Shown here: in pieces, positions 1-64,000 of the stretch
Position numbering within the stretch: the first letter of the stretch is position 1
Layout: the number at the start of each line of letters is the position of its first letter
Made by a program: the position numbers and the translations under genes
Origin: Acidobacteriota bacterium
Lineage (GTDB): Bacteria > Acidobacteriota > Thermoanaerobaculia > UBA5066
NCBI GenBank assembly: GCA_029781975.1
Contig: JAKOVQ010000046.1
Location: 1 to 64,000 of the forward strand
Reading direction: 5' to 3'
Length of the DNA stretch: 64,000 nt
Notes under the pieces: model-generated
Database searches by the model: none
What the model was told of the DNA's origin: nothing
What the model saw: only the letters and a program-made list of their open reading frames with translations

Positions 1-1
1 C

Positions 2-199
2 GCCGACCTGGGGGTCAAGCTCGACGAGCGGGGGAACGTCATCACCGACCACGAGAAGATGACGAGCGTCCCGGGCGTCTTCGCGGCCGGCGACATGGTG
101 CGCGGCCAGTCGCTCGTCGTCTGGGCGATCCACGAGGGGCGCAAGGCGGCGCGCGGCGTCGACCGCTACCTGATGTACGGCGACACGATGCTCCCCTGA
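2..199 (+). CDS. gltD: Glutamate synthase small subunit, C-terminal fragment
   Basis: Only the last 65 residues are in the window and the 5' part lies upstream. The visible part carries the end of the NAD(P)-binding fold typical of GltD, with [20 protein letters not shown] followed by [14 protein letters not shown]. In this family the AAGD and [10 protein letters not shown] motifs close the second nucleotide-binding domain. GltD passes electrons from NADPH to the large subunit for reductive transfer of the glutamine amide to 2-oxoglutarate, forming glutamate. It therefore belongs with the glutamine synthetase genes near 30-35 kb. The family call is firm. Whether gltB lies next to it cannot be seen. 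Confidence 0.88.
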
Positions 200-246
200 G
201 ACAGGCCGCGGCGGCAACGGGACGGACGGGGAGGGACAATGCCAGT

Positions 247-1095
247 ATGAAAAGGACTGTGCGCCCAATGTTCACAACGCTGCCAGGAATTGGGGGGACG
301 CTCTTCGCCGCTGCCCTGCTCCTTCCTTTCCGCCTCGCGGGCGAAACGGTGCTCGTGCCCATCGCCTCGAGGGTTTTCGGGCAGCAGAACGCTGCCTGGA
401 CGACCGAAGTCCGCATTACGAACCGAACGGGCACTCCCCTTCAATTCACCATCGCAGACTGGATCGGTACCCCAGGTTTCATCCCTGCAACGTATACGGT
501 CCCTCCGCATTCAACCACGTCGCTCGGCGGATCCGATGTGTTCCGCGGGCCTGTGGAAAGTGCCTATGGCCTTGCCATCTGTACTGCGGATCCCGGGCTG
601 TTCGTGCAGGGCGCGGTGCTGTCGGGCATCGGCGGAAGAGGCTGGAGCGGGGACGACGCGTGCATGTCCTACGACGGCGGAGGGATGACCTGCCCCGGGG
701 ATGCCGGTGCGGGTCCTCTTATCGAAGGGCTCCGGTTCGCGGACCCCGGAGAGGAGACCTGGGTCCCCTGGCTGCATACCGCTTGGACGCGGCGCACGAA
801 CCTGGTGCTCGTCAACCCGGATGACCAGGCCGCCCTCGTCACCGTCACGATCACCTCTCAGGACGGCGGCACGACCGTCTCGGATTCACTCCTCTTGCCT
901 GCCCGGAGCTACAACCAGCTCAACGACCTCTTCTCTCAGCAGCCCTGGCGCGCCATCAGTGAAGCGAACGGCCTCATGATCCCGTGCTGTGGTGCCGGAG
1001 CGAGCGCGGTCATCACGAGCGATCATCGCCTGCTCGCGATGAGCTACGTCATCAGCAACAACAACAACTCCCTGACCATCTCTCTGCCGCGTTAG
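247..1095 (+). CDS. Secreted protein of the QLND family, function unknown
   Basis: This 282-residue protein starts with a basic n-region and a hydrophobic stretch up to about residue 32, which looks like a signal peptide. The mature part is probably all beta. It has a WTTEVRITN segment near residue 57 and a SYNQLNDLF motif near residue 221. Similar segments (RFQTD.WV.NP and W.QLNDV) occur in the two secreted paralogues at 45-47.5 kb, so this looks like a shorter relative without their N-terminal jelly-roll part. Cysteines at several sites suggest an extracytoplasmic disulfide-bonded protein. Its GC content is visibly lower than that of its neighbours. A GACAAT hexamer lies 6 bases before the ATG and a GGGAGGG 11 bases before it. 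No function is recognised. Confidence 0.7.
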   Translation: MKRTVRPMFTTLPGIGGTLFAAALLLPFRLAGETVLVPIASRVFGQQNAAWTTEVRITNRTGTPLQFTIADWIGTPGFIPATYTVPPHSTTSLGGSDVFRGPVESAYGLAICTADPGLFVQGAVLSGIGGRGWSGDDACMSYDGGGMTCPGDAGAGPLIEGLRFADPGEETWVPWLHTAWTRRTNLVLVNPDDQAALVTVTITSQDGGTTVSDSLLLPARSYNQLNDLFSQQPWRAISEANGLMIPCCGAGASAVITSDHRLLAMSYVISNNNNSLTISLPR

Positions 1096-1103
1096 GTCGA
1101 TCG

Positions 1104-1135
1104 CTCGGGAACGGGAACTTCTTCCCGTTCCCGAG
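1104..1135 (+). terminator. Perfect 14-bp hairpin after the secreted gene
   Basis: CTCGGGAACGGGAA at 1104-1117 pairs perfectly with TTCCCGTTCCCGAG at 1122-1135 around a CTTC loop. It begins 8 bases after the stop codon. No clear T-tract follows, so it may be a weak intrinsic terminator or a 3'-end stabilising hairpin. Confidence 0.6.
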
Positions 1136-1441
1136 CAGGCGCCTTTGATCGCTGGGATGCGAGGGGCGCAATACGGTAACGGCTCGATGAACCCCGTCCC
1201 TCCTGAGGCCGCGTCTGCCCCGCGCCGGATGTGAATGGGGTCAGCAACTGTGATCTGTGGTTGCCGGCTCCCACTCTCGTGCGCGAACGGGGCACGCCGG
1301 CGAGGGCTGCGATCTTCCTGCGATCGAGCCTGACGAGCCCCGGCTGCCTCACCTACGGTAGCCTGCGAACCCGCTGCTGGCTTCTGCTGGGCGGCCGGCG
1401 CGCCGCGACGCTAGAATGACGTCGCCTCGCGGCCTGGTGAC
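1136..1441. other. Intergenic stretch without a supported gene
   Basis: These 306 bases lie between the hairpin and the toxin-antitoxin pair. Short open frames exist on both strands, but none has a good start signal or recognisable protein. A TAGAAT hexamer at 1411-1416 could serve as the -10 of the downstream operon. The phrase AATGGGGTCAG near 1233 resembles sequence often left beside REP-associated transposases, but nothing else supports a mobile element. Confidence 0.4.
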
Positions 1442-1738
1442 GTGATGACCCGAACGGACATCCTGGAGCAGCTGAGCGGTGAGACGGAGCGCCTGCGCGA
1501 CCTGGGAGTCCGGCGCCTCGCGCTCTTCGGCTCGGCGGCGCGTGGCGAAGAAAGCGCCGGGAGCGATCTCGACTTCCTCGTCGAGTTCGACCGGAAGACG
1601 TTTCGAAACTACATGGGGCTCCTTCGGCTGTTGGAGGCGAGCTTTGGGCGGCGCGTAGACCTGGTGATCCGCGAGGCGCTCAAGCCTTCGCTGCGGGAGG
1701 CGGTGCTGAACGAGGCCGTCGATGTCCCGGGACTCTGA
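1442..1738 (+). CDS. mntA: MntA-type nucleotidyltransferase antitoxin
   Basis: This 98-residue minimal nucleotidyltransferase carries LFGSAARGEE followed by SDLDFLVEF (about residues 30-50), the GSxARG...SDxD signature of the MNT family. In characterised HEPN/MNT pairs MntA transfers AMP to a tyrosine of the HepT RNase and so silences it. The hepT-like gene overlaps its 3' end by 17 bases, the usual operon arrangement. The start is GTG at 1442, directly followed in frame by an ATG at 1445, and no clear Shine-Dalgarno sequence precedes either. The pair sits in a short, somewhat less GC-rich patch between gltD and pepD, consistent with acquisition by transfer. Confidence 0.88.
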   Translation: MMTRTDILEQLSGETERLRDLGVRRLALFGSAARGEESAGSDLDFLVEFDRKTFRNYMGLLRLLEASFGRRVDLVIREALKPSLREAVLNEAVDVPGL

Positions 1739-2060
1739 TCTCTACCTCACCGACGCAGCCGCGGCTGTTGCGGCGATTCGGGAGTACCTGGCCGGGGAGC
1801 CTGCGGCGGCCCGGCTTTCCGCGAGCCCCATGGCGCGAGACGCGATTGTCCGGAACATCGAGATCCTGGGCGAGGCCATCAAGCACCTCCCCGATGAGCT
1901 CCTCGCCCGACAGGCAGACGTCGACTGGGGTGGCTGGGCGCGCCTGCGGGACGTCCTGGCGCATCAGTACTTCGGAGTGGACGTCGAGCTCCTCGCCGAC
2001 GCGTTGGAGAACGAGCTCCCAACCCTGGAGCGCGCCCTGGCGTCCCTCCGAGCGGGCTGA
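1722..2060 (+). CDS. hepT: HepT-type HEPN ribonuclease toxin (DUF86)
   Basis: This 112-residue all-alpha protein contains RNIEILGEAIKHLP in the middle and RDVLAHQYFG near residue 81. The latter is the R-x4-H-x-Y active-site motif of HEPN RNases. Family knowledge indicates an RNA-cleaving toxin whose motif tyrosine is AMPylated by the partner MntA. It is translated from an ATG inside the 3' end of mntA (17-base overlap), so the two are coupled. The catalytic Arg, His and Tyr are all present, so the toxin looks intact. Confidence 0.87.
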   Translation: MSRDSDLYLTDAAAAVAAIREYLAGEPAAARLSASPMARDAIVRNIEILGEAIKHLPDELLARQADVDWGGWARLRDVLAHQYFGVDVELLADALENELPTLERALASLRAG

Positions 2061-2232
2061 GGACTGCCGAGGAGGCGGTCCGCTGGGCTGCCGGTACCGG
2101 CCTCGTCCACACCAGGGTCACCGACCCGAACCGCAACGTCCACAGCCAGCCGTACGGCTACAAGCGGCGCCTGTCCCGCCGCTGGCCGGACGGGCCTTCG
2201 CCCCTTATCATGCGCGGTTGCCTGGAGGAATG

Positions 2233-3690
2233 ATGACCCTAGCAACCGAGAAGCTCGATCCCCCCACCGTCTGGAAGCACTTCCTCGCGCTCGCCGCGAT
2301 CCCGCGCTCCTCGCGCAACGAGGCCGGGGCCCGCGCCTACGTCCTCGAGGTCGCTGGCCGCCTCGGCCTGCCGGCGCAGGTCGACGCCGCCGGCAACGTC
2401 GTCGTGAGGAAGGCCGGGTCGAAGGGCCGCGAGGCCGAAGCCCCGGTGGTCCTGCAGGGCCACCTCGACATGGTCTGCGAGAAGAACTCGGGGACCGCCC
2501 ACGACTTCTCGCGCGACCCGATCAAGGTCGTCGCGGACGGCGACGAGTGGGTGAAGGCCGACGGGACGACGCTCGGCGCCGACAACGGCATCGGGTGCGC
2601 CGCCGCCCTCGCGCTCCTGGAGGCGACCGACGTCTCCCACCCGCCGCTCGAGTGTCTCTTCACGATCGACGAGGAGACGGGCCTGACCGGCGCGTTCGAG
2701 CTGGCGCCGGAGCTCCTTGCCGGCCGGCGGATGCTGAACCTCGACACCGAGGAGGAGGGGGCGATCTACGTCGGCTGCGCCGGCGGCCTCGACACCGTCC
2801 TCATCACCCCGGTGACGCTCGTCCCGGCCGGCGCCGGGAAGGTCTTCTTCCGCCTCGCCGTCCGCGGCCTGCGCGGAGGCCACTCCGGCGTCGACATCCA
2901 CGAGGGGCGCGTCAACGCGCTGAAGGTCCTCGCCCGCGCCCTCTGGCCGGCCGTCGGGAGCCTCGGCGTCGAGGTCGCCTCGCTCGAGGGGGGGAGCAAG
3001 CGGAACGCGATCCCCCGGGAGGCGTTCGCGACGATGGCGGTCGAGCTCGCCCGCGAGGGCGACCTCCGCGTCGCGCTCGCGGGGCTCGAGGCCGAGGTGA
3101 AGGCCGAGGCGGGGGCGTTCGACCCGGGGCTTTCGATCTCCCTCGAGCCGGCCGCCGAAGCGCCGGCGCAGGTCTTCTCCGGCGCCGACGCCCGCCGCGT
3201 CGTCGGCTTCCTCTACACGGCTCCCCACGGCGTCCTCGGGATGTCGCCCGACATCCCCGGCCTCGTCCAGACCTCGACGAACCTCGCGGTCGTCGAGACG
3301 AAGGGCGCGACGGTTACGGTCGCGACGAGCCAGCGGAGCTCGGTGGAGTCGGCCAAGAGGGACGCGGGGCGGATGGTCGCGGCCTTCGGGGAGCTCTCCG
3401 GCTTCGTCGTCGAGCAGGGGCACGGGTATCCGGGCTGGAAGCCGAACACTTCCTCGCCGCTCCTCGCCCTCGCGAAGAGGGTCCACGCCGACCTCTTCGG
3501 CCACGAGCCGGAGGTGAAGGCGATCCACGCGGGGCTCGAGTGCGGGATCCTGGGCGAGAAGGTGCCGGGCCTCGACACGATCTCGTTCGGCCCGACCATC
3601 CAGAACGCTCACTCGCCGGACGAGCGGGTCCACGTCCCGTCGGTCTCCCGCTTCTGGCGGTACCTGACGTCGGTCCTGGCGGCGGCGTAG
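2233..3690 (+). CDS. pepD: Aminoacyl-histidine dipeptidase (M20C, PepD-like)
   Basis: The protein has 485 residues, the normal PepD length. Metal-site motifs of clan MH peptidases are in order: GHLDMV near residue 76 (His77, Asp79), TTLGADNGIG near 112, IDEETGLTGA near 142, HAGLECGI near 434 and a final NAHSPDE. The enzyme is a cytosolic zinc dipeptidase that hydrolyses Xaa-His and other dipeptides. Two in-frame ATGs occur at 2230 and 2233. GGAGG at 2224-2228 is too close to the first, so 2233 is preferred. The 170 bases between hepT and this gene hold no convincing gene. Confidence 0.92.
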   Translation: MTLATEKLDPPTVWKHFLALAAIPRSSRNEAGARAYVLEVAGRLGLPAQVDAAGNVVVRKAGSKGREAEAPVVLQGHLDMVCEKNSGTAHDFSRDPIKVVADGDEWVKADGTTLGADNGIGCAAALALLEATDVSHPPLECLFTIDEETGLTGAFELAPELLAGRRMLNLDTEEEGAIYVGCAGGLDTVLITPVTLVPAGAGKVFFRLAVRGLRGGHSGVDIHEGRVNALKVLARALWPAVGSLGVEVASLEGGSKRNAIPREAFATMAVELAREGDLRVALAGLEAEVKAEAGAFDPGLSISLEPAAEAPAQVFSGADARRVVGFLYTAPHGVLGMSPDIPGLVQTSTNLAVVETKGATVTVATSQRSSVESAKRDAGRMVAAFGELSGFVVEQGHGYPGWKPNTSSPLLALAKRVHADLFGHEPEVKAIHAGLECGILGEKVPGLDTISFGPTIQNAHSPDERVHVPSVSRFWRYLTSVLAAA

Positions 3691-3707
3691 GAGGGACGGG
3701 CCCGGCG

Positions 3708-4817
3708 ATGCCTCGCCCCGAGGGGCGCGACCGCCTCGAGGGGGCGGCAGGGGAGGACGGCAGCCTCGTCCTCCTCTCGCGCGTCGGGAAGCCCTGGGCT
3801 CCCCGGACGGAGGGGCCCGGGGCCCCCCGTCCGGGGACGGCCGTGAGGTGGGAGGACCAGCTCTACGAGGTCGTCTCCGCCGAGGTCCGGGCCTCCGGCG
3901 GGTGGCGCTACGTCCTCGCCCCGTGGGACGAGAGGGCGATCGTCCGGACCTTCGTCACGTACGGCGCGACCGCGGCGGCCGGGGATGAGGCGGCGCCCGA
4001 GGCCGCGCGGATCCCGCCTGCTTCGGCCCCGGATCCCGCCCCCGCCCCGGCCCCCGCTCAGAGCCCGGCCTCGACCCCGGCGACCCCCGCGCCTTCGCGC
4101 GCCGGCGGGCTCCGCGCGGCCTGGCAGAGGCTTCCGGAAACGTCGCGGATCCTCCTCGTCGGCGCGGCGCCGACGGCCCTCCTCTGGTGGTTCCTCCCGG
4201 TCCGCGTCATGGGCGAGGGGATGTCGTTCTTCGTCCACGAGCTCGGCCACACCGCCGCCTCGTGGCTCTTCGGGCGCTTCGCCCTGCCGGCGGTCGTCGT
4301 GACGATCGCGTTCCAGCAGAACCGGGCGGCGGCGGCGCTCATCTGGGCCCTGATCGCCTTCGCCGCGATCCGCCTCAGGAAGGTCCGCGGCTGGGGGCTG
4401 GGTCTCGCCGTCGCCGCGGCGGCCTATCCGGTCCTCGCGTTCACGCCCGCCCACGAGACGGTCTTCGACCTGGCGGGACACGGCGCCGAGATCGGGGTCG
4501 CCGCGTGGTTCCTGAGGAGGGCCGTCCGCGGCGGCTGGTTCGCCGAGTGGGAGCGCCCCGTCTCCGCGATGCTCGCCTTCTGGCTCTGGTTCCGGAATGC
4601 CCGCCTCTTCGCCGGCCTCGTCTTCAGCGCGGCCGCCCGGACCGACTACCTGACCGTCTCGTTCGCCGACCGGAACGACCTCGTGAAGGTCGCGGAGTCG
4701 CTCGGCCTCCGTCTCGAGGCGGTCGCGCTCGGCTGCCTCGTCGTGGCGCTCGCCGTACCGGCCCTCTCGCTCGCCCTCGCGCTCCGGTCCCCCCGGGAGG
4801 CGGAAGCCCCGGGCTGA
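3708..4817 (+). CDS. Integral membrane protein with HELGH zinc-protease motif
   Basis: The 369-residue protein has three parts. Residues 1-90 are soluble and contain VRWEDQLYEVV and a WRYVLAPWD segment. A Pro/Ala-rich linker covers about residues 92-130. From residue 148 there is a set of membrane helices. HELGH at 177-181, preceded by GMSFFV, is the HExxH zinc motif in a transmembrane context, as in M50-type peptidases. A HETVFDLAGHGAE segment further on could offer a third ligand. No classical M50 NPDG motif is visible, so protease activity is inferred from the motif and topology alone. It starts 17 bases after pepD and is probably co-transcribed with it. Confidence 0.7.
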   Translation: MPRPEGRDRLEGAAGEDGSLVLLSRVGKPWAPRTEGPGAPRPGTAVRWEDQLYEVVSAEVRASGGWRYVLAPWDERAIVRTFVTYGATAAAGDEAAPEAARIPPASAPDPAPAPAPAQSPASTPATPAPSRAGGLRAAWQRLPETSRILLVGAAPTALLWWFLPVRVMGEGMSFFVHELGHTAASWLFGRFALPAVVVTIAFQQNRAAAALIWALIAFAAIRLRKVRGWGLGLAVAAAAYPVLAFTPAHETVFDLAGHGAEIGVAAWFLRRAVRGGWFAEWERPVSAMLAFWLWFRNARLFAGLVFSAAARTDYLTVSFADRNDLVKVAESLGLRLEAVALGCLVVALAVPALSLALALRSPREAEAPG

Positions 4818-4847
4818 CCCCTGCTCGGCGTCCTCACACCCGCCTTG

Positions 4848-4853
4848 TAGACT
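4848..4853 (+). promoter_or_regulatory. Candidate -10 (TAGACT) of a leaderless mutL transcript
   Basis: TAGACT ends 9 bases before the GTG start and there is no Shine-Dalgarno sequence, so transcription would begin at or next to the start codon. No consensus -35 is seen. The same spacing recurs at many genes in this window. Confidence 0.4.
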
Positions 4854-4862
4854 GCCCGGGCC

Positions 4863-6668
4863 GTGCCGCGCGTCCAGGTCCTCCCCGGCCCCCTCATCGA
4901 CCAGATCGCCGCCGGCGAGGTGGTCGAGCGCCCCGCGTCGGTCGTCAAGGAGCTCGTCGAGAACGCCCTCGACGCCGGGGCGACGGCCGTGACGGTGGAG
5001 GCCGACGGAGGCGGCGTGGCCCGGCTCGCCGTCTCCGACGACGGCTGCGGCATGGAGCCGGAGGACGCCCTCCTCGCCCTCGAACGCCACGCCACGTCGA
5101 AGGTCCGGACGCTCGACGACCTCGTCCGGGTTGCCACTCTCGGCTTCCGGGGTGAGGCCCTCCCCTCCATCGCCTCGGTCTCGCGGCTCGTCCTGACGAC
5201 GAGCCCGGACGGGTCCGGGCTCGGCTCGGAGGTCGTCGCGGAACGGGGGGGGGCGCCTCGCCTCCGCCCGGCTCGCCACCCGATGGGGACCCGCGTCGTG
5301 GTGGAGGACCTCTTCGGCAACGTCCCGGCGCGCCGGAAGTTCCTGAAGAGCCCGGAGGCCGAGCTCCGGGCGATCGCCCGCACCGTCACCGCCCTCGCCC
5401 TCTCGCGCCCGGACGTCCTCTTCGTCCTCCGGAGCGGAGAGAGGGAGCTCCTTCGCCTCGCACCCGCCCGGGACGCCGGCGTGAGGCTCGCGGAGGTCCT
5501 CGGGCGCGACGCGGCCGGGCGGATCGTCCCGGTGGTTTTCTCCTCGCACGGCCTCTCGCTGGCCGGCGCGGTGACCGCGCCCGGGTTGACGTACGCCTCG
5601 CGCGCGCACCAGTGGCTCTTCGTCAACGGCCGCGCCGCGCGCGACGCGACCGCGCAGCACGCCGCGCAGCTCGCCGCGCGGGAGGCGCTCCGCGACGACC
5701 GGTTCCCGGGCTTCGCCCTCTTCCTCTCCTCGCCGCCGGAGGCGTGCGACGTGAACGTCCACCCCCAGAAGCACGAGGTGAGGTTCCGCGACCCAGGGGC
5801 GGTCCACTCCGTCGTCCACCGCGGCCTCCTCGCCGCGCTGACGGCCGGGAAGGGGGCCGAGGAGCTCCGGGGCGACCTCCTCCGCGTCCCCGTCCCCGTC
5901 GAGGCGGGCTGGGGCGCCGGGGCCCCGGCGTCCGGCACCGCGGCGTCGGCCCTCGCCGAGACGCTCGGGGCGTGGGGCGAGGGAGCCTTGCTCCCCGCCC
6001 CGGCCGCCGGGGCGGCGCGCTCGTCGTACGCGGCGTCGGCTTCGGCGGCCGTCGAGAGCGGGTCCCCCCTCGGGGCCCTCCGCCTCCTCGGCCAGTACCG
6101 CGACTCCTACCTCCTCGCGGAAGGGGAGGACGGGCTCGTGGTCATCGACCAGCACGTCGCCCACGAGCGGGTCCGCTACGAGCGGATCCGGGCCGCGCTC
6201 GACTCCGCGACAACCGCCTCGCAGGCGCTCCTCGTTCCGGAGACGTTCGAAGCGTCCGTCGAGGAGGCGGCGGCCTTCGAGCGGGCCGAGCCGCTCCTCC
6301 TGGCCGCGGGGTTCGGCGTCGCCGCGCTCTCGGGCCGCCTTCTGGCAGTCACCGCGGCCCCGGCCTCTCTCCCGGCGGCCGCCGCGGTCCCCGCGCTCCG
6401 CGAGTTCCTGAACTCCCTCGCGGCCGTGCCGGAGGGCGCGGGAACCGCCGGCTCGGCCGCCGAGCGAGCCAGGGACGCCCTGGCCGCCTCCATCGCCTGC
6501 CGGGGCGCCGTCACCGTCAACCGCCGCCTCGCCCCGGAGGAGGCCACCCGCCTCCTGACCGACCTGGTCGGCTGCCGGGACCCCTACACGTGCCCGCACG
6601 GGCGGCCCATCTTCCTCACGCTCGCGCACGGCGAGCTCCTCAAGCGTTTCCGGAGGACCACCGGGTGA
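4863..6668 (+). CDS. mutL: DNA mismatch repair protein MutL
   Basis: This 601-residue MutL has the GHKL ATPase N-terminus with IDQIAAGEVVERPASVVKEL and ENALDAGA (catalytic Glu30). A low-complexity linker covers about residues 330-395, followed by the C-terminal dimerisation/endonuclease region. Asp429 begins DQHVAHERVRYE, matching the DQHA-x2-E-x4-E nuclease motif with Val in place of Ala. ACRGAVTVN and CPHGRP (from Cys577) are also present. The protein is therefore of the nicking endonuclease type expected in organisms lacking MutH. The start is GTG. Its stop overlaps the start of the next gene (GTGA). Confidence 0.95.
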   Translation: MPRVQVLPGPLIDQIAAGEVVERPASVVKELVENALDAGATAVTVEADGGGVARLAVSDDGCGMEPEDALLALERHATSKVRTLDDLVRVATLGFRGEALPSIASVSRLVLTTSPDGSGLGSEVVAERGGAPRLRPARHPMGTRVVVEDLFGNVPARRKFLKSPEAELRAIARTVTALALSRPDVLFVLRSGERELLRLAPARDAGVRLAEVLGRDAAGRIVPVVFSSHGLSLAGAVTAPGLTYASRAHQWLFVNGRAARDATAQHAAQLAAREALRDDRFPGFALFLSSPPEACDVNVHPQKHEVRFRDPGAVHSVVHRGLLAALTAGKGAEELRGDLLRVPVPVEAGWGAGAPASGTAASALAETLGAWGEGALLPAPAAGAARSSYAASASAAVESGSPLGALRLLGQYRDSYLLAEGEDGLVVIDQHVAHERVRYERIRAALDSATTASQALLVPETFEASVEEAAAFERAEPLLLAAGFGVAALSGRLLAVTAAPASLPAAAAVPALREFLNSLAAVPEGAGTAGSAAERARDALAASIACRGAVTVNRRLAPEEATRLLTDLVGCRDPYTCPHGRPIFLTLAHGELLKRFRRTTG

Positions 6669-7579
6669 ACCGCGACCTCTTCGGGCAGAAGCTGGGGCTG
6701 ACGCTCCCGCTCTGCGGGTTCCACTTCGTCTTCTTCTTCCTCTCCGTCATGGACCCCGCGAAGACACGGGCGCTCTTCGGCTTCTTCCCGGAGACGCCCT
6801 TCGCGAACCCCTGGGGCTTCGTGACCTACCAGTTCCTCCACGCGGGGCCGCTCGGGCTCTTCTTCGGGGCGTTCATGCTCTGGATGCTCGGCTCGGCGCT
6901 CGAGGCCGAGTGGGGGACCGGCCCCTACGCCGTCTTCTGGCTCGTGGCGACGCTCGGCGGCTCGCTCTCGGCCTGGGCCGTCGGGACGCCGCTCCTCGGA
7001 GACCCGTTCGTCGTCCCGATCTCGATGCTCTTCGCCTTCGCCTACCTCTTCCCCGACACCCAGTTCCTCATCTTCTTCGTCATCCCGGTGAAGGTGAAGT
7101 GGCTCGCCTGGCTCAGCGCCTTCCTCCTCGTCGCGGCCTTCGTCGTCGACCTGACGACGCGCGGCGTCGGGACCGCGCTCGTGAGGATCGTCGGCGCCTC
7201 GGCCGGCTTCGTCTGGTTCTGGGTCCGCGAGCAGGGGCGGTTCAAGGCGCGCAAGGCCGCCCGGGAGGCGGTGACCGCCGTGAAGACCGCGCAGGCGGTC
7301 CGCGAGGACACGTCCCTCGAGCGGCGCAACCGCGAGCTCTTCCCGAAGGTCGAGGCCCTCCGGTCCGCCCAGAAGGCGGGGCTGCCGCCGCCGTCCGGGG
7401 GCGCGGAGCTCCCGGCGCACCTCCAGAAGCTCGTCGTCCCCGGCGTCAACATCTGCAAGCCCGTCGACTTCAAGGGCGACAAGGACCTCGTCTGCCTCCG
7501 GTGCGAGGGGTTCGCGGAGTGCTCGCTCCGCTACCTGGCCGGCAAGCCGGACGAGATCGTCGTCCGCAAGCGCGAGTAA
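6665..7579 (+). CDS. Rhomboid-like membrane protein, catalytically degenerate, with Cys-rich tail
   Basis: The 304-residue protein begins with about six membrane helices (residues 12-187). The segment GFVTYQFLHAGPLGLFFG at 51-68 matches the early rhomboid fold, followed by a LGSALEAEWG turn. However, the serine position reads PISM (Ser120) rather than GxSG, and RIVGASAG stands where the catalytic His should be. It is therefore probably a pseudoprotease. A coiled soluble region follows, then four cysteines at 264, 277, 280 and 286 in a pattern suitable for metal binding. It overlaps mutL by 4 bases (GTGA), so translation is coupled. The fold call is moderate and the function unknown. Confidence 0.65.
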   Translation: MNRDLFGQKLGLTLPLCGFHFVFFFLSVMDPAKTRALFGFFPETPFANPWGFVTYQFLHAGPLGLFFGAFMLWMLGSALEAEWGTGPYAVFWLVATLGGSLSAWAVGTPLLGDPFVVPISMLFAFAYLFPDTQFLIFFVIPVKVKWLAWLSAFLLVAAFVVDLTTRGVGTALVRIVGASAGFVWFWVREQGRFKARKAAREAVTAVKTAQAVREDTSLERRNRELFPKVEALRSAQKAGLPPPSGGAELPAHLQKLVVPGVNICKPVDFKGDKDLVCLRCEGFAECSLRYLAGKPDEIVVRKRE

Positions 7580-7590
7580 ACTCCGCCGCC

Positions 7591-8124
7591 ATGAGCCTGG
7601 CCGCCGCGCTCGTCGTCCTCGCGTGGCTCTCCGCGACGCCTCCCGTCGCCTCCGTCCCGCCGCCCCCGGGCGGGACCTACGAGGAGGCGATCACGAAGGT
7701 CGTCACCGCCCGCGCGCAGAAGGAGATGAAGGCCCTCGTCGCGGAGCTGGAGAAGGACCCCTCCCAGCCTCCGGCGTTCAAGGCCGACGTCAAGAGGAAG
7801 CTCGCGCGGCTGAAGGTCGCCGTCTACACGACGCCGAAGAGCTTCGAGGAGACGGTGGCGTTCTACGAGGCGTCCCCCCTCCGGCCGTTCTTCCTCAAGG
7901 GGGACCGGGACCTCCTGGCCGACCTGAGGGAGAACGCCGAGGCCCTGGGCACCTCCGTCGACCCCGCCGCCGAGAAGGCGTGGGCGGGGAAGGCGGGCCG
8001 GACCGCCCGCTGGACCCGGGACGACAACGGCCTCCAGATCACGGTCGAGGACCACCTGATCGACCCGCGCGACGGCTCGGTCACGAAGAAGACGGTGGTC
8101 CTCGTCACCTCCCTCGACGACTGA
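7591..8124 (+). CDS. Secreted hypothetical protein
   Basis: This 177-residue protein has a short hydrophobic N-terminus (about residues 2-22) that ends in a Pro-rich segment and looks like a signal peptide. The rest is charged and mostly helical (TYEEAITKVVTARAQKEMKA), with a beta-rich C-terminus. I recognise no family. A TAAACT hexamer at 7577-7582, overlapping the previous stop codon, ends 8 bases before the ATG. The gene may be read through from mutL or start as a leaderless transcript. Confidence 0.6.
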   Translation: MSLAAALVVLAWLSATPPVASVPPPPGGTYEEAITKVVTARAQKEMKALVAELEKDPSQPPAFKADVKRKLARLKVAVYTTPKSFEETVAFYEASPLRPFFLKGDRDLLADLRENAEALGTSVDPAAEKAWAGKAGRTARWTRDDNGLQITVEDHLIDPRDGSVTKKTVVLVTSLDD

Positions 8125-8177
8125 CCGGGCCGGCGCGGGAGCGAGGGGGCGAAGGCGGCGAGGAGGGGACCGACCTC

Positions 8178-9104
8178 GTGGAGATCCGGACGCTCGACCT
8201 CGACTACGGGATGCCCCGCACCATCGCGGCGTACCTCGTCCGCTCCGGGAGCGACGTCGCGCTGATCGAGAGCGGCCCCGACTCCACCTGGCCCCACCTC
8301 GTCGGGGCCCTGGCCAGGGCGGGGGTCGCGCCGGCCGAGGTCCGCGCGGTCCTCGTCACCCACATCCACCTCGACCACGCCGGGGCGGCGTGGCGCCTGG
8401 CGCGGGAGGGGGCGACGGTCCACGTCCACCCGCGCGGGGCCGCGCACCTTGCCGACCCCTCGCGGCTCCTCGCCTCCGCGCGCCGCATCTACCGGGAGCG
8501 GATGGACGCGATGTGGGGGACGCTCGAGCCGATCCCGAAGGAACGCCTCCGGACGACGGAGGACGGCGGGACCGTGAGCGTCGGCTCCCTCGCGATCCGC
8601 GTCCTCGAGACGCCGGGGCACGCCGTCCACCACAACGCCTACCTCGTCGACGGCGCGGCGTTCACGGGCGACGTCGGCGGCGTCGCGATCGGCGCGGGAC
8701 CGGTCCTCCCGCCGACCCCGCCGCCCGACATCGACCTCCCCGCCTGGAGGGCCTCGCTCGCCCGGCTGCGCGCGGCGCGGCCCGACGCCCTCTACCCGAC
8801 CCATTTCGACCGCTTCGACGCCGTCGACGAGTACCTCGACGAGCTCGAGGGGGAGCTCGAGGTCTGGGCGGAGTGGGTGAGGGCGAGGCTTCACGAGGGG
8901 AGGGACGAGGCTGCGATCGTCCCCCTCTTCGAGGCCTGGCTCGAGGAGCGGCTCGCGGCCCGGGGGGTCGCCGGCGAGGAGCTCGCGGCCTACCGCCTCG
9001 CGCTCCCCTTCGCGATGAACGTCACCGGCCTCGTCCGGTACTGGCGGACGGCGGGGTCGGGAGAGAGCCCGGCCCAAGGGGCCGGGAGAACCGGTGGAGG
9101 GTGA
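8178..9104 (+). CDS. Metallo-beta-lactamase-fold hydrolase
   Basis: The 308-residue enzyme has the complete MBL metal signature: THIHLDHAG near residue 60, TPGHAVHH near 152, a FTGDVGG aspartate near 170, and YPTHFDRF near 213. This set suggests a glyoxalase-II or RNase-Z-like di-zinc hydrolase. The C-terminal 90 residues form a helical extension (LEGELEVWAEWV...). The GTG start at 8178 follows GGAGG at 8162-8166. The stop overlaps the region just before the acyl-CoA synthetase ATG, so the two genes probably form one operon. The physiological substrate cannot be inferred; a thioester would fit the neighbour. Confidence 0.85.
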   Translation: MEIRTLDLDYGMPRTIAAYLVRSGSDVALIESGPDSTWPHLVGALARAGVAPAEVRAVLVTHIHLDHAGAAWRLAREGATVHVHPRGAAHLADPSRLLASARRIYRERMDAMWGTLEPIPKERLRTTEDGGTVSVGSLAIRVLETPGHAVHHNAYLVDGAAFTGDVGGVAIGAGPVLPPTPPPDIDLPAWRASLARLRAARPDALYPTHFDRFDAVDEYLDELEGELEVWAEWVRARLHEGRDEAAIVPLFEAWLEERLAARGVAGEELAAYRLALPFAMNVTGLVRYWRTAGSGESPAQGAGRTGGG

Positions 9105-9106
9105 CG

Positions 9107-10786
9107 ATGAAGCTGGAGCTCGACCTCTTCCTGAAGGCGCGCGACTTCCTCAGGACCCGGCGCGAGGACTACGAGTCGGCCTACTACGGCTTCCGCTGGC
9201 CGGACGTCGAGGAGTTCAACTGGGCCCTCGACTACTTCGACGTCTACGCCGAGGGGAACGTGAGGACGGCCCTCTGGATCGTCGACGAGGAAGGGCGCGA
9301 GGTGAAGCTCTCCTTCGCGGAGATGAAGGAGCGCTCGAGCCGGGTGGCCAACTTCCTCCGCCGCCTCGGCCTCGCCCGCGGGAGCCGCATCCTCGTCATG
9401 CTCGACAACCAACACGAGCTCTGGGAGACCGTGCTGGCCGCGGTCAAGGTCGGCGCGGTCCTCATCCCGTCCTCGCTCCTCCTGACGAAGGCGGACCTGC
9501 AGGACCGGATCCGCCGCGGCCGCGTGAGGCTCGTCGTCGCGACGCCGGAGAACGTCGAGAAGTTCGAGGGGCTCGAGGGGGACTTCGCGCGGGTCGTCGT
9601 CGGCGGGACCGCCCCTGGGTGGGTCCCCTTCGAGGAGGCCTACGCCTCGCTCGTCAGCTTCCGCCCCGACCACGAGACGCGGATCACCGACTCGCTCTTC
9701 CTCTACTTCACCTCCGGGACGACCGCGCTCCCGAAGATGGTCCTCCACACGAACGGCTCCTACCCGGTCGGGCACCTCTCGACGATGTACTGGGTCGGGC
9801 TGAAGGAAGGGGACGTCCACCTCAACATCAGCTCGCCCGGCTGGGCGAAGCACGCCTGGAGCTCGTTCTTCGCCCCCTGGAACGCCGGGGCGACGATCTT
9901 CGTCCACCGGTACGCACGATTCGTCCCGAAGGTCCTCCTCGCGGCCCTCCGCAAGCACAGGGTGAGCACGCTCTGCGCGCCCCCGACCGTCTGGCGGATG
10001 CTGATCCTCGAGGAGATGGGGCCGCGTCCCGAGGCGCTCCGCGAGCTGGTGAGCGCCGGCGAGCCGCTGAACCCGGAGGTGATCATGCGGGTCCAGAAGG
10101 AGTGGGGCCTGACGATCCGGGACGGGTACGGGCAGACGGAGACGACGCTCCAGGTCGGGAACATGCCGGGGATGCCGGTGAAGGTCGGCTCGATGGGGAA
10201 GCCCGCTCCCGGCTACCGGCTGGAGCTCCTCGACGGGGACGGGCGGGAGTCGGACGAGGGGGAGCTGACGGTGAGCCTCTCGCCGCGGCCCCTCGGCCTG
10301 ATGGTCAACTACGCCGACGACCTCGCGCGGACGCGGACGGTGATGTCGGGTGGCCACTACCGGACGGGCGACACCGCGACGCGGGACGCGGAGGGGTACT
10401 TCTGGTTCGTCGGGCGGGCGGACGACGTCTTCAAGAGCTCGGACTACCGGATCAGCCCGTTCGAGATCGAGAGCGCCCTCCTCGAGTGCCGCGAGGTGGC
10501 CGAGGCCGCGGTGGTCCCCTCGCCCGACACGATCCGGGGGACCGTCCCGAAGGCCTACGTGACGCTCGCGCCGGGGTTCGAGCCGGGGGCCGAGACCGCG
10601 CGGAGCATCTTCGCGACGCTCCGGGAGAAGGTGGCCCCGTTCCGGCGCGTGAGGAGGATCGAGTTCGTGCCGGACCTCCCGAAGACCGTCTCCGGGAAGA
10701 TCCGGCGCGTCCAGCTCCGGAGCCAGGAGGTGAACCGGGACGTCAAGAGCCCCTTCGAGTACTCCGAGGAGACCCTGAAGGACTGA
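9107..10786 (+). CDS. AMP-dependent acyl-CoA synthetase
   Basis: The 559-residue ANL-superfamily enzyme has the ATP-binding loop YFTSGTTALPKMV near residue 202, DGYGQTET near 342, YRTGDTA near 422 and the C-terminal KTVSGKIRR lysine motif near 525. SSPGWAKHAWSS is typical of the medium-chain/acetyl-CoA synthetase branch. It activates a carboxylic acid to acyl-AMP and then to acyl-CoA in the cytosol. GGAGG at 9096-9100 lies 6 bases before the ATG at 9107. A GTG at 9101 overlapping the previous stop is an alternative start. Acyl-chain preference is unknown. Confidence 0.9.
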   Translation: MKLELDLFLKARDFLRTRREDYESAYYGFRWPDVEEFNWALDYFDVYAEGNVRTALWIVDEEGREVKLSFAEMKERSSRVANFLRRLGLARGSRILVMLDNQHELWETVLAAVKVGAVLIPSSLLLTKADLQDRIRRGRVRLVVATPENVEKFEGLEGDFARVVVGGTAPGWVPFEEAYASLVSFRPDHETRITDSLFLYFTSGTTALPKMVLHTNGSYPVGHLSTMYWVGLKEGDVHLNISSPGWAKHAWSSFFAPWNAGATIFVHRYARFVPKVLLAALRKHRVSTLCAPPTVWRMLILEEMGPRPEALRELVSAGEPLNPEVIMRVQKEWGLTIRDGYGQTETTLQVGNMPGMPVKVGSMGKPAPGYRLELLDGDGRESDEGELTVSLSPRPLGLMVNYADDLARTRTVMSGGHYRTGDTATRDAEGYFWFVGRADDVFKSSDYRISPFEIESALLECREVAEAAVVPSPDTIRGTVPKAYVTLAPGFEPGAETARSIFATLREKVAPFRRVRRIEFVPDLPKTVSGKIRRVQLRSQEVNRDVKSPFEYSEETLKD

Positions 10787-10801
10787 CGCCCCGGCTCGCC
10801 G

Positions 10802-11404
10802 TCAGCGCCCGACCTCTTCCGCGGCCGCGGCCCGGGCGGCCTCGTCGCGCTTCTTCCTGTCGTCGAGGTACTGCCAGACCTGCCAGCCGCCGAAGGCGAC
10901 GAGGAGGAGCGGCCACCAGTCGAGGAGGAAGGTGAGGTCGATCCGGACGAAGCGGTCGACGAGGAAGAAGAGGCCGAGGAGGATCAGGAGGATGCCGAAG
11001 GTCAGCCCGCCGTCCGCCTTGTAGGCTTTCTCCTCGCCGAAGATCCCGGGCTCGGGCGCCCCGGTGGCGTTGATGGCCCTCGCCTGCCGGACGGCGTCGA
11101 TGATGCAGAAGACCCACCAGAAGGGGATGAGGAGGCCGATCGGGCCGCCGTTCCCCTTGTCGACGATCGCGAAGACCAGCGCCCAGATGACGAAGAACGC
11201 CAGGCCCCGCTTGTACAGCCCCAGGTAGACGTGGCCGAGCCCCGGGAAGACCGAGAGGAGGCCGGCGGCCGCGGGGTTCTTCCCGGGCGCGTGGCCGAGC
11301 CGCGGAGGCGCGACCGGCGGGGGAGCCGGCACCGCCGCGTAGGGCGCGACGATCGGGGGGGCTGCGGGAGGGGCGCTCGGCGGGAGGTTCGGCGTGTCGT
11401 TCAT
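10802..11404 (-). CDS. Small multi-helix membrane protein
   Basis: This 200-residue protein has a Pro/Ala-rich cytoplasmic N-terminus of about 40 residues. It then has LLSVFPGLGHVYLGLYKRG, reminiscent of TM2/DUF5683-type membrane domains, followed by hydrophobic segments and a WWPLLLVAFGGWQVWQYL pair like LiaI/DUF5668 domains. The tail is charged. It lies downstream of the ECF sigma/anti-sigma pair on the same strand and could belong to the same regulon. No enzymatic motif is seen. Confidence 0.65.
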   Translation of the reverse strand: MNDTPNLPPSAPPAAPPIVAPYAAVPAPPPVAPPRLGHAPGKNPAAAGLLSVFPGLGHVYLGLYKRGLAFFVIWALVFAIVDKGNGGPIGLLIPFWWVFCIIDAVRQARAINATGAPEPGIFGEEKAYKADGGLTFGILLILLGLFFLVDRFVRIDLTFLLDWWPLLLVAFGGWQVWQYLDDRKKRDEAARAAAAEEVGR

Positions 11405-11465
11405 GGTGGGGTCCCTTCGACTCCGTGGGGTCTCGCTTCGGCGGCCCTTGCGGCGCCCGCCGATC

Positions 11466-12272
11466 TCAGGAACGCAAACTTCCGCCCCGCGGTTCCGGGG
11501 GCGGGGCCGGGCGGGCGGCAGGGCGCGCCGTCGTCTCGTCGGCCGGGGCCGTCGACCCGAAGAGGCGGTCCATGAGGATCTCGGCGTAGGCCGCCGTCTT
11601 CGCCCGGGCGAGGGCCACGCCCCGGTAGAGCCGGTAGTCGAGCTGCTCGGTCAGCGGCTTCTGCCTGTCGGACGCGAGGACCCCCTCGAGCCGTTCGGCC
11701 GCGGCCCCGCGGGCCTCGGCGATGGCCCTCTCGCCGGCGGCCGTCAGGCCCTGCGCGGTGTTCCGCGCGGCGGAGAGGGGGTCGATCCCCAGGATGGTGA
11801 CGAGGACGAGCGTCGCCGCGTAGGCGAGAGCCACCGCGAAGCGCCAGTCCCCGAAGAGGGCGCGGAGGGCCGAGGGACGCTCGCTCGCGAGCCGCTCCTT
11901 CCGCGCCGGGGGGGCCGAGACGGCCTTCCGGTCGCGGGCGCCGATCCGCGCGAGACGGTCCGAGAGGCCCGGCGGAACGGGAGGCGCCGCGAGGACGCCC
12001 GGCTCCAGGAGCGCCAGGACCTCGAGGGCCCGCTCCCTCTCACCCGAGGCGCCGGCCAGGGAGGCGAGGCGGTCCGCGAGGTCGGGTGGCGGAGGCGGGA
12101 CCGCGAGGGAGAGGAGGAGCTCCTCGACGCCCGAGAGGACCCCGACGAGCTCGCGGCAGGCGCGGCACTCGACGAGGTGATCGCTCTCCGGGGAGGGGAG
12201 GGGAGACCCCTCCGCCCTGCCGAGGATCTCCGCCTCGAAGGCGCGGCACCGGGCTGCCGGAGTCGACGTCAT
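11466..12272 (-). CDS. Zinc-finger anti-sigma factor
   Basis: The 268-residue protein has the H-x3-C-x2-C zinc anti-sigma motif HLVECRAC (His32, Cys36, Cys39). A Pro-rich linker follows, then one membrane helix at about residues 136-155 (FAVALAYAATLVLVTILGI), then an extracytoplasmic part. In this family the N-terminal ZAS domain binds the ECF sigma factor at the membrane until a signal releases it. The ATG overlaps the sigma-factor stop by 4 bases (ATGA), so the two are translationally coupled. Confidence 0.85.
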   Translation of the reverse strand: MTSTPAARCRAFEAEILGRAEGSPLPSPESDHLVECRACRELVGVLSGVEELLLSLAVPPPPPDLADRLASLAGASGERERALEVLALLEPGVLAAPPVPPGLSDRLARIGARDRKAVSAPPARKERLASERPSALRALFGDWRFAVALAYAATLVLVTILGIDPLSAARNTAQGLTAAGERAIAEARGAAAERLEGVLASDRQKPLTEQLDYRLYRGVALARAKTAAYAEILMDRLFGSTAPADETTARPAARPAPPPEPRGGSLRS

Positions 12273-12895
12273 CGCGCGCCCCCGGGGCTCATGACCGGGC
12301 CGAACAGGCGTCCCGGCGCCGGCGGGGGCTCGCCGATCCGGCGGCGGACGATCCGGGCCAGCTCGAGGCGGGCCCGGTTCAGGCGCGACTTGACCGTCCC
12401 GTCCGGGAGGTCGAGGACCGAGGCGACCTCCCGGTAGTCGAGGCCGTCGAGGTCGCGGAGCTGGACCACCTCGGCCAGCTCCTCGGGCAGCTCGCCGATC
12501 GCGTCGAGGAGGAGCCGCAGCCGCTCGCGCCGCTCGGCGTCGGACTGGGGGTTGTCGGTGCCGGGGAGGAGGGCCGTCAGGGCGTCGTCGGAGACGAAGC
12601 GGAACCCCTTCTCGCGGCGGCGCCTCCGGTAGTGGTCGATGCAGAGGTTCCGGGAGAGGGTCGCGATCCAGGCGAGGAGCGAGGCCTCGGTCGGCTCGTA
12701 CCGGTCCAGGTTCTCCCAGATCCTCAGGAAGCACTCCTGCGTCAGCTCCTCCGCCTCCGACCGGTCGTAGGTCCGGTGGTAGGCGATCCGGAAGACCTTG
12801 GAGCCGTAGCGATCGACCAGCGCCCGCCAGGCGTCGTCCTCGCCGGTGAGGCACCGCTTCACGAGCTCGGCGTCCGGCTGGTCGTCCATCGGCAA
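12269..12895 (-). CDS. ECF RNA polymerase sigma factor
   Basis: The 208-residue RpoE-like factor has region 2 (AYHRTYDRSEAEELTQECFL, WENLDRYEP, LSRNLCIDHYRRRR) and region 4 (LPEELAEVVQLRDLDGLDYR, DLPDGTVKSRLNRAR). It should direct RNA polymerase to stress-type promoters and is probably restrained by the membrane anti-sigma encoded next. The start is likely TTG at 12895, which has GGGAG about 7 bases upstream. An ATG at 12889 in the same frame is the alternative. Confidence 0.92.
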   Translation of the reverse strand: MPMDDQPDAELVKRCLTGEDDAWRALVDRYGSKVFRIAYHRTYDRSEAEELTQECFLRIWENLDRYEPTEASLLAWIATLSRNLCIDHYRRRRREKGFRFVSDDALTALLPGTDNPQSDAERRERLRLLLDAIGELPEELAEVVQLRDLDGLDYREVASVLDLPDGTVKSRLNRARLELARIVRRRIGEPPPAPGRLFGPVMSPGGAR

Positions 12896-12954
12896 GAGGG
12901 TCTCTCCCGTGGAAGGTAACGGAATCCGTAGCGGGTCGGTTCCGCGGCGAAGTC

Positions 12955-12960
12955 TATAAT
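12955..12960 (+). promoter_or_regulatory. Candidate -10 (TATAAT) for the 12994 gene
   Basis: A perfect TATAAT lies 33 bases before the ATG at 12994, whose own ribosome site is GGGAGGAGGGGG. No good -35 is seen, which is common in such GC-rich DNA. Confidence 0.4.
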
Positions 12961-12993
12961 CCGCCAGCCGTTCGACGGCCTGGGAGGAGGGGG

Positions 12994-13548
12994 ATGCAGC
13001 TGAGACCCGCCGGTGGCGCCGCGACCATTCTGGCCACGATTCTGGCCCTCTCCTCGGCCTCCGCCCTGTCGGCCCCCCAGGCCGCCCCGGCCAGCACGTG
13101 GAAAGTGTTCCAGGAGCTCGACTTCCTGAACGGCTCGTGGTCCGGGACCATCGACGCCGGCGGGCGGATCGGGGGGCGGGTCGTGACGTGCGGCCCCGAG
13201 GTCGGCGGCGCGACGCTGGTCATCCGCGCGAACTCGGTCTTCCCCGCCAGCGGGGACCTCGCCGAGGAGAAGACGGAGACCGAAGGCCTGATCGCCTACG
13301 ACGGCGACAAGGGAAAGTACGTGGCCTTCATCGTCTTCTCGACGAAGGTCTGGGGCGTCTACGACGTCGAGTTCATCCCCGACGGCGTCCGGTTCACCTC
13401 GCGCGAGCTCGCCAACTTCGAGGTCGGGGCCCGGTCCCGCCTCGTCTTCACCCGGAAGTCCGACACCGCGCTCGAGGAACGATTCGAGATCTCGAGGGGC
13501 GGCAAGGACTTCGCCCCACTCTTCAGCGGGAAGCTGACCAAGAAGTAG
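12994..13548 (+). CDS. Secreted beta-barrel-like protein, function unknown
   Basis: This 184-residue protein starts with a clear signal peptide (residues 1-27, ending SALSAPQA). The mature part begins with [14 protein letters not shown], a motif typical of DUF1579/lipocalin-like secreted proteins. Alternating beta-strand pattern follows to the end, for example [20 protein letters not shown]. One cysteine is present. It is transcribed divergently from the ECF sigma gene and could be a target of that regulator, which is an inference from position only. Confidence 0.65.
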
Positions 13549-13621
13549 ACCGCACCCGGAGCCCCTTCCCGCCCGCTCCGCCTCCCCGGCGGGGCGCGGG
13601 GTTCCCGCGTCCCGAGGAGCC

Positions 13622-15445
13622 ATGATCCCCATCCGGAACATCGCCATCATCGCGCACGTCGACCACGGCAAGACCACGCTCGTCGACTGCCTCCTGAAGC
13701 AGTCCGGCACCTTCCGCGCCAACGAGGTCGTGGAGGAGCGCGTGATGGACTCGAACGACCTCGAGCGGGAGCGGGGGATCACGATCCTCGCGAAGAACAC
13801 CTCCATCCGCTACGGGGGGATGAAGATCAACATCGTCGACACCCCGGGGCACAGCGACTTCGGGGGCGAGGTGGAGCGCGTCCTGAAGATGGTCGACGCC
13901 GTCCTCCTCGTGGTCGACGCCGCCGACGGGCCGATGCCGCAGACGCGCTTCGTCCTGCGCAAGGCGCTCGAGCTCGAGCTGAGGCCGATCGTCGTCGTCA
14001 ACAAGGTCGACCGTCCCGAGGCGCGCCCGCACTGGGTGATCGACCAGGTGTTCGACCTGATGGTCGACCTGGGCGCCAGCGACGCCCAGCTCGACTTCCC
14101 GATCGTCTACACCTCCGCCAAGCACGGCTTCGCCCGCCGCGAGGTGGACCACGCGGACAACGACGTCCGGCCGCTCCTCGACGCGATCCTCGTCGAGGTG
14201 CCGGCGCCGGTCGGCGACCCGAAGGCTCCCCTCCAGGTGCTCGCCGCCTCCCTCGACTACGACAACTACCTCGGGCGGCTGGTCATCGGGCGCGTCGTCA
14301 ACGGGAGGGTCCGGGCGGGCCAGCCGGTGACGATCTGCCGGCGCGACGGGAGCTTCGTCTCCGCCCGCCTGACGAAGGTGATGGTCTTCGAGGGGCTCCA
14401 CCGCCTCGAGGTGGAGGTGGCCGAGGCGGGGGAGATCGTCGTCCTCTCCGGCATCGAGGAGATCGGCATCGGCGAGACGGTGGCGGACCCCGAGGTCCCG
14501 GTGGCGCTCGACCCGATCGCCGTCGACGAGCCGACCGTCTCCATGACGTTCCGGGTGAACGACTCGCCGTTCGCGGGGCTCGAGGGGCGGTACGTCACGA
14601 GCCGCAACATCTGGGACCGGCTCCAGAAGGAGCTCAGGACGAACGTGGCGCTCCGCGTGGAGCCGACCGACTCCCCGGACGCCTTCCGCGTCTCGGGCCG
14701 CGGCGAGCTCCACCTGGCGATCCTCGTCGAGACGATGCGGCGCGAAGGGTACGAATTCGCCCTCTCCCGGCCCGAGGTCATCACGAAGGACGTGGACGGC
14801 GTCGCCTCCGAGCCGATCGAGCAGCTCGTGGTCGACATCCCCGAGGAGTTCCTCGGGACGGTCATCGAGAAGCTGGGCCGGCGACGCGCCGAGATGACGA
14901 ACATGGTCAACCACGGCTCCGGCCGCGTCCGCGTGGAGTTCAAGGTCCCGACGCGCGGCCTCTTCGGCTACCGGAACGAGTTCCTGACCGACACCAAGGG
15001 GGAGGGGCTCCTCCACCACGTCTTCTCCGGCTACGAGCCGTGGAAGGGGGAGGTCGAGGGGCGGAGGTCCGGGGCGCTCATCTGCAAGGAGCCCGGCGAG
15101 ACGACGGCGTACGCCATCGAGCGCCTCGAGTCGCGCTCGGTCTTCTTCTTCGGCCCCGGCATCCCCGTCTACGCCGGGATGGTCGTGGGCGAGAACAGCC
15201 GCGAGAACGACATGGTCGTCAACCCGTGCGTCAAGAAGCACCTGACGAACATGCGCGCCTCCACCTCGGACCTCGCCATCAAGCTGACGCCTCCCCGCGA
15301 GATGACGCTCGAGGCGGCGATCGAGTGGATCGAGGACGACGAGCTCGTCGAGGTGACGCCGCGGAGCATCCGGCTCCGCAAGCGGGTCCTCGACCACTCG
15401 CAGCGGAAGGTCCATTCCAAGCGGCCCGCGGTGGAGGCGGAGTAG
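13622..15445 (+). CDS. typA: Ribosome-associated GTPase TypA/BipA
   Basis: The 607-residue translational GTPase has G1 [10 protein letters not shown] near residue 10, switch I RGITI, G3 DTPGHSDF near 77, and G4 NKVD near 131. EF-G-like domains II, III and V and the TypA C-terminal domain follow. It acts on the 50S subunit in ribosome assembly and stress adaptation. Length and motifs match the family throughout. The sequence GAGGAGCC precedes the ATG. The next gene starts 6 bases after the stop. Confidence 0.96.
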
Positions 15446-15451
15446 AGCAGG

Positions 15452-16720
15452 GTGCGAAGCGCTCCGGCATCGCTCGTCCCCCGGGCGGCCCGCGCTCTCC
15501 TCGCCGCCGTCGCGCTCCTCGTTCCAGCGGCCGGGCCCGCGCCGGCCGCCCCGCCGCAGGAGGCGCGCCAGGCGGTCGAGGAGGTGGCCGACCTGCTCGC
15601 CGGCACCTTCGACTCGAGCGCCCAGGCGGCGGCCGACCCGGAGCACTTCCGCGCGGTCCGGATCGTCGCGGTCCGGGTCCCGAAGAGCCGCCTCGGCTCG
15701 CCTGTCCTCTACGTGGAGCAGGCGCTCGTCTCGAGCCCGGGCCGCCCCTACCGGCAGCGGTTCCTCAGGATCGAGGAGGGACGGGACGGTTCGGTCCTCG
15801 CCCGGGTCTTCGAGCCGAAGGACCTCGCGGGGGTCCGCGGCAAGTGGCGCGAGCCGGAGGACCTCGCGGTCTTCGGAGAGCGGGACGTCACGGAGCTCGC
15901 GAGGTGCACGGTCGCCCTGACGCGGAAGGGGGAGACGTGGGAGGGGGGGACGAGCGGCCGCGGCTGCCCGTCCGCCCTCGACGGCGCGCGCTACGCGACG
16001 TCCCGCGTCACCCTCCTTCCGGACCGGATGGACTCGTGGGACCAGGGGTTCGACGGCTCGGGCAGACAGGTCTGGGGGCCCACGTCCGGGCCCTCCATCT
16101 TCAGAGTGGTCTCGCGCGGCACGCCGGGCGAGGCGGCGGCTGCCGCCGTGCCGGCCGCCGCGGCCACCGCCACCGCCACCGCCACGACCGACACGGCCCC
16201 GGCTGCTCCCACGCCGACCGTGATCTCTGCACCGCCCGCCGCGGTCCCGGTGCCGACGGCTTCCGCGTCTGCCCCCCGGGACGCCGCCGGCCCGGCGGCC
16301 GTCGTCGTTCGCCTCGGGCTCTCGGAGACGGCGATCCCCGAGTCCCGCCTCGAGGCGCTGAAGGTCGAGAAGCGGACGCTGAAGCGGGAGGGCCGGCCCG
16401 GGGAGACGGAGGAGGTCGTCGGCGTGGCGCTGCGAGAGCTCCTCGCGGCGGCGGGCGTCCCCGTCGTCGGCGACGCGGCCCTGAGGGAGCTCGCCCGCTC
16501 GGCGGTCGTCGTCCGGGGCGACGGCGCCGAGGTCGCGCTCTACTCGGGCATGGAGACGCTCGCGTCCGGCGGGCCGCTCCTCGTCACTCACCGCGACGGG
16601 AAGGCGCTCGACCCGGCCCGGGGCCTTCCGCTGGCGTCAGGCGACGGACCCGGACCTCGAAGGGTGGCGCACGTCCGGTCGATCGAGCTCCGCCCCCTCC
16701 CGGAGCCCGCGGGGCGCTGA
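15452..16720 (+). CDS. Secreted CpcT/CpeT-like domain fused to a molybdopterin-domain-like C-terminus
   Basis: The 422-residue protein has a signal peptide (about residues 1-33). Residues 38-222 follow the CpcT/CpeT pattern: VADLLAGTFDSSAQA, a LYVEQA strand, PYRQRFLRIE, and DSWDQGFD before VWGPTSGPSIF. In cyanobacteria that family attaches phycobilins, which this organism is unlikely to make. An Ala/Thr/Pro-rich linker (about 228-280) leads to a second domain (about 286-422) with GVALRELLAAAGV, then PLLVTHRDGK and a final VAHVRSIEL strand. This resembles the small domain of sulfite-oxidase-like molybdopterin proteins, without an obvious cofactor Cys. The GTG start lies 6 bases after typA. The first domain call is fairly strong and the second tentative. 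Confidence 0.65.
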   Translation: MRSAPASLVPRAARALLAAVALLVPAAGPAPAAPPQEARQAVEEVADLLAGTFDSSAQAAADPEHFRAVRIVAVRVPKSRLGSPVLYVEQALVSSPGRPYRQRFLRIEEGRDGSVLARVFEPKDLAGVRGKWREPEDLAVFGERDVTELARCTVALTRKGETWEGGTSGRGCPSALDGARYATSRVTLLPDRMDSWDQGFDGSGRQVWGPTSGPSIFRVVSRGTPGEAAAAAVPAAAATATATATTDTAPAAPTPTVISAPPAAVPVPTASASAPRDAAGPAAVVVRLGLSETAIPESRLEALKVEKRTLKREGRPGETEEVVGVALRELLAAAGVPVVGDAALRELARSAVVVRGDGAEVALYSGMETLASGGPLLVTHRDGKALDPARGLPLASGDGPGPRRVAHVRSIELRPLPEPAGR

Positions 16721-16723
16721 CGG

Positions 16724-18142
16724 TCAGCCGGCTCCGCCGGCCGTCCTCTTCTCGCCGCCCCTGCGGCGTCGCCGTCCCCCCCGCCGCGCTCCCTTTCGCC
16801 GCGCCTTCTCGTCCCCGTCGGGCGCCGCGGGGATCTCGTCGCGGCCGGACGGCTGCCGGAGCGGGACGAGCGCCTCGGGGAAGGGGACGGAGGCGAGGAG
16901 GTCGTGCCCCGGTCGGAGCCGGTGGCCCGCGCGGGCGAGGACGTCCTCCCACGCGGCGGCCGCGTCGCGGTACCGCTCGGCGGCCGAGGCGTAGAGGGAG
17001 AGGAGCGCGAGGGCCGTCGTGAAATAGCCCTTGGTGACGAGCCGCCGGGCGAGCGGGTCGCCGGGCCGGGTCTCCACGAGGCGGCCGAGCGTGAAGAGCG
17101 CCTGCTTCACCTCGTGGATCGCCGCGTTCGGGAGCGAGAGGCGGACGGCCGCCGGGTTCACGGTCTCCTCGAGGACGAGGAGGACCCGCGACGGGTCGAG
17201 GCGGCTCGTGGTCCCGGGCCGCGCCCGGACCGCCGCGAAGACGAGCGGGAGGAAGAGGACCCCGAGGAGGACCGGGTCGCTGAACCCCTCGCCCGCGGCC
17301 TTCCGCCGGTCGATGTCCTCGATCATCCGCCAGAAGGCCGTCCTGGCCGGGGACGCGGGCGCCCGGATGCCCACCTCCCGGTCGAGCTCGTGGAAGATCT
17401 CGGCGAGGAGGCCCGACTCCGACCAGAGGCGGTAGGTGGCGGCCCCCCAGCCTCGACGGAGCGGGTCGAGGAGCTCTTCCGTGACTCGGGGCGCCGCGCT
17501 CCGGCGGATCTCGCGCCGGTTCTCCTCGAGCGCGGCCCTCAGGCGGGGGGCCATCTGGAAGTCGAGACGCGCGGCGAACTCGCAGGCCCGCATCATCCGG
17601 ACGGGGTCCTCGCGGAAGCGGATGGCCGGGTCGCCGATGGTCCTGACGACCCGCTGCTCGAGGTCGGCGACCCCGCCGACGTAGTCGAGGACGGCGAACG
17701 TGGCGATGTCGTAGAAGAGGCCGTTGATCGTGAAATCCCTCCGGAGGGCGTCCTCCTCCGGCGTCCCGAACGTGTTGTCCGACCGGATCAGGAGGTCGGC
17801 CGCCTCCCCGGCTCCCTCCGGATCCTCGGGCTCGGGGCGCGTCCGGAAGGTCGAGACCTCGATGACCTTCCCGCCGTCGAACAGGACGTGCGCCAGCCGG
17901 AACCGCCGGCCGATGACCCGGCAGTTCCGGAAGAGCCGGCGGACCTCGTTCGGGTGGGCGTTCGTCCCGACGTCGAAGTCCTTCGGGGTCCTCCCCATCA
18001 TCAGGTCTCTCACCGACCCGCCGACGAGAAAGGCCTTGAACCCCGACCGGTGGAGCCGATAGAGGACCTTGAGGGCGTCCGGGTCGATGTAGCCGCGCGA
18101 GATGGGGTGCTCGGCGCGGGGGATGATGCGCAGCTCACTCAT
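16724..18142 (-). CDS. pcnB: Poly(A) polymerase / CCA-adding-family nucleotidyltransferase
   Basis: The 472-residue class II nucleotidyltransferase has GGSVRDLMMGRTPKDFDVG (the GG...DxD active site), FRNCRVIGRRFRLAHV and RRDFTINGLFYD. An RNA-binding helical region follows. The FRNC...RRFRLAHV pattern favours poly(A) polymerase I, which adds 3' tails that mark RNA for decay. The C-terminus is extremely basic (RRKGARRGGRRRRR), typical for RNA contact. The start is ATG at 18142; an in-frame GTG at 18160 is an alternative. It ends 3 bases from the convergent CpcT-like gene. Confidence 0.87.
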   Translation of the reverse strand: MSELRIIPRAEHPISRGYIDPDALKVLYRLHRSGFKAFLVGGSVRDLMMGRTPKDFDVGTNAHPNEVRRLFRNCRVIGRRFRLAHVLFDGGKVIEVSTFRTRPEPEDPEGAGEAADLLIRSDNTFGTPEEDALRRDFTINGLFYDIATFAVLDYVGGVADLEQRVVRTIGDPAIRFREDPVRMMRACEFAARLDFQMAPRLRAALEENRREIRRSAAPRVTEELLDPLRRGWGAATYRLWSESGLLAEIFHELDREVGIRAPASPARTAFWRMIEDIDRRKAAGEGFSDPVLLGVLFLPLVFAAVRARPGTTSRLDPSRVLLVLEETVNPAAVRLSLPNAAIHEVKQALFTLGRLVETRPGDPLARRLVTKGYFTTALALLSLYASAAERYRDAAAAWEDVLARAGHRLRPGHDLLASVPFPEALVPLRQPSGRDEIPAAPDGDEKARRKGARRGGRRRRRGGEKRTAGGAG

Positions 18143-18202
18143 CCGAGGGCCGCGGGACACACGAGCATCGAGGACATTCTAGCCCCTCCGGGGAACCGGC
18201 CC

Positions 18203-18208
18203 GATAAT
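18203..18208 (+). promoter_or_regulatory. Candidate -10 (GATAAT) of a leaderless transcript
   Basis: GATAAT ends 8 bases before the TTG start at 18217. No Shine-Dalgarno sequence is present, which supports both this start and leaderless initiation. Confidence 0.4.
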
Positions 18209-18216
18209 CCCCCGGG

Positions 18217-20508
18217 TTGAGCACGGCCAGACGGGACCTCCCGGGCGATCCCCCGCTTCCGCTCGTGGCGCTGGTCCTCGGAGCCGTCGTCGCGAGCCGG
18301 TTCCTCGCGGTGGCCGCCTTCCCCGGCGAGATCGACGAGGCGGTCTTCGCCGGGGCCGTCACCCGCTTCGACCTGTTCGACCTCTCCCCCCAGGCTCCCG
18401 GCTTCCCTCTCTGGATCCTGATCGGACGGCTCGTCCTGCGGGCGGTCCCGTCCCCCTTCCAGGCGCTGGCCGTGGCCTCCACGCTCCTCTCGGCCCTCGC
18501 CCTGCCGGCCCTCTACCTCTGGGGACGGAGGCTCGTGGGCGGCTGGGCGGCCCTCGGGGGGGTCGCCTTCGCCGCGGCTCTTCCGGTCGTCTGGGTGAAC
18601 GGGGGGCGCGCGTTCAGCGACTCCCCGGGCACCGCCTCCTTCCTCGTCTCGCTCGCCGCCCTCGCGGCGGCGGAGGAGCGCGCCGCCGCCGACGGGAGGC
18701 TCCCCGCCTCGCTCCTCGGGGCGCTGGCGGGCCTGGCCGCGGCGGCGGGGGCGGGGGTGAGGCCCCACCTCGTCCTGGCGTTCGGGCCGCTCCTCCTCGT
18801 GACGGCGATCCGGCTCCTCGGGACGCGCGCCGGGCGGGGGAGCGCCTTCTGGCTCGTCGGGGCCGGGCTCGCGGGGTGCACGGCCTGGGGCGCCTGGCTC
18901 TTCGGGCAGGCCGGCGGGACCCCCGGCCTCCTCGCCTCGGTCTCCGAGCGTGCCGAGTTCCGCTCCCACGCGTTCGCGACGGGGACGTTCGGGACGCTCC
19001 TCGACTCGTTCCTCGTCAAGGACTTCCTCTCGTGGCGCCGTGCGGCTCTCGCCCTCGCCCTGGCCCTCGTCGGGCTCGTCGCGGTCGCGCTTCGCCGGCG
19101 GCGCGCCGCCTCCGACCTCCTCCTGGTCCTGGTTCCGACGTTCCTCTCGCTCTGGTTCCTCCACAGCCGCGCCATGTCGCGCTACTCGGTCCCGTTCGTC
19201 CTCGTCCTCGCCCTCCCGCTGGCCGCGGGGGTCGAGGCGCTCGTCCGCTTCCGCTCCGCCGGGCTCGCTCTCACGCTTGCGGGGGCCCTCGCCTACGGAC
19301 GCGAGACGTGGCCCGAGGCGCGCGCCAGCGCCACGCTGGAGACGCCCGTGATGGCGGCCCTCGGCCCGCTGGAGAGGACGGGCCACCCGGGGCGCGAGAC
19401 GCTGATCGCCGACAAGGTCTTCCACGCGTTCCTCAGGACGGAGCGGTGGGAGGGGCGCCTCACGGTGTGGGGCCTGACGGACGACGAGTTCCTCCATCCC
19501 CAGAGGAGCCTGAACAAGCGGCTCGTGAGGCTCGAGGACTTCTCGGACGAGGCGGAGCCGGCCGACAGGCTCGACCCGGCCTGGCGGACCTTCGGCCGCG
19601 GCGGCCGGGTCGCGGAGGCGCTCGGGAACAGGCGGCTCCTCTCGGTCTCCTACCGCGACCCGGGCCCGCCCCTCTTCGGGCCGGGGTTCGGGGTCAAGGA
19701 GACCGCGCCGGGACTGCCGTCGTTCCGCTGGGCCGGACCGGCGGCCCACCTGGTCGTTCCGGGTCTCGCCGGCCCGCCGGCGGTCCTCCTCCGCGGGGAG
19801 CGGGAAGCGGAAGCCGGGCCGGACACCCTCCGCGTGACGGACGCCGAGACGGGGAGGGTGCTCGTGGAGCGGCGGATCTCCCCCGGGCCGTTCGAGCTCG
19901 GCGTCGTCCCGGTCCCGGTCTACGGTCCGCTCCCGAGGCCCCGCGAGCTCGTGGTCTCCTGCGAGCGGCCCCGGCCGCTCCCGCGGATCGAGGGGGCCGT
20001 CCGGCCCCCGCTCGGCTGCTTCACCTTTCGCGAGGCGGCCTTCTCGTTCCCCCCCGAATCGCTCTGGGAGCCGTTCCTGGCGGAGCGCCGGATCGACGTC
20101 GGGACCCGCTTCGACGCCCGCGCGGGCCTGAGCGGGTTCTACGCGCGCGAGGAGGTCCCCTCCCTCTCCGCCGACCTGAGGTGGACCGCGGGGGACGCCT
20201 CGGTCGTCTGGCTTCCCGTCGCCGGGATGGAGCCCGCGTCGGTCGTCCTGAGGTCGCGTGCCCCCGGGCGGGAGCCGGTGACGGTGACGGTCACTCTCGA
20301 CGGCCGTCCCGCCGGGACGATCTCCGTCCCACCCGGCGACCTCGCCGAGCACGGCGTCGCCCTCCCCGCCTGGGGTCGCGCGCTCCTTGCGGGAGCCGAC
20401 CCGGTGACGATCGGCTTCTCGTCGCCGACGGTGACGCCGCGGAGCCTCGGGCTCGGGGCGGACGACCGCCCCCTCGGGGTGGCAGTCGACCGGATCATCG
20501 TCCGCTGA
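18217..20508 (+). CDS. GT-C-like membrane glycosyltransferase family protein
   Basis: The 763-residue protein has about ten membrane helices in its first 370 residues, then a large extracytoplasmic beta-rich region. The first loop contains FPGEIDEAVF, matching the acidic catalytic position of ArnT/PMT-like GT-C enzymes. LSPQAPGFPLWILIGRL and GGRAFSDSPGT also fit the family. Such enzymes move sugars from polyprenyl-phosphate donors to acceptors outside the membrane. The C-terminal half (from about residue 390) shows no recognised domain. The TTG start has a GATAAT 8 bases upstream. It is divergent from pcnB. Confidence 0.65.
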   Translation: MSTARRDLPGDPPLPLVALVLGAVVASRFLAVAAFPGEIDEAVFAGAVTRFDLFDLSPQAPGFPLWILIGRLVLRAVPSPFQALAVASTLLSALALPALYLWGRRLVGGWAALGGVAFAAALPVVWVNGGRAFSDSPGTASFLVSLAALAAAEERAAADGRLPASLLGALAGLAAAAGAGVRPHLVLAFGPLLLVTAIRLLGTRAGRGSAFWLVGAGLAGCTAWGAWLFGQAGGTPGLLASVSERAEFRSHAFATGTFGTLLDSFLVKDFLSWRRAALALALALVGLVAVALRRRRAASDLLLVLVPTFLSLWFLHSRAMSRYSVPFVLVLALPLAAGVEALVRFRSAGLALTLAGALAYGRETWPEARASATLETPVMAALGPLERTGHPGRETLIADKVFHAFLRTERWEGRLTVWGLTDDEFLHPQRSLNKRLVRLEDFSDEAEPADRLDPAWRTFGRGGRVAEALGNRRLLSVSYRDPGPPLFGPGFGVKETAPGLPSFRWAGPAAHLVVPGLAGPPAVLLRGEREAEAGPDTLRVTDAETGRVLVERRISPGPFELGVVPVPVYGPLPRPRELVVSCERPRPLPRIEGAVRPPLGCFTFREAAFSFPPESLWEPFLAERRIDVGTRFDARAGLSGFYAREEVPSLSADLRWTAGDASVVWLPVAGMEPASVVLRSRAPGREPVTVTVTLDGRPAGTISVPPGDLAEHGVALPAWGRALLAGADPVTIGFSSPTVTPRSLGLGADDRPLGVAVDRIIVR

Positions 20509-20515
20509 CGGGGCG

Positions 20516-20764
20516 TCAGGCCCGGAGGTAGTCCCTCCAGGCGAGGGCGAGGCAGGGGGCCACGACGGCAAAGGCGCCGGCGGTCCAGGCGACGGCCTCG
20601 CCCCGGAGCGCCCTCACGAGGAGCGAGACGGCGAGGACGGTGAGGATCAGGAGGAACGCCAGCCGGAGCCGTCGCCCCAGCTCCTTTAGGACCGGCCGCG
20701 CCAGGAGGAGGGCCGCGCCCGCGAGGACGACGAGGACGAGCCGGACGAGGGGCGTGCCGCGCAC
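20516..20764 (-). CDS. Small membrane protein
   Basis: This 82-residue protein has about three hydrophobic segments and a short charged loop (RRLRLAF). It starts with GTG 9 bases downstream of the amino-acid permease on the same strand, so it is probably co-transcribed with it. No family is recognised. Coding likelihood rests on position and hydrophobic pattern. Confidence 0.5.
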   Translation of the reverse strand: MRGTPLVRLVLVVLAGAALLLARPVLKELGRRLRLAFLLILTVLAVSLLVRALRGEAVAWTAGAFAVVAPCLALAWRDYLRA

Positions 20765-20773
20765 GCTCTCCCG

Positions 20774-22288
20774 TCAGGCCGCTTCCGACGCGGCGTCCGC
20801 GGCCTTCCGGTTCGCCAGGACGCTGTGCCTGCGCCCGTAGCCGAAGTAGATGGCGAACCCGATGAGGAGCCAGACGACGAGCCTGAGCCAGTTCTCGGCC
20901 GGGAGCGAGAACATGAGGAGGAGGCAGGTCAGGATCCCGAGGACCGGCGTCAGCGGGACCAGCGGCGCCCGGAAGGGCCGCTCGGCGTCGGGGTTCGTCC
21001 GCCGCATGATCAGGACCGCCGCGCAGACGATGACGAAGGCCAGGAGCGTCCCGATGTTGACGAGCTCGGCCAGGATCCGGAGGGGGAGGAAGGCCGAGAG
21101 GGTCGCCACGAAGAGGCCGGTCAGGATCGTCGACTTCCACGGGGTCCGGAACCTCTCGTGGACCGCCCCGAAGAAGCTCTTCGGGATGAGGCCGTCGCGC
21201 GCCATGGCGAGGAGGACGCGCGGCTGGCTCAGCATCATGACGAGGAGGACCGACGTGATCCCGGCCACCGCGCCGATGGAGATGAGGAACTGCGCCCAGG
21301 GGAGCCCGACCTGGCGGAACGCGTCGGAGACCGGGGCGTCGATGCTGAGCTTGTCGTACGGCACCATCCCGGTCAGGACGGCGGCGACCGCGATGTAGAG
21401 GACGGTGCAGAGGATGAGCGACGCGATGATGCCGATCGGGACGTCGCGCTGCGGCTTCTTCGCCTCCTCGGCGTGCGTGGAGACGGAGTCGAAGCCGATG
21501 TAGGCGAAGAAGATCGTCGCCGCGCCGGCGAGCATCCCGAGCGGCTCGCCCCCCTTCCCGGTCTGGCCGAAGAGGGTGTGGCCGAAGAAGCTGATCCCCG
21601 ACAGCCCGTAGGGGGCGAAGGGGTGCCAGTTCTCGGGCTTGACGTAGAAGGCCCCGACGATGATCACGAAGAAGACGATCAGGACCTTCAGGCCGACGAT
21701 CGTCGCGTTGAAGGTGGCGCTCTCCCGGATCCCCTTCACGAGGATCGCCGTCACGAGGAAGGTGATGAGGATGGCCGGAAGGTCGAGGACGGTCCCGGTG
21801 CCGACGATGTGCCCGAGGTGCGGGTCGTAGTCGAACGGGGCCTTCGTGAGCGCCGCCGGGAGGTGGAGCCCGAAGATCCCGATGAAGTCCTGGAAGTAGT
21901 GCGACCAGCCGTGCGCGACCGTCGCGGACCCGACCGCGTACTCGAGGACGAGGTCCCAGCCGATGATCCAGGCCATCAGCTCGCCGAGCGTGGCGTAGGC
22001 GTAGGTGTAGGCCGACCCCGCGACCGGCACCATCGAGGCGAACTCCGCGTAGCAGAGGGCCGCGAAGATGCACGCGACCCCCGCCGCCACGAAGGAGAGC
22101 ATCAGGGCGGGCCCCGTCTTGTCGTGAGCCGCCTGGCCGGTCAGGACGAAGATGCCGGTGCCGATGATGGCGCCGACGCCGAGCGACGTCAGCTGCACCG
22201 GCCCGAGGACCCGGCGGAGGCGGTTCTCCCCCTTCATCTCCTCGAGGAGGAGCGACAGGGGCTTCTTCGCGAAGAGCTGCTCACGCAT
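20774..22288 (-). CDS. APC-superfamily amino-acid permease
   Basis: The 504-residue transporter has about twelve membrane helices. The TM1 signature LGVGAIIGTGIFVLTG (near residue 36) and CYAEFASMVPVAGSAYTYAY (near 79) are diagnostic of the cationic amino-acid transporter (CAT/YfnA) group. IGFDSVSTHAEEAKKPQRD is the conserved TM6-loop motif. It probably imports an amino acid by proton symport. GGGGAGG precedes the ATG. Substrate cannot be fixed from sequence. Confidence 0.9.
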   Translation of the reverse strand: MREQLFAKKPLSLLLEEMKGENRLRRVLGPVQLTSLGVGAIIGTGIFVLTGQAAHDKTGPALMLSFVAAGVACIFAALCYAEFASMVPVAGSAYTYAYATLGELMAWIIGWDLVLEYAVGSATVAHGWSHYFQDFIGIFGLHLPAALTKAPFDYDPHLGHIVGTGTVLDLPAILITFLVTAILVKGIRESATFNATIVGLKVLIVFFVIIVGAFYVKPENWHPFAPYGLSGISFFGHTLFGQTGKGGEPLGMLAGAATIFFAYIGFDSVSTHAEEAKKPQRDVPIGIIASLILCTVLYIAVAAVLTGMVPYDKLSIDAPVSDAFRQVGLPWAQFLISIGAVAGITSVLLVMMLSQPRVLLAMARDGLIPKSFFGAVHERFRTPWKSTILTGLFVATLSAFLPLRILAELVNIGTLLAFVIVCAAVLIMRRTNPDAERPFRAPLVPLTPVLGILTCLLLMFSLPAENWLRLVVWLLIGFAIYFGYGRRHSVLANRKAADAASEAA

Positions 22289-22377
22289 GGGGCGGGCCTC
22301 CCCTTTCCACCCGCCGCGGACGGGCTCCGGGCCTCTGCTCGCCGGGCCCCCTGACGACGGGACGGGGGAGTGTAGCG

Positions 22378-23649
22378 TCAGTCGGAGCCGGGGACGGAGC
22401 CGGCGGGGAAGATCGTCCGGAGGATCTCGTCGGGGCCGCAGATCCTCGGGGTCCCGAACTCCGAGGCCCGGGCGGCCGTCAGGAGGTGGACGGCGCGGCT
22501 CGTCACGTAGTCGAAGTTCAGCCGGGGGTCGGCCGCGTGTCCCGGCCGCGTGTCGTACATCTTCCGGAGCGCCTCGAGCTGCTCCGCCAGCGCGGCGTCC
22601 GGGTCGGGGCGGCGGGAGATCGGATGGACCGGGCTCCGCTTCTTCTCGCCGACGAGCCCCGTCACCTCGCGGACGAGCTCGTCCAGCGCCCGGGCGACCC
22701 GGTCCGGCTTGGGGGGCGCGGCGCTCCCGTCCCGCGGCTGGAGGAGGAGCGGACGCCTCTCGCAGTTGCCGCGGTGGATCTCCTCGGACCTGACGATCCA
22801 GCCGAGGTTCGTCAGCGTGAGGCGCTCCGAGACGTTCGTCACGAGGTTCTCGACGAACGGGCGGACGGCGGTCTCGTACGCCTCGGTGACGCCGTCGAAG
22901 GCGTTGAGGACGTAGAAGACCCGGAAGTACTCCACGGTGGCCGCGAGGTGGTCGATGACGGGGCTCGGCCCGATGGAGGACGCCAGGTCGGCCAGGAAGG
23001 CGTCGAGGTTCTGGTAGCCGGGGTCGTAGACGTCCTCCACCCGGTCGAGGAGGTCGTTGACGAGCCGGGACGAGACGTTGCCGTCGTGGACGCGCCGGTA
23101 GAAGGGGCTCGCCGGGGAGAAGACGATCCGGAGCTTCCGGAAGAGGATCGCCTTCACGATGTCCGAGGCCGCCAGCGTCGCGGACGGGAGGTGCGGGGTG
23201 AAGACGAGGACCCCGGAGTTCGAGTAGGGGAGGAAGTCGATGACGTTCGAGTCCAGCCCCGCCTTCATGTCGAGGACGACGTACGTCGACGGCAGGGCGT
23301 TGATCGCCTCGGAGAGCTGGCGCTTGCGCTCCGCGCCGAAGTTGGTGATCTCCTCGATCAGGTGGAGCGGGCCCGCGACGAAGCCGAACCCGGAGAACTC
23401 TCCGTGGGGATCCCAGGCGTCCGGGAGGCGGGTCACGCAGTCGTCGAGGCGGTACCCCTTCCGGAAGAAGTGGTAGAGGTCGCGCTCCACCGGGACCCCG
23501 AGCGTGTTGCGGACGGACGAGGTCCCCGTGTCGAGGTCGACGAGGATGGTGGGGGCGTAACGGGAAAGGGCGAGGGCGAAGTTGACGGCGATCGTCGTCT
23601 TTCCGACGCCGCCCTTACCGGACGAGACCGGGAGGATCCGTCTTGGCAT
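22378..23649 (-). CDS. MinD/ParA-like ATPase with long C-terminal extension
   Basis: The 423-residue protein starts with the deviant Walker A motif SSGKGGVGKTT (about residues 9-19). It has DLDTGTSSVRN and VLDMKAGLD as switch/Walker B-like segments. This places it among MinD/FleN/Mrp-like ATPases that act as membrane- or surface-bound positioning switches. After about residue 250 there is a long extension (VEYFRVFYVLNAFDGVTEAY..., then LDELVREVTGLVG) that I do not recognise. The start is ATG at 23649; a GTG at 23670 in frame is possible. No flagellar or division partner is adjacent. Confidence 0.75.
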   Translation of the reverse strand: MPRRILPVSSGKGGVGKTTIAVNFALALSRYAPTILVDLDTGTSSVRNTLGVPVERDLYHFFRKGYRLDDCVTRLPDAWDPHGEFSGFGFVAGPLHLIEEITNFGAERKRQLSEAINALPSTYVVLDMKAGLDSNVIDFLPYSNSGVLVFTPHLPSATLAASDIVKAILFRKLRIVFSPASPFYRRVHDGNVSSRLVNDLLDRVEDVYDPGYQNLDAFLADLASSIGPSPVIDHLAATVEYFRVFYVLNAFDGVTEAYETAVRPFVENLVTNVSERLTLTNLGWIVRSEEIHRGNCERRPLLLQPRDGSAAPPKPDRVARALDELVREVTGLVGEKKRSPVHPISRRPDPDAALAEQLEALRKMYDTRPGHAADPRLNFDYVTSRAVHLLTAARASEFGTPRICGPDEILRTIFPAGSVPGSD

Positions 23650-23719
23650 GAAGCGGGAGAAGCCTAGCACGGGAGCGACGCCCTCACCTGCTCTTACAAT
23701 CGCCGCCGGAGGTCTCGCG

Positions 23720-24298
23720 ATGAACGGTCCGTCGACTCCCGTCCTTCCCCTCGAGGCGATCGGGGAAGAGTTCCGCTCGGGGACGAAGGCTTACCGCAAG
23801 CCCGGGCCGATCGAGGGCGTGACCGTCCATCGGCTGCCCCGCTTCGTCGACGACCGGGGGTTCTTCCAGGAGGTCTACCGGGCGAAGGCCGACCACCCGG
23901 GCAGCGAGGCCCTCGCCGACTTCTTCCGCGACGTCCCGGTCGCGCAGGTGAACTTCACGGTCGTCGACGCGGAGAACCACGTCAAGGGGCTCCACTACCA
24001 CCTCAGGCAGCAGGACGTCTGGTTCTGCCCGCACCCCTCCAAGGCCAAGTTCGTCCTCCTCGACGTCCGGAAGGACTCGCCCACCTACCTCAGGACCCAG
24101 GTCCTCGTGGCGGGCGACGGGCAGGACATCCTGGTGAGGATCCCGGAGGGGGTGGCGCACGGCTACCGGCCGCTGACGAACCCCTGCGCCCTCGTCTACA
24201 TCGTGACGCGGACCTTCGACGTCGGCGACCCCGACGAGTACCGGATCCCGTGGGACCACCCGCTCGTGAAGGACCTCTGGGAGGTCCCGAACGGCTGA
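23720..24298 (+). CDS. RmlC-like cupin epimerase
   Basis: The 192-residue protein has the RmlC/dTDP-4-dehydrorhamnose 3,5-epimerase pattern: VDDRGFFQEVYR near residue 43, VKGLHYHLRQQDVWF at 88-102 (His92), Lys110, and IPEGVAHGYRPL at 141-152. The final IPWDHPLV also fits. It would epimerise a nucleotide 4-keto-sugar. The T-x-F at 164-166 may replace the usual catalytic Tyr, so activity is uncertain. GGAGG at 23708-23712 sets the ATG at 23720. It is divergent from the MinD-like gene and not in an rml cluster. Confidence 0.75.
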   Translation: MNGPSTPVLPLEAIGEEFRSGTKAYRKPGPIEGVTVHRLPRFVDDRGFFQEVYRAKADHPGSEALADFFRDVPVAQVNFTVVDAENHVKGLHYHLRQQDVWFCPHPSKAKFVLLDVRKDSPTYLRTQVLVAGDGQDILVRIPEGVAHGYRPLTNPCALVYIVTRTFDVGDPDEYRIPWDHPLVKDLWEVPNG

Positions 24299-24313
24299 GC
24301 CCTCCCCGCTCCG

Positions 24314-25705
24314 TCAGGCCCCGGGCTGCGGGGACCTCCTCGCGAGCTGGGCGTAGGAGGCGGCGAGGAGGAGCGCGAGGACCGCCGCGGCGACGCGGAC
24401 GGTGGGGTCCGTGGCGACGAAGATCCCGACCAGGAGGACGAGGACCGGGAGAAGGTAGACGAGCGCCCAGCGCGCCACGTACCCCCCGAAGGAGGGCATC
24501 TCGACTCCGGCCGACTCGGCGATCGCCTTGACCATGAAGTTGGGGCCGTTGCCGATGTAGGTCATCGCCCCGCAGCAGACGGCGCCGAGGCTGATCGCCA
24601 CGAGAGAGGACTCCTTCACGCCGGCGACGGCGGGGGTCCCGCCGAGCGTCCTGGCGAGCTCGAAGAACGTGACGTACGTCGGCGCGTTGTCGAGGACCGA
24701 GCTGAGGGAGCCGGTGAAGGCGAAGAAGGTGATGTCGTTCAGGGGGAGCGACGGCGCCTTCGCCGCCAGGTAGGCCAGGGCCGGGACCATCGTCAGGAAG
24801 ATGCCGATGAAGAGGGCGGCCACCTCCTGGATGGGGCCCCACGTGAAGCGGTTGTCGACGAACCGGGCCTTCCGGTCGCCGAAGCGGTACGAGACGAACG
24901 CGGCGGCGAGGAGGACGAGCTCCCTCACGGGGACGAACGCCCCGGGGCCCGCGTGCCCCTCGAGGACGGCCGGGAGGTCGACCGAGGGGGCGAGGGCGAC
25001 GGCGGCGACGACGACGGCCAGGAGCGCGACGTTCCACGCGCCGCGGATCCGGATCGGCTCGATCTCGGTGACGTCCCGCGCCAGGTCGGCCGGGCGCTCG
25101 TGGACGTAGGCCGCCCGGTCGAGGGCGTAGTAGGTGAGGAGGAGCATCCCGTTCACGAAGAGCCACTCGGGGACGAGCTTCAGCGTCCAGAGGAACGGGA
25201 CCCCCCGGAGGAAGCCGAGGAAGAGGGGCGGGTCGCCGAGGGGAGTGAGGAGGCCGCCGCAGTTGGCGACCACGAGGATCGTGAAGACGACCGTGTGGAC
25301 CTTCAGCCGCCGCTCGCGGTTCGTGTTGAGGATGGGCCTGACGAGGAGCATCGCCGCGCCCGTCGTCCCGATGAGGGACGCCAGGAGGGCCCCGATCCCG
25401 AGGAAGACCGTGTTGTTGCGCGGCGTCGCCTGGATGTCGCCCGCCACGAAGACGCCGCCGCTGACGACGAAGAGGGAGAGGAGGAGCGTGATGAACTGCG
25501 CGTACTCGACGAGGGCGTGGATCACCTGGTGCGAGCCGCCGAGGGACCAGACCCAGACCGCCATCGGGAGGCCGAGGACGAGGGCGATCGCGAGCTGGAA
25601 CCGCCGCTTCTCCCAGAGGTGGCGGGTGGCGGGCAGGAGCGGGAAGGTCGCGATGCACCCGAGGAGCACGGCGAACGGCAGGAGCCCCCACCACGGCACC
25701 GTCAC
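24314..25705 (-). CDS. NhaD/ArsB-type sodium:proton antiporter-like membrane protein
   Basis: The 463-residue protein has about twelve membrane helices. The motifs NCGGLLTPLGDPPLFLGFLR (near residue 149) and SLSSVLDNAPTYVTFFELA (near 330) are the paired re-entrant hairpins of the ion-transporter (CitMHS/NhaD) superfamily. TYIGNGPNFMVKAIAE follows. It probably exchanges Na+ for protons across the inner membrane. The GTG start follows GGCGGAGGGG. The exact substrate within the superfamily is not certain. Confidence 0.82.
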   Translation of the reverse strand: MTVPWWGLLPFAVLLGCIATFPLLPATRHLWEKRRFQLAIALVLGLPMAVWVWSLGGSHQVIHALVEYAQFITLLLSLFVVSGGVFVAGDIQATPRNNTVFLGIGALLASLIGTTGAAMLLVRPILNTNRERRLKVHTVVFTILVVANCGGLLTPLGDPPLFLGFLRGVPFLWTLKLVPEWLFVNGMLLLTYYALDRAAYVHERPADLARDVTEIEPIRIRGAWNVALLAVVVAAVALAPSVDLPAVLEGHAGPGAFVPVRELVLLAAAFVSYRFGDRKARFVDNRFTWGPIQEVAALFIGIFLTMVPALAYLAAKAPSLPLNDITFFAFTGSLSSVLDNAPTYVTFFELARTLGGTPAVAGVKESSLVAISLGAVCCGAMTYIGNGPNFMVKAIAESAGVEMPSFGGYVARWALVYLLPVLVLLVGIFVATDPTVRVAAAVLALLLAASYAQLARRSPQPGA

Positions 25706-25857
25706 GAGGCCCCTCCGCCGAGCGACATCCGATGAGCTTACCAGCAGCCCGCCGGCAACGGCCCCCCCGGAGCCTCGCTGGCCACCGCCCCCGGGGTCGG
25801 CTAGGCTAGCGGCCCGGTGACGAGCCCATCGCCTCGCAGGGAGCGCGCATCGCCTCC

Positions 25858-26931
25858 TTGAACCTCGTCCGGCCCGATGCCCGCGGCCCGCTCGGGGCGA
25901 CGGCCCTCGACCGCCTCGCCCGCCTCGCGGCGGAGCGAGGCGGGTCGGTCGGCGTCGACGAGGCCCTCGCGCTCCTCCTCCACGACCCCGAGGTCGGCTA
26001 CTACGGCCGGCGGGTCGGGACCGTCGGGGCGGCGGGCGACTTCTCCACGGCGGCGACCCTCCACCCGGCCCTCGGCGGGGCGATCGCGGCGTGGGCGCGG
26101 GCCCGCGCGCGGGAGCTCTCGCTCCCGAGGCCCGTCTGGCTGATCGAGGTCGGGGCGGGCTCCGGAGAGCTCGCCGACGGGGTCCTCCGCGCGCTGCCGT
26201 TCTGGGAGCGGCGGGCGTTCCGGTACGCGATCGTCGAGAGCTCGGCCCCTCTCCGGGGGGTGCAGGAGCGCCGCCTCGGCCGGAGAGCGGACTTCCTCGG
26301 GACGGTCGCCGAGGCGCTGCAGGCGGCCGGGGGGAACGCCCTCGTCTTCTCGAACGAGCTGGTCGACGCCTTCCCCTTCCGGGTCGTGGAAAGGAGGGGA
26401 GGGGAGTGGCTCGAGGTGAGGCTGCGCGTCGAGGGACGCCGGATCGCGGAGACGACGGGAGGGCCCGTCCCGCCTCCGGGCGAGTGGCCCGACGCCCCGG
26501 AGGGGCAGCGGTGCGAGGTCCGCGCCCCGTACCGGGCGTGGCTCTCGGAGTGGGCCCCGCACCTCCGCCGGGGCCGCGTCCTGACGGTGGACTACGGCGG
26601 CCTCTTCCCCGACCTCTACCTCGGGCGCCGGCGCGGCACCCTGCGGGGATTCGTTCGGCACGGCCGGGTGACGGGGGCGGACGTCTGGGCCAACCCCGGG
26701 CGCCAGGACGTCACGGCCGACGTCAACTTCTCCGACGTCGTCCGCTGGGGGATCGAGCTCGGCCTCGCGCCGCTCTCCCTCGTGACGCAGCGGGAGTTCC
26801 TCCTGGGGCAGCTCCCTTCCCTCGCCCGGCGCGCCGCGCGCGAGAGAGCCCTCGCCTTCGTCCTCGACCCGGAGGGGATGGGAGGGGCGACGCTGGTCCT
26901 GGAGCAGGGACCGCGGGACGCCGGTCCGTAG
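25858..26931 (+). CDS. MidA-like SAM-dependent methyltransferase (DUF185)
   Basis: The 357-residue protein has the MidA/NDUFAF7 pattern: DPEVGYYGRR near residue 44, AAGDFSTAA near 60, SAM motif I LIEVGAGSGELADG near 95, and VFSNELVDAFPFRVVE near 162. In mitochondria NDUFAF7 methylates an arginine of complex I; bacterial targets are poorly known. The start is probably TTG at 25858, as stop codons exclude longer frames, but the ribosome site is weak. It is divergent from the antiporter gene. Confidence 0.83.
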   Translation: MNLVRPDARGPLGATALDRLARLAAERGGSVGVDEALALLLHDPEVGYYGRRVGTVGAAGDFSTAATLHPALGGAIAAWARARARELSLPRPVWLIEVGAGSGELADGVLRALPFWERRAFRYAIVESSAPLRGVQERRLGRRADFLGTVAEALQAAGGNALVFSNELVDAFPFRVVERRGGEWLEVRLRVEGRRIAETTGGPVPPPGEWPDAPEGQRCEVRAPYRAWLSEWAPHLRRGRVLTVDYGGLFPDLYLGRRRGTLRGFVRHGRVTGADVWANPGRQDVTADVNFSDVVRWGIELGLAPLSLVTQREFLLGQLPSLARRAARERALAFVLDPEGMGGATLVLEQGPRDAGP

Positions 26932-26960
26932 CGCGGATCCCCTCCGCCGAGGCGGGGCAA

Positions 26961-26988
26961 GGCCCCCCTTGACTCTCGAATGGGGGCC
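26961..26988 (+). terminator. Possible hairpin between convergent genes
   Basis: GGCCCCC at 26961-26967 pairs with GGGGGCC at 26982-26988 around a 14-base loop. No T-tract follows. It lies in the 186-base gap between the methyltransferase and the convergent stress-protein gene, which otherwise holds nothing I recognise. Confidence 0.3.
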
Positions 26989-27117
26989 CCTGGAAGGCGG
27001 TCGCCGAGGAGGTTGCGCCGCGGGCCCGCGCGAGGCAGCGGTCGGCCGCCGCGACCTCGCAGGGAGCGGAGCCCGGAGTGACGGGACCGCCTGCCGGAGC
27101 CTCGGGACGCCCTCCCT

Positions 27118-27585
27118 CTACCGCTTCTCGCGGACCGTCAGGACCGGGACCGGCGAGAGGCGGAGGACCCGCTCGGCCGTCGACCCGATGAGGAGCTTCT
27201 CGAGCCCCGATCGTCCGTGGGTCCCGACGACGATCAGCGACGCGCGGAGCCGGACCGCGGTGTCGACGAGGGCGTCGGACGGGCGCCCCCAGCGGATCTC
27301 GGCGGTGGTCGCCACGCCCCTCTTCTCGGCGGCCCGGACCTCGCGCGCCAGGCGCGTCCGCGCCGCCTCCTCCCACTCCTTCCGGACCTCCATGTCGGGG
27401 TAGGGGAGCGCGGCGGCCACGTCGAGGGCCTGGACGGGCTCCATCAGGACGTGGACCAGCGCGATCCGGCCTCCTCCCATCGCGGCGAGCGAGACCGCGT
27501 AGGAGAGGGCGCGGGCGGCACAGACCGAGAAGTCGGTTCCGACGACGATCGTCTTCAGGAGCGGGGGGGTCCGTCGGTCCGGCAT
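27118..27585 (-). CDS. Universal stress protein (UspA family)
   Basis: The 155-residue single-domain protein starts its fold with KTIVVGTDFS. It carries the ATP-binding motif G-x2-G-x9-G-S in GTHGRSGLEKLLIGST near residue 126, so it belongs to the nucleotide-binding branch. USPs act in the cytosol as ATP-dependent stress or energy sensors. GGAGGAC precedes the ATG. It is followed on the same strand, 85 bases away, by no obvious partner. Confidence 0.9.
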   Translation of the reverse strand: MPDRRTPPLLKTIVVGTDFSVCAARALSYAVSLAAMGGGRIALVHVLMEPVQALDVAAALPYPDMEVRKEWEEAARTRLAREVRAAEKRGVATTAEIRWGRPSDALVDTAVRLRASLIVVGTHGRSGLEKLLIGSTAERVLRLSPVPVLTVREKR

Positions 27586-27670
27586 CGCGTCCTCCTTGCA
27601 TCAAGTCTGGGCCCCTGGGGCGCCCGGTTCAAGCCTCGCTCCGGCCCGGGGCCCGCGCCCGTCGGGACGA

Positions 27671-29041
27671 TCAGGCGCGACCCCTGGCCCGACGTCCCTT
27701 GAGCGCCGCGACGGCGGCCTCCACCTCCGCGCCTCCGGGGCGCATCGGGGCGTCGAAGCGGCCGTTCCGGTGGAAGCGGCAAACCCCGTCCACCCACGTC
27801 CCGACGACGTGGGAGCGGTCGAAGGCGTAGACGATGGGGCCGAACGGGTCGTCGCGCCACGACGTCGGCCGCGCGAAGCCGCCGTCCGGGTCGAGGAGGA
27901 CGAAGTCCGCCCGCTTCCCCGGCTCGATCGTCCCGCAGACGGAGCCCAGTCCGATCGCGGCGGCGCCGTCCGCCGTGGCCATCCGGACCACCCGGTACGC
28001 GGGGAGCGCCGAAGGGGAGACGGCGACCTTCTGGAGGAGGGCTGCCAGGCGCATCTCGGTGAAGACGTCGAGGCGGTCGTTGCACGGGGCGCCGTCGGCC
28101 CCCAGCGTCACGCGGATCCCGCGGGCCAGGTAGTCGGGGACGGGGCAGATCCCCGAGCCGAGCTTGAGGTTCGACGACGGGCAGTGGGCCACGGCCGTCC
28201 CGTCGCGCGAAAGGAGCGCGCGCTCGGCGCCGTCGGTGTGGATCACGTGGGCGAGGACGGCCCCGGGCCCCGCGATCCCGACGTCGGCGAGGTAGGCGAC
28301 GTTCGCCCGGCCGCTCCGCGCCTTCACCATCTCCACCTCGGAGCGGTTCTCGGCGGCGTGGGTGTGGACGAGGACGCCGCGCGAGCGCCCCCGCGCCGCC
28401 ACCTCCCGGAGGATCCTGTCGGTGCAGGAGACGGCGAAGCGCGGGCACCACGCGAACCGGAGGCGCCCCTCCTCCGCCCCGTGCCAGCGGGCGTGGAGCC
28501 GCTCCCCCTCGACGAGGGCCTCGTCCGTCGGGCAGTAGAGCTCCGGCGGGTTGGTGGCGGGGTCGTCCATCAGGGCGTTGCCGGTCGTCACCCTCAGCCC
28601 CGACGCCGCCGCCGCGCGGAAGACCGCGTCGGTGTGGCGGACGGTCCCCATGTCGAGGAGGGCCGTCGTTCCGGACGCGGCGAGCTCGGCGAGCCCCAGC
28701 CGGGCGGAGAGCTCGAGCGTCTCGGCGTCGTGCGCCGCCTCCCCCGGCCAGACGTGCCCGCGCAGCCACGGCAGGAGCTCGAGGTCGTCGGGACCGTTCC
28801 TCAGGAGCGTCTGGCAGAGGTGGACGTGGGTCTGGACGAACCCGGGGAGGAGCCAGCGCCCCGAGCCGTCGATCCTCTCGACCGTCTCGCCGCCCGCCTC
28901 CGCGGCGGCGGCCGCGGCCCGTGCGGCGCCGTGGAGCGCCCGGATCTCCCCGTCGACGGCCCAGAGCGCTCCGGAGGGGGTGACGTCCGACGGGGACGTC
29001 ATCCCGACGACGAGGGGTCCGTCGACGAGGAGGAAGCGCAT
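27671..29041 (-). CDS. Amidohydrolase-family aminohydrolase (MtaD/TrzA/guanine deaminase-like)
   Basis: The 456-residue enzyme has GFVQTHVHLCQTL (metal HxH) near residue 68, THAAENRSEVEMV near 227, HCPSSNLKLGSG near 286 and GADGAPCNDRLDVFTEM near 320. CGTIEPGKRADFVLLD closes the composite beta-sandwich. This pattern suggests a zinc/iron deaminase of a purine-like or S-adenosylhomocysteine-like substrate in the cytosol. GATACT ends 7 bases before the ATG, suggesting a leaderless transcript. Substrate is not resolved. Confidence 0.83.
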   Translation of the reverse strand: MRFLLVDGPLVVGMTSPSDVTPSGALWAVDGEIRALHGAARAAAAAAEAGGETVERIDGSGRWLLPGFVQTHVHLCQTLLRNGPDDLELLPWLRGHVWPGEAAHDAETLELSARLGLAELAASGTTALLDMGTVRHTDAVFRAAAASGLRVTTGNALMDDPATNPPELYCPTDEALVEGERLHARWHGAEEGRLRFAWCPRFAVSCTDRILREVAARGRSRGVLVHTHAAENRSEVEMVKARSGRANVAYLADVGIAGPGAVLAHVIHTDGAERALLSRDGTAVAHCPSSNLKLGSGICPVPDYLARGIRVTLGADGAPCNDRLDVFTEMRLAALLQKVAVSPSALPAYRVVRMATADGAAAIGLGSVCGTIEPGKRADFVLLDPDGGFARPTSWRDDPFGPIVYAFDRSHVVGTWVDGVCRFHRNGRFDAPMRPGGAEVEAAVAALKGRRARGRA

Positions 29042-29141
29042 CCCGTCGAGTATCGGACCGCGGGGCGCTCTCCGTCGAGCGCGCGCCGGAACGCGAGCCG
29101 GACCGGGCCCGCCGGACCGGCCGGGGACCCCGGGCCGCGGG

Positions 29142-29774
29142 TCAGGGGGCGGGAGGCTCCGGCGGGACGGGCCGGTCGGGGAGCTCCGGGGCGGGGCTCC
29201 CGTCGAGCCCGAGGGCGTCGGCGATCGGGACCTGGGAGGCGAGGACGAGCGAGACGAGGTCCGCGAGCGGGACCCCCCACTCCTCCGCCCCCTTCAGGAC
29301 GTAGGAGCGGTCGACGGTCCGGGCGAACGACTTCTCCTTGAGCCTCTTGAGGACCGACTCCACCGGCACGTCCGCGATCCTCTTCGAGGGGCGGACGAGC
29401 GCGCAGGCGCCGACGAAGCCGGTCAGCTCGTCGGCGGCCAGGATCGCCTTCTCCATCGGCGTCTCGCGGGGGATCCCCGTGTAGAACGCGTGCCCGCCGA
29501 TCGCCTTGACGAGGTCCTCGGGCCACGCGCGCTCCCGGAGGATCTCCATCCCGCGAAAGACGTGGTCCTCCTCGGTCGGGTAGCGCTCGTAGTCGAAGTC
29601 GTGGAGCATCCCGACGAGCCCCCACCGCTCGACCTGCGCGGCGTCGTTCACCCCGGACGAGCGCGCCAGGTGGCGCATGGAGGCCTCGACCGCCAGGGCG
29701 TGGCGCCGGAGGGCCTGCGAGGCGGTGAACTCGGTGAGGAGGGCCCAGGCGTTCTCGCGGGTCGGCTCGGTCAT
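29142..29774 (-). CDS. HD-domain hydrolase
   Basis: The 210-residue protein has an HD-type helical metal-site pattern: RRHALAVEASMRHLA near residue 21 and LVGMLHDFDYERYP near 49 with the His-Asp pair. ILAADELTGFVGA near 110 supplies a third acidic site. HD proteins are metal-dependent phosphohydrolases acting on nucleotides or RNA. The Pro-rich tail (last 20 residues) is probably disordered. TACCAT ends 6 bases before the ATG. The substrate is unknown. Confidence 0.78.
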   Translation of the reverse strand: MTEPTRENAWALLTEFTASQALRRHALAVEASMRHLARSSGVNDAAQVERWGLVGMLHDFDYERYPTEEDHVFRGMEILRERAWPEDLVKAIGGHAFYTGIPRETPMEKAILAADELTGFVGACALVRPSKRIADVPVESVLKRLKEKSFARTVDRSYVLKGAEEWGVPLADLVSLVLASQVPIADALGLDGSPAPELPDRPVPPEPPAP

Positions 29775-29872
29775 GGCCCAATGGTAGCCGGAGGCGACGG
29801 CGCGGCCGCGAGCCGGGCCGGGCGCGGCTGCCCGGGCGTCCCCGGCCTCCACGGACCGACCCGGGGGCGGGC

Positions 29873-29893
29873 GGATCCGACAAGGACGTCGGA
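29873..29893 (+). promoter_or_regulatory. Dyad site 1, possible activator binding site
   Basis: GGATCCGAC-N4-ACGTCGGA contains the inverted repeat TCCGAC-N6-GTCGGA. It matches site 2 at 30044-30064 in 17 of 21 positions. It lies about 300 bases upstream of the sigma-54-type -24 element. Confidence 0.5.
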
Positions 29894-30043
29894 AACCGGC
29901 GCGAGGCGACAACCCTGTCGGGTCGCTGCCGGGTCGCCCGTCCGGACGTCCCCCCCCGGCGCCCCGGTGACGAGGGATTCCCCCGGTCCGGCCCGTCCGG
30001 TCGCCCGGCCGGGAGCCCGGGCCGGAGAGGCGACCGTCTTCCG

Positions 30044-30064
30044 GGATCCGACGCCCACGTCGGA
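30044..30064 (+). promoter_or_regulatory. Dyad site 2, possible activator binding site
   Basis: This second copy of GGATCCGAC-N4-ACGTCGGA has different inner bases (GCCC instead of AAGG). That pattern suggests selection for the arms rather than a recent duplication. It lies about 125 bases upstream of the -24 element, a usual enhancer distance. TTTT follows the dyad, so a terminator-like role is the alternative. Confidence 0.5.
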
Positions 30065-30181
30065 TTTTCGGCGCAGTCCTTCGAAAATGTAACCCTTCCC
30101 GGGAGTCCCCGGACGCCGGACGGCGATGACAAATCGTTCGCCCGGAGCGACTTGATCCCGGGGGCGCGGGAGCGCGCTCCC

Positions 30182-30195
30182 GGCACCCGTCTTGC
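30182..30195 (+). promoter_or_regulatory. Sigma-54-type (-24/-12) promoter of glnA
   Basis: CGGCACCCGTCTTGCGC has the GG of the -24 box at 30182-30183 and the GC of the -12 box at 30194-30195, exactly 10 bases apart as RpoN requires. GGCAC and TTGC are consensus; the flanking T and A/T are not. The start of transcription would be near 30207, giving a 105-base leader. Confidence 0.55.
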
Positions 30196-30311
30196 GCACA
30201 GAATCGGAAGGCCGGGTCCCCCGCGGTCCCGGCCCGCCGGACGGCTCCGGCCCGGACGAGAGGACCTCACCCGCACGACCAGAACCCGGAACGGAAGCGA
30301 GAGGAGAAGGA

Positions 30312-31724
30312 ATGACCCCGAAAGAAGTGATCGAGTTCATGAAGGCCCAGGGAGCGAAGGCGGTCGATTTCAAGTTCAACGACTTCCTCGGGATCTGGCA
30401 GCACTTCACGACGCCGCCGAACGAGATCGAGGAGTCGGTGTTCGAGGAGGGGCTCGGCTTCGACGGGTCGTCGATCCGCGGCTGGCAGCCGATCCACGCC
30501 AGCGACATGCTGGTCATGCCCGACCCCGACACCGCGGTCATGGATCCGTTCACCAAGGACCCGACTCTCTCCCTCATCTGCAACATCGTCGACCCCATCA
30601 CGCGCCAGGAGTACAGCCGCGACCCGCGCAACATCGCGCGCAAGGCGGAGGCCTACCTCAGGTCCACCGGCATCGGCGACACCGCGAACTTCGGCCCCGA
30701 GCCCGAGTTCTTCATCTTCGACGACATCCGCTACGGGCAGGACCAGCACAGCGGCTTCTACTTCCTCGACTCGATCGAGGGGCAGTGGAACACCGGGCGC
30801 GACGAGAAGCCGAACCTCGGCTACAAGCCGCGCTACAAGGAGGGCTACTTCCCGGTCCAGCCGACCGACAGCCAGCACGACATCCGCCAGGAGATGGTCC
30901 TGACGATGGAGCAGCTCGGCTACCACGTCGAGCGGCAGCACCACGAGGTCGCCACCGCCGGCCAGGCGGAGATCGACATGCGGTTCCTGCCGCTCGTGAA
31001 GATGGCGGACGCGCTGATGTGGTTCAAGCACGTCTGCAAGAACGTCGCGCACCGCAACGGCAAGACCGTCACCTTCATGCCGAAGCCGGTCTTTGGAGAC
31101 AACGGCAGCGGCATGCACGTCCACCAGAGCATCTGGAAGGGGGGCAAGCCCCTCTTCGCGGGCGACGGGTACGGAGGCATGAGCGAGCTGGCGATGCACT
31201 ACATCGGGGGGATCCTCAAGCACGCCCCCGCCCTGGCCGCGTTCACGAACCCGTCGACGAACAGCTACCGCCGGCTCGTCCCGGGCTTCGAGGCCCCGGT
31301 CAACCTGGCCTACTCCAGCCGGAACCGGAGCGCGGCGATCCGGATCCCGATGTACAGCCCCAGCCCGAAGGCCAAGCGGATCGAGGTCCGCTTCCCCGAC
31401 CCGACCGCGAACGGGTACATCGCCTTCGCGGCGATGCTGATGGCCGGCCTCGACGGGATCCAGAGCCGCCTCGACCCGGGCCAGCCGCTCGACAAGGACA
31501 TCTACTCGCTCAGCCCCGAGGAGCTGAAGGACGTGCCGGGGATGCCCGCGAGCCTCGACGAGGCCCTCGGGAACCTGAGGAAGGACCACGAGTTCCTCCT
31601 CAAGGGCGACGTCTTCACCGAGGACGTGATCGAGACCTGGATCGACTACAAGATGTCGGCCGAGGTCGCCGCGATGCGCCTCCGCCCGCACCCGCACGAG
31701 TTCGCCCTCTACTTCGACGCCTGA
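30312..31724 (+). CDS. glnA: Glutamine synthetase type I
   Basis: The 470-residue enzyme has [10 protein letters not shown] near residue 52, FGPEPEFF near 127, [12 protein letters not shown] near 264, [13 protein letters not shown] near 315 and NRSAAIRIP near 338. It condenses glutamate and ammonia to glutamine in the cytosol as a dodecamer. Tyr398 in [11 protein letters not shown] aligns with the adenylylated tyrosine of GSI-beta enzymes, so activity should be controlled by covalent AMP. That fits the convergent glnE-like gene. GAGGAGAAGGA precedes the ATG. A sigma-54-type promoter lies upstream. Confidence 0.97.
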
Positions 31725-31747
31725 TCGGGGCCCCGCGGGGGCCCGGC

Positions 31748-31782
31748 GAAGGGGGAGCCCGGCCGCGCCGGGCTCCCCCTTC
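31748..31782. terminator. Bidirectional terminator hairpin between glnA and glnE
   Basis: GAAGGGGGAGCCCGGC at 31748-31763 pairs perfectly over 16 bases with 31767-31782 around a CGC loop. It lies between two convergent stop codons and can serve both strands. Confidence 0.7.
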
Positions 31783-31788
31783 CGCCCT

Positions 31789-34700
31789 TCAGGCCAGGAG
31801 CCGCGCCGAGAGCTCCTGCACGGCGGCGGCCGCGTTCGTCATCTCCTCCTTCAGCCGGGCGACGTCGCTCCCGTAGGTGAGGCGGCGGGCGAGGTACGAG
31901 AACTCCTCGCTCCCGTACGGGGGGATCGTCACGTCGCGCGCGTTGCCGCGGACGACGCGGAGCGCCTCGACGAGGCTCCTGAGGAACGACTGTGCGGCGA
32001 CGAGCCTCTCGTGGTCCTCGGTCCCCAGCCTCCCGGCGGCCGCCAGGCCGGCCATCGCCTCGCGGGTGTTGGCGCGCCGGACGCCCGGGTCGTCCCGGCC
32101 GTGGCGCAGCTGGAGGAGCTGGACGAGGTACTCCACGTCGACGAGCCCCCCCGGGCTGAACTTCGGGTTGAAGGTGCCGCCGGCCACCAGCTGCCTCACC
32201 TGCTTCTCCCGCATCGCGCGGATCGAGGCGACGTCCGGCGGCTCGCCCTCGTAGACGAGCGCGTCGCGCAGGGAGACGAGCCGGCGCCCCAGCTCCGCGT
32301 CGCCGGCCAGGGGCCTCAGCCGGATCAGCGCCTGCCGCTCGTAGTCCCAGGCGGGTCCCCCGCGGGCGTAGTAGCGGCGGAACGCGTCGAGGGAGACGGC
32401 CATGCTGCCGGCGCCGCCGTAGGGCCGGAGCCTGAGGTCGATCTCGAAGACCCCTTCCCGCCTGGACCGGATCGCCGCGACAAAGGACCTCACGAGGCGC
32501 TCGAAGTGCTCGGCGTTCGTCAGGCGCTGGGGGCCGTCGGTCTCCCCTTCCCCCTCGTAGACGAAGAGGAGCTCGATGTCGGACGCGAAGCCCATCTCGC
32601 GGCCCCCCGCCTTGCCGAGGGCCGAGACCGCCATGGGACAGGGGGACCCGTCGACGAGCCGCGGCCGGCCGTGCGCGGCGACGAGCTCCCGCTCGCACTC
32701 CTCGAACGCGGCCTTGACGACGATCTGGGCGAGGTCGGAGAGCTCCTCGCCGAACTGGGCGATGTCGGCGGTGCGGCCGAGGATGTGGCGCATGTCGATC
32801 CGGAAGAGCTCCCGGTCCTTGAACGCGTTCAGCGCGTCCCGCCACGAGGCCGCGCCGGCGGCCTCCGGCTCCGCCGTCCTCCCGTCCCCGGAATCCCCCC
32901 CGGCCTCCCGCGCGGAGCGGATCGCGGAAGCGAGGTCGCGCTCCAGCTCCGCGGCCGGCCGGGGGGCCGCGAGGACGTCGACGTCCTTGACGATCGGGAA
33001 GAGGTTGGCGTGCTGCATCCTCAGGAAGTCGAGCCAGAGGAAGTCGCTGACGCCCAGGAGCCGGGCGAGGGCCTCGAGCACCTTCGGGCTCTCGAGGGAA
33101 GCGAGCTCGTCGGGCCAGTCGGGCCGCGCGAAGAGCTGGCCGAGGAAGTCCCCGAAGTGGAGGAGGGCCGACTCCGGGTTGGGGGAGCGGGGGAGGATGT
33201 GCGTGAAGTGCTTGATCAGGACCGTCGCGGCGCGCAGCTCCCGCAGCCGCGCGGGGGAGGTGATCTTCGCCCCCGAGGCGTCGGTCACCCAGAGCGTGTC
33301 CCGCACCCGCATCCCGGCGGACGCGGCGGTCAGGCGCCAGATCGAGACCTTCCCGAGGGCGAGGGCGTTCGTCAGCTCGTAGAGGAAGCCGGTGGTGTCG
33401 GGGGCGTCGATCCTGAGGACCGTGTAGCCCCCGGAGCCCTCGTTGTCGATCTCGATGTCGACGGGGTAGAGCGGCGTCGCCGCGACGGCGAGCGCCTGCT
33501 GGGTCAGCGCGGCGCGGCGCGCGATCTCGCCGCGCGCCTCCCGGTGGCGGCCCTGTCTCACGAGCCGGAAGAGGACCTCGAGGTCCTCCTCGAACCGCTT
33601 CCACGGGTCGGAGAGGGCCTCTCCCCGCAGGGGGCGGACGGTGAAGACGTCGACGAGCTTGCGGCGCGGGTCGGGGCGCCCCGCCGCGGGAGCCGGGACC
33701 GCCGGGCGCGGCCGCCCGGTGAACGGATCGACCGCCCGGCCCCGCTCCGCGCGCCGCGGTGGGGGCTCCTCCGGCGCCGCGACCGGCTCGTACGTGAAGG
33801 CCTCGCCGTGCAGGATGCTGAACCCGTTCGCGTAGAGGAGCCCGCAGATGAGGGACAGCTCTCCCGGGAAGTCCCAGCCGACGATCGTCACGCGCCAGAG
33901 GCCGGGAGGCTCCGGGGTGGCGTCGACCGCCACCAGCCGGCTCTCGTCGAGCCGGTCGGCCAGCTGGGCGTGGCGGCGGATGTCCTCGTCGCCGAAGGTC
34001 TCGGCGTACGACGGGTCCATCCGCGCCGCGTGCTCCTCCGCCCGCGGGCGCTCCGCGGAGGGCGCCTCTGGCCGTTCGGCCGCCGCCGTCCCCGCACCGC
34101 CTCCCAGGTGGCGCAGGTAGACGGCCCTCACGGCGGCCGTGTGCTCGCGGTACCGGGCGAGGAAGCGGGCGCCGGCCCCCTCTCCCTCGAACCCGAGGCG
34201 GCGGGCCAGCGCGTCGAGCGCCGCCTCGTCGTCGGGGAGGGTGTGGGTCTGGCGGTAGTGCATCACCTGAAGGTGGTGCTCGACGGTCCGGAGGAAGACG
34301 TAGCCCTCCTCCAGGACGCGGCCGTCGTCGGCCGGGAGGACGCCGGCGGCCTTCAGCCGCGCGAGCGCGAGCCGCGTGTTGCCGCTCCGCACCTCCGGGC
34401 GCGCCCCGCCGTGGGCGAGCTGCAGGAACTGGGCGACGAACTCCACGTCGCGGATCGAGCCCTCGCCGAGCTTCACCTCCGACGCGGCGAGGCCCTTGCG
34501 GCGGACCTCCCGCTCGGTCAGCTGCCTCATGGCCCGCACCTCGGCGCGCACCGTCTCGGCGCTCGTCGTGAAGAGGAGCGGCTCGACCCCTTCGAGCCCC
34601 TCCGAGGCCGCGCCCAGGTCGCCGGCCACGGGGCGGGCCTTGAGGAGGGCCTGCTTCTCCCAGAGCCGCGCGTGCCGGGCCATGTAGCCCTGCCACGCCT

Positions 34701-35580
34701 CCACCGAGCTGACGAGCGGCCCGGCGTCGCCCCACGGGCGGAGCCGCATGTCGACGCGGTAGAGGAAGCCCTCCGCGGTCGGGCGCCCGAGCGCCTCGAT
34801 GAGCCGCTCGCCGAGCTTCCAGTACGCGGGGGCGTCGGCGCGCGCCAGGAAGAGGAGGTCGATGTCCGAGCTGTAGTTCAGCTCGCGTCCCCCCAGCTTC
34901 CCCATCGCGACGACCCCGAAGCCCGAGGCGTTCCGGCCCGACTCCCGCTCGGCGACGGCGAGGGCGGCTTGGACGAGGCCGTCGGCGAGGCTCGACAGCT
35001 CGACGGTGACCGTCTCGAGGTCGAACAGGCCCAGGAGGTCGCTCGCCCCGATCCGGAGGAGCTCGAGCCTCTGGTAGCGCCGGAGGGCGTCGAGGTCCTC
35101 CTCGACCGAGCCCCGGCCCGGGAGCGCCCGCCGGGCCTCGGCCGCGACCTGCGCGGCCGGCTTGCGCGCGGCGAGGCGCCGGGGCTCCACGAGGCGGGCG
35201 AAGGAATCCGGGTGCCGGAGGAGGATCTCCGAGAGGAAGCGGCTCCCGGCGAAGAGGGTGACGAGGATCTGGACGGCGCGCGGGTGCTCGCGCAGGTGCC
35301 GGAGGAGGGTCGTCCGGTCCGGAACGCTCTGGAGGAACCGGTCGAGGGCGACGAGGACGCCGTCGGGGCCCGCGGCCTTCGCGAGCGCCGAGACGAGGTG
35401 CGGGAGGACGCCCGCCAGGGCGAGCCGCTCGGGCGGCCCGTGGGCCATTCGCCGAAGGGTGACGTGCGCCGCGCGCCAGTCGGCGAACCCGGCGGGCGCG
35501 AGGAGCCGGCGCACCTCCTCGTCCGCCTCCGCCTCCGGCGCGAAGAGGACCCGCGCGGTCTCGTGGGCGTGACGGGTCAC
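31789..35580 (-). CDS. glnE: GlnE-type glutamine synthetase adenylyltransferase/deadenylylase with internal ACT pair
   Basis: This 1263-residue protein is about 300 residues longer than typical GlnE (about 950). The N-terminal half has MGKLGGRELNYSSDIDLLF (Asp239, Asp241) and YRVDMRLRPWG (Asp277). The C-terminal half has LGKAGGREMGFASDIELLF (Asp1001, Glu1003) and EIDLRLRPYGG (Asp1048). Between them lie two ACT-like segments: LWRVTIVGWDFPGELSLICG from residue 561 and GYTVLRIDAPDTTGFLYELT from 718. A Pro/Arg-rich loop and a DVFTVRP strand separate them, the layout of the glutamine-sensing end of GlnD. The enzyme should add or remove AMP on GlnA Tyr398 in response to glutamine. Asp-to-Glu at 1003 is odd. 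The GTG start has TATGAT 9 bases upstream. Confidence 0.88.
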   Translation of the reverse strand: MTRHAHETARVLFAPEAEADEEVRRLLAPAGFADWRAAHVTLRRMAHGPPERLALAGVLPHLVSALAKAAGPDGVLVALDRFLQSVPDRTTLLRHLREHPRAVQILVTLFAGSRFLSEILLRHPDSFARLVEPRRLAARKPAAQVAAEARRALPGRGSVEEDLDALRRYQRLELLRIGASDLLGLFDLETVTVELSSLADGLVQAALAVAERESGRNASGFGVVAMGKLGGRELNYSSDIDLLFLARADAPAYWKLGERLIEALGRPTAEGFLYRVDMRLRPWGDAGPLVSSVEAWQGYMARHARLWEKQALLKARPVAGDLGAASEGLEGVEPLLFTTSAETVRAEVRAMRQLTEREVRRKGLAASEVKLGEGSIRDVEFVAQFLQLAHGGARPEVRSGNTRLALARLKAAGVLPADDGRVLEEGYVFLRTVEHHLQVMHYRQTHTLPDDEAALDALARRLGFEGEGAGARFLARYREHTAAVRAVYLRHLGGGAGTAAAERPEAPSAERPRAEEHAARMDPSYAETFGDEDIRRHAQLADRLDESRLVAVDATPEPPGLWRVTIVGWDFPGELSLICGLLYANGFSILHGEAFTYEPVAAPEEPPPRRAERGRAVDPFTGRPRPAVPAPAAGRPDPRRKLVDVFTVRPLRGEALSDPWKRFEEDLEVLFRLVRQGRHREARGEIARRAALTQQALAVAATPLYPVDIEIDNEGSGGYTVLRIDAPDTTGFLYELTNALALGKVSIWRLTAASAGMRVRDTLWVTDASGAKITSPARLRELRAATVLIKHFTHILPRSPNPESALLHFGDFLGQLFARPDWPDELASLESPKVLEALARLLGVSDFLWLDFLRMQHANLFPIVKDVDVLAAPRPAAELERDLASAIRSAREAGGDSGDGRTAEPEAAGAASWRDALNAFKDRELFRIDMRHILGRTADIAQFGEELSDLAQIVVKAAFEECERELVAAHGRPRLVDGSPCPMAVSALGKAGGREMGFASDIELLFVYEGEGETDGPQRLTNAEHFERLVRSFVAAIRSRREGVFEIDLRLRPYGGAGSMAVSLDAFRRYYARGGPAWDYERQALIRLRPLAGDAELGRRLVSLRDALVYEGEPPDVASIRAMREKQVRQLVAGGTFNPKFSPGGLVDVEYLVQLLQLRHGRDDPGVRRANTREAMAGLAAAGRLGTEDHERLVAAQSFLRSLVEALRVVRGNARDVTIPPYGSEEFSYLARRLTYGSDVARLKEEMTNAAAAVQELSARLLA

Positions 35581-35589
35581 GGCGCCGCG

Positions 35590-35595
35590 ATCATA
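35590..35595 (-). promoter_or_regulatory. Candidate -10 (TATGAT) of a leaderless glnE transcript
   Basis: Read on the minus strand, TATGAT ends 9 bases before the GTG start, and no Shine-Dalgarno sequence is present. glnE thus has its own promoter, independent of glnA. Confidence 0.4.
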
Positions 35596-35649
35596 CGGGC
35601 GGGGGACCGGCCGGGCCGGCGACGTCCCGTCCCCCGCCCGGCCCGCGCG

Positions 35650-36132
35650 TCACTCCCCCGGGTCGTCCGCGGAGGGGCCGTAGATCGACGGGACCTTCGC
35701 GCCCATCGGCCGGAGGTACGTGGAGAGCTGGCCGCGGTGGTGGATCGCGTCGAAGAGGAACCCCCAGAGCATCTCGCCCAGGGGAGCCTCCCACGCGACC
35801 TTCCCCTCCACGAGGAAGCGGGCCGTCCGTTCCCACGCGGCCTCGTCCAGCTTCGCGAGGCGCGGGGCGAGCTCGGCGGCGTTCCGCTCGTACGCCGCGA
35901 TCGCCTCCGAAAGGGGAGGCGCCGGCTTCATCTGGAAGCTCACCTCCCCCGAGTCGATCAGGACGCAGGCGTCGCGGAGCTCCGAGGCGAGGAGCCAGAC
36001 GAGGTCGCCGGCCGACGTGGAGCGGGGGTGGGGCCGGTAGCCGAGCTGGTCGGCCGGGACGGCCTTCAGGACGCGGACGAACTTCGGCCTCTCGGCCTCG
36101 AAGCACCTCGCCAGGAACTCGCGCGTGTTCAT
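35650..36132 (-). CDS. DinB-like four-helix protein
   Basis: The 160-residue protein has the DinB/YfiT pattern with the metal-site segment LFDAIHHRGQLSTYLRPMG near residue 125 and a final PSIYGPS, typical of DinB proteins. Family members bind a metal and often act as thiol-dependent transferases, but most are uncharacterised. CCAGGAGG precedes the ATG. A thiol link to the ergothioneine genes 2 kb away is possible but not shown. Confidence 0.8.
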   Translation of the reverse strand: MNTREFLARCFEAERPKFVRVLKAVPADQLGYRPHPRSTSAGDLVWLLASELRDACVLIDSGEVSFQMKPAPPLSEAIAAYERNAAELAPRLAKLDEAAWERTARFLVEGKVAWEAPLGEMLWGFLFDAIHHRGQLSTYLRPMGAKVPSIYGPSADDPGE

Positions 36133-36260
36133 GGGCGGACCTCCTGGAAAGGAGGGAGCCTCTCACCGGCGCGGGCTCCGGCGCAAGGGCGGGCCGCCGG
36201 CGCCTCGCCGTCTGCGCGACAATGTCGAAAGGGCCGTCGACGGCCCGTCAGGAGGGCCCG

Positions 36261-36680
36261 ATGAGCCGCCCCGATCCGCACCCGAAGGACGTGTTCGACC
36301 TGCTGCGCCGGAAGGACCCCGCGCCGCGCATCGCCGTGGTGGGCGCCAGCAACGACCCGTCGAAGTACGGGAACGTCATCGTCCGGAACCTTTCGGCCAA
36401 GGGGTTCACGGTCCTCCCCGTCAACCTCCACGAGAAGGAGATCGCGGGTCTCCCCGTCTACCGGAGCCTCGCCGAGCTGCCGGGAGGGACCGACATCGTC
36501 AACGTGGTCACGCCCCCCGCGGTCACGAAGGGGATCCTCGCGGAGGCGGCCCGGCTGGGGCTTCCCGCGGTCTGGCTCCAGGACGGCAGCTACGACGAGG
36601 CCGCGCTCGAGATCGCGGCGAAGGCTCCGTTCAAGACCGTCTACGAGGCCTGCATCATGGTGGCGACGAACTACGTCTGA
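36261..36680 (+). CDS. CoA-binding domain protein (YccU-like)
   Basis: The 139-residue protein has a Rossmann CoA-binding fold: IAVVGASNDPSKYGNVI near residue 26, VLPVNLHEKEIAGLPVY near 54, and VWLQDGSYDEAA near 102. It corresponds to the stand-alone domain of acyl-CoA synthetase (NDP-forming). GGAGGG at 36251-36256 favours the ATG at 36261; an ATG at 36222 is an in-frame alternative. Function in such single-domain proteins is not established. Confidence 0.82.
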   Translation: MSRPDPHPKDVFDLLRRKDPAPRIAVVGASNDPSKYGNVIVRNLSAKGFTVLPVNLHEKEIAGLPVYRSLAELPGGTDIVNVVTPPAVTKGILAEAARLGLPAVWLQDGSYDEAALEIAAKAPFKTVYEACIMVATNYV

Positions 36681-36735
36681 GGGAGAAGCTGCCAGCCGGG
36701 ACGCAGCCGCGCCGGCGCCGGTCGCGCGGGGCCGG

Positions 36736-37086
36736 TCAGCCTTTCCTCGAGGGAGGGGTCGGCTCGGGGACGAACAGCTCGCCCGCGTCCCACTCCCCGG
36801 TCTCGTCGATCGCCTTCAGGTGGACGCGGCGGCCCCGCCCCTCGGGGCCGATGGCCGGTACCTCGTCGGTCGCCTCGAGGAGGAGGAAGGGCTCGGGCTC
36901 GGCGGTCGCGCCGGCCAGCCCGGCCGCGCGGGCCGCCTCGACGACGAGCTCCTCGAGGAGCCGCGCGGGCGACACCCCGCGGGCCTCGGCCAGCCGTCCG
37001 AGGAGCTCCTCGGCCCGCGGCGTCAGGAGCGGGACGATCCGGGCCACGCCCCATTCTGCGCGCGGGGCGGCATGGCAGGGGGCCAT
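36736..37086 (-). CDS. Hypothetical protein, possible RHH-like N-terminus
   Basis: The open frame gives 116 residues. The region PLLTPRAEELLGRLAEARGV followed by SPARLLEELVVEAARAAG looks helical and could be ribbon-helix-helix-like. The rest (FLLLEATDEVP, VHLKAIDETGEWD) is beta-rich. The start is unclear: ATG at 37086, or GTG at 37047 just before the conserved-looking part. No ribosome site helps. No function is proposed. Confidence 0.45.
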   Translation of the reverse strand: MAPCHAAPRAEWGVARIVPLLTPRAEELLGRLAEARGVSPARLLEELVVEAARAAGLAGATAEPEPFLLLEATDEVPAIGPEGRGRRVHLKAIDETGEWDAGELFVPEPTPPSRKG

Positions 37087-37145
37087 CGGCGCGGGAGGGC
37101 GGCGCGGCCTTCTGGCGGGAAGAGACGCCTGCTACCGTACGCCCC

Positions 37146-37499
37146 ATGCTGACCAACGGGGCGCCCCTCCTCGCCTTCGTGACCGGATTCGTCCGCCAGC
37201 TCCCCGTCATCGCGGTGACGGTCGCGGGGCTGGTGATGGCCCTCTCCCGGCGGGACCGGCACCCGAAGGCCTCGAGCCTCGCCGCCGCCGGGTGCGGGAT
37301 CCTCCTGGGGGTCGCGCTCGTCGTCCCGGTCTGGTACGCGCTCCTGCCCCGGCTCCTGGGCGGAAGCGCCGGGATGGCTCGCCTCGGCGGAATCTACGCC
37401 CTCTCGAGCGTCCTCGTCGGGCTCGTCGACGCCGCGGGCATCGGCCTCGTCGTCCTGGCGGTCTTCTCCGACCGCGGCGCGGGCGAGCCTTCGTCCTGA
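37146..37499 (+). CDS. Small membrane protein
   Basis: This 117-residue protein has about three hydrophobic segments (VIAVTVAGLVMAL, GILLGVALVVPVWYALL and the VLVGLVDAAGIGLVVLAVF helix). The loops are short and basic. TACCGT ends 7 bases before the ATG with no Shine-Dalgarno sequence. No family is recognised. Confidence 0.55.
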   Translation: MLTNGAPLLAFVTGFVRQLPVIAVTVAGLVMALSRRDRHPKASSLAAAGCGILLGVALVVPVWYALLPRLLGGSAGMARLGGIYALSSVLVGLVDAAGIGLVVLAVFSDRGAGEPSS

Positions 37500-37611
37500 A
37501 GGGAGTTCCGGACCGGCTCCTCCGCGAGGCAGGGTCGTTCCGGGGCGCGCGAACGGGCGGAAAATCGGGAGCGGGGCGGCGGCCCCGAGCCGCCCCCCGA
37601 AGGAGCGAACG

Positions 37612-38361
37612 ATGCTGCTCGACGGGAAGGTGGCCCTGGTGACGGGTGCCAGCCGCGGCATCGGAGCGGCCACGGCGCGGCTCTTCGCCCGCCACGGCGC
37701 GCGCGTGGCCGTCAACTACAACCGGAGCGAGGACGCCGCGCGGGAGGTGGTGCGCCTCGTCGAGAAGGAAGGGGGCATCGCCGTCGCCGTCGGCGCCGAC
37801 GTGACGGAGCGCGGGCAGGCGGAGGCGATGGTCCGGGCGGTCGAGCGGACGCTGGGCCCCGTCGACGTCCTCGTCGCGAACGCCGGGATGCGCGTCCACA
37901 TGGCGCCCTTCGTCGGCTACCCCTGGGAGGAGCTCGAGGCGAAGCTGACGGGCGAGGCGAAGGCGGTCTTCTTCGTCGTCCAGGCGGTCGTCCCGTCGAT
38001 GATCGAGCGGCGGGCGGGGTCGATCGTCGTCGTCTCGAGCGGGCTCTCGCGGCACCCGGGGGACGGCTTCTGCGCGCACAGCGCCGCGAAGGCCGCCCTC
38101 GACGCCCTGGTCCGGGCGATGGCGCACGAGCTCGGGCCCCAGGGGATCCGGGTGAACACGGTGGCGCCCGGCCTGACGTTGACCGACGCGACCGCCTTCC
38201 TGCCGGAGCCGGCCAAGGAGGCGGCGGCCCGGAGGACGCCGCTGCGCCGGAACGCGGTGCCCGAGGACGTCGCGGGTGCGATCCTGGTCCTCGCGGCCGA
38301 CACGGCCCGGCACGTCACCGGGGCCTACCTCCCGGTCGACGGCGGGACCGTGATGCCCTGA
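37612..38361 (+). CDS. Short-chain dehydrogenase/reductase with atypical catalytic site
   Basis: The 249-residue classical SDR has the cofactor motif TGASRGIG at 11-18, NAG at 90-92, Ser142/Ser143 in VSSG, and Lys160. The catalytic Tyr position of Y-x3-K is His156 (AHSAAK). Other family positions, including VNTVAPG and VTGAYLPVDGG, are normal. It would bind NADP(H) and reduce or oxidise a carbonyl or alcohol, but the Tyr-to-His change may reduce or alter activity. GAAGGAG precedes the ATG. No pathway neighbours point to the substrate. Confidence 0.82.
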   Translation: MLLDGKVALVTGASRGIGAATARLFARHGARVAVNYNRSEDAAREVVRLVEKEGGIAVAVGADVTERGQAEAMVRAVERTLGPVDVLVANAGMRVHMAPFVGYPWEELEAKLTGEAKAVFFVVQAVVPSMIERRAGSIVVVSSGLSRHPGDGFCAHSAAKAALDALVRAMAHELGPQGIRVNTVAPGLTLTDATAFLPEPAKEAAARRTPLRRNAVPEDVAGAILVLAADTARHVTGAYLPVDGGTVMP

Positions 38362-38405
38362 AGGGTGACGCCGCCCGTCCGGGCCAGCCGCTCGGTCACA
38401 CCGGC

Positions 38406-39716
38406 TCACGCGGGGCGGACGCAGCGGAACTTCGAGAAGACGTAGCCGTAGTGGACCTGGAACCAGTTCCTGAAGCTCCGCCTCACGAGCCGCCGGTCGG
38501 TCGCCCACGAGGCGCCGAGGAGGACGACGTGCCGCCCGTCGAAGAAGTCGGCGGAGTAGCCCGGGTAGCGCGCGAGCGGCCGGAAGCCGGGGAAAGGGCC
38601 GAATTCGGTGGAGGTCCATTCCCATCCGTTCCCGACGAGCTCCTCCACGCCCCAGGCGCTCGCCCCGGCGGGGTGCGACCCGACGGGGACCGGGTTCCAG
38701 GAGACGAACCCCAGGTTCCCGTGGCGCGGAGCGGGGGGCTCGTCTCCCCAGGGGTGCTCGCGGAGGGCCCCGGAGGGAGTCCCGAAGGCGGCGCGGTGGA
38801 GCTCGGCCTCGGTCGGGAGGCGCCCTCCCGCCCATCGCGCGTAGGCGGCGGCCTCGCACTGCGTCACCGACGCCGGCCACCCGGCCGCCCTCTCGAACGG
38901 GATCTCCTCGAGAAGGGCCTTCACGGTCCGGCCCGCGGGACCCGTGCGCCACGTCGGCGGGGCGGGGTCGCCGCGCCGCGAGAGCCACGCCCAGGCGTCG
39001 TCGGACCAGAGGTCGCGGCGGCGGTAGCCGCCCGCCTCGACGAAGGCCTCCATCTGACGGTTCGTCACGGGGGTGGCGTCGATCGTGAACGCGTCGACGG
39101 GGACGCGCAGCTCCGGATGCTCGTTGTCCCACCGGAAGGCGCCGTCGCGCGGGGCGCCGAGGAGCGCCTGGCCCGCCGGGACCCGGACGGCGAGCGGGGC
39201 GCCGGCGCCCGCCCCGGCGGGGAAGGGGCGCGGCGGGGGGAGCCAGGCCGGGCGGAGCTTCCGCTCCGCGGGGAGCGCCTGGACCATGTAGAGGAGCGTC
39301 TCGTGGTGCATCAGCTCGTGCTCGAGCACCATCGGGAGGACCTCCTCGACCGCGGGGGTGGAGGGAAACGCGCGGACCTCCTCGCGGACCCGGTCCCGGT
39401 ACGCGAGGACCTCGCGGAGCGGCGGCCAGCCGGCGGGATCTTCCCGGGGCGCCTCCCCGTCGTCCGGCGGGTCGATGCCGCGCTCGAAGAGCGCGTCGAG
39501 GGAAGGGGCGAACGACGGCCGCCCGAGGACGCCGCGCCCGAGGTGGTTCCAGGCGAAGGCGGGGAGGTGCCCCACGTAGAAGAGGAAGGGCTGTCTCAGG
39601 GCGATCGGCCGGGCGAGGAGGGCGTCGCCCGCCACGAGGGAGAAGATCGCGTCGGAGCGCGCCCAGGCGGCCTCGAGCGCCGCCCGGGTCGAGGCCGCTC
39701 CCGGCCCGACGGTCAC
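38406..39716 (-). CDS. egtB: Ergothioneine sulfoxide synthase EgtB
   Basis: The 436-residue enzyme joins a DinB-like domain to an FGE-sulfatase domain. Iron ligands are visible as His50 in YVGHLP, and His133 and His137 in LEHELMHHE, spaced as in characterised EgtB. The C-terminal part has PVTNRQMEAF, GGRLPTEAEL, NGWEWTSTEFGPFPG and RCVRP. It forms the C-S bond between hercynine and a thiol donor with oxygen. The GTG start overlaps the egtD stop (GTGA), so the two are coupled. EgtA/EgtC are not adjacent, so cysteine may be the donor, which is an inference. Confidence 0.9.
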   Translation of the reverse strand: MTVGPGAASTRAALEAAWARSDAIFSLVAGDALLARPIALRQPFLFYVGHLPAFAWNHLGRGVLGRPSFAPSLDALFERGIDPPDDGEAPREDPAGWPPLREVLAYRDRVREEVRAFPSTPAVEEVLPMVLEHELMHHETLLYMVQALPAERKLRPAWLPPPRPFPAGAGAGAPLAVRVPAGQALLGAPRDGAFRWDNEHPELRVPVDAFTIDATPVTNRQMEAFVEAGGYRRRDLWSDDAWAWLSRRGDPAPPTWRTGPAGRTVKALLEEIPFERAAGWPASVTQCEAAAYARWAGGRLPTEAELHRAAFGTPSGALREHPWGDEPPAPRHGNLGFVSWNPVPVGSHPAGASAWGVEELVGNGWEWTSTEFGPFPGFRPLARYPGYSADFFDGRHVVLLGASWATDRRLVRRSFRNWFQVHYGYVFSKFRCVRPA

Positions 39717-40738
39717 GGCCGCCCGGGGCCCTCGGCCCCGCCGGTGCGGCGGCGCAGGAGCGCCGAGGCGAAGAGGGAGTCGGGGTCGGTGTACCACCCC
39801 TCGAGGACGAGGCCGGTCCCCGCGCAGAGCGCCTCGAAGGAGGCCCGCGTGTACTTGCACGAGATCTCGGTCCGGATCTCGTCCCCCGCGCGGAACGCCA
39901 GGTCGAGCCCGGCCGCCGGCACCTTCACCCGGAGCGGGCGGAGAGCCCTCAGGCGCATCTCGATCCAGGCGGCCTCCGCGTCGTAGAACGCGACGTGCTC
40001 GAAGGCCTCCGGGTCGAAGTCGGCGCCGAGCCGGTCGTTCACGACGCGGAGGACGTTCCGGTTGAACTCCGCGGTGACGCCCGCGGCGTCGTTGTAGGCC
40101 GCGTGGAGGCGGGCCGGGTCCTTGACGAGGTCGAGGCCGACGAGGAAGCCGTCTCCCGGCTCGAGCTGGCGGGCGACGGAGCCCAGGAAGGCGGGGACCT
40201 CGTCCGGGTGGATGTTCCCGACGGTCCCGGCCAGGAAGAGCGCGAGCCGGGAGCCCCCCGGGCCGAGCGCCGGGAGGTCCTCGAGGAAGTCGCCGGCGAC
40301 GGCGCGCACCGAAAGGCCCGGGTAGTCGGCGGCGAGGCGCTCGGCAGAGCTCGCGAGGACCTCCTCGGAGATGTCGAGGAGGACGCACCGGGAGAGGAGG
40401 CCGCGCGAGGCCATCGCGTCGAGGAAGAGCCGGATCTTGCGCCCCGTCCCCGAGCCGAGCTCGCAGAGCTCGCGCGGCCTCACGGCGTCGATCACCTCCC
40501 CGGCGATCTTCTCGAGGATCGTCTCCTCCGTCCGCGTCTGGTAGTACTCGGGCAGCCGGGTGATCTCGTCGAAGAGGGCGCTCCCCCTCTCGTCGTAGAA
40601 GTACTTGCAGGGGAGGGAGGGGAGCGGGCGCTGCGAGAGGGACGCGCGCACCTCGGCGGCCATCCTCGCGCGGGCATCCGCCGTGGCCCTCGGGCGGTCG
40701 ATCCGGGCCGCCTCGCGAGACCTCTGTGCCCCAACCAT
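39713..40738 (-). CDS. egtD: Histidine N-alpha-methyltransferase EgtD
   Basis: The 341-residue SAM-dependent enzyme has the family signature KYFYDERGSALFDEITRLPE near residue 45 and YQTRTEE just after. SAM motif I ELGSGTGRKIRLFL lies near 93, and FLAGTVGNIHPDE near 167. It trimethylates histidine to hercynine, the first step of ergothioneine biosynthesis. TAGACT ends 6 bases before the ATG, suggesting a leaderless egtD-egtB transcript. All expected motifs are intact. Confidence 0.93.
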   Translation of the reverse strand: MVGAQRSREAARIDRPRATADARARMAAEVRASLSQRPLPSLPCKYFYDERGSALFDEITRLPEYYQTRTEETILEKIAGEVIDAVRPRELCELGSGTGRKIRLFLDAMASRGLLSRCVLLDISEEVLASSAERLAADYPGLSVRAVAGDFLEDLPALGPGGSRLALFLAGTVGNIHPDEVPAFLGSVARQLEPGDGFLVGLDLVKDPARLHAAYNDAAGVTAEFNRNVLRVVNDRLGADFDPEAFEHVAFYDAEAAWIEMRLRALRPLRVKVPAAGLDLAFRAGDEIRTEISCKYTRASFEALCAGTGLVLEGWYTDPDSLFASALLRRRTGGAEGPGRP

Positions 40739-40744
40739 CGCCGG

Positions 40745-40750
40745 AGTCTA
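40745..40750 (-). promoter_or_regulatory. Candidate -10 (TAGACT) of egtDB
   Basis: On the minus strand TAGACT, the same hexamer as before mutL, ends 6 bases before the egtD ATG. No ribosome site is present. Confidence 0.4.
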
Positions 40751-40767
40751 GCTCCCGGGGCTCCCGC

Positions 40768-41754
40768 TCAGGACGGGGGGCGTCCCCGAGCGGACGCGGG
40801 GCCGTCCTCCAGCGCCGGGGGCCTCTCGACGCACGCGGTCACCCGGTTCCCGGGCGCCTCGTAGCGGATCGAGTCGAAGCTCCGGATCCGGGCCATGGCG
40901 ATCCCGCGGCCGTGGTTGTCGAGGATCCGGTCCGGCGAGATCGTCAGGTACCGCTCCCAGTCGAAGCCGGGCCCCTCGTCGCGGATGGTGAACGTGATCC
41001 GGCCCGGCGACTTCTCGAAGAGGACCTCGACGCTCTTGCCCCGGTTCTCCTCGAGCGCGAGCCGCCGCTCCACCTCGTCGGCCCAGCTCCCGTCGGCGAG
41101 GAGGCGCGACTTGTCGGTGTAGCTGATGCCGAGGTTCCCGTGCTCCACGGCGTTCACGAGGAGCTCGGCCAGGCCCGGCACCGTCCGCTCGGGGTCGGGG
41201 CACGTCTGCGAGAGGAGGGTCGCGAGCGCGGTCGCCTGCGCGACGGTGCGGTAGCGGAAGATCCCGCGCTCCAGGGTCCCGACGGCCTCGACCTTCTGCC
41301 TCAGCCGGTCCTGCAGGCTCTCCTGGCGGGCGCGGTCGTCGAGCGCCGCGCGGACGATCGTCCGCACCAGCTCGGCGTCGAGGGGCTTGGAGACGTAGTA
41401 GTACGCGCCGGCCGCGATCCCCTGCTGGACGGCCGTGACGTCGGTGAGCGCCGTCTCGAGGATCACCGGGACGTCGGCGAGCTCGGGGCTCGACTTGAGC
41501 CAGCGGAGGAGGTCGATCCCGCTCATCCCGGGGAGGATCCAGTCGAGGAGGACCGTCTGGACCGGCGGGCCGGACGCCTTCAGCCGGCGGAGCGCGGCCT
41601 CGGCGTCGGGGCACGTCTCGACCGCGTAGCCCTCCTCCGAGAGGACCTCGTGGAGCAGGTCCCTTCCGTGGGGGTCGTCCTCGACGACGAGGAGCCGCTC
41701 TTCGCGAGCGGCTCCTTCCTGCGGGGCGACGCCGTGTCGGATTCCGTCGGGCAC
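40768..41754 (-). CDS. Response regulator fused to RsbW-like ATPase domain
   Basis: The 328-residue protein has a receiver domain with acidic pocket residues 25-27, phospho-acceptor Asp71 in LLDWILPGMSG and Lys123 in VSKPL. A helical linker (140-185) leads to a HATPase_c domain with LAELLVNAVEHGNLG, FTIRDEGPGFDWERY and NHGRGIAMARI, like anti-sigma kinases of the RsbW/SpoIIAB type. Phosphorylation probably controls an ATP-dependent partner-binding or Ser/Thr kinase output. TAAGGT ends 8 bases before the GTG at 41754, which supports this start over an in-frame GTG at 41793. Confidence 0.83.
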   Translation of the reverse strand: MPDGIRHGVAPQEGAAREERLLVVEDDPHGRDLLHEVLSEEGYAVETCPDAEAALRRLKASGPPVQTVLLDWILPGMSGIDLLRWLKSSPELADVPVILETALTDVTAVQQGIAAGAYYYVSKPLDAELVRTIVRAALDDRARQESLQDRLRQKVEAVGTLERGIFRYRTVAQATALATLLSQTCPDPERTVPGLAELLVNAVEHGNLGISYTDKSRLLADGSWADEVERRLALEENRGKSVEVLFEKSPGRITFTIRDEGPGFDWERYLTISPDRILDNHGRGIAMARIRSFDSIRYEAPGNRVTACVERPPALEDGPASARGRPPS

Positions 41755-41850
41755 GCCGGTCAACCTTACCACCCTGCCTCGGCGAAGCGGCACTCCCGCG
41801 TTCCGGCCGGGCTCTCGCTGCGGCGCGTTATCGCGGCTGGCGCCGCCGGC

Positions 41851-42228
41851 TCAGGCTGCCTCCGAGGCTCCCGCCCGGAGGAGCCGGACGCCGAGGATGC
41901 GCGTCGTCCGCGTCCCGTCCGCGAACTCGAGGTAGAGCCCCGGGGCCGCGACGATCGCCGTGAAGATCGCGCAGCCCCCGGCGGTGCACCCGGTCACCGA
42001 GAGGCGGACGGGCTCGCCCCTCGTCCGGAGGAAGAAGCCCCCCGAGACGAAGAACGCGCCGTCCTCGAGGGCCTCGAGCGAATAGAGGGAGTTCCTGGTG
42101 GCGACGAGGAGCCGGTCGCCCGGCAGGAGATCTCCCCTCCTGACGCCGTCGAGGCGTTCGACCGCCCGTGCCAGCGATGCGAGCTCGAGCGCTTCGGGCC
42201 GGCCCTGGGAGGCTGGCGTCCTCGTCAC
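41851..42228 (-). CDS. Hypothetical protein
   Basis: This 125-residue protein has a helical N-terminus (ALELASLARAVERLDGV) and a beta-rich remainder (LLVATRNSLYSLEAL, SVTGCTAGGCAIF, GLYLEFADGTR). No signal peptide or known domain is seen. The GTG start has TAATCT 6 bases upstream. It is probably a separate small transcription unit. Confidence 0.55.
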   Translation of the reverse strand: MTRTPASQGRPEALELASLARAVERLDGVRRGDLLPGDRLLVATRNSLYSLEALEDGAFFVSGGFFLRTRGEPVRLSVTGCTAGGCAIFTAIVAAPGLYLEFADGTRTTRILGVRLLRAGASEAA

Positions 42229-42274
42229 GGCTCCAGATTACCCTCTTTCGCCGTCCCGCCTCCACTCCTTCCCC

Positions 42275-43057
42275 TCAGATCCGGAGGGAGAGGCAGCTGA
42301 GGCCGCCGTCCATCTTCCGGAACTCGGACGTCTCGAGCTCGACCAGCTCGGTCCCCCGGGCCCGGAGCGCCGCGGCGAAGCGCGGGAACCCGGCGGCGAC
42401 GAGGAGTCGCCCGTTCACGAGGACGCAGTTGGCGGCATAGCTCTCGGCGAGATCGACTTCGACGAGGTCCCAGCCGGCGAGCTCCGGCCGCCCGGCGAGC
42501 GGGCCCGTCACCGCGAGCGTCCGGTCCCCCAGCCAGGCGAGGCCGCTCTTGAGGTGGAGGAGGTCCGGCTCTCCCCGGACGTCGACGGCGGTCGCCTCGA
42601 ACCCTTCCTTCGAAAGGAGCGCGGCGAGCTGCCGGGCCCCCTCCTCGTTCGTCCGCCCGGAGATCCCGACGAAGAAGGTGCCCCCCGCCTCGCAGACGTC
42701 TCCGCCGTCGAGGGTGCCGGGAGCCTCGATCGCCGCGACGGGGAGGCCGAGCGCCTCGACCGCGCCCCGGATGGATGCCACCTCGCCCGCGCGCTCGGGA
42801 GCCCCGGGCCGCGACAGGACGGCGAGCCGCGGCGTCAGGACCGCCGTGTCCTCGACGAACGTCGAGTCGGGGTGGTCCGGGTCCGGGGGAAGCCGCGTCA
42901 CCGCGAGGCCGCACGACTCCAGCGCCCGTCCATAGGCCTCGTGCTGCGCGAGGGCGAGCGCGAGGTCGGGGGGGCCGAGGGCCGCGCGGGTGAGCCCCTG
43001 CGCGAAGGTGCTCGACGGGGGACGGACGATGGCACGGGTGAACCTCGGAGTCGTCAC
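42275..43057 (-). CDS. Dimethylargininase (DDAH)-like amidinotransferase-fold hydrolase
   Basis: The 260-residue protein has DSTFVEDTAVL near residue 64, GTLDGGDV near 114, HLKSGLAWLGD near 168 and MDGGLSCLSLR at the C-terminus (Cys255). This is the Asp/His/Cys pattern of the guanidine-modifying superfamily and most like DDAH. It would hydrolyse methylarginine or a related guanidine compound to a ureido product. GGGAGGCTGCCC precedes the ATG. Substrate choice among DDAH, arginine deiminase and relatives is not settled. Confidence 0.85.
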   Translation of the reverse strand: MTTPRFTRAIVRPPSSTFAQGLTRAALGPPDLALALAQHEAYGRALESCGLAVTRLPPDPDHPDSTFVEDTAVLTPRLAVLSRPGAPERAGEVASIRGAVEALGLPVAAIEAPGTLDGGDVCEAGGTFFVGISGRTNEEGARQLAALLSKEGFEATAVDVRGEPDLLHLKSGLAWLGDRTLAVTGPLAGRPELAGWDLVEVDLAESYAANCVLVNGRLLVAAGFPRFAAALRARGTELVELETSEFRKMDGGLSCLSLRI

Positions 43058-43255
43058 GGGCAGCCTCCCTCGGGCTCTCGCGCGGAGCGCCGCGGGGAGG
43101 GTAACGCCGCCCGCCCCGGCCGGAGCCGGGACGGGCGGACGGACGGGCAGCGTGATCGCCCGGGAGAGGGGAGAGCGCCCGGAAGGGAGAGGAGGGACCG
43201 GGCGGCGGGGTGGGTGCGAGGATCGCCCCGGAGCGGGGGCGACGGCCCCTGGCGG

Positions 43256-44572
43256 CTACTGGAGCCGGAAGGCGACCGTGATCTTCATCTTCACCGCGAC
43301 CGGTTTTCCCTTCAGCGTCGCCGGCTTGTAGGTCCACTTCCGGACGGCGTCCAGCGCGGCGGCGGAGAGGGTCTCGTCGGGCGACTGCTCGACCTTCGCG
43401 TCGGCCACGGTGCCGTCCGCCCCGATCACGGCCTCGACGACGACCTTCCCCTGGGTCCCGGCCTTCCGGGCCTCCTCGGGATAGGCCGGGTTGACGCGAT
43501 TCACGAGGGTCGGCTCCTTGACGTCGCCCTTGACCTGGTAGACGGGCGAGCCCTTCGCCGTCGTCCCGACCGGCGCCTGCGCGCCCGGGTCCGGCGGCTT
43601 CGGCGCGGTCGCTCGCTCCTCGCCCGGCGTTCCGACGAGCGGGAACGCGCGGGCGGCCGTCGCTCCCGCCGCCAGGAAGAGGGCCGCGGATGCCGCGGCC
43701 ACGAGGGAGATCCGTTTCTTCGACATAGGCACCTCCGTTCTGATCTGGGCCACCCTCTCGACGAGGTGGCTCCTCCTGCGGAAGGGAAGGACCGCGGCCG
43801 GGGTCGCGTGGCGTCCCGCCTCGGCAGCGAGGGCGCGCAGGTAGCCGCGGCGATCGCCGGTCAGCCGGACCACGGCGCCGTCCACGAGCTGCTCCCGGCA
43901 GAGCCCGATCCGGTCGACGAGCGCCCAGACGGCCGGGTGGAACCAGAGGAGGGCGCAGAGCGCCTCTTCGAAGAGGACCGCCCGCGCGTCCTTGCGCGCG
44001 ACGTGGAGGAGCTCGTGGCAGGCGATCGCCTCCTGCTCCGCGGCCGGGAGCGTCCGGAAGCTCTCCGGCACGAGGACGACGGGGCGCCGCCAGCCGAAGG
44101 TCAGGGGGGAGCCGACGCCGGCCGAGACGAGGAACGGGACGCGGACCCCGATCCGCCGCGCCGCCGCCTCCGCTCCCGCGGGAAGGTGGAGGAGCGGATC
44201 GGCCTCCCGCCGGAGCCGTGCGAGGCCCGCCACGCCGAAGGCGAGCCAGCCGAGCCGGAGGAGCACTCCCGCGGCCAGCGCCGCCGCGAGCCAGAAGGCG
44301 GCCGGGTGTCCGTACGACGGGGCGTCGGCCCCGGCCGCGTCGGCCTCGACGACGATGCTCACGCCCGGGATCCGGATCGCCTCGTCGACGGAGCGGACCG
44401 GCTGGAGGAGCGGGAGGGCGAGCGCGGCGAGAAGCGCCGCCTGCGCGAGGCGGAGCCTTAGGGCGGGAAGGTTGGCGCCGAGGACGGCCGGGAGGAGGAG
44501 GGCGGCCCCGGCCAGGACGAGGAGCTGGAGAGACCAGGCTCCCAGGTTGAGCGGGAAGGTCGCGGGGATCAT
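43256..44572 (-). CDS. M56 (BlaR1/MecR1-like) metallopeptidase with TonB C-terminal domain
   Basis: The 438-residue protein has N-terminal membrane helices and the zinc motif HELLH at 186-190 in a cytoplasmic M56 domain. A further membrane segment lies near residue 285, followed by a periplasmic tail. The tail (about 345-438: VNRVNPAYPEEARKAGTQGK, WTYKPATLKGKPV) is a TonB C-terminal-like domain. In BlaR1 systems such a peptidase responds to an outside signal by inactivating the BlaI repressor. The ATG overlaps the blaI-like stop (ATGA). No penicillin-binding sensor domain is present. Confidence 0.87.
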   Translation of the reverse strand: MIPATFPLNLGAWSLQLLVLAGAALLLPAVLGANLPALRLRLAQAALLAALALPLLQPVRSVDEAIRIPGVSIVVEADAAGADAPSYGHPAAFWLAAALAAGVLLRLGWLAFGVAGLARLRREADPLLHLPAGAEAAARRIGVRVPFLVSAGVGSPLTFGWRRPVVLVPESFRTLPAAEQEAIACHELLHVARKDARAVLFEEALCALLWFHPAVWALVDRIGLCREQLVDGAVVRLTGDRRGYLRALAAEAGRHATPAAVLPFRRRSHLVERVAQIRTEVPMSKKRISLVAAASAALFLAAGATAARAFPLVGTPGEERATAPKPPDPGAQAPVGTTAKGSPVYQVKGDVKEPTLVNRVNPAYPEEARKAGTQGKVVVEAVIGADGTVADAKVEQSPDETLSAAALDAVRKWTYKPATLKGKPVAVKMKITVAFRLQ

Positions 44573-44997
44573 CGTCCCCTCCGCGGGCCCTTCGGGCCGT
44601 TCGTGCCCGTCGGCGCCGTGCGCGGCGCCTCCTCGTCGGCGGCCCGCAGGATCTCCTCGAGCTCCTCGCGAGAGATCTTCCGCTCCTTCACGAGCGAGAG
44701 GACGAGCGGTCGCGCCGAGCCCTGGAAGAGCCGCGAGACGAGGTCGTCCACCATCCCGGAGACGACCCGGCTCCTCGGGTGCGCCGGGGCGTAGACGTTC
44801 GCGCGCCCCTCGCCCGCTTCCCGCTTGAGGTGTCCCTTGCCGACGAGGATGTTCATCATCGTCTGGACCGTCGTGTAGGCGAGGGGGCGCTCGGCGGCGA
44901 GGGCGTCGTGAACCTGCCGGACCGTCCCGCCGCCGAGCTCCCAGACCGCCTTCATCACCTCGAGCTCGAGCTCCGTGAGGGGGCGGGGCGCTGTCAT
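44569..44997 (-). CDS. BlaI/MecI-type transcriptional repressor
   Basis: The 142-residue protein has the winged-helix pattern LTELELEVMKAVWELG, GTVRQVHDAL, AYTTVQTMMNILVGKGHL and the C-terminal dimerisation helices (SRLFQGSARPLVLSLVKE). It should bind the TACTA/TAGTA sites overlapping its own start and be cleaved through the coupled M56 peptidase. The Pro/Gly/Arg-rich tail is an add-on. The regulated signal is not necessarily a beta-lactam. Confidence 0.92.
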   Translation of the reverse strand: MTAPRPLTELELEVMKAVWELGGGTVRQVHDALAAERPLAYTTVQTMMNILVGKGHLKREAGEGRANVYAPAHPRSRVVSGMVDDLVSRLFQGSARPLVLSLVKERKISREELEEILRAADEEAPRTAPTGTNGPKGPRRGR

Positions 44998-45032
44998 ACT
45001 AAGAAGGTAGTACTAAGAATTTAGTTTGTCAA
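44997..45032 (-). promoter_or_regulatory. blaI promoter with two tandem operators
   Basis: On the minus strand TTGACA (45027-45032), a 17-base spacer and TACCTT (45004-45009) form a near-consensus promoter whose -10 ends 6 bases before the ATG. Two 16-base inverted repeats overlap it: TACTA-N6-TAGTA at 44997-45012 and TACTA-N6-TAGTT at 45011-45026. The repressor would cover the promoter and start. Confidence 0.7.
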
Positions 45033-46282
45033 TCCTCCTCCGCCGATGCGGGCGGGACCCACGTCCCGTCGCCCGACCGGTTGTCGACCGCGAGGACGAA
45101 GGGGAAGACGGGGAGGCGGGACTCGAACGTGAGGTACGCGCCCTCGGTGGAGGTCCCCTCGGCGCCCGCCGCGGCGACGACGTCGTTCAGCTGGTACCAC
45201 TCGCCGGGGCCCCAGCGGCGGCTCACGCTCCCCAGCTCGCGGCCGTCGCCGTCGTGGAGGCGGAACGTCACGTCGACCTCCGCGGAGCCGGGGTTGTAGG
45301 CGCCGGCGTTCACCCGGTAGGCGCCCGCCGCGTCGCCCCGCGCGCCCGACAGGCCGAGGTAGGTCGCCCGAGTCCGGGCCCCGTCGCGCGGCAGGAAGGG
45401 GAGCGCGGCGCCGTTGCCCGGGCTCTCGGGGTTCACGGTGACGACGCGCGCGGTGGCGACGAGCGGTCCGTTGCGCGGGTCGTAGAGGATCTCGACCGGG
45501 ACCGCCTCGTTCCTTCGGCCGAGGACGCTGGCGAGGAGGTCCGGGAAGAAGCGCGTCTCGTTCGGGCCGATCCGGTGGACGATCGGCGTCAGCCCGCATC
45601 CGCCGCAGCCGATCCGCACGGCGAACATCCGGTCCGCGGGGACGGGGTTGTGGACCCAGACGTCGGTCTGGAACCGCTCCCCGCGCGCCCCCGAGACGGT
45701 GGCCGCGGTGGGGAGGACGAGGACTTCGCTCTCGTCGGAGCGCCGGAGGACGAGGTCGTCGAGGAAGAAGGCGTAAGGGTCGTCCCCGGCCGTGTGGGCC
45801 ACGACGACGAGGAGAGCGCTCGCCGTCCCCTCGGGCGCAGGGATCCGGCGCCTCTCGGCGCTCTGCCAGGAGGAGGGGGTCTTCGCCTCGAAGTCGAGGG
45901 GCCCGCCGCCGCGGATCACGGGGCCCTGGCAGCCGGGCTGCGGGTGGAACTGGAGGCGGAGCGAGACGCCGCCGGACGCGGCCGGGGCGATCGGCAGGTA
46001 GACCGCCGCGGAGAGGTCGTAGAGGCGGAGCGGCTCGATCGGGACGCACTGGATCAGGACGTCGGTCCCGACGGGCCCGATCGCGGCGGCCACCTTCGCG
46101 GACCCGGGGGCGGACGCCCCGAACGCGCTGTAGGAGACCTCGTCGACGCGCGACCAGCCGGTGAGGTGGTCGTCGAAGCCGCCGTTGACGAGGAGGTTCT
46201 CGGCGCCGTCGAGGCGAGGCGCCCAGGCCAGCGCCAGGCCGAGGGCGATCGGGAGGAGACGGACGGGGAGGGACGGTCTCAT
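45029..46282 (-). CDS. Secreted QLND-family protein with jelly-roll N-terminus (copy A)
   Basis: The 417-residue protein has a signal peptide (1-26), then NLLVNGGFDDHLTGW at about 28-42, the start of a carbohydrate-binding-like beta-sandwich (CBM4/DUF642 style), and DDPYAFFLDDLVL at its end. The second part has RGERFQTDVWVHNP, a VNAGAYNPGS strand and GEWYQLNDVVAA. It is a tandem paralogue of copy B upstream, overlapping by 4 bases (ATGA). It is probably extracellular or surface-bound. Function is unknown. Confidence 0.72.
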   Translation of the reverse strand: MRPSLPVRLLPIALGLALAWAPRLDGAENLLVNGGFDDHLTGWSRVDEVSYSAFGASAPGSAKVAAAIGPVGTDVLIQCVPIEPLRLYDLSAAVYLPIAPAASGGVSLRLQFHPQPGCQGPVIRGGGPLDFEAKTPSSWQSAERRRIPAPEGTASALLVVVAHTAGDDPYAFFLDDLVLRRSDESEVLVLPTAATVSGARGERFQTDVWVHNPVPADRMFAVRIGCGGCGLTPIVHRIGPNETRFFPDLLASVLGRRNEAVPVEILYDPRNGPLVATARVVTVNPESPGNGAALPFLPRDGARTRATYLGLSGARGDAAGAYRVNAGAYNPGSAEVDVTFRLHDGDGRELGSVSRRWGPGEWYQLNDVVAAAGAEGTSTEGAYLTFESRLPVFPFVLAVDNRSGDGTWVPPASAEED

Positions 46283-47553
46283 GGCTGGAACCTTTCCTGC
46301 GGCTCGATCCAGGTCGGGTCGCCCGACCGGTTGTCGACCGCGATGACGAAGGGGTGGACGGGGAGCGTCGATTCGAGGTCGAGGACGGCCGTCCCCGGAG
46401 CGGTAGCGCCGACGTCGTTCAGCTGCGCCCACTCCTTCGGGGCCCACGTCCGCTCGACGGTCGCCAGGAGGCGGCCCTGGTCGTCGAGGAGCCGGAGCGT
46501 GACCGCGGCCGGACCGTCGCCGGGGTTGTAGGCGCCCGCGTTGACGCGGAACGTCGTCGTCCCGCCGTCCGGCGAGCCGGCGATGCCGACGAAGCGGGCC
46601 GACCTCCGCGCGGAGCCCGACGGGACGGCGGGGACGACGGTGCCGTTCCCGGGGCGCGCGGCGTGGACGGTCCCCGCGCGGGAGAAGACCTGGAGCGGGC
46701 CGATCTCCGGGTCGTACGTCACCTCCAGCGCTCCCGCGGAATTCCGCCGGTTGAAGAGCGACCCGAGGACGTCCGGGAAGACGCGCGTCTCGCGCGGGCC
46801 GAGGAGGAGGTTGTAGACCGACGTGTTGCACGGCTCCCCCGCCCGGCAGCGGAAGCGGAGGACGAAGGCGCGCCCTTCGGGCTCCGGGTTCCGGACCCAG
46901 AGGTCGGTCTGGAACCGCTCTCCGTTGGCGCCGTCGACGGTGGCAGAGGTCGGGACGACCAGGGTCTCCTCCGCCGCGACGGGCCCGAACGAGACGTCGT
47001 CGACGAAGGCCTCGAACGGCTCCTCCCCCTCGGAGTGGGCGACGGCCGTGAGGGAGGCGCTCACCGCGCCAGAGGGGGCCACCACGCCGCGGCGGCTTCC
47101 GGACTTCCAGACGAACGGGGGACCGGACTCGAACGTCAGCGCCGGGGCGCCGCGGAGGACGGCGCCCGAGCAGGCCGCCCCGCCGTGCCAGGCGAGGCGG
47201 AACGAGACGCCGCCGGTCGTCTTCGGCCGGTACGGCATCCGGACGGACGCCGAGAGGTCGTACCGGCGGCCCGGCGTCACCGGGACGCACTGGAAGGCCA
47301 CGAGCGCCCCGGCGATCCCGAGAGGGCCGGCGACCCGGAGCGCGCCCGGTGCGGCCGCCCCCTCGGACGGGGAGAACGAGGCGGGACCGGACGGCTGCCA
47401 GCCCGCGAGCGAGCCGTCGAAGCCGCCATTGGCGAGGAGGTTGCCTCCCGCGGCGGGGAGGTCGGCGAGGAGGGGCGGGGCGGCGGCGAGGAAGGTCGCC
47501 AGGGCCGCCACCCCGAGCGAAAGAACGCTGGGGAGTGGGTGATCTCGTCTCAT
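46279..47553 (-). CDS. Secreted QLND-family protein with jelly-roll N-terminus (copy B)
   Basis: The 424-residue protein has a signal peptide (1-31) and NLLANGGFDGSLAGW, then the same two-part layout as copy A with NGERFQTDLWVRNP, RVNAGAYNPGDG and EWAQLNDVGA near the C-terminus. Both copies end in VDNRSGD.TW. It leads a two-gene operon divergent from a CadC-type regulator 86 bases away. TACGTT ends 8 bases before the ATG. No enzymatic motif is seen; ligand or matrix binding is a guess. Confidence 0.72.
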   Translation of the reverse strand: MRRDHPLPSVLSLGVAALATFLAAAPPLLADLPAAGGNLLANGGFDGSLAGWQPSGPASFSPSEGAAAPGALRVAGPLGIAGALVAFQCVPVTPGRRYDLSASVRMPYRPKTTGGVSFRLAWHGGAACSGAVLRGAPALTFESGPPFVWKSGSRRGVVAPSGAVSASLTAVAHSEGEEPFEAFVDDVSFGPVAAEETLVVPTSATVDGANGERFQTDLWVRNPEPEGRAFVLRFRCRAGEPCNTSVYNLLLGPRETRVFPDVLGSLFNRRNSAGALEVTYDPEIGPLQVFSRAGTVHAARPGNGTVVPAVPSGSARRSARFVGIAGSPDGGTTTFRVNAGAYNPGDGPAAVTLRLLDDQGRLLATVERTWAPKEWAQLNDVGATAPGTAVLDLESTLPVHPFVIAVDNRSGDPTWIEPQERFQP

Positions 47554-47639
47554 GGCCCCCGAACGTACGGACGCGCCGCCGGGAAAGTCCTCAGGGTCGA
47601 TCTCAAATTTCGGATACGATTCGCTCACGGGTATTTTTG

Positions 47640-50132
47640 ATGTCCAGCAAGTCACACGAAGGGAAGGAGTTGTACGACTTCGGCGAGTTCCGGCTCGACC
47701 CGCGGGCGAGGCTTCTCCTGAAGGACGGGATCCCGGTTTCCCTCACGCCGAAGAGCTTCGACGTCCTCCTCCACCTCGTCCGGAACGCCGGGAAGGCGGT
47801 TTCACGGGAGGAGCTCCTCTCGGTGGTCTGGCCCGGGACGGTGGTGACCGACGCCAGCCTCACGCAGGCGGTCTTCCTCGTCCGCAAGGCGCTCGAGGAG
47901 GCGGAGGCCGGACCCCGGTTCGTCGAGACCGTGCCGCGGGTCGGGTACCGGTTCGACTTTCCGGCCGGCGCCGCGGGGGAAGAGGCGGAGCCGATCGGTC
48001 CCTCGGACGCCGGGACGATCGACCGGCCCGGCGCAGAGCCGGGTGGCCCGCGGGAAGCCGAGCCTCTCGCCGCGCCGGAGGAGCTGACGATCGGGCCGCC
48101 TCGCGCGGGGAGGAGACCATGGGTCCCCCGGCTTCTCCTCGGCGCGGGAGCGGCTCTCCTGGGGTTGGCGATCGTCCTCCTCGTCCCGCGGTGGACGGGC
48201 CGCGGCGTCCGGCCGCCGGCGCCCTCTCCCGCGCCGGCGGCGGGCGCGCCGCGGCTGACGCTCGTGCGCGAGGTCGCCGTCCCGCCGGACGCCGAGCGCG
48301 TCCTCGGCGTGGTGGACGGCACCGTCGTCCTCGGCGCCCCCGGCGCGACCTACCTCCTCCCTCTCGACGGGGCCCTCGCGCCCCCCCGCATCCCGCTGGC
48401 GCCGGGGGAGGTCGCGGCGGGGACGCTCGTGGGGGAGTCCATGGTGGTCCTCCGGGAGGGCCACGTCTTCGCGCGTCACGCCCTCAAGAAGACCGAGGCC
48501 GACCTGGGGCCGCTTCCCGGCGACGACGCCGGGCCCCCGGACCTCGTCCTCGTCTCGCCGACCGGGCGCTCCCTCGGCGTCGTCCGGCGCCGGGGCCTCG
48601 AGGTCTTCGAGCGGACCGACCGGGGCTGGACGCTCCGGCTGCGGGACGACGCCCCCTTCGCCGAGAACGAGGCGGTCGCCCTGACCGAGCGGTTCGCCGC
48701 CCGGGTCGCGGGCGGCCGCTCGGTCCGCGCGTGGAGGCTCCCGTCCGGCGAACGCGTCCTCGACGCCCCGTTCGCCGAGCAGCGCCCGCAGGCGCTCGCG
48801 GTCGAGGACGCGACGGGGAGGGTCGCCGTCGGCGGCGCGTTCGACGGCGTGGTCGTCTTCGCGATCGGCTCCGGCGCGGCGCCGCTCCGGATCCCGCGCC
48901 GCGGGTGGACGGAGGGGCTCGCCTTCGTCCCGGACCGGCCGACGCTCCTCGTCTCGGGCTTCGCGGACGTCGCCGCGTGGCGCGACGGGCCCGGCGTCGT
49001 CGCGTCGCTGAAGCCGTCGGGTCCGGCGGGCGCGCTCGCGGCGACGTCCGACGCGCTCCTCGTCCTCGTCCCGCGCCGCCAGCGCCTCGCCGTGATCTCC
49101 TACGACGGCCTCCCGCGGACGGCCCCCGTCGCCGCCTCGGGAGCGCCCCTCTGGGCGATGGAGCACGACGCGTCGGGGGCGACGGTCTTCGCCGGGGGAA
49201 AGGACGGGAAGCTCCACGTCCTCGACGTCGCGTCCCGGGCGGTGCGCGCCGTGGACGTCCACACGGACGGCATCCCCTCGATGACGCGCGACGGCGACCT
49301 CCTGGCGACCTCGTCGGACGACAAGACCGTGGCCGTCTGGAAGCTTCCCGGGCCGACGCTGAGCCTCCGGACGAAGGCCCACGCCTTCCTCGTCAACGAC
49401 CTCTCGGTCGTGGACGGGGCGGGCGGCAGCCGCGAGCTCGTCACCTCCTCCTCCGACGGGACGATCCGGCGGTGGAGCTGGCCGGCGCTGGAGCTCCTCG
49501 AAAGCGTCGACGTCGCCCGGACGACGGGGCGCGCGGAGGCGCTCCACGCCCTCTGGGCGGCGCCCGGAGGGCGACGGCTCGTCGTCGGGACCTGGTCGGG
49601 AGCGCTCCTCGACCTCAGCAGGCAGGAGGCGGGGTGGAGCGTCCGGCGGATCCCGGTCCGCTCGCGCGCGGTCTATCGCCTGACGCCGCTCCCGGCGATC
49701 GGCGCTCTCCTCGTCGTCGGCATCCTCCCGTCCGAGGTCCTCCTCTACGACCTGGCAGCGGGGACGCTCGTGCCGCTCGAGTCGGCCGGCATCGACGCCT
49801 TCTGGAGCGTCCCGGGGCCGGGCGGCGTGGAGGCCGTCGTCGCCGGGCTCGGAGGCGTCGCGCGCTACTCGTTCCGGCGGGAGGGGAAGGACGCGTCGGC
49901 GAGCGGAGCCGTCCGGTACCAGGTCCGGGCGGCGTGGAGGACGGGGGCCGGGTTCCAGACGGCCACGCTCCTCCCCGACGGGACCCTCTGGACCGGAACG
50001 GTCGGAGGGTCCCTGGTCCCGCTCCCCCCGGAATCGCTCGACGGCCCGCCGCTCGCCGCGGGGGCCGTCGGGGAGCGGAGCGTCCGGGGATCGGAGGCTA
50101 GTCGGAGTCCTTCTCCGGGCTCGAGTCCTTGA
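47640..50132 (+). CDS. CadC/ToxR-type membrane regulator with beta-propeller sensor
   Basis: The 830-residue protein has a cytoplasmic OmpR-type winged helix (about residues 10-108: FRLDPRARLLL, LTPKSFDVLLHLVRN, VPRVGYRF), a Pro/Glu-rich linker and one membrane helix at about 161-185. A periplasmic region of WD40-like blades follows, with DGKLHVLDVASR, LLATSSDDKTVAVWKLPG and LVTSSSDGTIRRWSW. It should sense something outside and act on DNA directly. The likely nearest target is the divergent secreted-gene operon. The 3' end overlaps the convergent gene by 35 bases. Confidence 0.85.
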   Translation: MSSKSHEGKELYDFGEFRLDPRARLLLKDGIPVSLTPKSFDVLLHLVRNAGKAVSREELLSVVWPGTVVTDASLTQAVFLVRKALEEAEAGPRFVETVPRVGYRFDFPAGAAGEEAEPIGPSDAGTIDRPGAEPGGPREAEPLAAPEELTIGPPRAGRRPWVPRLLLGAGAALLGLAIVLLVPRWTGRGVRPPAPSPAPAAGAPRLTLVREVAVPPDAERVLGVVDGTVVLGAPGATYLLPLDGALAPPRIPLAPGEVAAGTLVGESMVVLREGHVFARHALKKTEADLGPLPGDDAGPPDLVLVSPTGRSLGVVRRRGLEVFERTDRGWTLRLRDDAPFAENEAVALTERFAARVAGGRSVRAWRLPSGERVLDAPFAEQRPQALAVEDATGRVAVGGAFDGVVVFAIGSGAAPLRIPRRGWTEGLAFVPDRPTLLVSGFADVAAWRDGPGVVASLKPSGPAGALAATSDALLVLVPRRQRLAVISYDGLPRTAPVAASGAPLWAMEHDASGATVFAGGKDGKLHVLDVASRAVRAVDVHTDGIPSMTRDGDLLATSSDDKTVAVWKLPGPTLSLRTKAHAFLVNDLSVVDGAGGSRELVTSSSDGTIRRWSWPALELLESVDVARTTGRAEALHALWAAPGGRRLVVGTWSGALLDLSRQEAGWSVRRIPVRSRAVYRLTPLPAIGALLVVGILPSEVLLYDLAAGTLVPLESAGIDAFWSVPGPGGVEAVVAGLGGVARYSFRREGKDASASGAVRYQVRAAWRTGAGFQTATLLPDGTLWTGTVGGSLVPLPPESLDGPPLAAGAVGERSVRGSEASRSPSPGSSP

Positions 50133-51009
50133 CCGCGACGGGCCCGTTCACCGTCGAGAGGCGGACGACGGGGTCGCCGCTGCCGAGCTCCACGAACCGG
50201 TCCTCGGCCTCGTCGTCCCACGACCTGCGCGCGTCGCGGCAGGCGGCGGCGCGGCAGCGGAAGGGGACGTGCGGCGAGCCCGAGACGCGGACCGACGAGC
50301 CGTAGCCCTCGGCGACGAGGACCGTCAGGGGCCCGTTGACGGTCGAGGCGTCGAGGCCCTTCCCCTCCCAGCCGCTCCCGGAGAGCCGCGCGGTGAGCGG
50401 CCCGTTCACCACCTCGACCTTCACGTCGCCGGCGGAGTCGCGGATCGAGACGGGGCCGTTCTGCGCGGAGGCGTGGACGGTCCCCGCCACGCCGCGCAGC
50501 GTGAGCGGGCCGTTGGCGACGCTCAGCGTGACGTTCCCGACCACCTCGTGAAGGCTCATCGGGCCGTTCACGGCGGCCAGGTCGAGGGTCGACCCGCGAG
50601 GCGCCCGGACGAAGAAGAAGACCATGGCGTCGTCGTCGGCGCCGGAGGCCGACACCTTCCCGCCGGAGGCCGACACCGAGATCGCCGCGAGGGCGTCGGC
50701 GGTCCGGGCCGCCTTGCAGGCGGTGATCTCGAAGTCGCGGCCGTCCGACCCCTGGACGCGGATGCCGCCGGAGCCGGGGGCGTGGAGGTGGAGGGGGGTC
50801 CCGCCGGGGACGGAGAGGGTCACCTCCTCCTTCACGGCGGACCTTCCGTCTATGGTGACGTGGACGGCGGCGCAGCCCGTGGCGCGGCCGCCGTCCGTGT
50901 CGATGGAGACGTTCCGTCCGCCCCAGGCGAGGGCCGGGGTCGTGAGGACGAGGGTGGCGGCCGCGGTGGCGGCGGCGAGCGCGACGGCGCGCAGGGTCCG
51001 TTCGGTCAT
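50098..51009 (-). CDS. Secreted repeat protein (DUF4097-like)
   Basis: The 303-residue protein has a signal peptide (1-28, ending PALA) and a repeat with the core NGP: AVNGPMSL, ANGPLTL, QNGPVSI, VNGPLTA, VNGPLTV and VNGPVAV. Spacing of about 17-21 residues suggests a right-handed beta-helix, as in DUF4097/DUF2807 putative adhesins. The segment between about 245 and 270 (HVPFRCRAAACRDARRSW) has three Cys and could be a small insert. A GGAG-type site precedes the ATG. Envelope location is likely; its role is unknown. Confidence 0.7.
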   Translation of the reverse strand: MTERTLRAVALAAATAAATLVLTTPALAWGGRNVSIDTDGGRATGCAAVHVTIDGRSAVKEEVTLSVPGGTPLHLHAPGSGGIRVQGSDGRDFEITACKAARTADALAAISVSASGGKVSASGADDDAMVFFFVRAPRGSTLDLAAVNGPMSLHEVVGNVTLSVANGPLTLRGVAGTVHASAQNGPVSIRDSAGDVKVEVVNGPLTARLSGSGWEGKGLDASTVNGPLTVLVAEGYGSSVRVSGSPHVPFRCRAAACRDARRSWDDEAEDRFVELGSGDPVVRLSTVNGPVAVKDSSPEKDSD

Positions 51010-51063
51010 GGTCAGCTCCTCGTCCCCGAATACGGGCGGGAGGGGGGAAGGTCACGCAAGGCC

Positions 51064-51069
51064 GATAAT
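51064..51069 (+). promoter_or_regulatory. Candidate -10 (GATAAT) of the toxin-immunity operon
   Basis: GATAAT ends 7 bases before the GTG start, with no ribosome site between. A leaderless toxin transcript is suggested. Confidence 0.4.
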
Positions 51070-51076
51070 TCCTTCC

Positions 51077-51691
51077 GTGCGGCCCCTCGCCTCGAGCTTC
51101 GCTCCCCACGCCGGCGCTCTCGCGCGGCGGCTCCGCCGCGCCCCGCGTGCGGCGGCCCTCGCCCTCGCTGCCCTGGGCCTCGCCTCGCTGACCGGACTCC
51201 AGGCCTGCGGGGAGCGCACCGAGCCCCCTCCGGCCCCGGTCGCCGCACCGGCGCCGGCGCCGGCCGGGACGGGGGCGCTCGAGCGGCGGCGCCCGGACGC
51301 TCCCGTCCGGCGCGACCTCGCGGCGGACGAGGCGCAGGGCGGCCACACGCTGGAGCGGCACGTCGGCCGGAGCGACGCCGACCTCCGCGAGAGGCTCCGC
51401 CGCGAGCGCCGCATCTCCGCCGCCTCGACCTGGACCGACCGGGCGACGGCCGAGGAGGTCGTCGCCGCCGCCCTCGCCCGCGAGCGCCAGCGCGTGGAGA
51501 GGTGGGCCGCCCGGACCGGCCCGCGATCGAACCTCGCCCTCGACTGGGAAGGGGACGGGGGCCGCGTCCTCGGCCGCTCGCTCCGGCGGGGAGCGCGGGC
51601 GCCGGTCCCCTGCTTCGACGCCGTCGTCGTCCTCCGCTGGAACGGGGACGGCTGGTACGTCCTGACGTCCTACCCGGAGGCCCGTCGATGA
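51077..51691 (+). CDS. Probable lipoprotein toxin with bacterial RNase A-like (CdiA-CT) domain
   Basis: The 204-residue protein has a long basic n-region, a hydrophobic stretch and a lipobox-like LQAC (Cys44), then a Pro/Ala linker (50-64). Residues 84-200 match the bacterial RNase A domain found at CdiA C-termini: GGHTLERHVGRSDADLRERL, ISAASTWTDRATAEE and WYVLTSYP. His95, Arg106, Thr197 and Tyr199 have the same spacing as the catalytic His/Arg/Thr/Tyr set described for the Yersinia CDI toxin. It would cleave RNA once in a target cytoplasm. The next gene is a CdiI-like immunity gene. A large CdiA carrier is absent. Confidence 0.78.
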   Translation: MRPLASSFAPHAGALARRLRRAPRAAALALAALGLASLTGLQACGERTEPPPAPVAAPAPAPAGTGALERRRPDAPVRRDLAADEAQGGHTLERHVGRSDADLRERLRRERRISAASTWTDRATAEEVVAAALARERQRVERWAARTGPRSNLALDWEGDGGRVLGRSLRRGARAPVPCFDAVVVLRWNGDGWYVLTSYPEARR

Positions 51692-52011
51692 CCGCTCGCC
51701 GTCCCCCGCGCCCGCCCGCCGTCGATCCCGCCTCCTATCCTGCCGTCCGGGCGTTCCTCCGCGGCTACCTCCACGAGGACTTCGAGCTGGAGCACGGGTC
51801 GGTCGAGGGGGCGCTCACGGCCTTTCGCGCCGAGGCCGATCTCTCGGAGCGCGACGCGCTGAAGCGCGAAGGGGCGGCGCTCGCCGAGGCGGCGCGCGGC
51901 CTCCCGCTGCGGGAGCTCCGCCGGCTCCTGGCGGACGGCTTCGGCTGCGCGTACCGCCCGCGGTCGCGCGAGGAAGGCGAGCGGCTGCTCGCCCACCTCG
52001 GAGGCGGGTGA
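51688..52011 (+). CDS. CdiI-like immunity protein
   Basis: The 107-residue protein follows the CdiI_2 immunity pattern: YPAVRAFLRGYLHEDFELEH near residue 17, then GSVEGALTAFRAEAD, LRELRRLLADGFGC and a C-terminal helix. Family members bind and neutralise partner toxins in the cytoplasm. The ATG overlaps the toxin stop by 4 bases (ATGA), giving coupled synthesis. This position strongly supports it as the antidote of the RNase A-like protein. Confidence 0.82.
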   Translation: MTARRPPRPPAVDPASYPAVRAFLRGYLHEDFELEHGSVEGALTAFRAEADLSERDALKREGAALAEAARGLPLRELRRLLADGFGCAYRPRSREEGERLLAHLGGG

Positions 52012-52039
52012 CCGGGGGGAAGGCAGCCCCGGGCCGTCG

Positions 52040-52516
52040 TCAGTCGGGGATCCGGAGCTTCTGGCCGGGCTTGATCTTGTTCGGGTCGTCGAGGACGTCG
52101 CGGTTGGCGTCGAAGATCTTCGGGTAGAGGCTCGCCTTCCCGTAGTAGTGCTTCGCGATCGCCGAGAGGGTGTCCCCCGGCTTCACCTCGTGGACCCGCG
52201 CGGCGGCGGCGGAAGCGCCGCCGGCCCCCGGGACGCCGCCGGTTCCCGGAGCGGCGGCCGCGACGGGCTGCGCGGCGGGCCCCGCCGGGGGCTGCGCCGG
52301 GACGTGGATCTTGTTGAAGGTGTTCTCGGTCTCGACGAGCTCGTTGAAGGCGGACATCGCCTGCCCCTTGGCGGCGATGGAGTCGGCCTCCCCCTCGAGG
52401 GTGACCGTCTTCCCGTCGACGCGGGCGACGAGCCGCGTGAGGCCGGGCACCTTGCCACGGACCGTCTCTACCGCCGCCTGGACCCTTTCGTCGAACGACT
52501 TCCCGAACAGAGCCAT
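52040..52516 (-). CDS. BON-LysM protein (YgaU/Kbp-like)
   Basis: The 158-residue protein has a BON domain (about 8-70: VETVRGKVPGLTRLVARVDG, TVTLEGEADS), an Ala/Pro/Gly linker and a LysM domain (about 107-157: HEVKPGDTLSAIAKHYYG, LDDPNKIKPGQKLRIPD). It matches the potassium-binding protein Kbp/YgaU in order and length. It has no signal peptide. GGAGGTGACCC precedes the ATG. Whether it binds K+ here is inferred only. Confidence 0.88.
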   Translation of the reverse strand: MALFGKSFDERVQAAVETVRGKVPGLTRLVARVDGKTVTLEGEADSIAAKGQAMSAFNELVETENTFNKIHVPAQPPAGPAAQPVAAAAPGTGGVPGAGGASAAAARVHEVKPGDTLSAIAKHYYGKASLYPKIFDANRDVLDDPNKIKPGQKLRIPD

Positions 52517-52649
52517 GGGTCACCTCCGGTTCGATTGATGCCCGGCAGAGTAGCCCCTGGTGCCCGATCCCGGAAGGGCGCCCCGGCCCGGGAGGGAATT
52601 CGGCTCGCGGCGAATCTCACCGCCGGGTGTTGCGGGCGCACACCTCGGG

Positions 52650-52655
52650 TACAAT
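52650..52655 (+). promoter_or_regulatory. Candidate -10 (TACAAT) of a leaderless transcript
   Basis: TACAAT ends 8 bases before the GTG at 52664. A TTGCGG 14 bases upstream is too close to be a normal -35. Confidence 0.4.
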
Positions 52656-52663
52656 CGCGCGCC

Positions 52664-53296
52664 GTGCGATTGGGACTGGTGGCCGCGCTCCTGGCGACAG
52701 CCATGGACGTTCGGGGTGAGGAGCTCCTTCGCGGGATCACCCCCGGCGAGAGCCTCGTCCCCGGAAGCGCGATCGCGGTCCGCCTGGAGGGGGCCCTGCC
52801 GGGCGGGACGGAACGCGAGCTCGTCCTCTCCCTCGACGGCGGGCGGACCTTCACCCTCCGCGTGACGCGCGAGGCCGCGTCGGACGCGAACGTCCTCTGG
52901 TTCCACGTCCCGAACCTCCCGGCGCGCGATGCGCGCCTGGGGCTTCGCGTCGGCGAAGGCGGAGCGCGGGAGCGCCTCGTCGCCGTCTCGTCGCCGTTCG
53001 CCATCGGCGAAGGAGGGCCCGCCGAGGAGCTTCGCGAGGTGCGGGGTGAGCCGGCCACCCGCGAGGCGGGCGGGTCGCTCCCGTACTCGCTGCCGCCGCC
53101 CTCGCGGGCCGGGGGAAGGCCGACCGTCGGCGCTCTCGACGTCGAGGACGGCGTCGGGGACCTCCCCGATCCCCAGCCCGCCCTGGTCTCCCTCGAGGCG
53201 CATCCCAGGCCCGTGTCGTGGCGCGCCCCGTTCGCCGCGGCGCCCCCGGGACCAGCCGCCGCGTCCCTCCTCCGCTTCCGCCCCAAGCGGGAATGA
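52664..53296 (+). CDS. Secreted hypothetical protein
   Basis: The 210-residue protein has a short signal peptide (about 1-18). Residues 20-115 are beta-rich with LVPGSAIAVRLEGALPGGTE and LVLSLDGGRTFTLRVT, resembling an immunoglobulin-like domain of secreted proteins. The C-terminal 90 residues are Pro/Arg-rich and low in complexity. It lies 92 bases before the TonB receptor on the same strand and could be linked to it. No function is recognised. Confidence 0.6.
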   Translation: MRLGLVAALLATAMDVRGEELLRGITPGESLVPGSAIAVRLEGALPGGTERELVLSLDGGRTFTLRVTREAASDANVLWFHVPNLPARDARLGLRVGEGGARERLVAVSSPFAIGEGGPAEELREVRGEPATREAGGSLPYSLPPPSRAGGRPTVGALDVEDGVGDLPDPQPALVSLEAHPRPVSWRAPFAAAPPGPAAASLLRFRPKRE

Positions 53297-53388
53297 TCCC
53301 TCCCTCTCCGGCCTCCGCCTGACCCCTTCCAGCGGAAAAGAGAGAGTGGCGCCACGCCGACCCGGCGAGCGCCACGGGAGGATTCCCC

Positions 53389-55521
53389 ATGAAGAGGACC
53401 TTCGGGCCGCTCGCGGCCGCAGCGCTGCTCGCCGTCGCGCGACCGGCTCTTTCGCAGACACCGGCGTCGGCTCCGGCCGTCGCCCCGGCGACCGCAGACG
53501 TCGTCGTCTCGGCCACCAAGGTGGACGAGGACCCTGCCCAGATCGCGACGCCGGTCGCGGTCGTCACCGGCGACCAGATCCGCCGCACGGGCGCCAAGAC
53601 CGTCGCCGAGGCGATCCAGGACGTCGTCGGCGTCGACACCGGTAACGGCTCCGACAACGGCCCCCGGATGGCCAATATCGGCGTCTGGGGGCTGAAGGAG
53701 TTCGACGCCCTCCTCGTCACCGTCGACGGCGTCCCCGTCGGCGGCCCCTTCAACCCGTCGCTCTCCCAGATCCCGGTGGAGGACGTCGAGAGGATCGAGA
53801 TCGTCAAGGGACCGCAGGGGACGCTGTACGGCGTCTCGGCCTTCGCCGGGATGGTCCAGGTCTTCACCCGCCGGCCGACCGCGCCCGGCGGGACGGCCAC
53901 TCTCGGCGGCGGGTCGTTCGGCGAGAAGCGGGTGACGGCGTCCTACGGGGCCGAGCTCTCGCCGGGGTTCACCCTCCGCGCCTTCGGCGCCATGGCGCGC
54001 GGCGACGGCTGGCAGGACCGGACCGACTCGTCGGTCGACCGCTTCTCCCTGACGGGCGAGAAGACGTGGGGCGCGGCGCGCCTCGGCGTGACCGTGACCG
54101 CCTTTCGCGACACCTCGTACTTCGGGTCGCCCCTCCCCGTCGACGGCGGCGAGCCGATCCCCGGGTTCGTCGCCGAGCGGAACTACGCCGTCGACGGGGC
54201 GCGGCTCGACCACCGGGTCTATGCCCTCTCGTCGAACCTCTCCGTCCCGCTGCGCGACGGCCTGCGGCTCGAGAACACGCTCGGGCTGACCCGGGACGAG
54301 CAGATCTCGGTCCGGTCGTTCATCTCGTCGGTCGACGGGACGAACGCGACCGCCGAGGGCGTCTCGCTCCGGCCCGTCGAGTCGACCGTCTTCGACGACG
54401 CCCGCCTCGTCGCCGAGTTCTCGGCCGGCGGCCTGCACCGGCTGGTCGGCGGGGCGGCGATCACCTGGGGGCGGACGACCGCCGACGGCACCGGTTTCGA
54501 CTTCGACCTCGTCGTCAGCCCCGTCCCGGTCGTCCCGAGGCTCGATGACATCCCGGTCGGGGACGTCCGCTCCTACACCGACCGGCGGACGTTCCTCGGC
54601 TTCTACCTCAACGACGAGTGGACCCCGATCCCGAGGCTCACCGTCACCGCCGGGGCGCGCTACGACTCGACCTCCGAGACGCTCCACCTCTCGATGCAGG
54701 AGCACGGGACGCCGGAGCCGGACGTCACCGACGACAGCCGGTCGGACGGCCAGTTCTCGGGCGGCGTCTCGGCCCTCTTCCGCCTCGTGACGCAGCCCGC
54801 CGGCCCGCTCGGGACGGCGAACCTCTACGTCTCCCTGAAGTCGGCGTTCAAGCCCGCGGCCCCGAACCTGGGCGAGGCCGAGAACGCGGAGATCCTCGAG
54901 CCGGAGCGGGTCCGCTCGGGAGAGGTCGGCCTGAAGACGCGGTGGCTCGGCGGGTCGCTCCGGTTCGACGTCTCGCTCTTCCACATGACCTTCGAGAACG
55001 TCGTCGTCTCGGTGGTGGGCCCCGACGGCGGCCCCGCCCTGACGAACGCCGGCGAGCAGAGGTTCCAGGGAGCCGAGCTCGACGTGGCGTACCGGCCTCC
55101 GGCGCTCCCCGCCCTCGAGCTCGCGGCGGGCTACGCGCACCACGACGCCACGAACGTCCACTTCACCTTCCTGACGCCCGACGGCGAGCTCCGTGTCGTC
55201 GACGGCAAGCGGCTCGAGCTCGTCCCGCGCGACCTCTGGAACGCCCGCCTCGCCTGGGCCCCCGTCTCGGGTCCCGGGGCCTTCGTGCAGGTCCGCCACC
55301 AGAACCAGCGCCCCCTCAACCGCCGCAACGCCTTCTACACGGACTCCTTCTTCGAGACCGACGCGGGTGTCAGCTGGGACTTCCCCTGGGCCCGGCTCGC
55401 CCTCGTCGGCCGGAACCTCGGCGACAGCCGGCACTACGTCTCCGACAGCGAGATCGGCGACAGCCAGTTCTACGTGGCGACGCCCCGCCGCTTCCTGGCC
55501 GAGGTGACGGTCAGGTTCTGA
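53389..55521 (+). CDS. TonB-dependent outer-membrane receptor
   Basis: The 710-residue protein has a signal peptide (1-22) and a plug domain from about residue 35 (VVVSATKVDEDPAQIATPV, then VDTGNGSDNGPRMANIGVWG and VERIEIVKGPQGTLYG). The C-terminal part is a 22-strand-type barrel ending in VTVRF with the terminal Phe. Such receptors use TonB energy to import iron complexes, vitamins or glycans. No siderophore or SusD gene is adjacent, so the ligand is unknown. GGAGG precedes the ATG. A strong hairpin follows. Confidence 0.93.
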   Translation: MKRTFGPLAAAALLAVARPALSQTPASAPAVAPATADVVVSATKVDEDPAQIATPVAVVTGDQIRRTGAKTVAEAIQDVVGVDTGNGSDNGPRMANIGVWGLKEFDALLVTVDGVPVGGPFNPSLSQIPVEDVERIEIVKGPQGTLYGVSAFAGMVQVFTRRPTAPGGTATLGGGSFGEKRVTASYGAELSPGFTLRAFGAMARGDGWQDRTDSSVDRFSLTGEKTWGAARLGVTVTAFRDTSYFGSPLPVDGGEPIPGFVAERNYAVDGARLDHRVYALSSNLSVPLRDGLRLENTLGLTRDEQISVRSFISSVDGTNATAEGVSLRPVESTVFDDARLVAEFSAGGLHRLVGGAAITWGRTTADGTGFDFDLVVSPVPVVPRLDDIPVGDVRSYTDRRTFLGFYLNDEWTPIPRLTVTAGARYDSTSETLHLSMQEHGTPEPDVTDDSRSDGQFSGGVSALFRLVTQPAGPLGTANLYVSLKSAFKPAAPNLGEAENAEILEPERVRSGEVGLKTRWLGGSLRFDVSLFHMTFENVVVSVVGPDGGPALTNAGEQRFQGAELDVAYRPPALPALELAAGYAHHDATNVHFTFLTPDGELRVVDGKRLELVPRDLWNARLAWAPVSGPGAFVQVRHQNQRPLNRRNAFYTDSFFETDAGVSWDFPWARLALVGRNLGDSRHYVSDSEIGDSQFYVATPRRFLAEVTVRF

Positions 55522-55529
55522 CGGCCCTC

Positions 55530-55564
55530 CCGTCCCCGGCCCGACGCGCGCGGGCCGGGGACGG
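55530..55564. terminator. Bidirectional terminator hairpin
   Basis: CCGTCCCCGGCCCG at 55530-55543 pairs perfectly with 55551-55564 around a 7-base loop. It lies between the convergent stop codons of the TonB receptor and ilvA. Confidence 0.65.
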
Positions 55565-55569
55565 GCCCT

Positions 55570-57108
55570 TCAGAGGAAGAGCCGGTACGCCGGGTTCCCG
55601 CTCTCGTCCCACGAGCGGTAGCCGACCGTCCCGAGGAAGCGCCGGAACGCGGCCTCGTCGCCGGGCGGGACCTGGATCCCCACGAGGACCCGGCCGTAGT
55701 CCGCCCCGTGGTTGCGATAGTGGAAGAGGCTGATGTTCCAGCCGCGGCTCATCGCCTCGAGGAAGTGGAGGAGGGCGCCGGGGCGCTCGGGGAACTCGAA
55801 CCGGTAGAGCCGTTCGTGCCGCGCGGCTGGGGCGCGTCCTCCCACGAGGTGGCGAACGTGGAGCTTGGCCATCTCGTTGTCGGTCAGGTCGAGGGCGGGC
55901 AGGCCCTCCTTCCGGAGCGCCGCGAGGAGGTCCGCCGGGTCGCCGGGCCCGCGGACCTCGAGGCCGACGAAGACGTGCGCCTCGTCCGGGTCGGCGTACC
56001 GGTAGTTGAACTCGGTGATGTTCCTCCGCCCCACGAGGGCGCAGAAGGCGCGGAAGCTCCCGGGGCGCTCGGGGATCGTGACCGCCAGGAGGACCTCGCG
56101 CCGCTCGCCGACCTCGGCCCGCTCCGCGACGTGCCGGAGGCGATCGAAGTTGACGTTCGCGCCGCTGGCGACCGCGACCAGCGTCGTTCCCGCGCGGGCC
56201 CGGCGCCCGCGGCCGCCGCCGGCCTCGACGAACGCCTTCAGGCCGGCGACGCCGAGCGCACCGGCCGGCTCGAGGATCGACCGGGTCTCCTCGAAGACGT
56301 CCTTGATCGCCGCGCAGATCGCGTCCGTGTCGACGCGGACGACGCCGTCGAGGAGCGAGCGGCAGATTCGGAACGGCTCCTTGCCGACCTGCTTCACGGC
56401 GACGCCGTCGGCGAAGAGGCCGACCCGAGAGAGCCGGACCCGACGGCCGGCTTCCAGGGAGCGGGCCATCGCGTCGGCGTCGGCCGGCTCGACGCCGATG
56501 ACCTTCACCTCCGGCCGCAGGCGCTTGACGTACGCCGCGATCCCTGCGACGAGGCCACCCCCGCCGACCGGGACGAAGACCGCGTCGAGGGGGCCGGGGT
56601 TCTGGCGGAGGATCTCCATCCCGACCGTCCCCTGCCCCGCGATGACGTCCGGGTCGTCGTAGGGGTGGACGAAGGTGAGCCCCTTCGACCCGGCGAGGGC
56701 GTGCGCGTGGGCGTACGCCTCGTCGTACGAGTCGCCGAAGAGGAGGACCTCCGCGCCGCGCGCCGCCACCGCCTCGACCTTGATCCGCGGCGTCGTCACC
56801 GGCATGACGATCGTGGCGTGCCCCTTCAGGACCTGCGCGGCGAGGGCGACCCCCTGCGCGTGGTTCCCGGCCGAGGCGGCCACGACGCCGCGGGCGAGCT
56901 CGGCGGCCGTCAGGCGCGCCATCCTGTTGTAGGCGCCGCGCAGCTTGAAGGAGAAGACGGGCTGCAGGTCCTCGCGCTTGAGGAGGACCGTGCTCCCGAG
57001 CCGGCGCGTCAGGAGCGGGGCGGGGTCGAGGGGAGTCTCGACGGCGACGTCGTAGACGCGCGCCGTCAGGATCCGCTCGAGGTAGCCGCGGGGAGGGGCG
57101 TCGCTCAT
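55570..57108 (-). CDS. ilvA: Threonine ammonia-lyase, biosynthetic type
   Basis: The 512-residue PLP enzyme has LKREDLQPVFSFKLRGAYNR (catalytic Lys in the FKLRGA motif), AGNHAQGVAL near residue 82 and VGGGGLVAGIA near 187. Two ACT-like regulatory segments follow (LLAVTIPERPGSFRAFCALV and YRFEFPERPGALLHFLEA). It converts threonine to 2-oxobutyrate for isoleucine synthesis. The double C-terminal domain marks the isoleucine-inhibited form rather than the short catabolic one. No other ilv genes are adjacent. Confidence 0.94.
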   Translation of the reverse strand: MSDAPPRGYLERILTARVYDVAVETPLDPAPLLTRRLGSTVLLKREDLQPVFSFKLRGAYNRMARLTAAELARGVVAASAGNHAQGVALAAQVLKGHATIVMPVTTPRIKVEAVAARGAEVLLFGDSYDEAYAHAHALAGSKGLTFVHPYDDPDVIAGQGTVGMEILRQNPGPLDAVFVPVGGGGLVAGIAAYVKRLRPEVKVIGVEPADADAMARSLEAGRRVRLSRVGLFADGVAVKQVGKEPFRICRSLLDGVVRVDTDAICAAIKDVFEETRSILEPAGALGVAGLKAFVEAGGGRGRRARAGTTLVAVASGANVNFDRLRHVAERAEVGERREVLLAVTIPERPGSFRAFCALVGRRNITEFNYRYADPDEAHVFVGLEVRGPGDPADLLAALRKEGLPALDLTDNEMAKLHVRHLVGGRAPAARHERLYRFEFPERPGALLHFLEAMSRGWNISLFHYRNHGADYGRVLVGIQVPPGDEAAFRRFLGTVGYRSWDESGNPAYRLFL

Positions 57109-57174
57109 GCCGTCAGATGCCCGATTTCCGGTCCCGCGGTCAAGTCGGGCTGAACTCGAGGACGCCGTCGCGGG

Positions 57175-58887
57175 TCACCGGCGCCGCGCCAGCGAGACGC
57201 TGAAGATCCCCTCCTCGTCGATCTCCTGGGCCAGCTTCTCGAAGCCGGCCGCCGCGACGAGCTGGTCCATCTCCTGCTGCGTCCGCCGCCGCATCACCCA
57301 GGCGGCGCCGCCCCGGTGGCTCGTCAGGACGCGCGCGATGAGCTCCAGCTGGGGGTGCCACGGCTGGTTGGTGTAGACGAGGAAGCCGCCGGAGGGGACG
57401 GCCGTCCCGAGGCCGGCGAGCGAGGCGGAGACCCGGTCGTTGTCGGGGAAGAGCTCGTAGAGGCCGGAGACGACGGCGACGGTGGGGGGGGGCGAGAGCC
57501 GCTCGAGGGAGGCGCGGTCGAAGGCGTCCCCCTGCTCGAAGGTGACGCCCGTCAGGCCCGTCTCGGCGATGAGCCGCCTCCCGGCCTCGACGTTCAGGGG
57601 GCTGAAGTCCCGGAGCTGGGCCGTGACCGCCCCGCCGGCGGCCTTCAGCGCCTCGAGGTCGTAGCGGCCGTGCCCCGCCGCCACGTCGACGACGTGAGCG
57701 GGGAGGCCCGCCGCGCGGACGCGGGCGATCGCCTCGCGGAGGAGCTTCTCGAGGTTCGTCCGCCTCGTCCGGATCCCCGCCCAGCCGGGGCTGTCGAGGT
57801 AGACCCGGTCGATCAGCCGGCCGAGCGGCGTGATGCCGCGCGCCTCGTTGCGGTAGACGTAGTCGAGCATCGTCCCCGAGTCGAAGCCGGTGTCGAAGCC
57901 GGTCCGGATCCCCTCGGAGAGGCGACCGACGGTCGAGAGGCCGAGCCGCGCGAGGGCGAAGGCGAGGTTCTTCGGGTGGAGGAGCGGGAGCGGACGGGCG
58001 AGGCGGGCGTGCTCGGCGTGGGTGTACCCCTCGCGGTCGGCGTCGCGGAGGGACGGGGGCGCGGGAGGCCGCTCGAACGCCTCGAGGAGGAAGCGCCGCG
58101 CCTCGGCGACGGGGAGCCGCCGCTCCGCCTCGTGGAAGGTGGCGTGGAAGAAGCCCGGGAACTCCTTCCACTCCTTCCGCTCGGCGCCCAGGCCGGCGAA
58201 GAAGCGCCGCTGCGCGCCACGCTCCACGACCCAGTCGGCCCCGGAGACGAGGAGGAGGGTCGGGACGGTGATGGCGCCGGCGTCGGCCATCAGGCGCGTG
58301 GCGGCGTCGTGGAGGCCGAGGAGGACCGTCACGGAGATGGCCCGGGCGATCAGCGGGTCGGCGTCGTAGGCGGCGGCCTGCTCCGCGTCGTGCGTCAGGA
58401 GCCGTGACTTCACGTAGCTGGTGACGAACGCCTTCCCCTTCAGCCGGAGGAGGAGCCGGAGGAGGGGGATGGCGAACGGGACGTAGAGACGGACGCGCAG
58501 GGCCGGGCTCCCCAGGACGAGCGCGCGGAGCGGCGGCGCGTGGTCGTGGACCCACGTCGAGACGAGGACGCTCCCGACGCTGTGGGCGAGGACCGCGACG
58601 CTCGAGAGCGGAACGCCGGCCTCCTCGGCGCAGTGCCTGACGAACGAGTCGACGTCCCGGGTCAGCGCGCCGAAGGTCTCGGCGTGCCCCCGCTCGCCCG
58701 GCGACCGCCCGTGGCCCCGCGCGTCCCAGGCGAAGACGTCGACGTCGGGGAGGTCGAGGAGGTCGACGACCTCCTGCCACCGCCCGGAGTGCTCGTGGCC
58801 CCGGTGGAAGAGGACGAGGACGCGCCCCGACGGGCGGTCGGGGGCCCAGCGGCGGTAGAAGAGGGGCGTGCCGTCCCACGACGGCAC
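57175..58887 (-). CDS. Alpha/beta-hydrolase fused to class I SAM methyltransferase
   Basis: The 570-residue protein begins with a monoacylglycerol-lipase-like hydrolase (about 1-285): LVLFHRGHEHSGRW, DARGHGRSPGERG, the nucleophile elbow LAHSVGSVL, and a PGFFHATFHE histidine. The second part (about 330-570) is a methyltransferase with DVAAGHGRYDLEAL, SPLNVEAGRRLIAE and VVSGLYELFPDNDRV. It would cleave an ester and methylate a related substrate, probably a lipid. The architecture occurs in some annotated bacterial proteins, but I know of no defined reaction. The start is GTG. Confidence 0.85.
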   Translation of the reverse strand: MPSWDGTPLFYRRWAPDRPSGRVLVLFHRGHEHSGRWQEVVDLLDLPDVDVFAWDARGHGRSPGERGHAETFGALTRDVDSFVRHCAEEAGVPLSSVAVLAHSVGSVLVSTWVHDHAPPLRALVLGSPALRVRLYVPFAIPLLRLLLRLKGKAFVTSYVKSRLLTHDAEQAAAYDADPLIARAISVTVLLGLHDAATRLMADAGAITVPTLLLVSGADWVVERGAQRRFFAGLGAERKEWKEFPGFFHATFHEAERRLPVAEARRFLLEAFERPPAPPSLRDADREGYTHAEHARLARPLPLLHPKNLAFALARLGLSTVGRLSEGIRTGFDTGFDSGTMLDYVYRNEARGITPLGRLIDRVYLDSPGWAGIRTRRTNLEKLLREAIARVRAAGLPAHVVDVAAGHGRYDLEALKAAGGAVTAQLRDFSPLNVEAGRRLIAETGLTGVTFEQGDAFDRASLERLSPPPTVAVVSGLYELFPDNDRVSASLAGLGTAVPSGGFLVYTNQPWHPQLELIARVLTSHRGGAAWVMRRRTQQEMDQLVAAAGFEKLAQEIDEEGIFSVSLARRR

Positions 58888-58973
58888 CTCGTGCTCGGTC
58901 GCGACTCGCAGGTCCGTTCCCTCCGGGTGCGGCGGATCTTAGCCGGGCCCTCCCCGGAGGTGAACCGCGTGCG

Positions 58974-59720
58974 CTACGTCGCCTTCCCCTGGGCCGCCAC
59001 CGCCGCCGCCGCCTTCCTCGCCGCCTCGGCGTCGCCGAGGTAATAGTGCTTCAGCGGCTTCAGGTCGTCGGTCAGCTCGTAGACGAGGGGGATCCCGGTC
59101 GGGATGTTCAGGCCGACGATCTCGTCGTCGGAGACCCCGTCGAGGTACTTCACCAACGCGCGGATGCTGTTGCCGTGGGCCGTGATCAGGACCCGTCTCC
59201 CCGACGCCACGTCGGGGGCGATCGTCCCCTCCCAGTACGGGACGAAGCGGGCCACGGTGTCCTTGAGCGACTCGGTCAGCGGGAGCTCGGCGGCCGTCAG
59301 CGCCGCGTAGCGCGGGTCGCGCCCGGGGTAGCGCTCGTCGTCGGGGGCGAGGGGGGGCGGGGGCGTCGAGTAGCTTCGCCGCCAGACCTTGACCTGCTCC
59401 TCGCCGAACTTCTGCGCCGTCTCGGCCTTGTTCAGCCCCTGGAGGGCGCCGTAGTGCCGCTCGTTGAGACGCCAGCTCCCGACGACCGGGAGCCACACCT
59501 GGTCCAGCTCGTCGAGGGCGAGCCAGAGGCTCCGGATGGCGCGCTTCAGGACCGACGTGTAGGCGACGTCGAAGGCGAAGCCCTCTGCCCGGAGGAGCCG
59601 CCCCGCCTCGATGGCCTCGGTCCGTCCCTTCGCGGTCAGGTCGACGTCGGTCCAGCCGGTGAAGCGGTTCTCGAGGTTCCACTGGCTCTCGCCGTGTCGC
59701 AGCAGCACGAGCTTCTTCAT
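58974..59720 (-). CDS. gpmA: 2,3-bisphosphoglycerate-dependent phosphoglycerate mutase
   Basis: The 248-residue enzyme has [12 protein letters not shown] (phospho-His in RHG near residue 8), [16 protein letters not shown] preceded by [16 protein letters not shown] near 86 and [17 protein letters not shown] near 181. It interconverts 3- and 2-phosphoglycerate in glycolysis. All active-site motifs are intact. The C-terminal tail is Ala-rich. It precedes the hydrolase-methyltransferase on the same strand but with no functional link seen. Confidence 0.96.
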
Positions 59721-59775
59721 GGGCGGCCCTCCGTCCCGGGGCGCTCCCGGGCCGGGGAATCTTATCGTCCCGGGC

Positions 59776-61143
59776 TCATTCCCAGAGCTTCTGCCACCAC
59801 TTCTTCTCGCCGGTGACACCGGAGGGCTCGTCGAGCTTCATCCTCTTCCTGATGCCGTCGATCGGCCAGCCGGTCAGGCGGGCGAGGTTCTGCGCCTGCT
59901 GCTCCTGGCCCCGCCTCACCTGGTCGCGGTAGCCGCGCGCCGCCTCGCAGCCGACGTCTCCCGTGAAGGGGTGGCGGAGGACGTACCTCCCCTGGAAGTT
60001 CGAGGAGTCGGCGGTCTCCTGGAAGACGAGGTCCTCGGGGAACCGGTCGCGGTCGTAGCGGACGTGGAGGCGCGTCAGCATCACGTTGACCGCCCCGCCG
60101 CGCGGCGGGAGGGGCGCGGGCCGGACGCCCCCCGTGACGGCCGGGGCGCCGCCGTCGTCGAGCCAGAAGACGCCGAGCTTCCTCAGCTCCTCTCGCGAGA
60201 GGGGGTCGGCCGCGCACGGGTCGCACCACGACATGTTCCAGGCGTACTCGAGGAAAACCGTGCGCATCCCCTCCTTCCTCACGGCCGTGTCGAAGAGGGC
60301 CTTGTAGAAGTCGCCGAAGACGTCCTTGACGTAGAGCGGCACCTCGAGCTCCGAGGGGAGCTTCACCGTCCGGTAGTTCGTCGTCTCCACCCGCCCCCGG
60401 CGCGTCAGGGCGTAGATCAGGAGCTCCTGCGGGCCGGCGGCGTTCACCGTCCCGAGCCGGATCGGCAGCATGAACTTCGGCGTCTCGTAGGCGACCTGGA
60501 GCGGGCGGAGCATCGAGAATCCGAGCCTCGCCTGCTCGCCGAGGTTCACCTTCGCCACGAAGAAGCGCATCCCCTGCTTCAGGTAGCTCCCGAGGACCTG
60601 CGAGGCGCCCGGCGGGATCCGGTAGCCGTTCTCCCTCAGCCACGTCTCGAGCCCCGAGCTCTCCTTCGCCGAGAGGATCAGGATGTCGTACTCGCCGACG
60701 GTGTAGCTCGCCTCGACCGTCACCCCGAGCGCCTTCGCCCTCTCGGCCTTCGCGGCGCCGGCCGCGGACGGGGCGGCCATCCGGTCCATCATCACCGGCG
60801 GGTGGCACGGGTCCGGGTCGAAGTACTCCACGAGCCGCGGCGCGGAGTAGGCGTCGAGGTGGTCGATCACCGCCGGATCGCCGACGTGGATCTGCCCCCG
60901 CTCGAGGAACGTCGGGACCGGCACGACGAGGGCGAACTCCTTCGGCTCCCCCTTGAAGTCGCTCGCCATCGTCAGGACCGTCCGGTCGCCGTCCCTCACG
61001 AGGACGACGCGCGACGCCTCGTTGAAGAGCTTCGCGTCCGCCTTCGCGACGTAGAAGCCGCAGAAGGCGTCCGCCTCACGCGGGGAGAGGGGGGTGAGCA
61101 GCAGGATCGGGAGGAGGAGCGACGGCGGGGCGAGGCGCTTCAT
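59776..61143 (-). CDS. DUF2330 secreted protein
   Basis: The 455-residue protein has a signal peptide (1-26) and begins its mature part with [20 protein letters not shown], the DUF2330 signature. [19 protein letters not shown] and [10 protein letters not shown] follow, and [14 protein letters not shown] lies near residue 106. A MSWCDPC motif lies near 300. The family is extracytoplasmic with unknown function. The ATG lies within the end of the upstream RnfD-like gene (68-base overlap), which implies co-transcription and a shared role. Confidence 0.85.
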
Positions 61144-61963
61144 CGGGGGCTCCTTTCGTCGGCCAGGCGTACCGCGGGCCGGGGAGGAGGAGGTCGAGGA
61201 GGGGAACGAGCGGCGAGAGGGCGACCAGCGAGAGGACGAGGCCGTTGGTCCGGAAGAGGAGGAACTGGACGGCGTAGGCCCCCGCGGCGACGAGGGCGCC
61301 GAAGACGACGCGGCCGGCGCGCGAGTCGGGGGTGGTCTTCGGGTCGGAGATCATGAAGAAGGCGAAGAGGAGGAGCGACCCGCTCTCGACCTGGTGGAGG
61401 GGGATCGACGCCGGGTCGCCCAGCCGGAGGGCCCGCGCCGCCAGGAGCCCGGACCAGGCGAGGAGGAACGCCAGGGTCACGTCGCTCCGGCTCGAGCGGA
61501 AGACGACGAGGCCTCCGAGGCAGGCGACGAGGAAGGCGAGGAGGGCGGCGCTTCCCCACTGGCCCGGGGAGATCCACGCGAGGTCCGCGAGGTAGAGGAG
61601 GGCGAGGGCGAGCGTCGTCGGGTTGAAGAGGTGCTTGCCGCGGACCCTCACGAGGAACTTGCTCCCGACGGCGATCGCCGCCCCGAGGGCGGCGATCGCG
61701 AGCGCGTTCGTCCTGAGGAGGAGGCAGAGGGAGAGGGACGAGATCAGCGCGCTCTTCGGGTCGAAGCGGGGGAGCCGCGCAAGGGTCGTCCCGAGGAGCT
61801 GGACGGCGAGCGCCGTCCCGACCGTCACGGCCACCTGCGGCGCGCCGACGTCGAAGCCGAGCCGGCCGAGCCCCCACGCCAGGAGGAGCGCCAGCGACCC
61901 GATCTGGTACCAGCGCGGGTCCGCGGGGATGGAGGGACCCCTCACCGGGCCGGGGCGCGCCAT
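61076..61963 (-). CDS. RnfD/NqrB-like integral membrane protein
   Basis: The 295-residue protein has about nine membrane helices. KHLFNPTTLALALLYLADLA near residue 113 and FFMISDPKTTPDSRAGRVVF near 214 match the RnfD/NqrB/DUF2179-type membrane subunits. The final PLLDLLLPGPRYAW also fits. I see no SGAT-type motif for covalent FMN, and the other Rnf/Nqr genes are absent. It may be a stand-alone flavin or quinone protein working with the DUF2330 partner. The ATG at 61963 lacks a strong ribosome site. Confidence 0.78.
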   Translation of the reverse strand: MARPGPVRGPSIPADPRWYQIGSLALLLAWGLGRLGFDVGAPQVAVTVGTALAVQLLGTTLARLPRFDPKSALISSLSLCLLLRTNALAIAALGAAIAVGSKFLVRVRGKHLFNPTTLALALLYLADLAWISPGQWGSAALLAFLVACLGGLVVFRSSRSDVTLAFLLAWSGLLAARALRLGDPASIPLHQVESGSLLLFAFFMISDPKTTPDSRAGRVVFGALVAAGAYAVQFLLFRTNGLVLSLVALSPLVPLLDLLLPGPRYAWPTKGAPDEAPRPAVAPPPDPAAHPPLPA

Positions 61964-62213
61964 TCCGCCTCCGTCGCGCCGGAGGTCCGGCCGGACGGCG
62001 CCTCGAGCTCCTCGGGGCGTGCGAGCAGCCGGGCGAGGTGCGGGGTCCGGAGGGAAAGCATGCAGGCCATGGCACCCCCTCGGAGCGCGGTTTCGCGCCG
62101 ATCGTTCCCGAAAGACGCGCGGAGTGTACGGAATCGGCCCGCGGGGGGGAGAATCGCGCCGTCGCCCGGGGCGCCCGGCCGGGATCCCGCACCGGGCGGC
62201 GTGGGGGGAGCTG

Positions 62214-63134
62214 ATGGCGAAGATCGTCGTATCCGGCCTGATCAACGTGGAGACGACCGTGAAGGTGGACGGCTTCCCCGTCCCCTACTTCCCGGTCCGT
62301 TACCCGTTCTTCGGCGTGAACGTCTCCGTCTCGGGCGTCGGGTACAACGTGGCCAAGGCGTTGAAGGCGCTGGGGGACGACGTCTCGCTCCACGCCCTCG
62401 TCGCCCCCGACTTCACGGGGCGGCAGGTCCGGGCGGCCCTCGCGGCGGAAGGGCTCCCGGCCGACGGGATCGCCGAGGGGGCGACGGAGACGCCGCAGTC
62501 GGTGATCCTCTACGACGCCACCGGCCGCCGCCAGGTCCACGTCGACCTGAAGGACGTCCAGGAGCGCCCCTACCCCGCCGACGTCCTCGAGCGCGCCCTC
62601 TCCGAGGCGGACGCCGCGGCCCTGTGCAACATCAACTTCTCGCGTCCGTTCCTCAAGAGCGCGCGCGACAAGGGGGTCCTCGTCGCGACCGACGTCCACG
62701 TCCTCTCCGACCCGGAGGACCCGTACAACAAGGACTTCCTCGAGGCCGCCGACGTCCTCTTCCTCTCCGACGAGGGGCTCCCCGGGACCCCGGAGGAGTT
62801 CGCGAAGGAGCTCGTCGCGCGCTACGACCCGGAGGTCCTCGTCATCGGCCTCGGGCCGCGGGGAGCGCTCCTGTCGGTCCCGATCGACGACTTCGTCGGC
62901 CGGTTCCCGGCCGTCCGGACGCGGAAGGTGGTCAGCACGGTCGGGGCCGGGGACGCCCTCTTCTCCTCCTTCCTCCACGGCTACGCCAACACGAAGAACC
63001 CCTACGAATCGCTCCGGCAGGCGATGGTCTTCGCCTCGTGGAAGCTCGGGGCGGCGTCCGCCGCGGCGGGCTTCCTCGACGCCGTCGGGCTCGAGGACCT
63101 CGTCGGCTCTCCGCACGAGACGGTCCCGGGCTGA
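62214..63134 (+). CDS. PfkB-family sugar kinase
   Basis: The 306-residue ribokinase-fold protein has SVSGVGYNVAKALKALG near residue 40 and the catalytic TVGAGDALFSSFLHGY near 240 (anion hole GAGD). VIGLGPRGALL precedes it. It phosphorylates a sugar or nucleoside with ATP. GGGGGAG precedes the ATG. No sugar-pathway neighbour fixes the substrate. It is divergent from the RnfD-like gene across a 250-base gap with no other feature. Confidence 0.87.
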   Translation: MAKIVVSGLINVETTVKVDGFPVPYFPVRYPFFGVNVSVSGVGYNVAKALKALGDDVSLHALVAPDFTGRQVRAALAAEGLPADGIAEGATETPQSVILYDATGRRQVHVDLKDVQERPYPADVLERALSEADAAALCNINFSRPFLKSARDKGVLVATDVHVLSDPEDPYNKDFLEAADVLFLSDEGLPGTPEEFAKELVARYDPEVLVIGLGPRGALLSVPIDDFVGRFPAVRTRKVVSTVGAGDALFSSFLHGYANTKNPYESLRQAMVFASWKLGAASAAAGFLDAVGLEDLVGSPHETVPG

Positions 63135-63191
63135 TGGCGCGCCGCGATCACGCGGCCGGGAGAGCCACGCGGACGCTCGGCGGCGCTCGGC

Positions 63192-63197
63192 TATCCT
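63192..63197 (+). promoter_or_regulatory. Candidate -10 (TATCCT) of a leaderless transcript
   Basis: TATCCT ends 7 bases before the ATG at 63205, with no ribosome site. Confidence 0.35.
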
Positions 63198-63204
63198 CCG
63201 TCCG

Positions 63205-64000
63205 ATGACCACCGCGACCACGGTTCCCTTCACGCCCGCGCTCGCGGGATATGCGTACCGCGACCTCTTCCTCCCGGCCCGCCTCGCCGACCTCGACCGC
63301 GCGTTCCGCGACGGGCTCGCGAAGGGGGCGCCCGACCTCGCGGAGCGCTTCGAGCGCTACCGGGGCGGCGCCCGGCTCGGGGCGGTCGAGGAGTCCGCCC
63401 TCCTCGTCGAGGCGTCCCGCGCCCTCTCGGCGTTCGTCGCGCGCCTCTTCGGCGTCGAGCGCGAGCGGGAGGAGCTGAAGCGGAGGATCGAGGCCGAGGC
63501 GAGCCTCTTCCGCTTCCGGTGGTCCGTCGTCCAGAAGCGGGTGGCGAAGGCGTATCCCGACGCCGCGTCGCTCCGCGCGCTCGACGCCGCGTCGGCCGAC
63601 GGGGCGGGGCGCGCCGTCGTGGCGCTCCTCGCCGGGGCGGAGGCGAACGAGGAGGCGGCCGTCGCCCGCGCGGGCGTCGAGCTCCTCGAGCTCGCGGCCT
63701 CCCTCGCCGTCCCGCGGGGGAAGGACGCTTCCCTCTCGGTGGAGGCCGCCGCCGCGCGGGTGGCCGAGCTCTCCGGGGCGGCGAGCCGCGCGGGCCTTCC
63801 CGCCGGGGGCGACTCGGCGACGCGGGTCGCCGAGTGGACCGCGGCCTTCGACGCCTACGTCGCCCGGCTCCGCCTCGCCCCCGAGCACCATGGCCGGACC
63901 CGGCACTGGCCCTCCCTTCGCGTCCCCGCGCCGTTCCGGCTCGACGCGCTCGTGCCGACGTTCCGGACCGACCCGGCCCTCCCCGAGGAACGGACGGGCG
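63205..64000 (+). CDS. N-terminal part of a large protein, cut by the window edge
   Basis: The frame is open from the ATG at 63205 to the end of the window (265 residues). It is strongly helical, for example YRDLFLPARLADLDRAFRDG, ALSAFVARLFGVERERE and LFRFRWSVVQKRVAKAYP. This resembles the helical region that precedes the FAD/NAD domain in some large pyridine-nucleotide oxidoreductases, but no cofactor motif is reached. A high density of charged residues and codon use like the neighbours support a real gene. The identity is tentative. Confidence 0.55.
   Translation, partial: MTTATTVPFTPALAGYAYRDLFLPARLADLDRAFRDGLAKGAPDLAERFERYRGGARLGAVEESALLVEASRALSAFVARLFGVEREREELKRRIEAEASLFRFRWSVVQKRVAKAYPDAASLRALDAASADGAGRAVVALLAGAEANEEAAVARAGVELLELAASLAVPRGKDASLSVEAAAARVAELSGAASRAGLPAGGDSATRVAEWTAAFDAYVARLRLAPEHHGRTRHWPSLRVPAPFRLDALVPTFRTDPALPEERTG

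Follow-up and report, generated by a model that had tools for sequence, protein, structure and literature searches.

Tandem dyads upstream of glnA as putative enhancer sites of a NifA/AnfA-type sigma-54 regulator of ammonium assimilation in an Acidobacteriota genome

Which regulator would act on the glutamine synthetase gene of this acidobacterium? Within the stretch of 64,000 nucleotides analyzed here (the window), the original prediction had described, upstream of glnA, two copies of a dyad with different inner bases and a -24/-12 promoter, and had read the dyads as enhancer sites for a sigma-54 activator other than NtrC, perhaps a nitrogen regulator not yet characterised. The sequence GGATCCGAC-N4-ACGTCGGA is indeed present twice without mismatch, at 29873-29893 (inner bases AAGG) and 30044-30064 (inner bases GCCC), and GG at 30182-30183 and GC at 30194-30195 stand at -24/-12 spacing within CGGCACCCGTCTTGCG. 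While both dyads were exact as described, their partners had been missed, one at 29905-29922 and a weak one at 30077-30094. The features of the region are listed below.

29142..29777, minus strand: HD-domain-like ORF, named by inspection
29876..29893: dyad 1a, TCCGACAAGGACGTCGGA, strong, exact dyad of the distal enhancer pair, centre at about -322 from the predicted start, matrix score 18.3
29905..29922: dyad 1b, GGCGACAACCCTGTCGGG, 29 bp after 1a, matrix score 14.8
30047..30064: dyad 2a, TCCGACGCCCACGTCGGA, strong, exact dyad of the proximal enhancer pair, centre at about -151, score 16.2
30077..30094: dyad 2b, TCCTTCGAAAATGTAACC, weak partner of 2a at 30 bp, score 7.3 (9.2 with a matrix from relatives only)
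30181..30196, plus strand: sigma-54 -24/-12 promoter, CGGCACCCGTCTTGCG, predicted transcript start at about 30207
30312..31724, plus strand: glnA, glutamine synthetase, 470 aa, from translation
31789..35580, minus strand: ORF resembling glnE (glutamine synthetase adenylyltransferase), 1263 aa, named by inspection

The HD-domain-like ORF, which extends to 29912 in the ORF list and whose start at 29777 was chosen by inspection, is divergent from glnA and shares the intergenic region with it; the glnE-like ORF is convergent with glnA. The nearest named record for GlnA, at 90% identity, is from Thermoanaerobaculia, a class of Acidobacteriota (MAG L050). Beyond its own family the closest records are named Deltaproteobacteria (75-79%), and at 87% identity or more the protein was found in 3 of 14 same-family genomes, the own genome included, which is a patchy distribution. 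An Rfam search of the window gave no match, and an RNA element was dropped as a reading.

With the matrix from the own genome as well as with that from relatives only, dyads 1a and 1b formed the best tandem match in the window, and with the latter matrix dyad 1a was also the top match. The same relatives-only matrix placed 2a and 2b second, so that the two glnA pairs ranked 1 and 2 in the 64 kb (24.1 and 16.1) and the next tandem scored 6.8. Taken alone, the site at 30077-30094 is not convincing. The best symmetric form of the dyad is TCCGAC-N6-GTCGGA. The promoter at 30181-30196 has the GG-N10-GC arrangement. When the 531-bp region was shuffled 300 times, its score, computed with a sigma-54 consensus that was not fitted, was reached 0 times. 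A dyad-like single site, GCCGACGATCTCGTCGTC, lies at 59112-59129 of the window and has no partner.

A genome-wide search, one of the checks suggested originally, covered 5,374,075 bases in 54 contigs (96% complete) and returned exactly two copies of the perfect 12-base dyad, both in front of glnA. A refined form, TCCGACANNNNTGTCGGA, occurred with up to two mismatches at 14 places compared with 3 for the reversed control, and its only one-mismatch copies were the two at glnA and amt2. The two amt genes of the genome, C14:23568-24869 and C15:28362-29540 (on contigs C14 and C15), each have a one-mismatch dyad upstream. Scanning of four upstream regions gave start-to-start distances within dyad pairs of 29 bp at glnA, 30 bp at amt1, 30 and 30 bp at amt2, and 30 bp at the gene of an enhancer-binding protein (EBP) located beside an amt gene; the second glnA dyad has its weak partner at 30 bp. 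Among the 24 own sites with at most one mismatch, a partner scoring above 7 at 29-31 bp was found for only 4 (glnA twice, amt1 and amt2), all noncoding, and the best partner score at the others was 2.2. No pair was found in the scored upstream regions of the own glnA2 and of glnA2 in the relative G005. A genome-wide search that allowed three mismatches in a tandem CGAC/GTCG pattern at 30 bp yielded 3759 matches, mostly coding by inspection, and the background swamped the signal.

Palindromes can arise by chance in GC-rich DNA, and some of the counts would agree with such an origin: with up to three mismatches allowed, the long pattern is no rarity (3 copies against an expected 1.26), and the single dyads with one mismatch lie mostly in coding sequence. 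Against this stand the exact copies, the 30-bp pairing and conservation in held-out genomes. A matrix built from 11 own sites was used to score 20 regions upstream of the EBP, amt or glnK-amt, and glnA genes of eight other genomes of the same family (including G001 and G003, which had already been inspected by eye before scoring), with a pair distance of 29-31 bp and 500 dinucleotide shuffles. Pairs were present in 17 of the 20 regions, 16 of them with 0 of 500 shuffles and G001 amt1 at 0.010; none was found upstream of G003 amt, G012 EBP or G002 glnA. The spacing profile showed a single sharp peak at 30 (mean 17.4, compared with at most 6.8 at all other spacings from 19 to 49), and the observed consensus is CCGACA-N4-TGTCGG. 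The dyads are thus conserved upstream of the genes of relatives, as had been proposed for checking, and this conservation refutes the chance reading, to which we assign next to no probability.

Among 65 other intergenic regions of the same loci, 62 scored below 10. The remaining three scored 16-18 and precede a BBP2 porin gene or glnD inside amt/glnA clusters; we read them, after the fact, as further regulon members. Searching 60 relatives for the full long pattern with one mismatch gave scattered single matches only and was too strict, because what is retained in relatives is the core with the pairing, not the full sequence; a near copy of the long pattern was seen in G025 (L208), whose amt has no pair. 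Several further observations concern these clusters. A BBP2-type porin (PF07642) recurs beside amt-glnK or glnA (L199:7058-8155, L190:10427-11638, L201:4903-6102 and L322/L323 near 6904-8066), in several genomes with a 30-bp dyad pair of its own, and perhaps serves small nitrogen compounds. A dyad pair also lies upstream of glnD (PII uridylyltransferase) of G001 (L199:8155-8470), and signal processing may therefore be part of the regulon. Short direct repeats of the type GAGGCCTCG precede glnA of G003 (L201, about 4600-4880).

Both rpoN and enhancer-binding proteins, the latter with 41 domain matches, are present in the genome, as the original prediction required. The candidate activator is the EBP encoded at G000:C15:29823-31355 (G000 being the source genome), on the same strand as the amt gene at C15:28362-29540 and just upstream of amt-glnK. 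The protein of 511 aa has GAF, AAA+ and Fis-type HTH domains, which is the domain order of NifA, and no receiver domain. Its best family is TIGR01817 and its best solved structure 9qq6, both along the whole protein, and it is about 42% identical to annotated NifAs. Three orthologues scored 502.0, 510.1 and 479.7 bits against the TIGR01817 equivalog, below the cut-off of 528.85. A NifH profile search of the genome found nothing over cut-off, and nif genes as targets were accordingly not found. The NtrC profile search of the 96% complete genome gave a best score of 430.1 bits, compared with the curated cut-off of 558.6, in agreement with the view that the activator is not NtrC. The recognition-helix pattern of this protein was present in 47 of 49 EBPs of the family; of the 41 EBP domain matches in the own genome, 30 loci were examined and 1 had the pattern. 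Of 100 genomes searched, 26 from two families, counting the own genome, had an orthologue (E<=1e-110).

In the second family the EBP is 53-54% identical and is unlinked to glnA or amt; in G027, for example, EBP, glnA and amt lie at three distant places of one contig. The perfect core CGACA-N4-TGTCG was nevertheless present in 8 of 10 second-family glnA upstream regions (those of L258 and L263 being without it), which is evidence in trans for the link between the EBP and the sites. By reading of the sequence, these glnA dyads (L255-L262) are mostly 32 bp apart with the partner upstream, which is still near three helical turns; the amt genes of G024 and G027 have pairs at 30. Several second-family EBP upstream regions were weak, and that of G039 had no pair. 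Scoring of 10 promoters from relatives without the activator (amt of G010, with an upstream region of only 57 bp, and of G014, G015, G016, G017, G018, G020, G025 and G026, together with G057 glnA) found no tandem above 7.7, consistent with the proposal of a separate nitrogen regulator.

Given the 41 EBP-domain matches, many of them with receiver domains (NtrC-model matches starting at position 1 or 2), another EBP of the genome could bind the dyads, for instance a response regulator of the NtrC type, and the GAF-type gene would then be merely a regulated neighbour, which would carry sites too. We consider this unlikely. The sites track this EBP, being absent from the 10 amt/glnA promoters taken from relatives that lack it, and they persist where EBP and amt/glnA are unlinked; the best NtrC score stays at 430 bits against 558.6, and the half-site geometry matches that of AnfA/VnfA, which are relatives of the GAF-type EBP.

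Across the phylum, the EBP (E<=1e-125) was found in 112 of 396 genomes. From these loci, 40 around the EBP were chosen to spread over genera, and since L337 had no EBP match at the 50% limit, EBP upstream counts use 39. On 24 of the 40 stretches, amt, glnK, glnA or glnD was present. In 17 of 39 loci the 300 bp upstream of the EBP contained a tandem of at least 16, compared with 1 of 855 background windows, and the other 22 scored below 16; the spacing peaks were 30 and 31. Among neighbouring genes, tandems of at least 16 preceded Amt1 in 5/10, Amt2 in 2/9, GlnA in 3/6, GlnK2 in 2/8 and BBP2 in 2/2 cases, and GlnK1 in 0/8 and GlnD in 0/6 (L303 GlnA and L330 GlnK2, genes running off their stretch, are left out). 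GlnK1 directly follows amt in these loci. The enhancer-site reading thus gains from the 30-bp pairs conserved in relatives and phylum-wide, and from the same dyads standing before both amt genes and before the NifA-like activator gene by amt-glnK.

The promoter type divides these genes. With the same unfitted consensus, 18 of 21 upstream regions of targets had a sigma-54 site at p<=0.05, as against 0 of 9 for the EBP; the own amt1 site reads TCGCAC instead of TGGCAC. At glnA and amt the -24/-12 element follows the pair, and in the cases compared the distance is about 80 bp or more. The first dyad at the own EBP gene begins 58 bp ahead of the start codon, and of the 17 pairs at phylum EBP genes, 14 have a second dyad whose end precedes the approximate start by 9-68 bp. 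Given a pair near the EBP start codon and no sigma-54 site there, repression is probable at this gene, while the targets would be activated. Sites that hug a start codon in this way would also suit operators of a classical repressor, or of a regulator independent of sigma-54, overlapping the nitrogen genes. We regard such operators as very improbable, as pairs upstream of -24/-12 elements at glnA and amt have the geometry of enhancers and not of operators, and the linked, conserved regulator is itself a sigma-54 activator.

The reading that we prefer, and hold to be very likely on these comparisons of sequence, is that a NifA/AnfA-type one-component sigma-54 regulator of ammonium assimilation uses the dyads as tandem upstream activating sites. 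Pairs of EBP dimers would occupy dyads spaced by about 30 bp, close to three turns of the helix, and would form the active oligomer under nitrogen limitation. Through looping, the oligomer would then open the sigma-54 promoters in front of glnA and both amt genes; in relatives the targets would extend to glnK-amt, glnD and the BBP2 porin. At its own gene, whose start codon is no more than about 60 bp from the pair, the EBP probably represses. GlnK/PII or 2-oxoglutarate would control the EBP through its GAF domain. Binding, activation, autorepression and this control are what we infer from the arrangement of sites and genes. The tandem pairing, the likely identity of the regulator, the AnfA/VnfA-like half-site geometry and the probable autorepression had not been foreseen in the original prediction.

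Acidobacteriota are abundant soil bacteria, and in the open-access literature (subscription papers lying outside the scope of the search) we found no report of a described nitrogen regulator or ammonium-assimilation switch in them, nor, in the open-access literature, of an AnfA/VnfA-type system used for ammonium assimilation. In many members of the phylum, ammonium assimilation seems to be under the control of a NifA-like activator. Somewhat more speculatively, in much of the phylum a one-component activator of the NifA/AnfA clade might replace NtrB-NtrC, sensing nitrogen via PII and the GAF domain, and control of ammonium assimilation would perhaps be an old role of the clade. In the present genome, in which no NifH was found, glnA and amt are assigned to a NifA-like protein, and the operator, the regulator and the target list together make a directly testable regulon.

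In enteric bacteria the NtrC enhancer of glnAp2 is a pair of adjacent dyads in front of a sigma-54 promoter of glnA, and NtrC also has sites at its own gene. The present system resembles it in the paired dyads before a sigma-54 glnA promoter and in the sites at the regulator gene, and differs from it in that the candidate has no receiver domain, no NtrC exceeds the cut-off, and the dyad is CCGACA-N4-TGTCGG whereas that of the NtrC type is TGCACC-N5-GGTGCA. NifA is the candidate's best family and best structure (about 42% identity), but the candidate scored 502 bits against the required 528.85, the genome has no NifH over cut-off, and the dyad differs from the NifA consensus, TGT-N10-ACA. AnfA of Rhodobacter capsulatus is reported to recognize the dyad TAC-N6-GTA, with two sites in the anfH promoter (PMC7294313), and VnfA1 (VnfA, Azotobacter vinelandii) GT(T/A)C-N6-GTAC, mostly as two motifs at similar spacing (PMC9542535). 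The likeness covers a GAF-AAA+-HTH activator working with sigma-54, AC-N6-GT geometry and two sites per promoter; the paired AC-N6-GT core is found here, and TACA-N4-TGTA forms occur in AT-richer acidobacterial loci. Unlike in the AnfA/VnfA sites, the G half-site (GAC-N6-GTC) dominates in this genome, and the AnfA/VnfA targets are alternative nitrogenase and related genes, whereas here they would be glnA, amt-glnK, glnD, the porin and the regulator itself. Because of the AC-N6-GT operator geometry, the NifA-like protein below its cut-off and the lack of NifH or NtrC over cut-off, we file the predicted system as an enhancer system of the AnfA/VnfA type that would serve ammonium assimilation.

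Follow-up and report, generated by a model that had tools for sequence, protein, structure and literature searches.

Can the sensor of one regulatory cycle be built into the enzyme of the next? The textbook example of signalling through two cycles is the GlnD-PII-GlnE-glutamine synthetase (GS) cascade, and a gene in an Acidobacteriota genome appears to join two of its parts. The gene lies in a window of 64,000 nucleotides, the whole stretch of DNA analysed here (contig JAKOVQ010000046.1), and an earlier note, made from the sequence alone, had described its product as a GlnE that carries a GlnD-like pair of ACT domains. That observation is confirmed overall by NCBIfam models, profile-profile comparison, the predicted fold and the recurrence of the architecture in 24 genomes. 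Throughout, we call a GlnE with an internal GlnD-type ACT pair GlnE-ACT; G000 is the window's own genome, and other G and L numbers are the genomes and loci of sampled relatives. The features of the locus are collected in Table 1.

Table 1. Features of the glnA and glnE-ACT locus. Positions are those of the window; residues are those of the GlnE-ACT protein unless stated otherwise.
Feature	Positions	Strand	Description
glnA	30192..31724	+	glutamine synthetase of type I (GSI-beta); converges on glnE; ATG 30312 as the probable start
Adenylylation-site Tyr codon of GlnA	31503..31505	+	Tyr398 of GlnA, counting Met
glnE-ACT	31789..35580	-	1263 aa, GTG start; predicted bifunctional glutamine synthetase adenylyltransferase/adenylyl-removing enzyme with internal GlnD-type ACT pair
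C-terminal half, adenylyltransferase (AT) type	31792..33189	-	residues 798-1263; motif GFASDIELLF at 1000
GlnD-type sensor segment	33190..34053	-	residues 510-797: helical lead-in, ACT1, linker helices, ACT2
ACT2	33190..33423	-	residues 720-797; stretch closest to GlnD ACT2 (DNE..YTVLRIDAPDTTGFLYELTNAL)
Pro/Arg-rich loop in ACT1 beta2-beta3 hairpin	33661..33786	-	residues 599-640, predicted disordered
N-terminal half, adenylyl-removing (AR) type	34120..35268	-	residues 105-487; PF03710 and helical GlnD_UR_UTase domain; motif ELNYSSDIDLLF at 238

On every membership feature tested except one in its C-terminal half, the protein is a full GlnE and not a GlnD. Its reading frame is unbroken along the whole length, and Pfam finds in it two GlnE nucleotidyltransferase domains (PF03710), with a helical GlnD_UR_UTase domain after each. 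It passes the NCBIfam GlnE equivalog PRK11072 (NF008292) with 509.9 bits (cut-off 487), whereas it remains far below the cut-off of the GlnD model TIGR01693 (79.6 versus 519.4 bits). GlnD models cover only its nucleotidyltransferase and ACT parts, and no Pfam match to an HD (uridylyl-removing) domain was found in the protein. Both GlnE halves are recognisable, as the earlier note had it, although its numbering of the catalytic motifs was off by one residue: SDIDLLF occupies 238-244 in the N half and SDIELLF 1000-1006 in the C half. An Asn (AR) or a Gly (AT) ahead of the catalytic motif is a domain-specific residue (PMC4454073), and GlnE-ACT has the Asn in its N half and the Gly in its C half. 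In a tree of halves, N and C halves split with a support of 95; those of the window fall on the expected sides, and its N half clusters with its counterparts from ordinary GlnEs. Taken together, the domain-specific residues and the tree indicate an E. coli-like order, with AR first and AT second.

The exception concerns the G-x11-D-x-D motif, which reads D-x-D in the N half but D-x-E in the C half, the latter shared by all five aligned GlnE-ACT proteins but absent from the 17 ordinary acidobacterial GlnEs compared. This change could mean that the C half has lost adenylyltransferase activity, which would leave the protein with AMP removal as its sole activity, or with a different target to regulate. 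We regard such a loss as highly improbable, given that Glu can serve as a metal ligand at this catalytic position in the nucleotidyltransferase superfamily, that the third catalytic acid (DLRLRP) is present in the AT half, and that the neighbouring GlnA keeps the substrate tyrosine. The convergent position of glnA and the preservation of its target residue, both claimed before, were borne out (Tyr398), and a GS with the target tyrosine was present in 7/7 GlnE-ACT genomes checked. Among genomes of the class that have no GlnE and a readable GS, three carry Phe at the site (NIF type in two) and one, G055, carries tyrosine; a few rows with misread frames were left out of this alignment.

Homology identifies residues ~510-797, between the two halves, as the C-terminal ACT-ACT end of a GlnD-type protein, including the helices that lead into ACT1. 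In searches with the whole protein, NCBIfam aligned residues 509-785 with positions 615-844 of an 850-position GlnD model, and the isolated middle piece of 289 aa matched GlnD models at 5e-20 and 7e-12. Comparison of a profile of six inserts with one of GlnD C-termini and free-standing ACT pairs gave an E-value of 6.5e-19 over 231 columns; the match runs from the helical lead-in to the end of ACT2, and the Pro/Arg-rich loop forms a gap in it. By plain tblastn, ACT2 matched alphaproteobacterial sequences at ~39% identity, one of them annotated as PII uridylyltransferase. Generic Pfam ACT models gave a mixed result: two relatives exceeded the cut-off of 27 bits for ACT_ACR9_3rd (32.9 and 27.2), but the window's protein reached only 18.4 against 27. 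The two ACT-like segments that had been placed from 561 and 718 were recovered with starts at 563 (RVTIVGWD) and 720 (TVLRIDAPD), and the Pro/Arg-rich loop lies within the first, as described.

The predicted fold agrees with this assignment. An AlphaFold model of residues 510-797, computed from two sequences, contains two beta-alpha-beta-beta-alpha repeats with a disordered loop inside ACT1 (mean pLDDT 67.8, pTM 0.62); a longer model, also from two sequences, was poor in ACT2, and the shorter one was better. Structure comparison matched the ACT regions of large glutamate dehydrogenase, aspartate kinase, CASTOR1 and threonine deaminase, matches that speak to the fold and not to the ligand. Aspartate kinase and CASTOR1 are amino-acid-sensing ACT pairs. 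Large glutamate dehydrogenase was the top match in Foldseek and VIA-align (Z 11.2, 130 residues) and was considered as the source of the pair; however, no glutamate dehydrogenase family was matched in sequence searches, and we therefore attribute the likeness to a shared fold only.

How the ACT pair sits within GlnE became clear from an alignment with the 17 ordinary acidobacterial GlnEs, in which the segment occupies the place of the short helical linker (R region) that joins AR to AT. E. coli GlnE has its central regulatory domain at the corresponding place (PMC12409994). The location proposed earlier is therefore correct, but 'inserted' is less apt: as aligned, the ACT pair substitutes for the central linker. 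Direct read-through fusion of an adjoining glnE and glnD was also considered as the origin and rejected, because the ACT pair sits in the middle of GlnE. In several Acidobacteriota, glnE and glnD are convergent neighbours.

Across 149 sampled genomes of the phylum, the layout was confined to the window's class. There, 24 of 148 genomes encode any GlnE, and all of these are GlnE-ACT. The carriers comprise G000, two others from the same family (60 and 66% identity) and, in a second family, 21 genomes (~39%); within the window's family, 3 of 14 genomes have the gene. A single continuous match spans the ACT segment in 23 of the 24 carriers; the two matches found in G243 take in the AT half and part of the ACT segment. 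One second-family carrier, G176, is a one-contig genome. Because 24 genomes share the identical architecture, at identities of 60-66% and ~39%, we reject an assembly or reading-frame artefact. GlnE-ACT forms one clade in the ACT tree (support 99) and in trees of the catalytic halves (93 and 100); the ACT tree did not fix a donor lineage among GlnD and free-standing ACT pairs. A pattern scan of GTDB contigs, which reaches close relatives only, returned L012 as its sole match, and PLSDB contained no full-length match.

The earlier note had further suggested that a built-in sensor may remove the need for GlnD and PII, a claim that gains partial support for the first and none for the second. G000 has neither of two features of the classical two-cycle cascade: a genome search (assembly 96% complete) found no GlnD over the model cut-off, and Tyr51, the residue of PII that GlnD modifies, is absent from every PII-type protein found. 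Likewise, no second-family genome, of 21 sampled, has a GlnD over the cut-off. The two carriers that do have a GlnD over the cut-off, G182 and G159, represent different states. In G182, an intact GlnD is encoded in a nitrogen cluster together with a Tyr51 PII (TESYRGSEYKVEF), two amtB genes, glnA and glnE-ACT; GlnD was therefore not displaced by the graft. The GlnD of G159 is without its nucleotidyltransferase acids (SDVD to SSVG; SDxD is kept in the other full-length GlnDs scanned) and its HD motif (LLHDIGK to LLHVIGK), and a search of this genome for a Tyr51 PII gave none.

PII itself is retained. G000 has two amtB-linked genes whose products are closest to PII, in addition to PII-like proteins, and in this genome PII does not adjoin glnE. 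Second-family genomes have a single PII gene, which is the convergent neighbour of glnE in 7/7 genomes checked and, where the region was read, the second gene of amtB-glnK. Tyr51 is absent from all PIIs found in the eight GlnD-less carriers examined (G000 and members of the second family). Since Tyr51 is gone while the PII genes remain, the covalent PII signal appears to have been lost; and since PII was never lost and adjoins glnE in the second family, the idea that PII is not needed is unsupported. Is the ACT pair, then, a stand-in for GlnD? Such a role is plausible from the gene content, yet the pair is not needed to explain the loss of GlnD: 22 of 35 genomes of the phylum with an ordinary GlnE, free of any ACT insert, also lack GlnD, GlnE of E. 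coli is already under allosteric control by glutamine (PMC5448240), and in actinomycetes GlnK modification does not govern GlnE (PMC3612183).

Our proposal is that the central regulatory stretch of a bifunctional GlnE was exchanged for the ACT-ACT module of a GlnD-type protein, and that this pair probably binds glutamine and tilts the enzyme between AMP addition to and AMP removal from GlnA. Glutamine is the presumed ligand because the pair is of GlnD descent. Its binding would shift the balance between addition of AMP to the neighbouring GlnA by the C half and removal of AMP by the N half, such that high glutamine would lead to AMP on Tyr398 and low GS activity, and low glutamine to the reverse.

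Conservation within the pair bears on this proposal. The loop of ACT1 reads D-x-P-G in the window, and D-x-x-G is kept in every relative examined. Only the window's family retains a loop glycine in ACT2: in second-family proteins the beta1-alpha1 glycine of this domain is gone (DSFMFL in place of DTTGFL), and it follows that at most ACT1 would bind in the usual manner in these proteins. ACT domains have diverse ligands, and the missing glycine fits a pair that binds another amino acid or is structural, with glutamine acting elsewhere in GlnE as in E. coli, where the enzyme senses glutamine without ACT domains (PMC5448240). The ACT-less GlnEs of the phylum, which often do without GlnD, are in keeping with the same explanation. 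We nevertheless think it unlikely, as the segment is a GlnD-type pair by descent, with its lead-in helices, and has retained the D-x-x-G of ACT1 throughout.

The basic loop of ACT1 raises another alternative. This positively charged loop, 41-48 aa long, is present in every relative examined, within a pair that occupies the central regulatory stretch, and the PII gene is convergent with glnE in the second family; the ACT pair and its loop could then serve mainly to dock unmodified PII, or GS, having taken over the role of the R region. That the loop is poorly conserved in sequence and that PII does not adjoin glnE in G000 both argue against this, and we consider a mainly docking function improbable.

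If the ACT pair does bind glutamine, as we favour, a PII that is no longer uridylylated could continue to signal 2-oxoglutarate and ATP/ADP. In genomes that have lost GlnD and the Tyr51 PII, the two cycles of GlnD-PII-GlnE would then be reduced to one, in which GlnE-ACT would perceive glutamine through its own ACT pair and 2-oxoglutarate and energy status through an unmodifiable PII. The GlnD-PII cycle would become dispensable and could have been dismantled stepwise, from intact (G182), through a catalytically dead GlnD (G159), to its disappearance (G000 and the second family). We advance this one-cycle scheme tentatively, as a possibility somewhat short of probable.

A natural protein such as GlnE-ACT, in which the first-cycle sensor and the second-cycle enzyme would be united, would show how a cascade can be shortened, and would allow a test of whether glutamine control requires the cycle of PII modification. 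GlnE-ACT may also offer a single-protein route to ACT-based glutamine sensing. Variants of GlnE are in use for the engineering of ammonia-releasing nitrogen fixers (PMC9249168), an application that a self-sensing GlnE could serve.

The literature searched, which mostly excludes subscription papers, contained no description of a GlnE with ACT domains, in line with the earlier statement that no characterised example of the layout was known, and no solved structure that includes the ACT end came up when one GlnD was searched by sequence. Compared with known systems, GlnE-ACT shares with the GlnEs of E. coli and ordinary Acidobacteriota the AR half, the AT half, the catalytic motifs and a GSI-beta substrate with the target tyrosine; it differs from ordinary GlnE in having the GlnD-type ACT pair in place of the helical linker, in the D-x-E of its AT half and in length (about 1165-1263 aa versus about 960-1000). 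With the C-terminal end of GlnD it shares lead-in helices, ACT1, linker and ACT2 in identical order, but it has neither a GlnD-type uridylyltransferase nor an HD domain, carries the basic loop in ACT1, and holds the pair internally rather than at the C-terminus. The lead-in and ACT pair are also shared with free-standing ACT-ACT proteins (plant ACR11-type, and proteins of ~270 aa in some Acidobacteriota, L131-L133), which, in contrast to GlnE-ACT, are separate proteins and form a separate branch of the ACT tree. Actinobacteria, compared here by published description, provide a parallel in that GlnE works independently of GlnK modification and GS adenylylation is not governed by PII modification; they differ in that GlnE and GlnD are separate proteins and both GlnD and Tyr51 are retained (PMC3612183).

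The motif in the C-terminal adenylyltransferase (AT) half of GlnE-ACT, the GlnE with a GlnD-type ACT pair between its halves, reads D-x-E in all five aligned GlnE-ACT proteins versus D-x-D in 17 ordinary acidobacterial GlnEs, which lack the pair. Elsewhere in the window, the ORFs at 38406-40738 look like an ergothioneine-type EgtB (sulfatase-modifying-factor fold) and an EgtD methyltransferase.

Features and their locations
Feature	Location	Strand	Remarks
AT-half motif, glnE-ACT residues 995-1006	window 32563-32598		
Putative EgtB and EgtD ORFs, overlapping	window 38406-40738	(-)	sequence only
GlnD with degraded catalytic motifs	L076:4468-7383	(-)	genome G159
Free-standing ACT-ACT protein	L131:3007-3807		
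Free-standing ACT-ACT protein	L132:2995-3882		
Free-standing ACT-ACT protein	L133:2598-3434		

In G159, another GlnE-ACT genome, GlnD (L076) has lost both the DxD of the uridylyltransferase and the HD motif and retains its reading frame and two ACT domains; it is probably a sensor-only pseudo-enzyme. ACT-ACT proteins of ~270 aa (GlnD C-terminus/ACR11 type) also exist on their own in Acidobacteriota. G055 (L140), from the same family as the window's genome, G000, carries a GSI-beta with the tyrosine, and GlnE was not found in it.

PII-like proteins at L003 (G000 C30) and L004 (G000 C25) adjoin putative RND-type efflux pump genes, assigned by sequence only. One PII subfamily, at L001 and L002 (G000 C14 and C15), L093 and L094, is linked to amtB in loci where the region was read. 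Its T-loop, GHGGE..YRG, lacks Tyr51, the tyrosine targeted by GlnD, and Glu replaces the Gln39 of E. coli PII.
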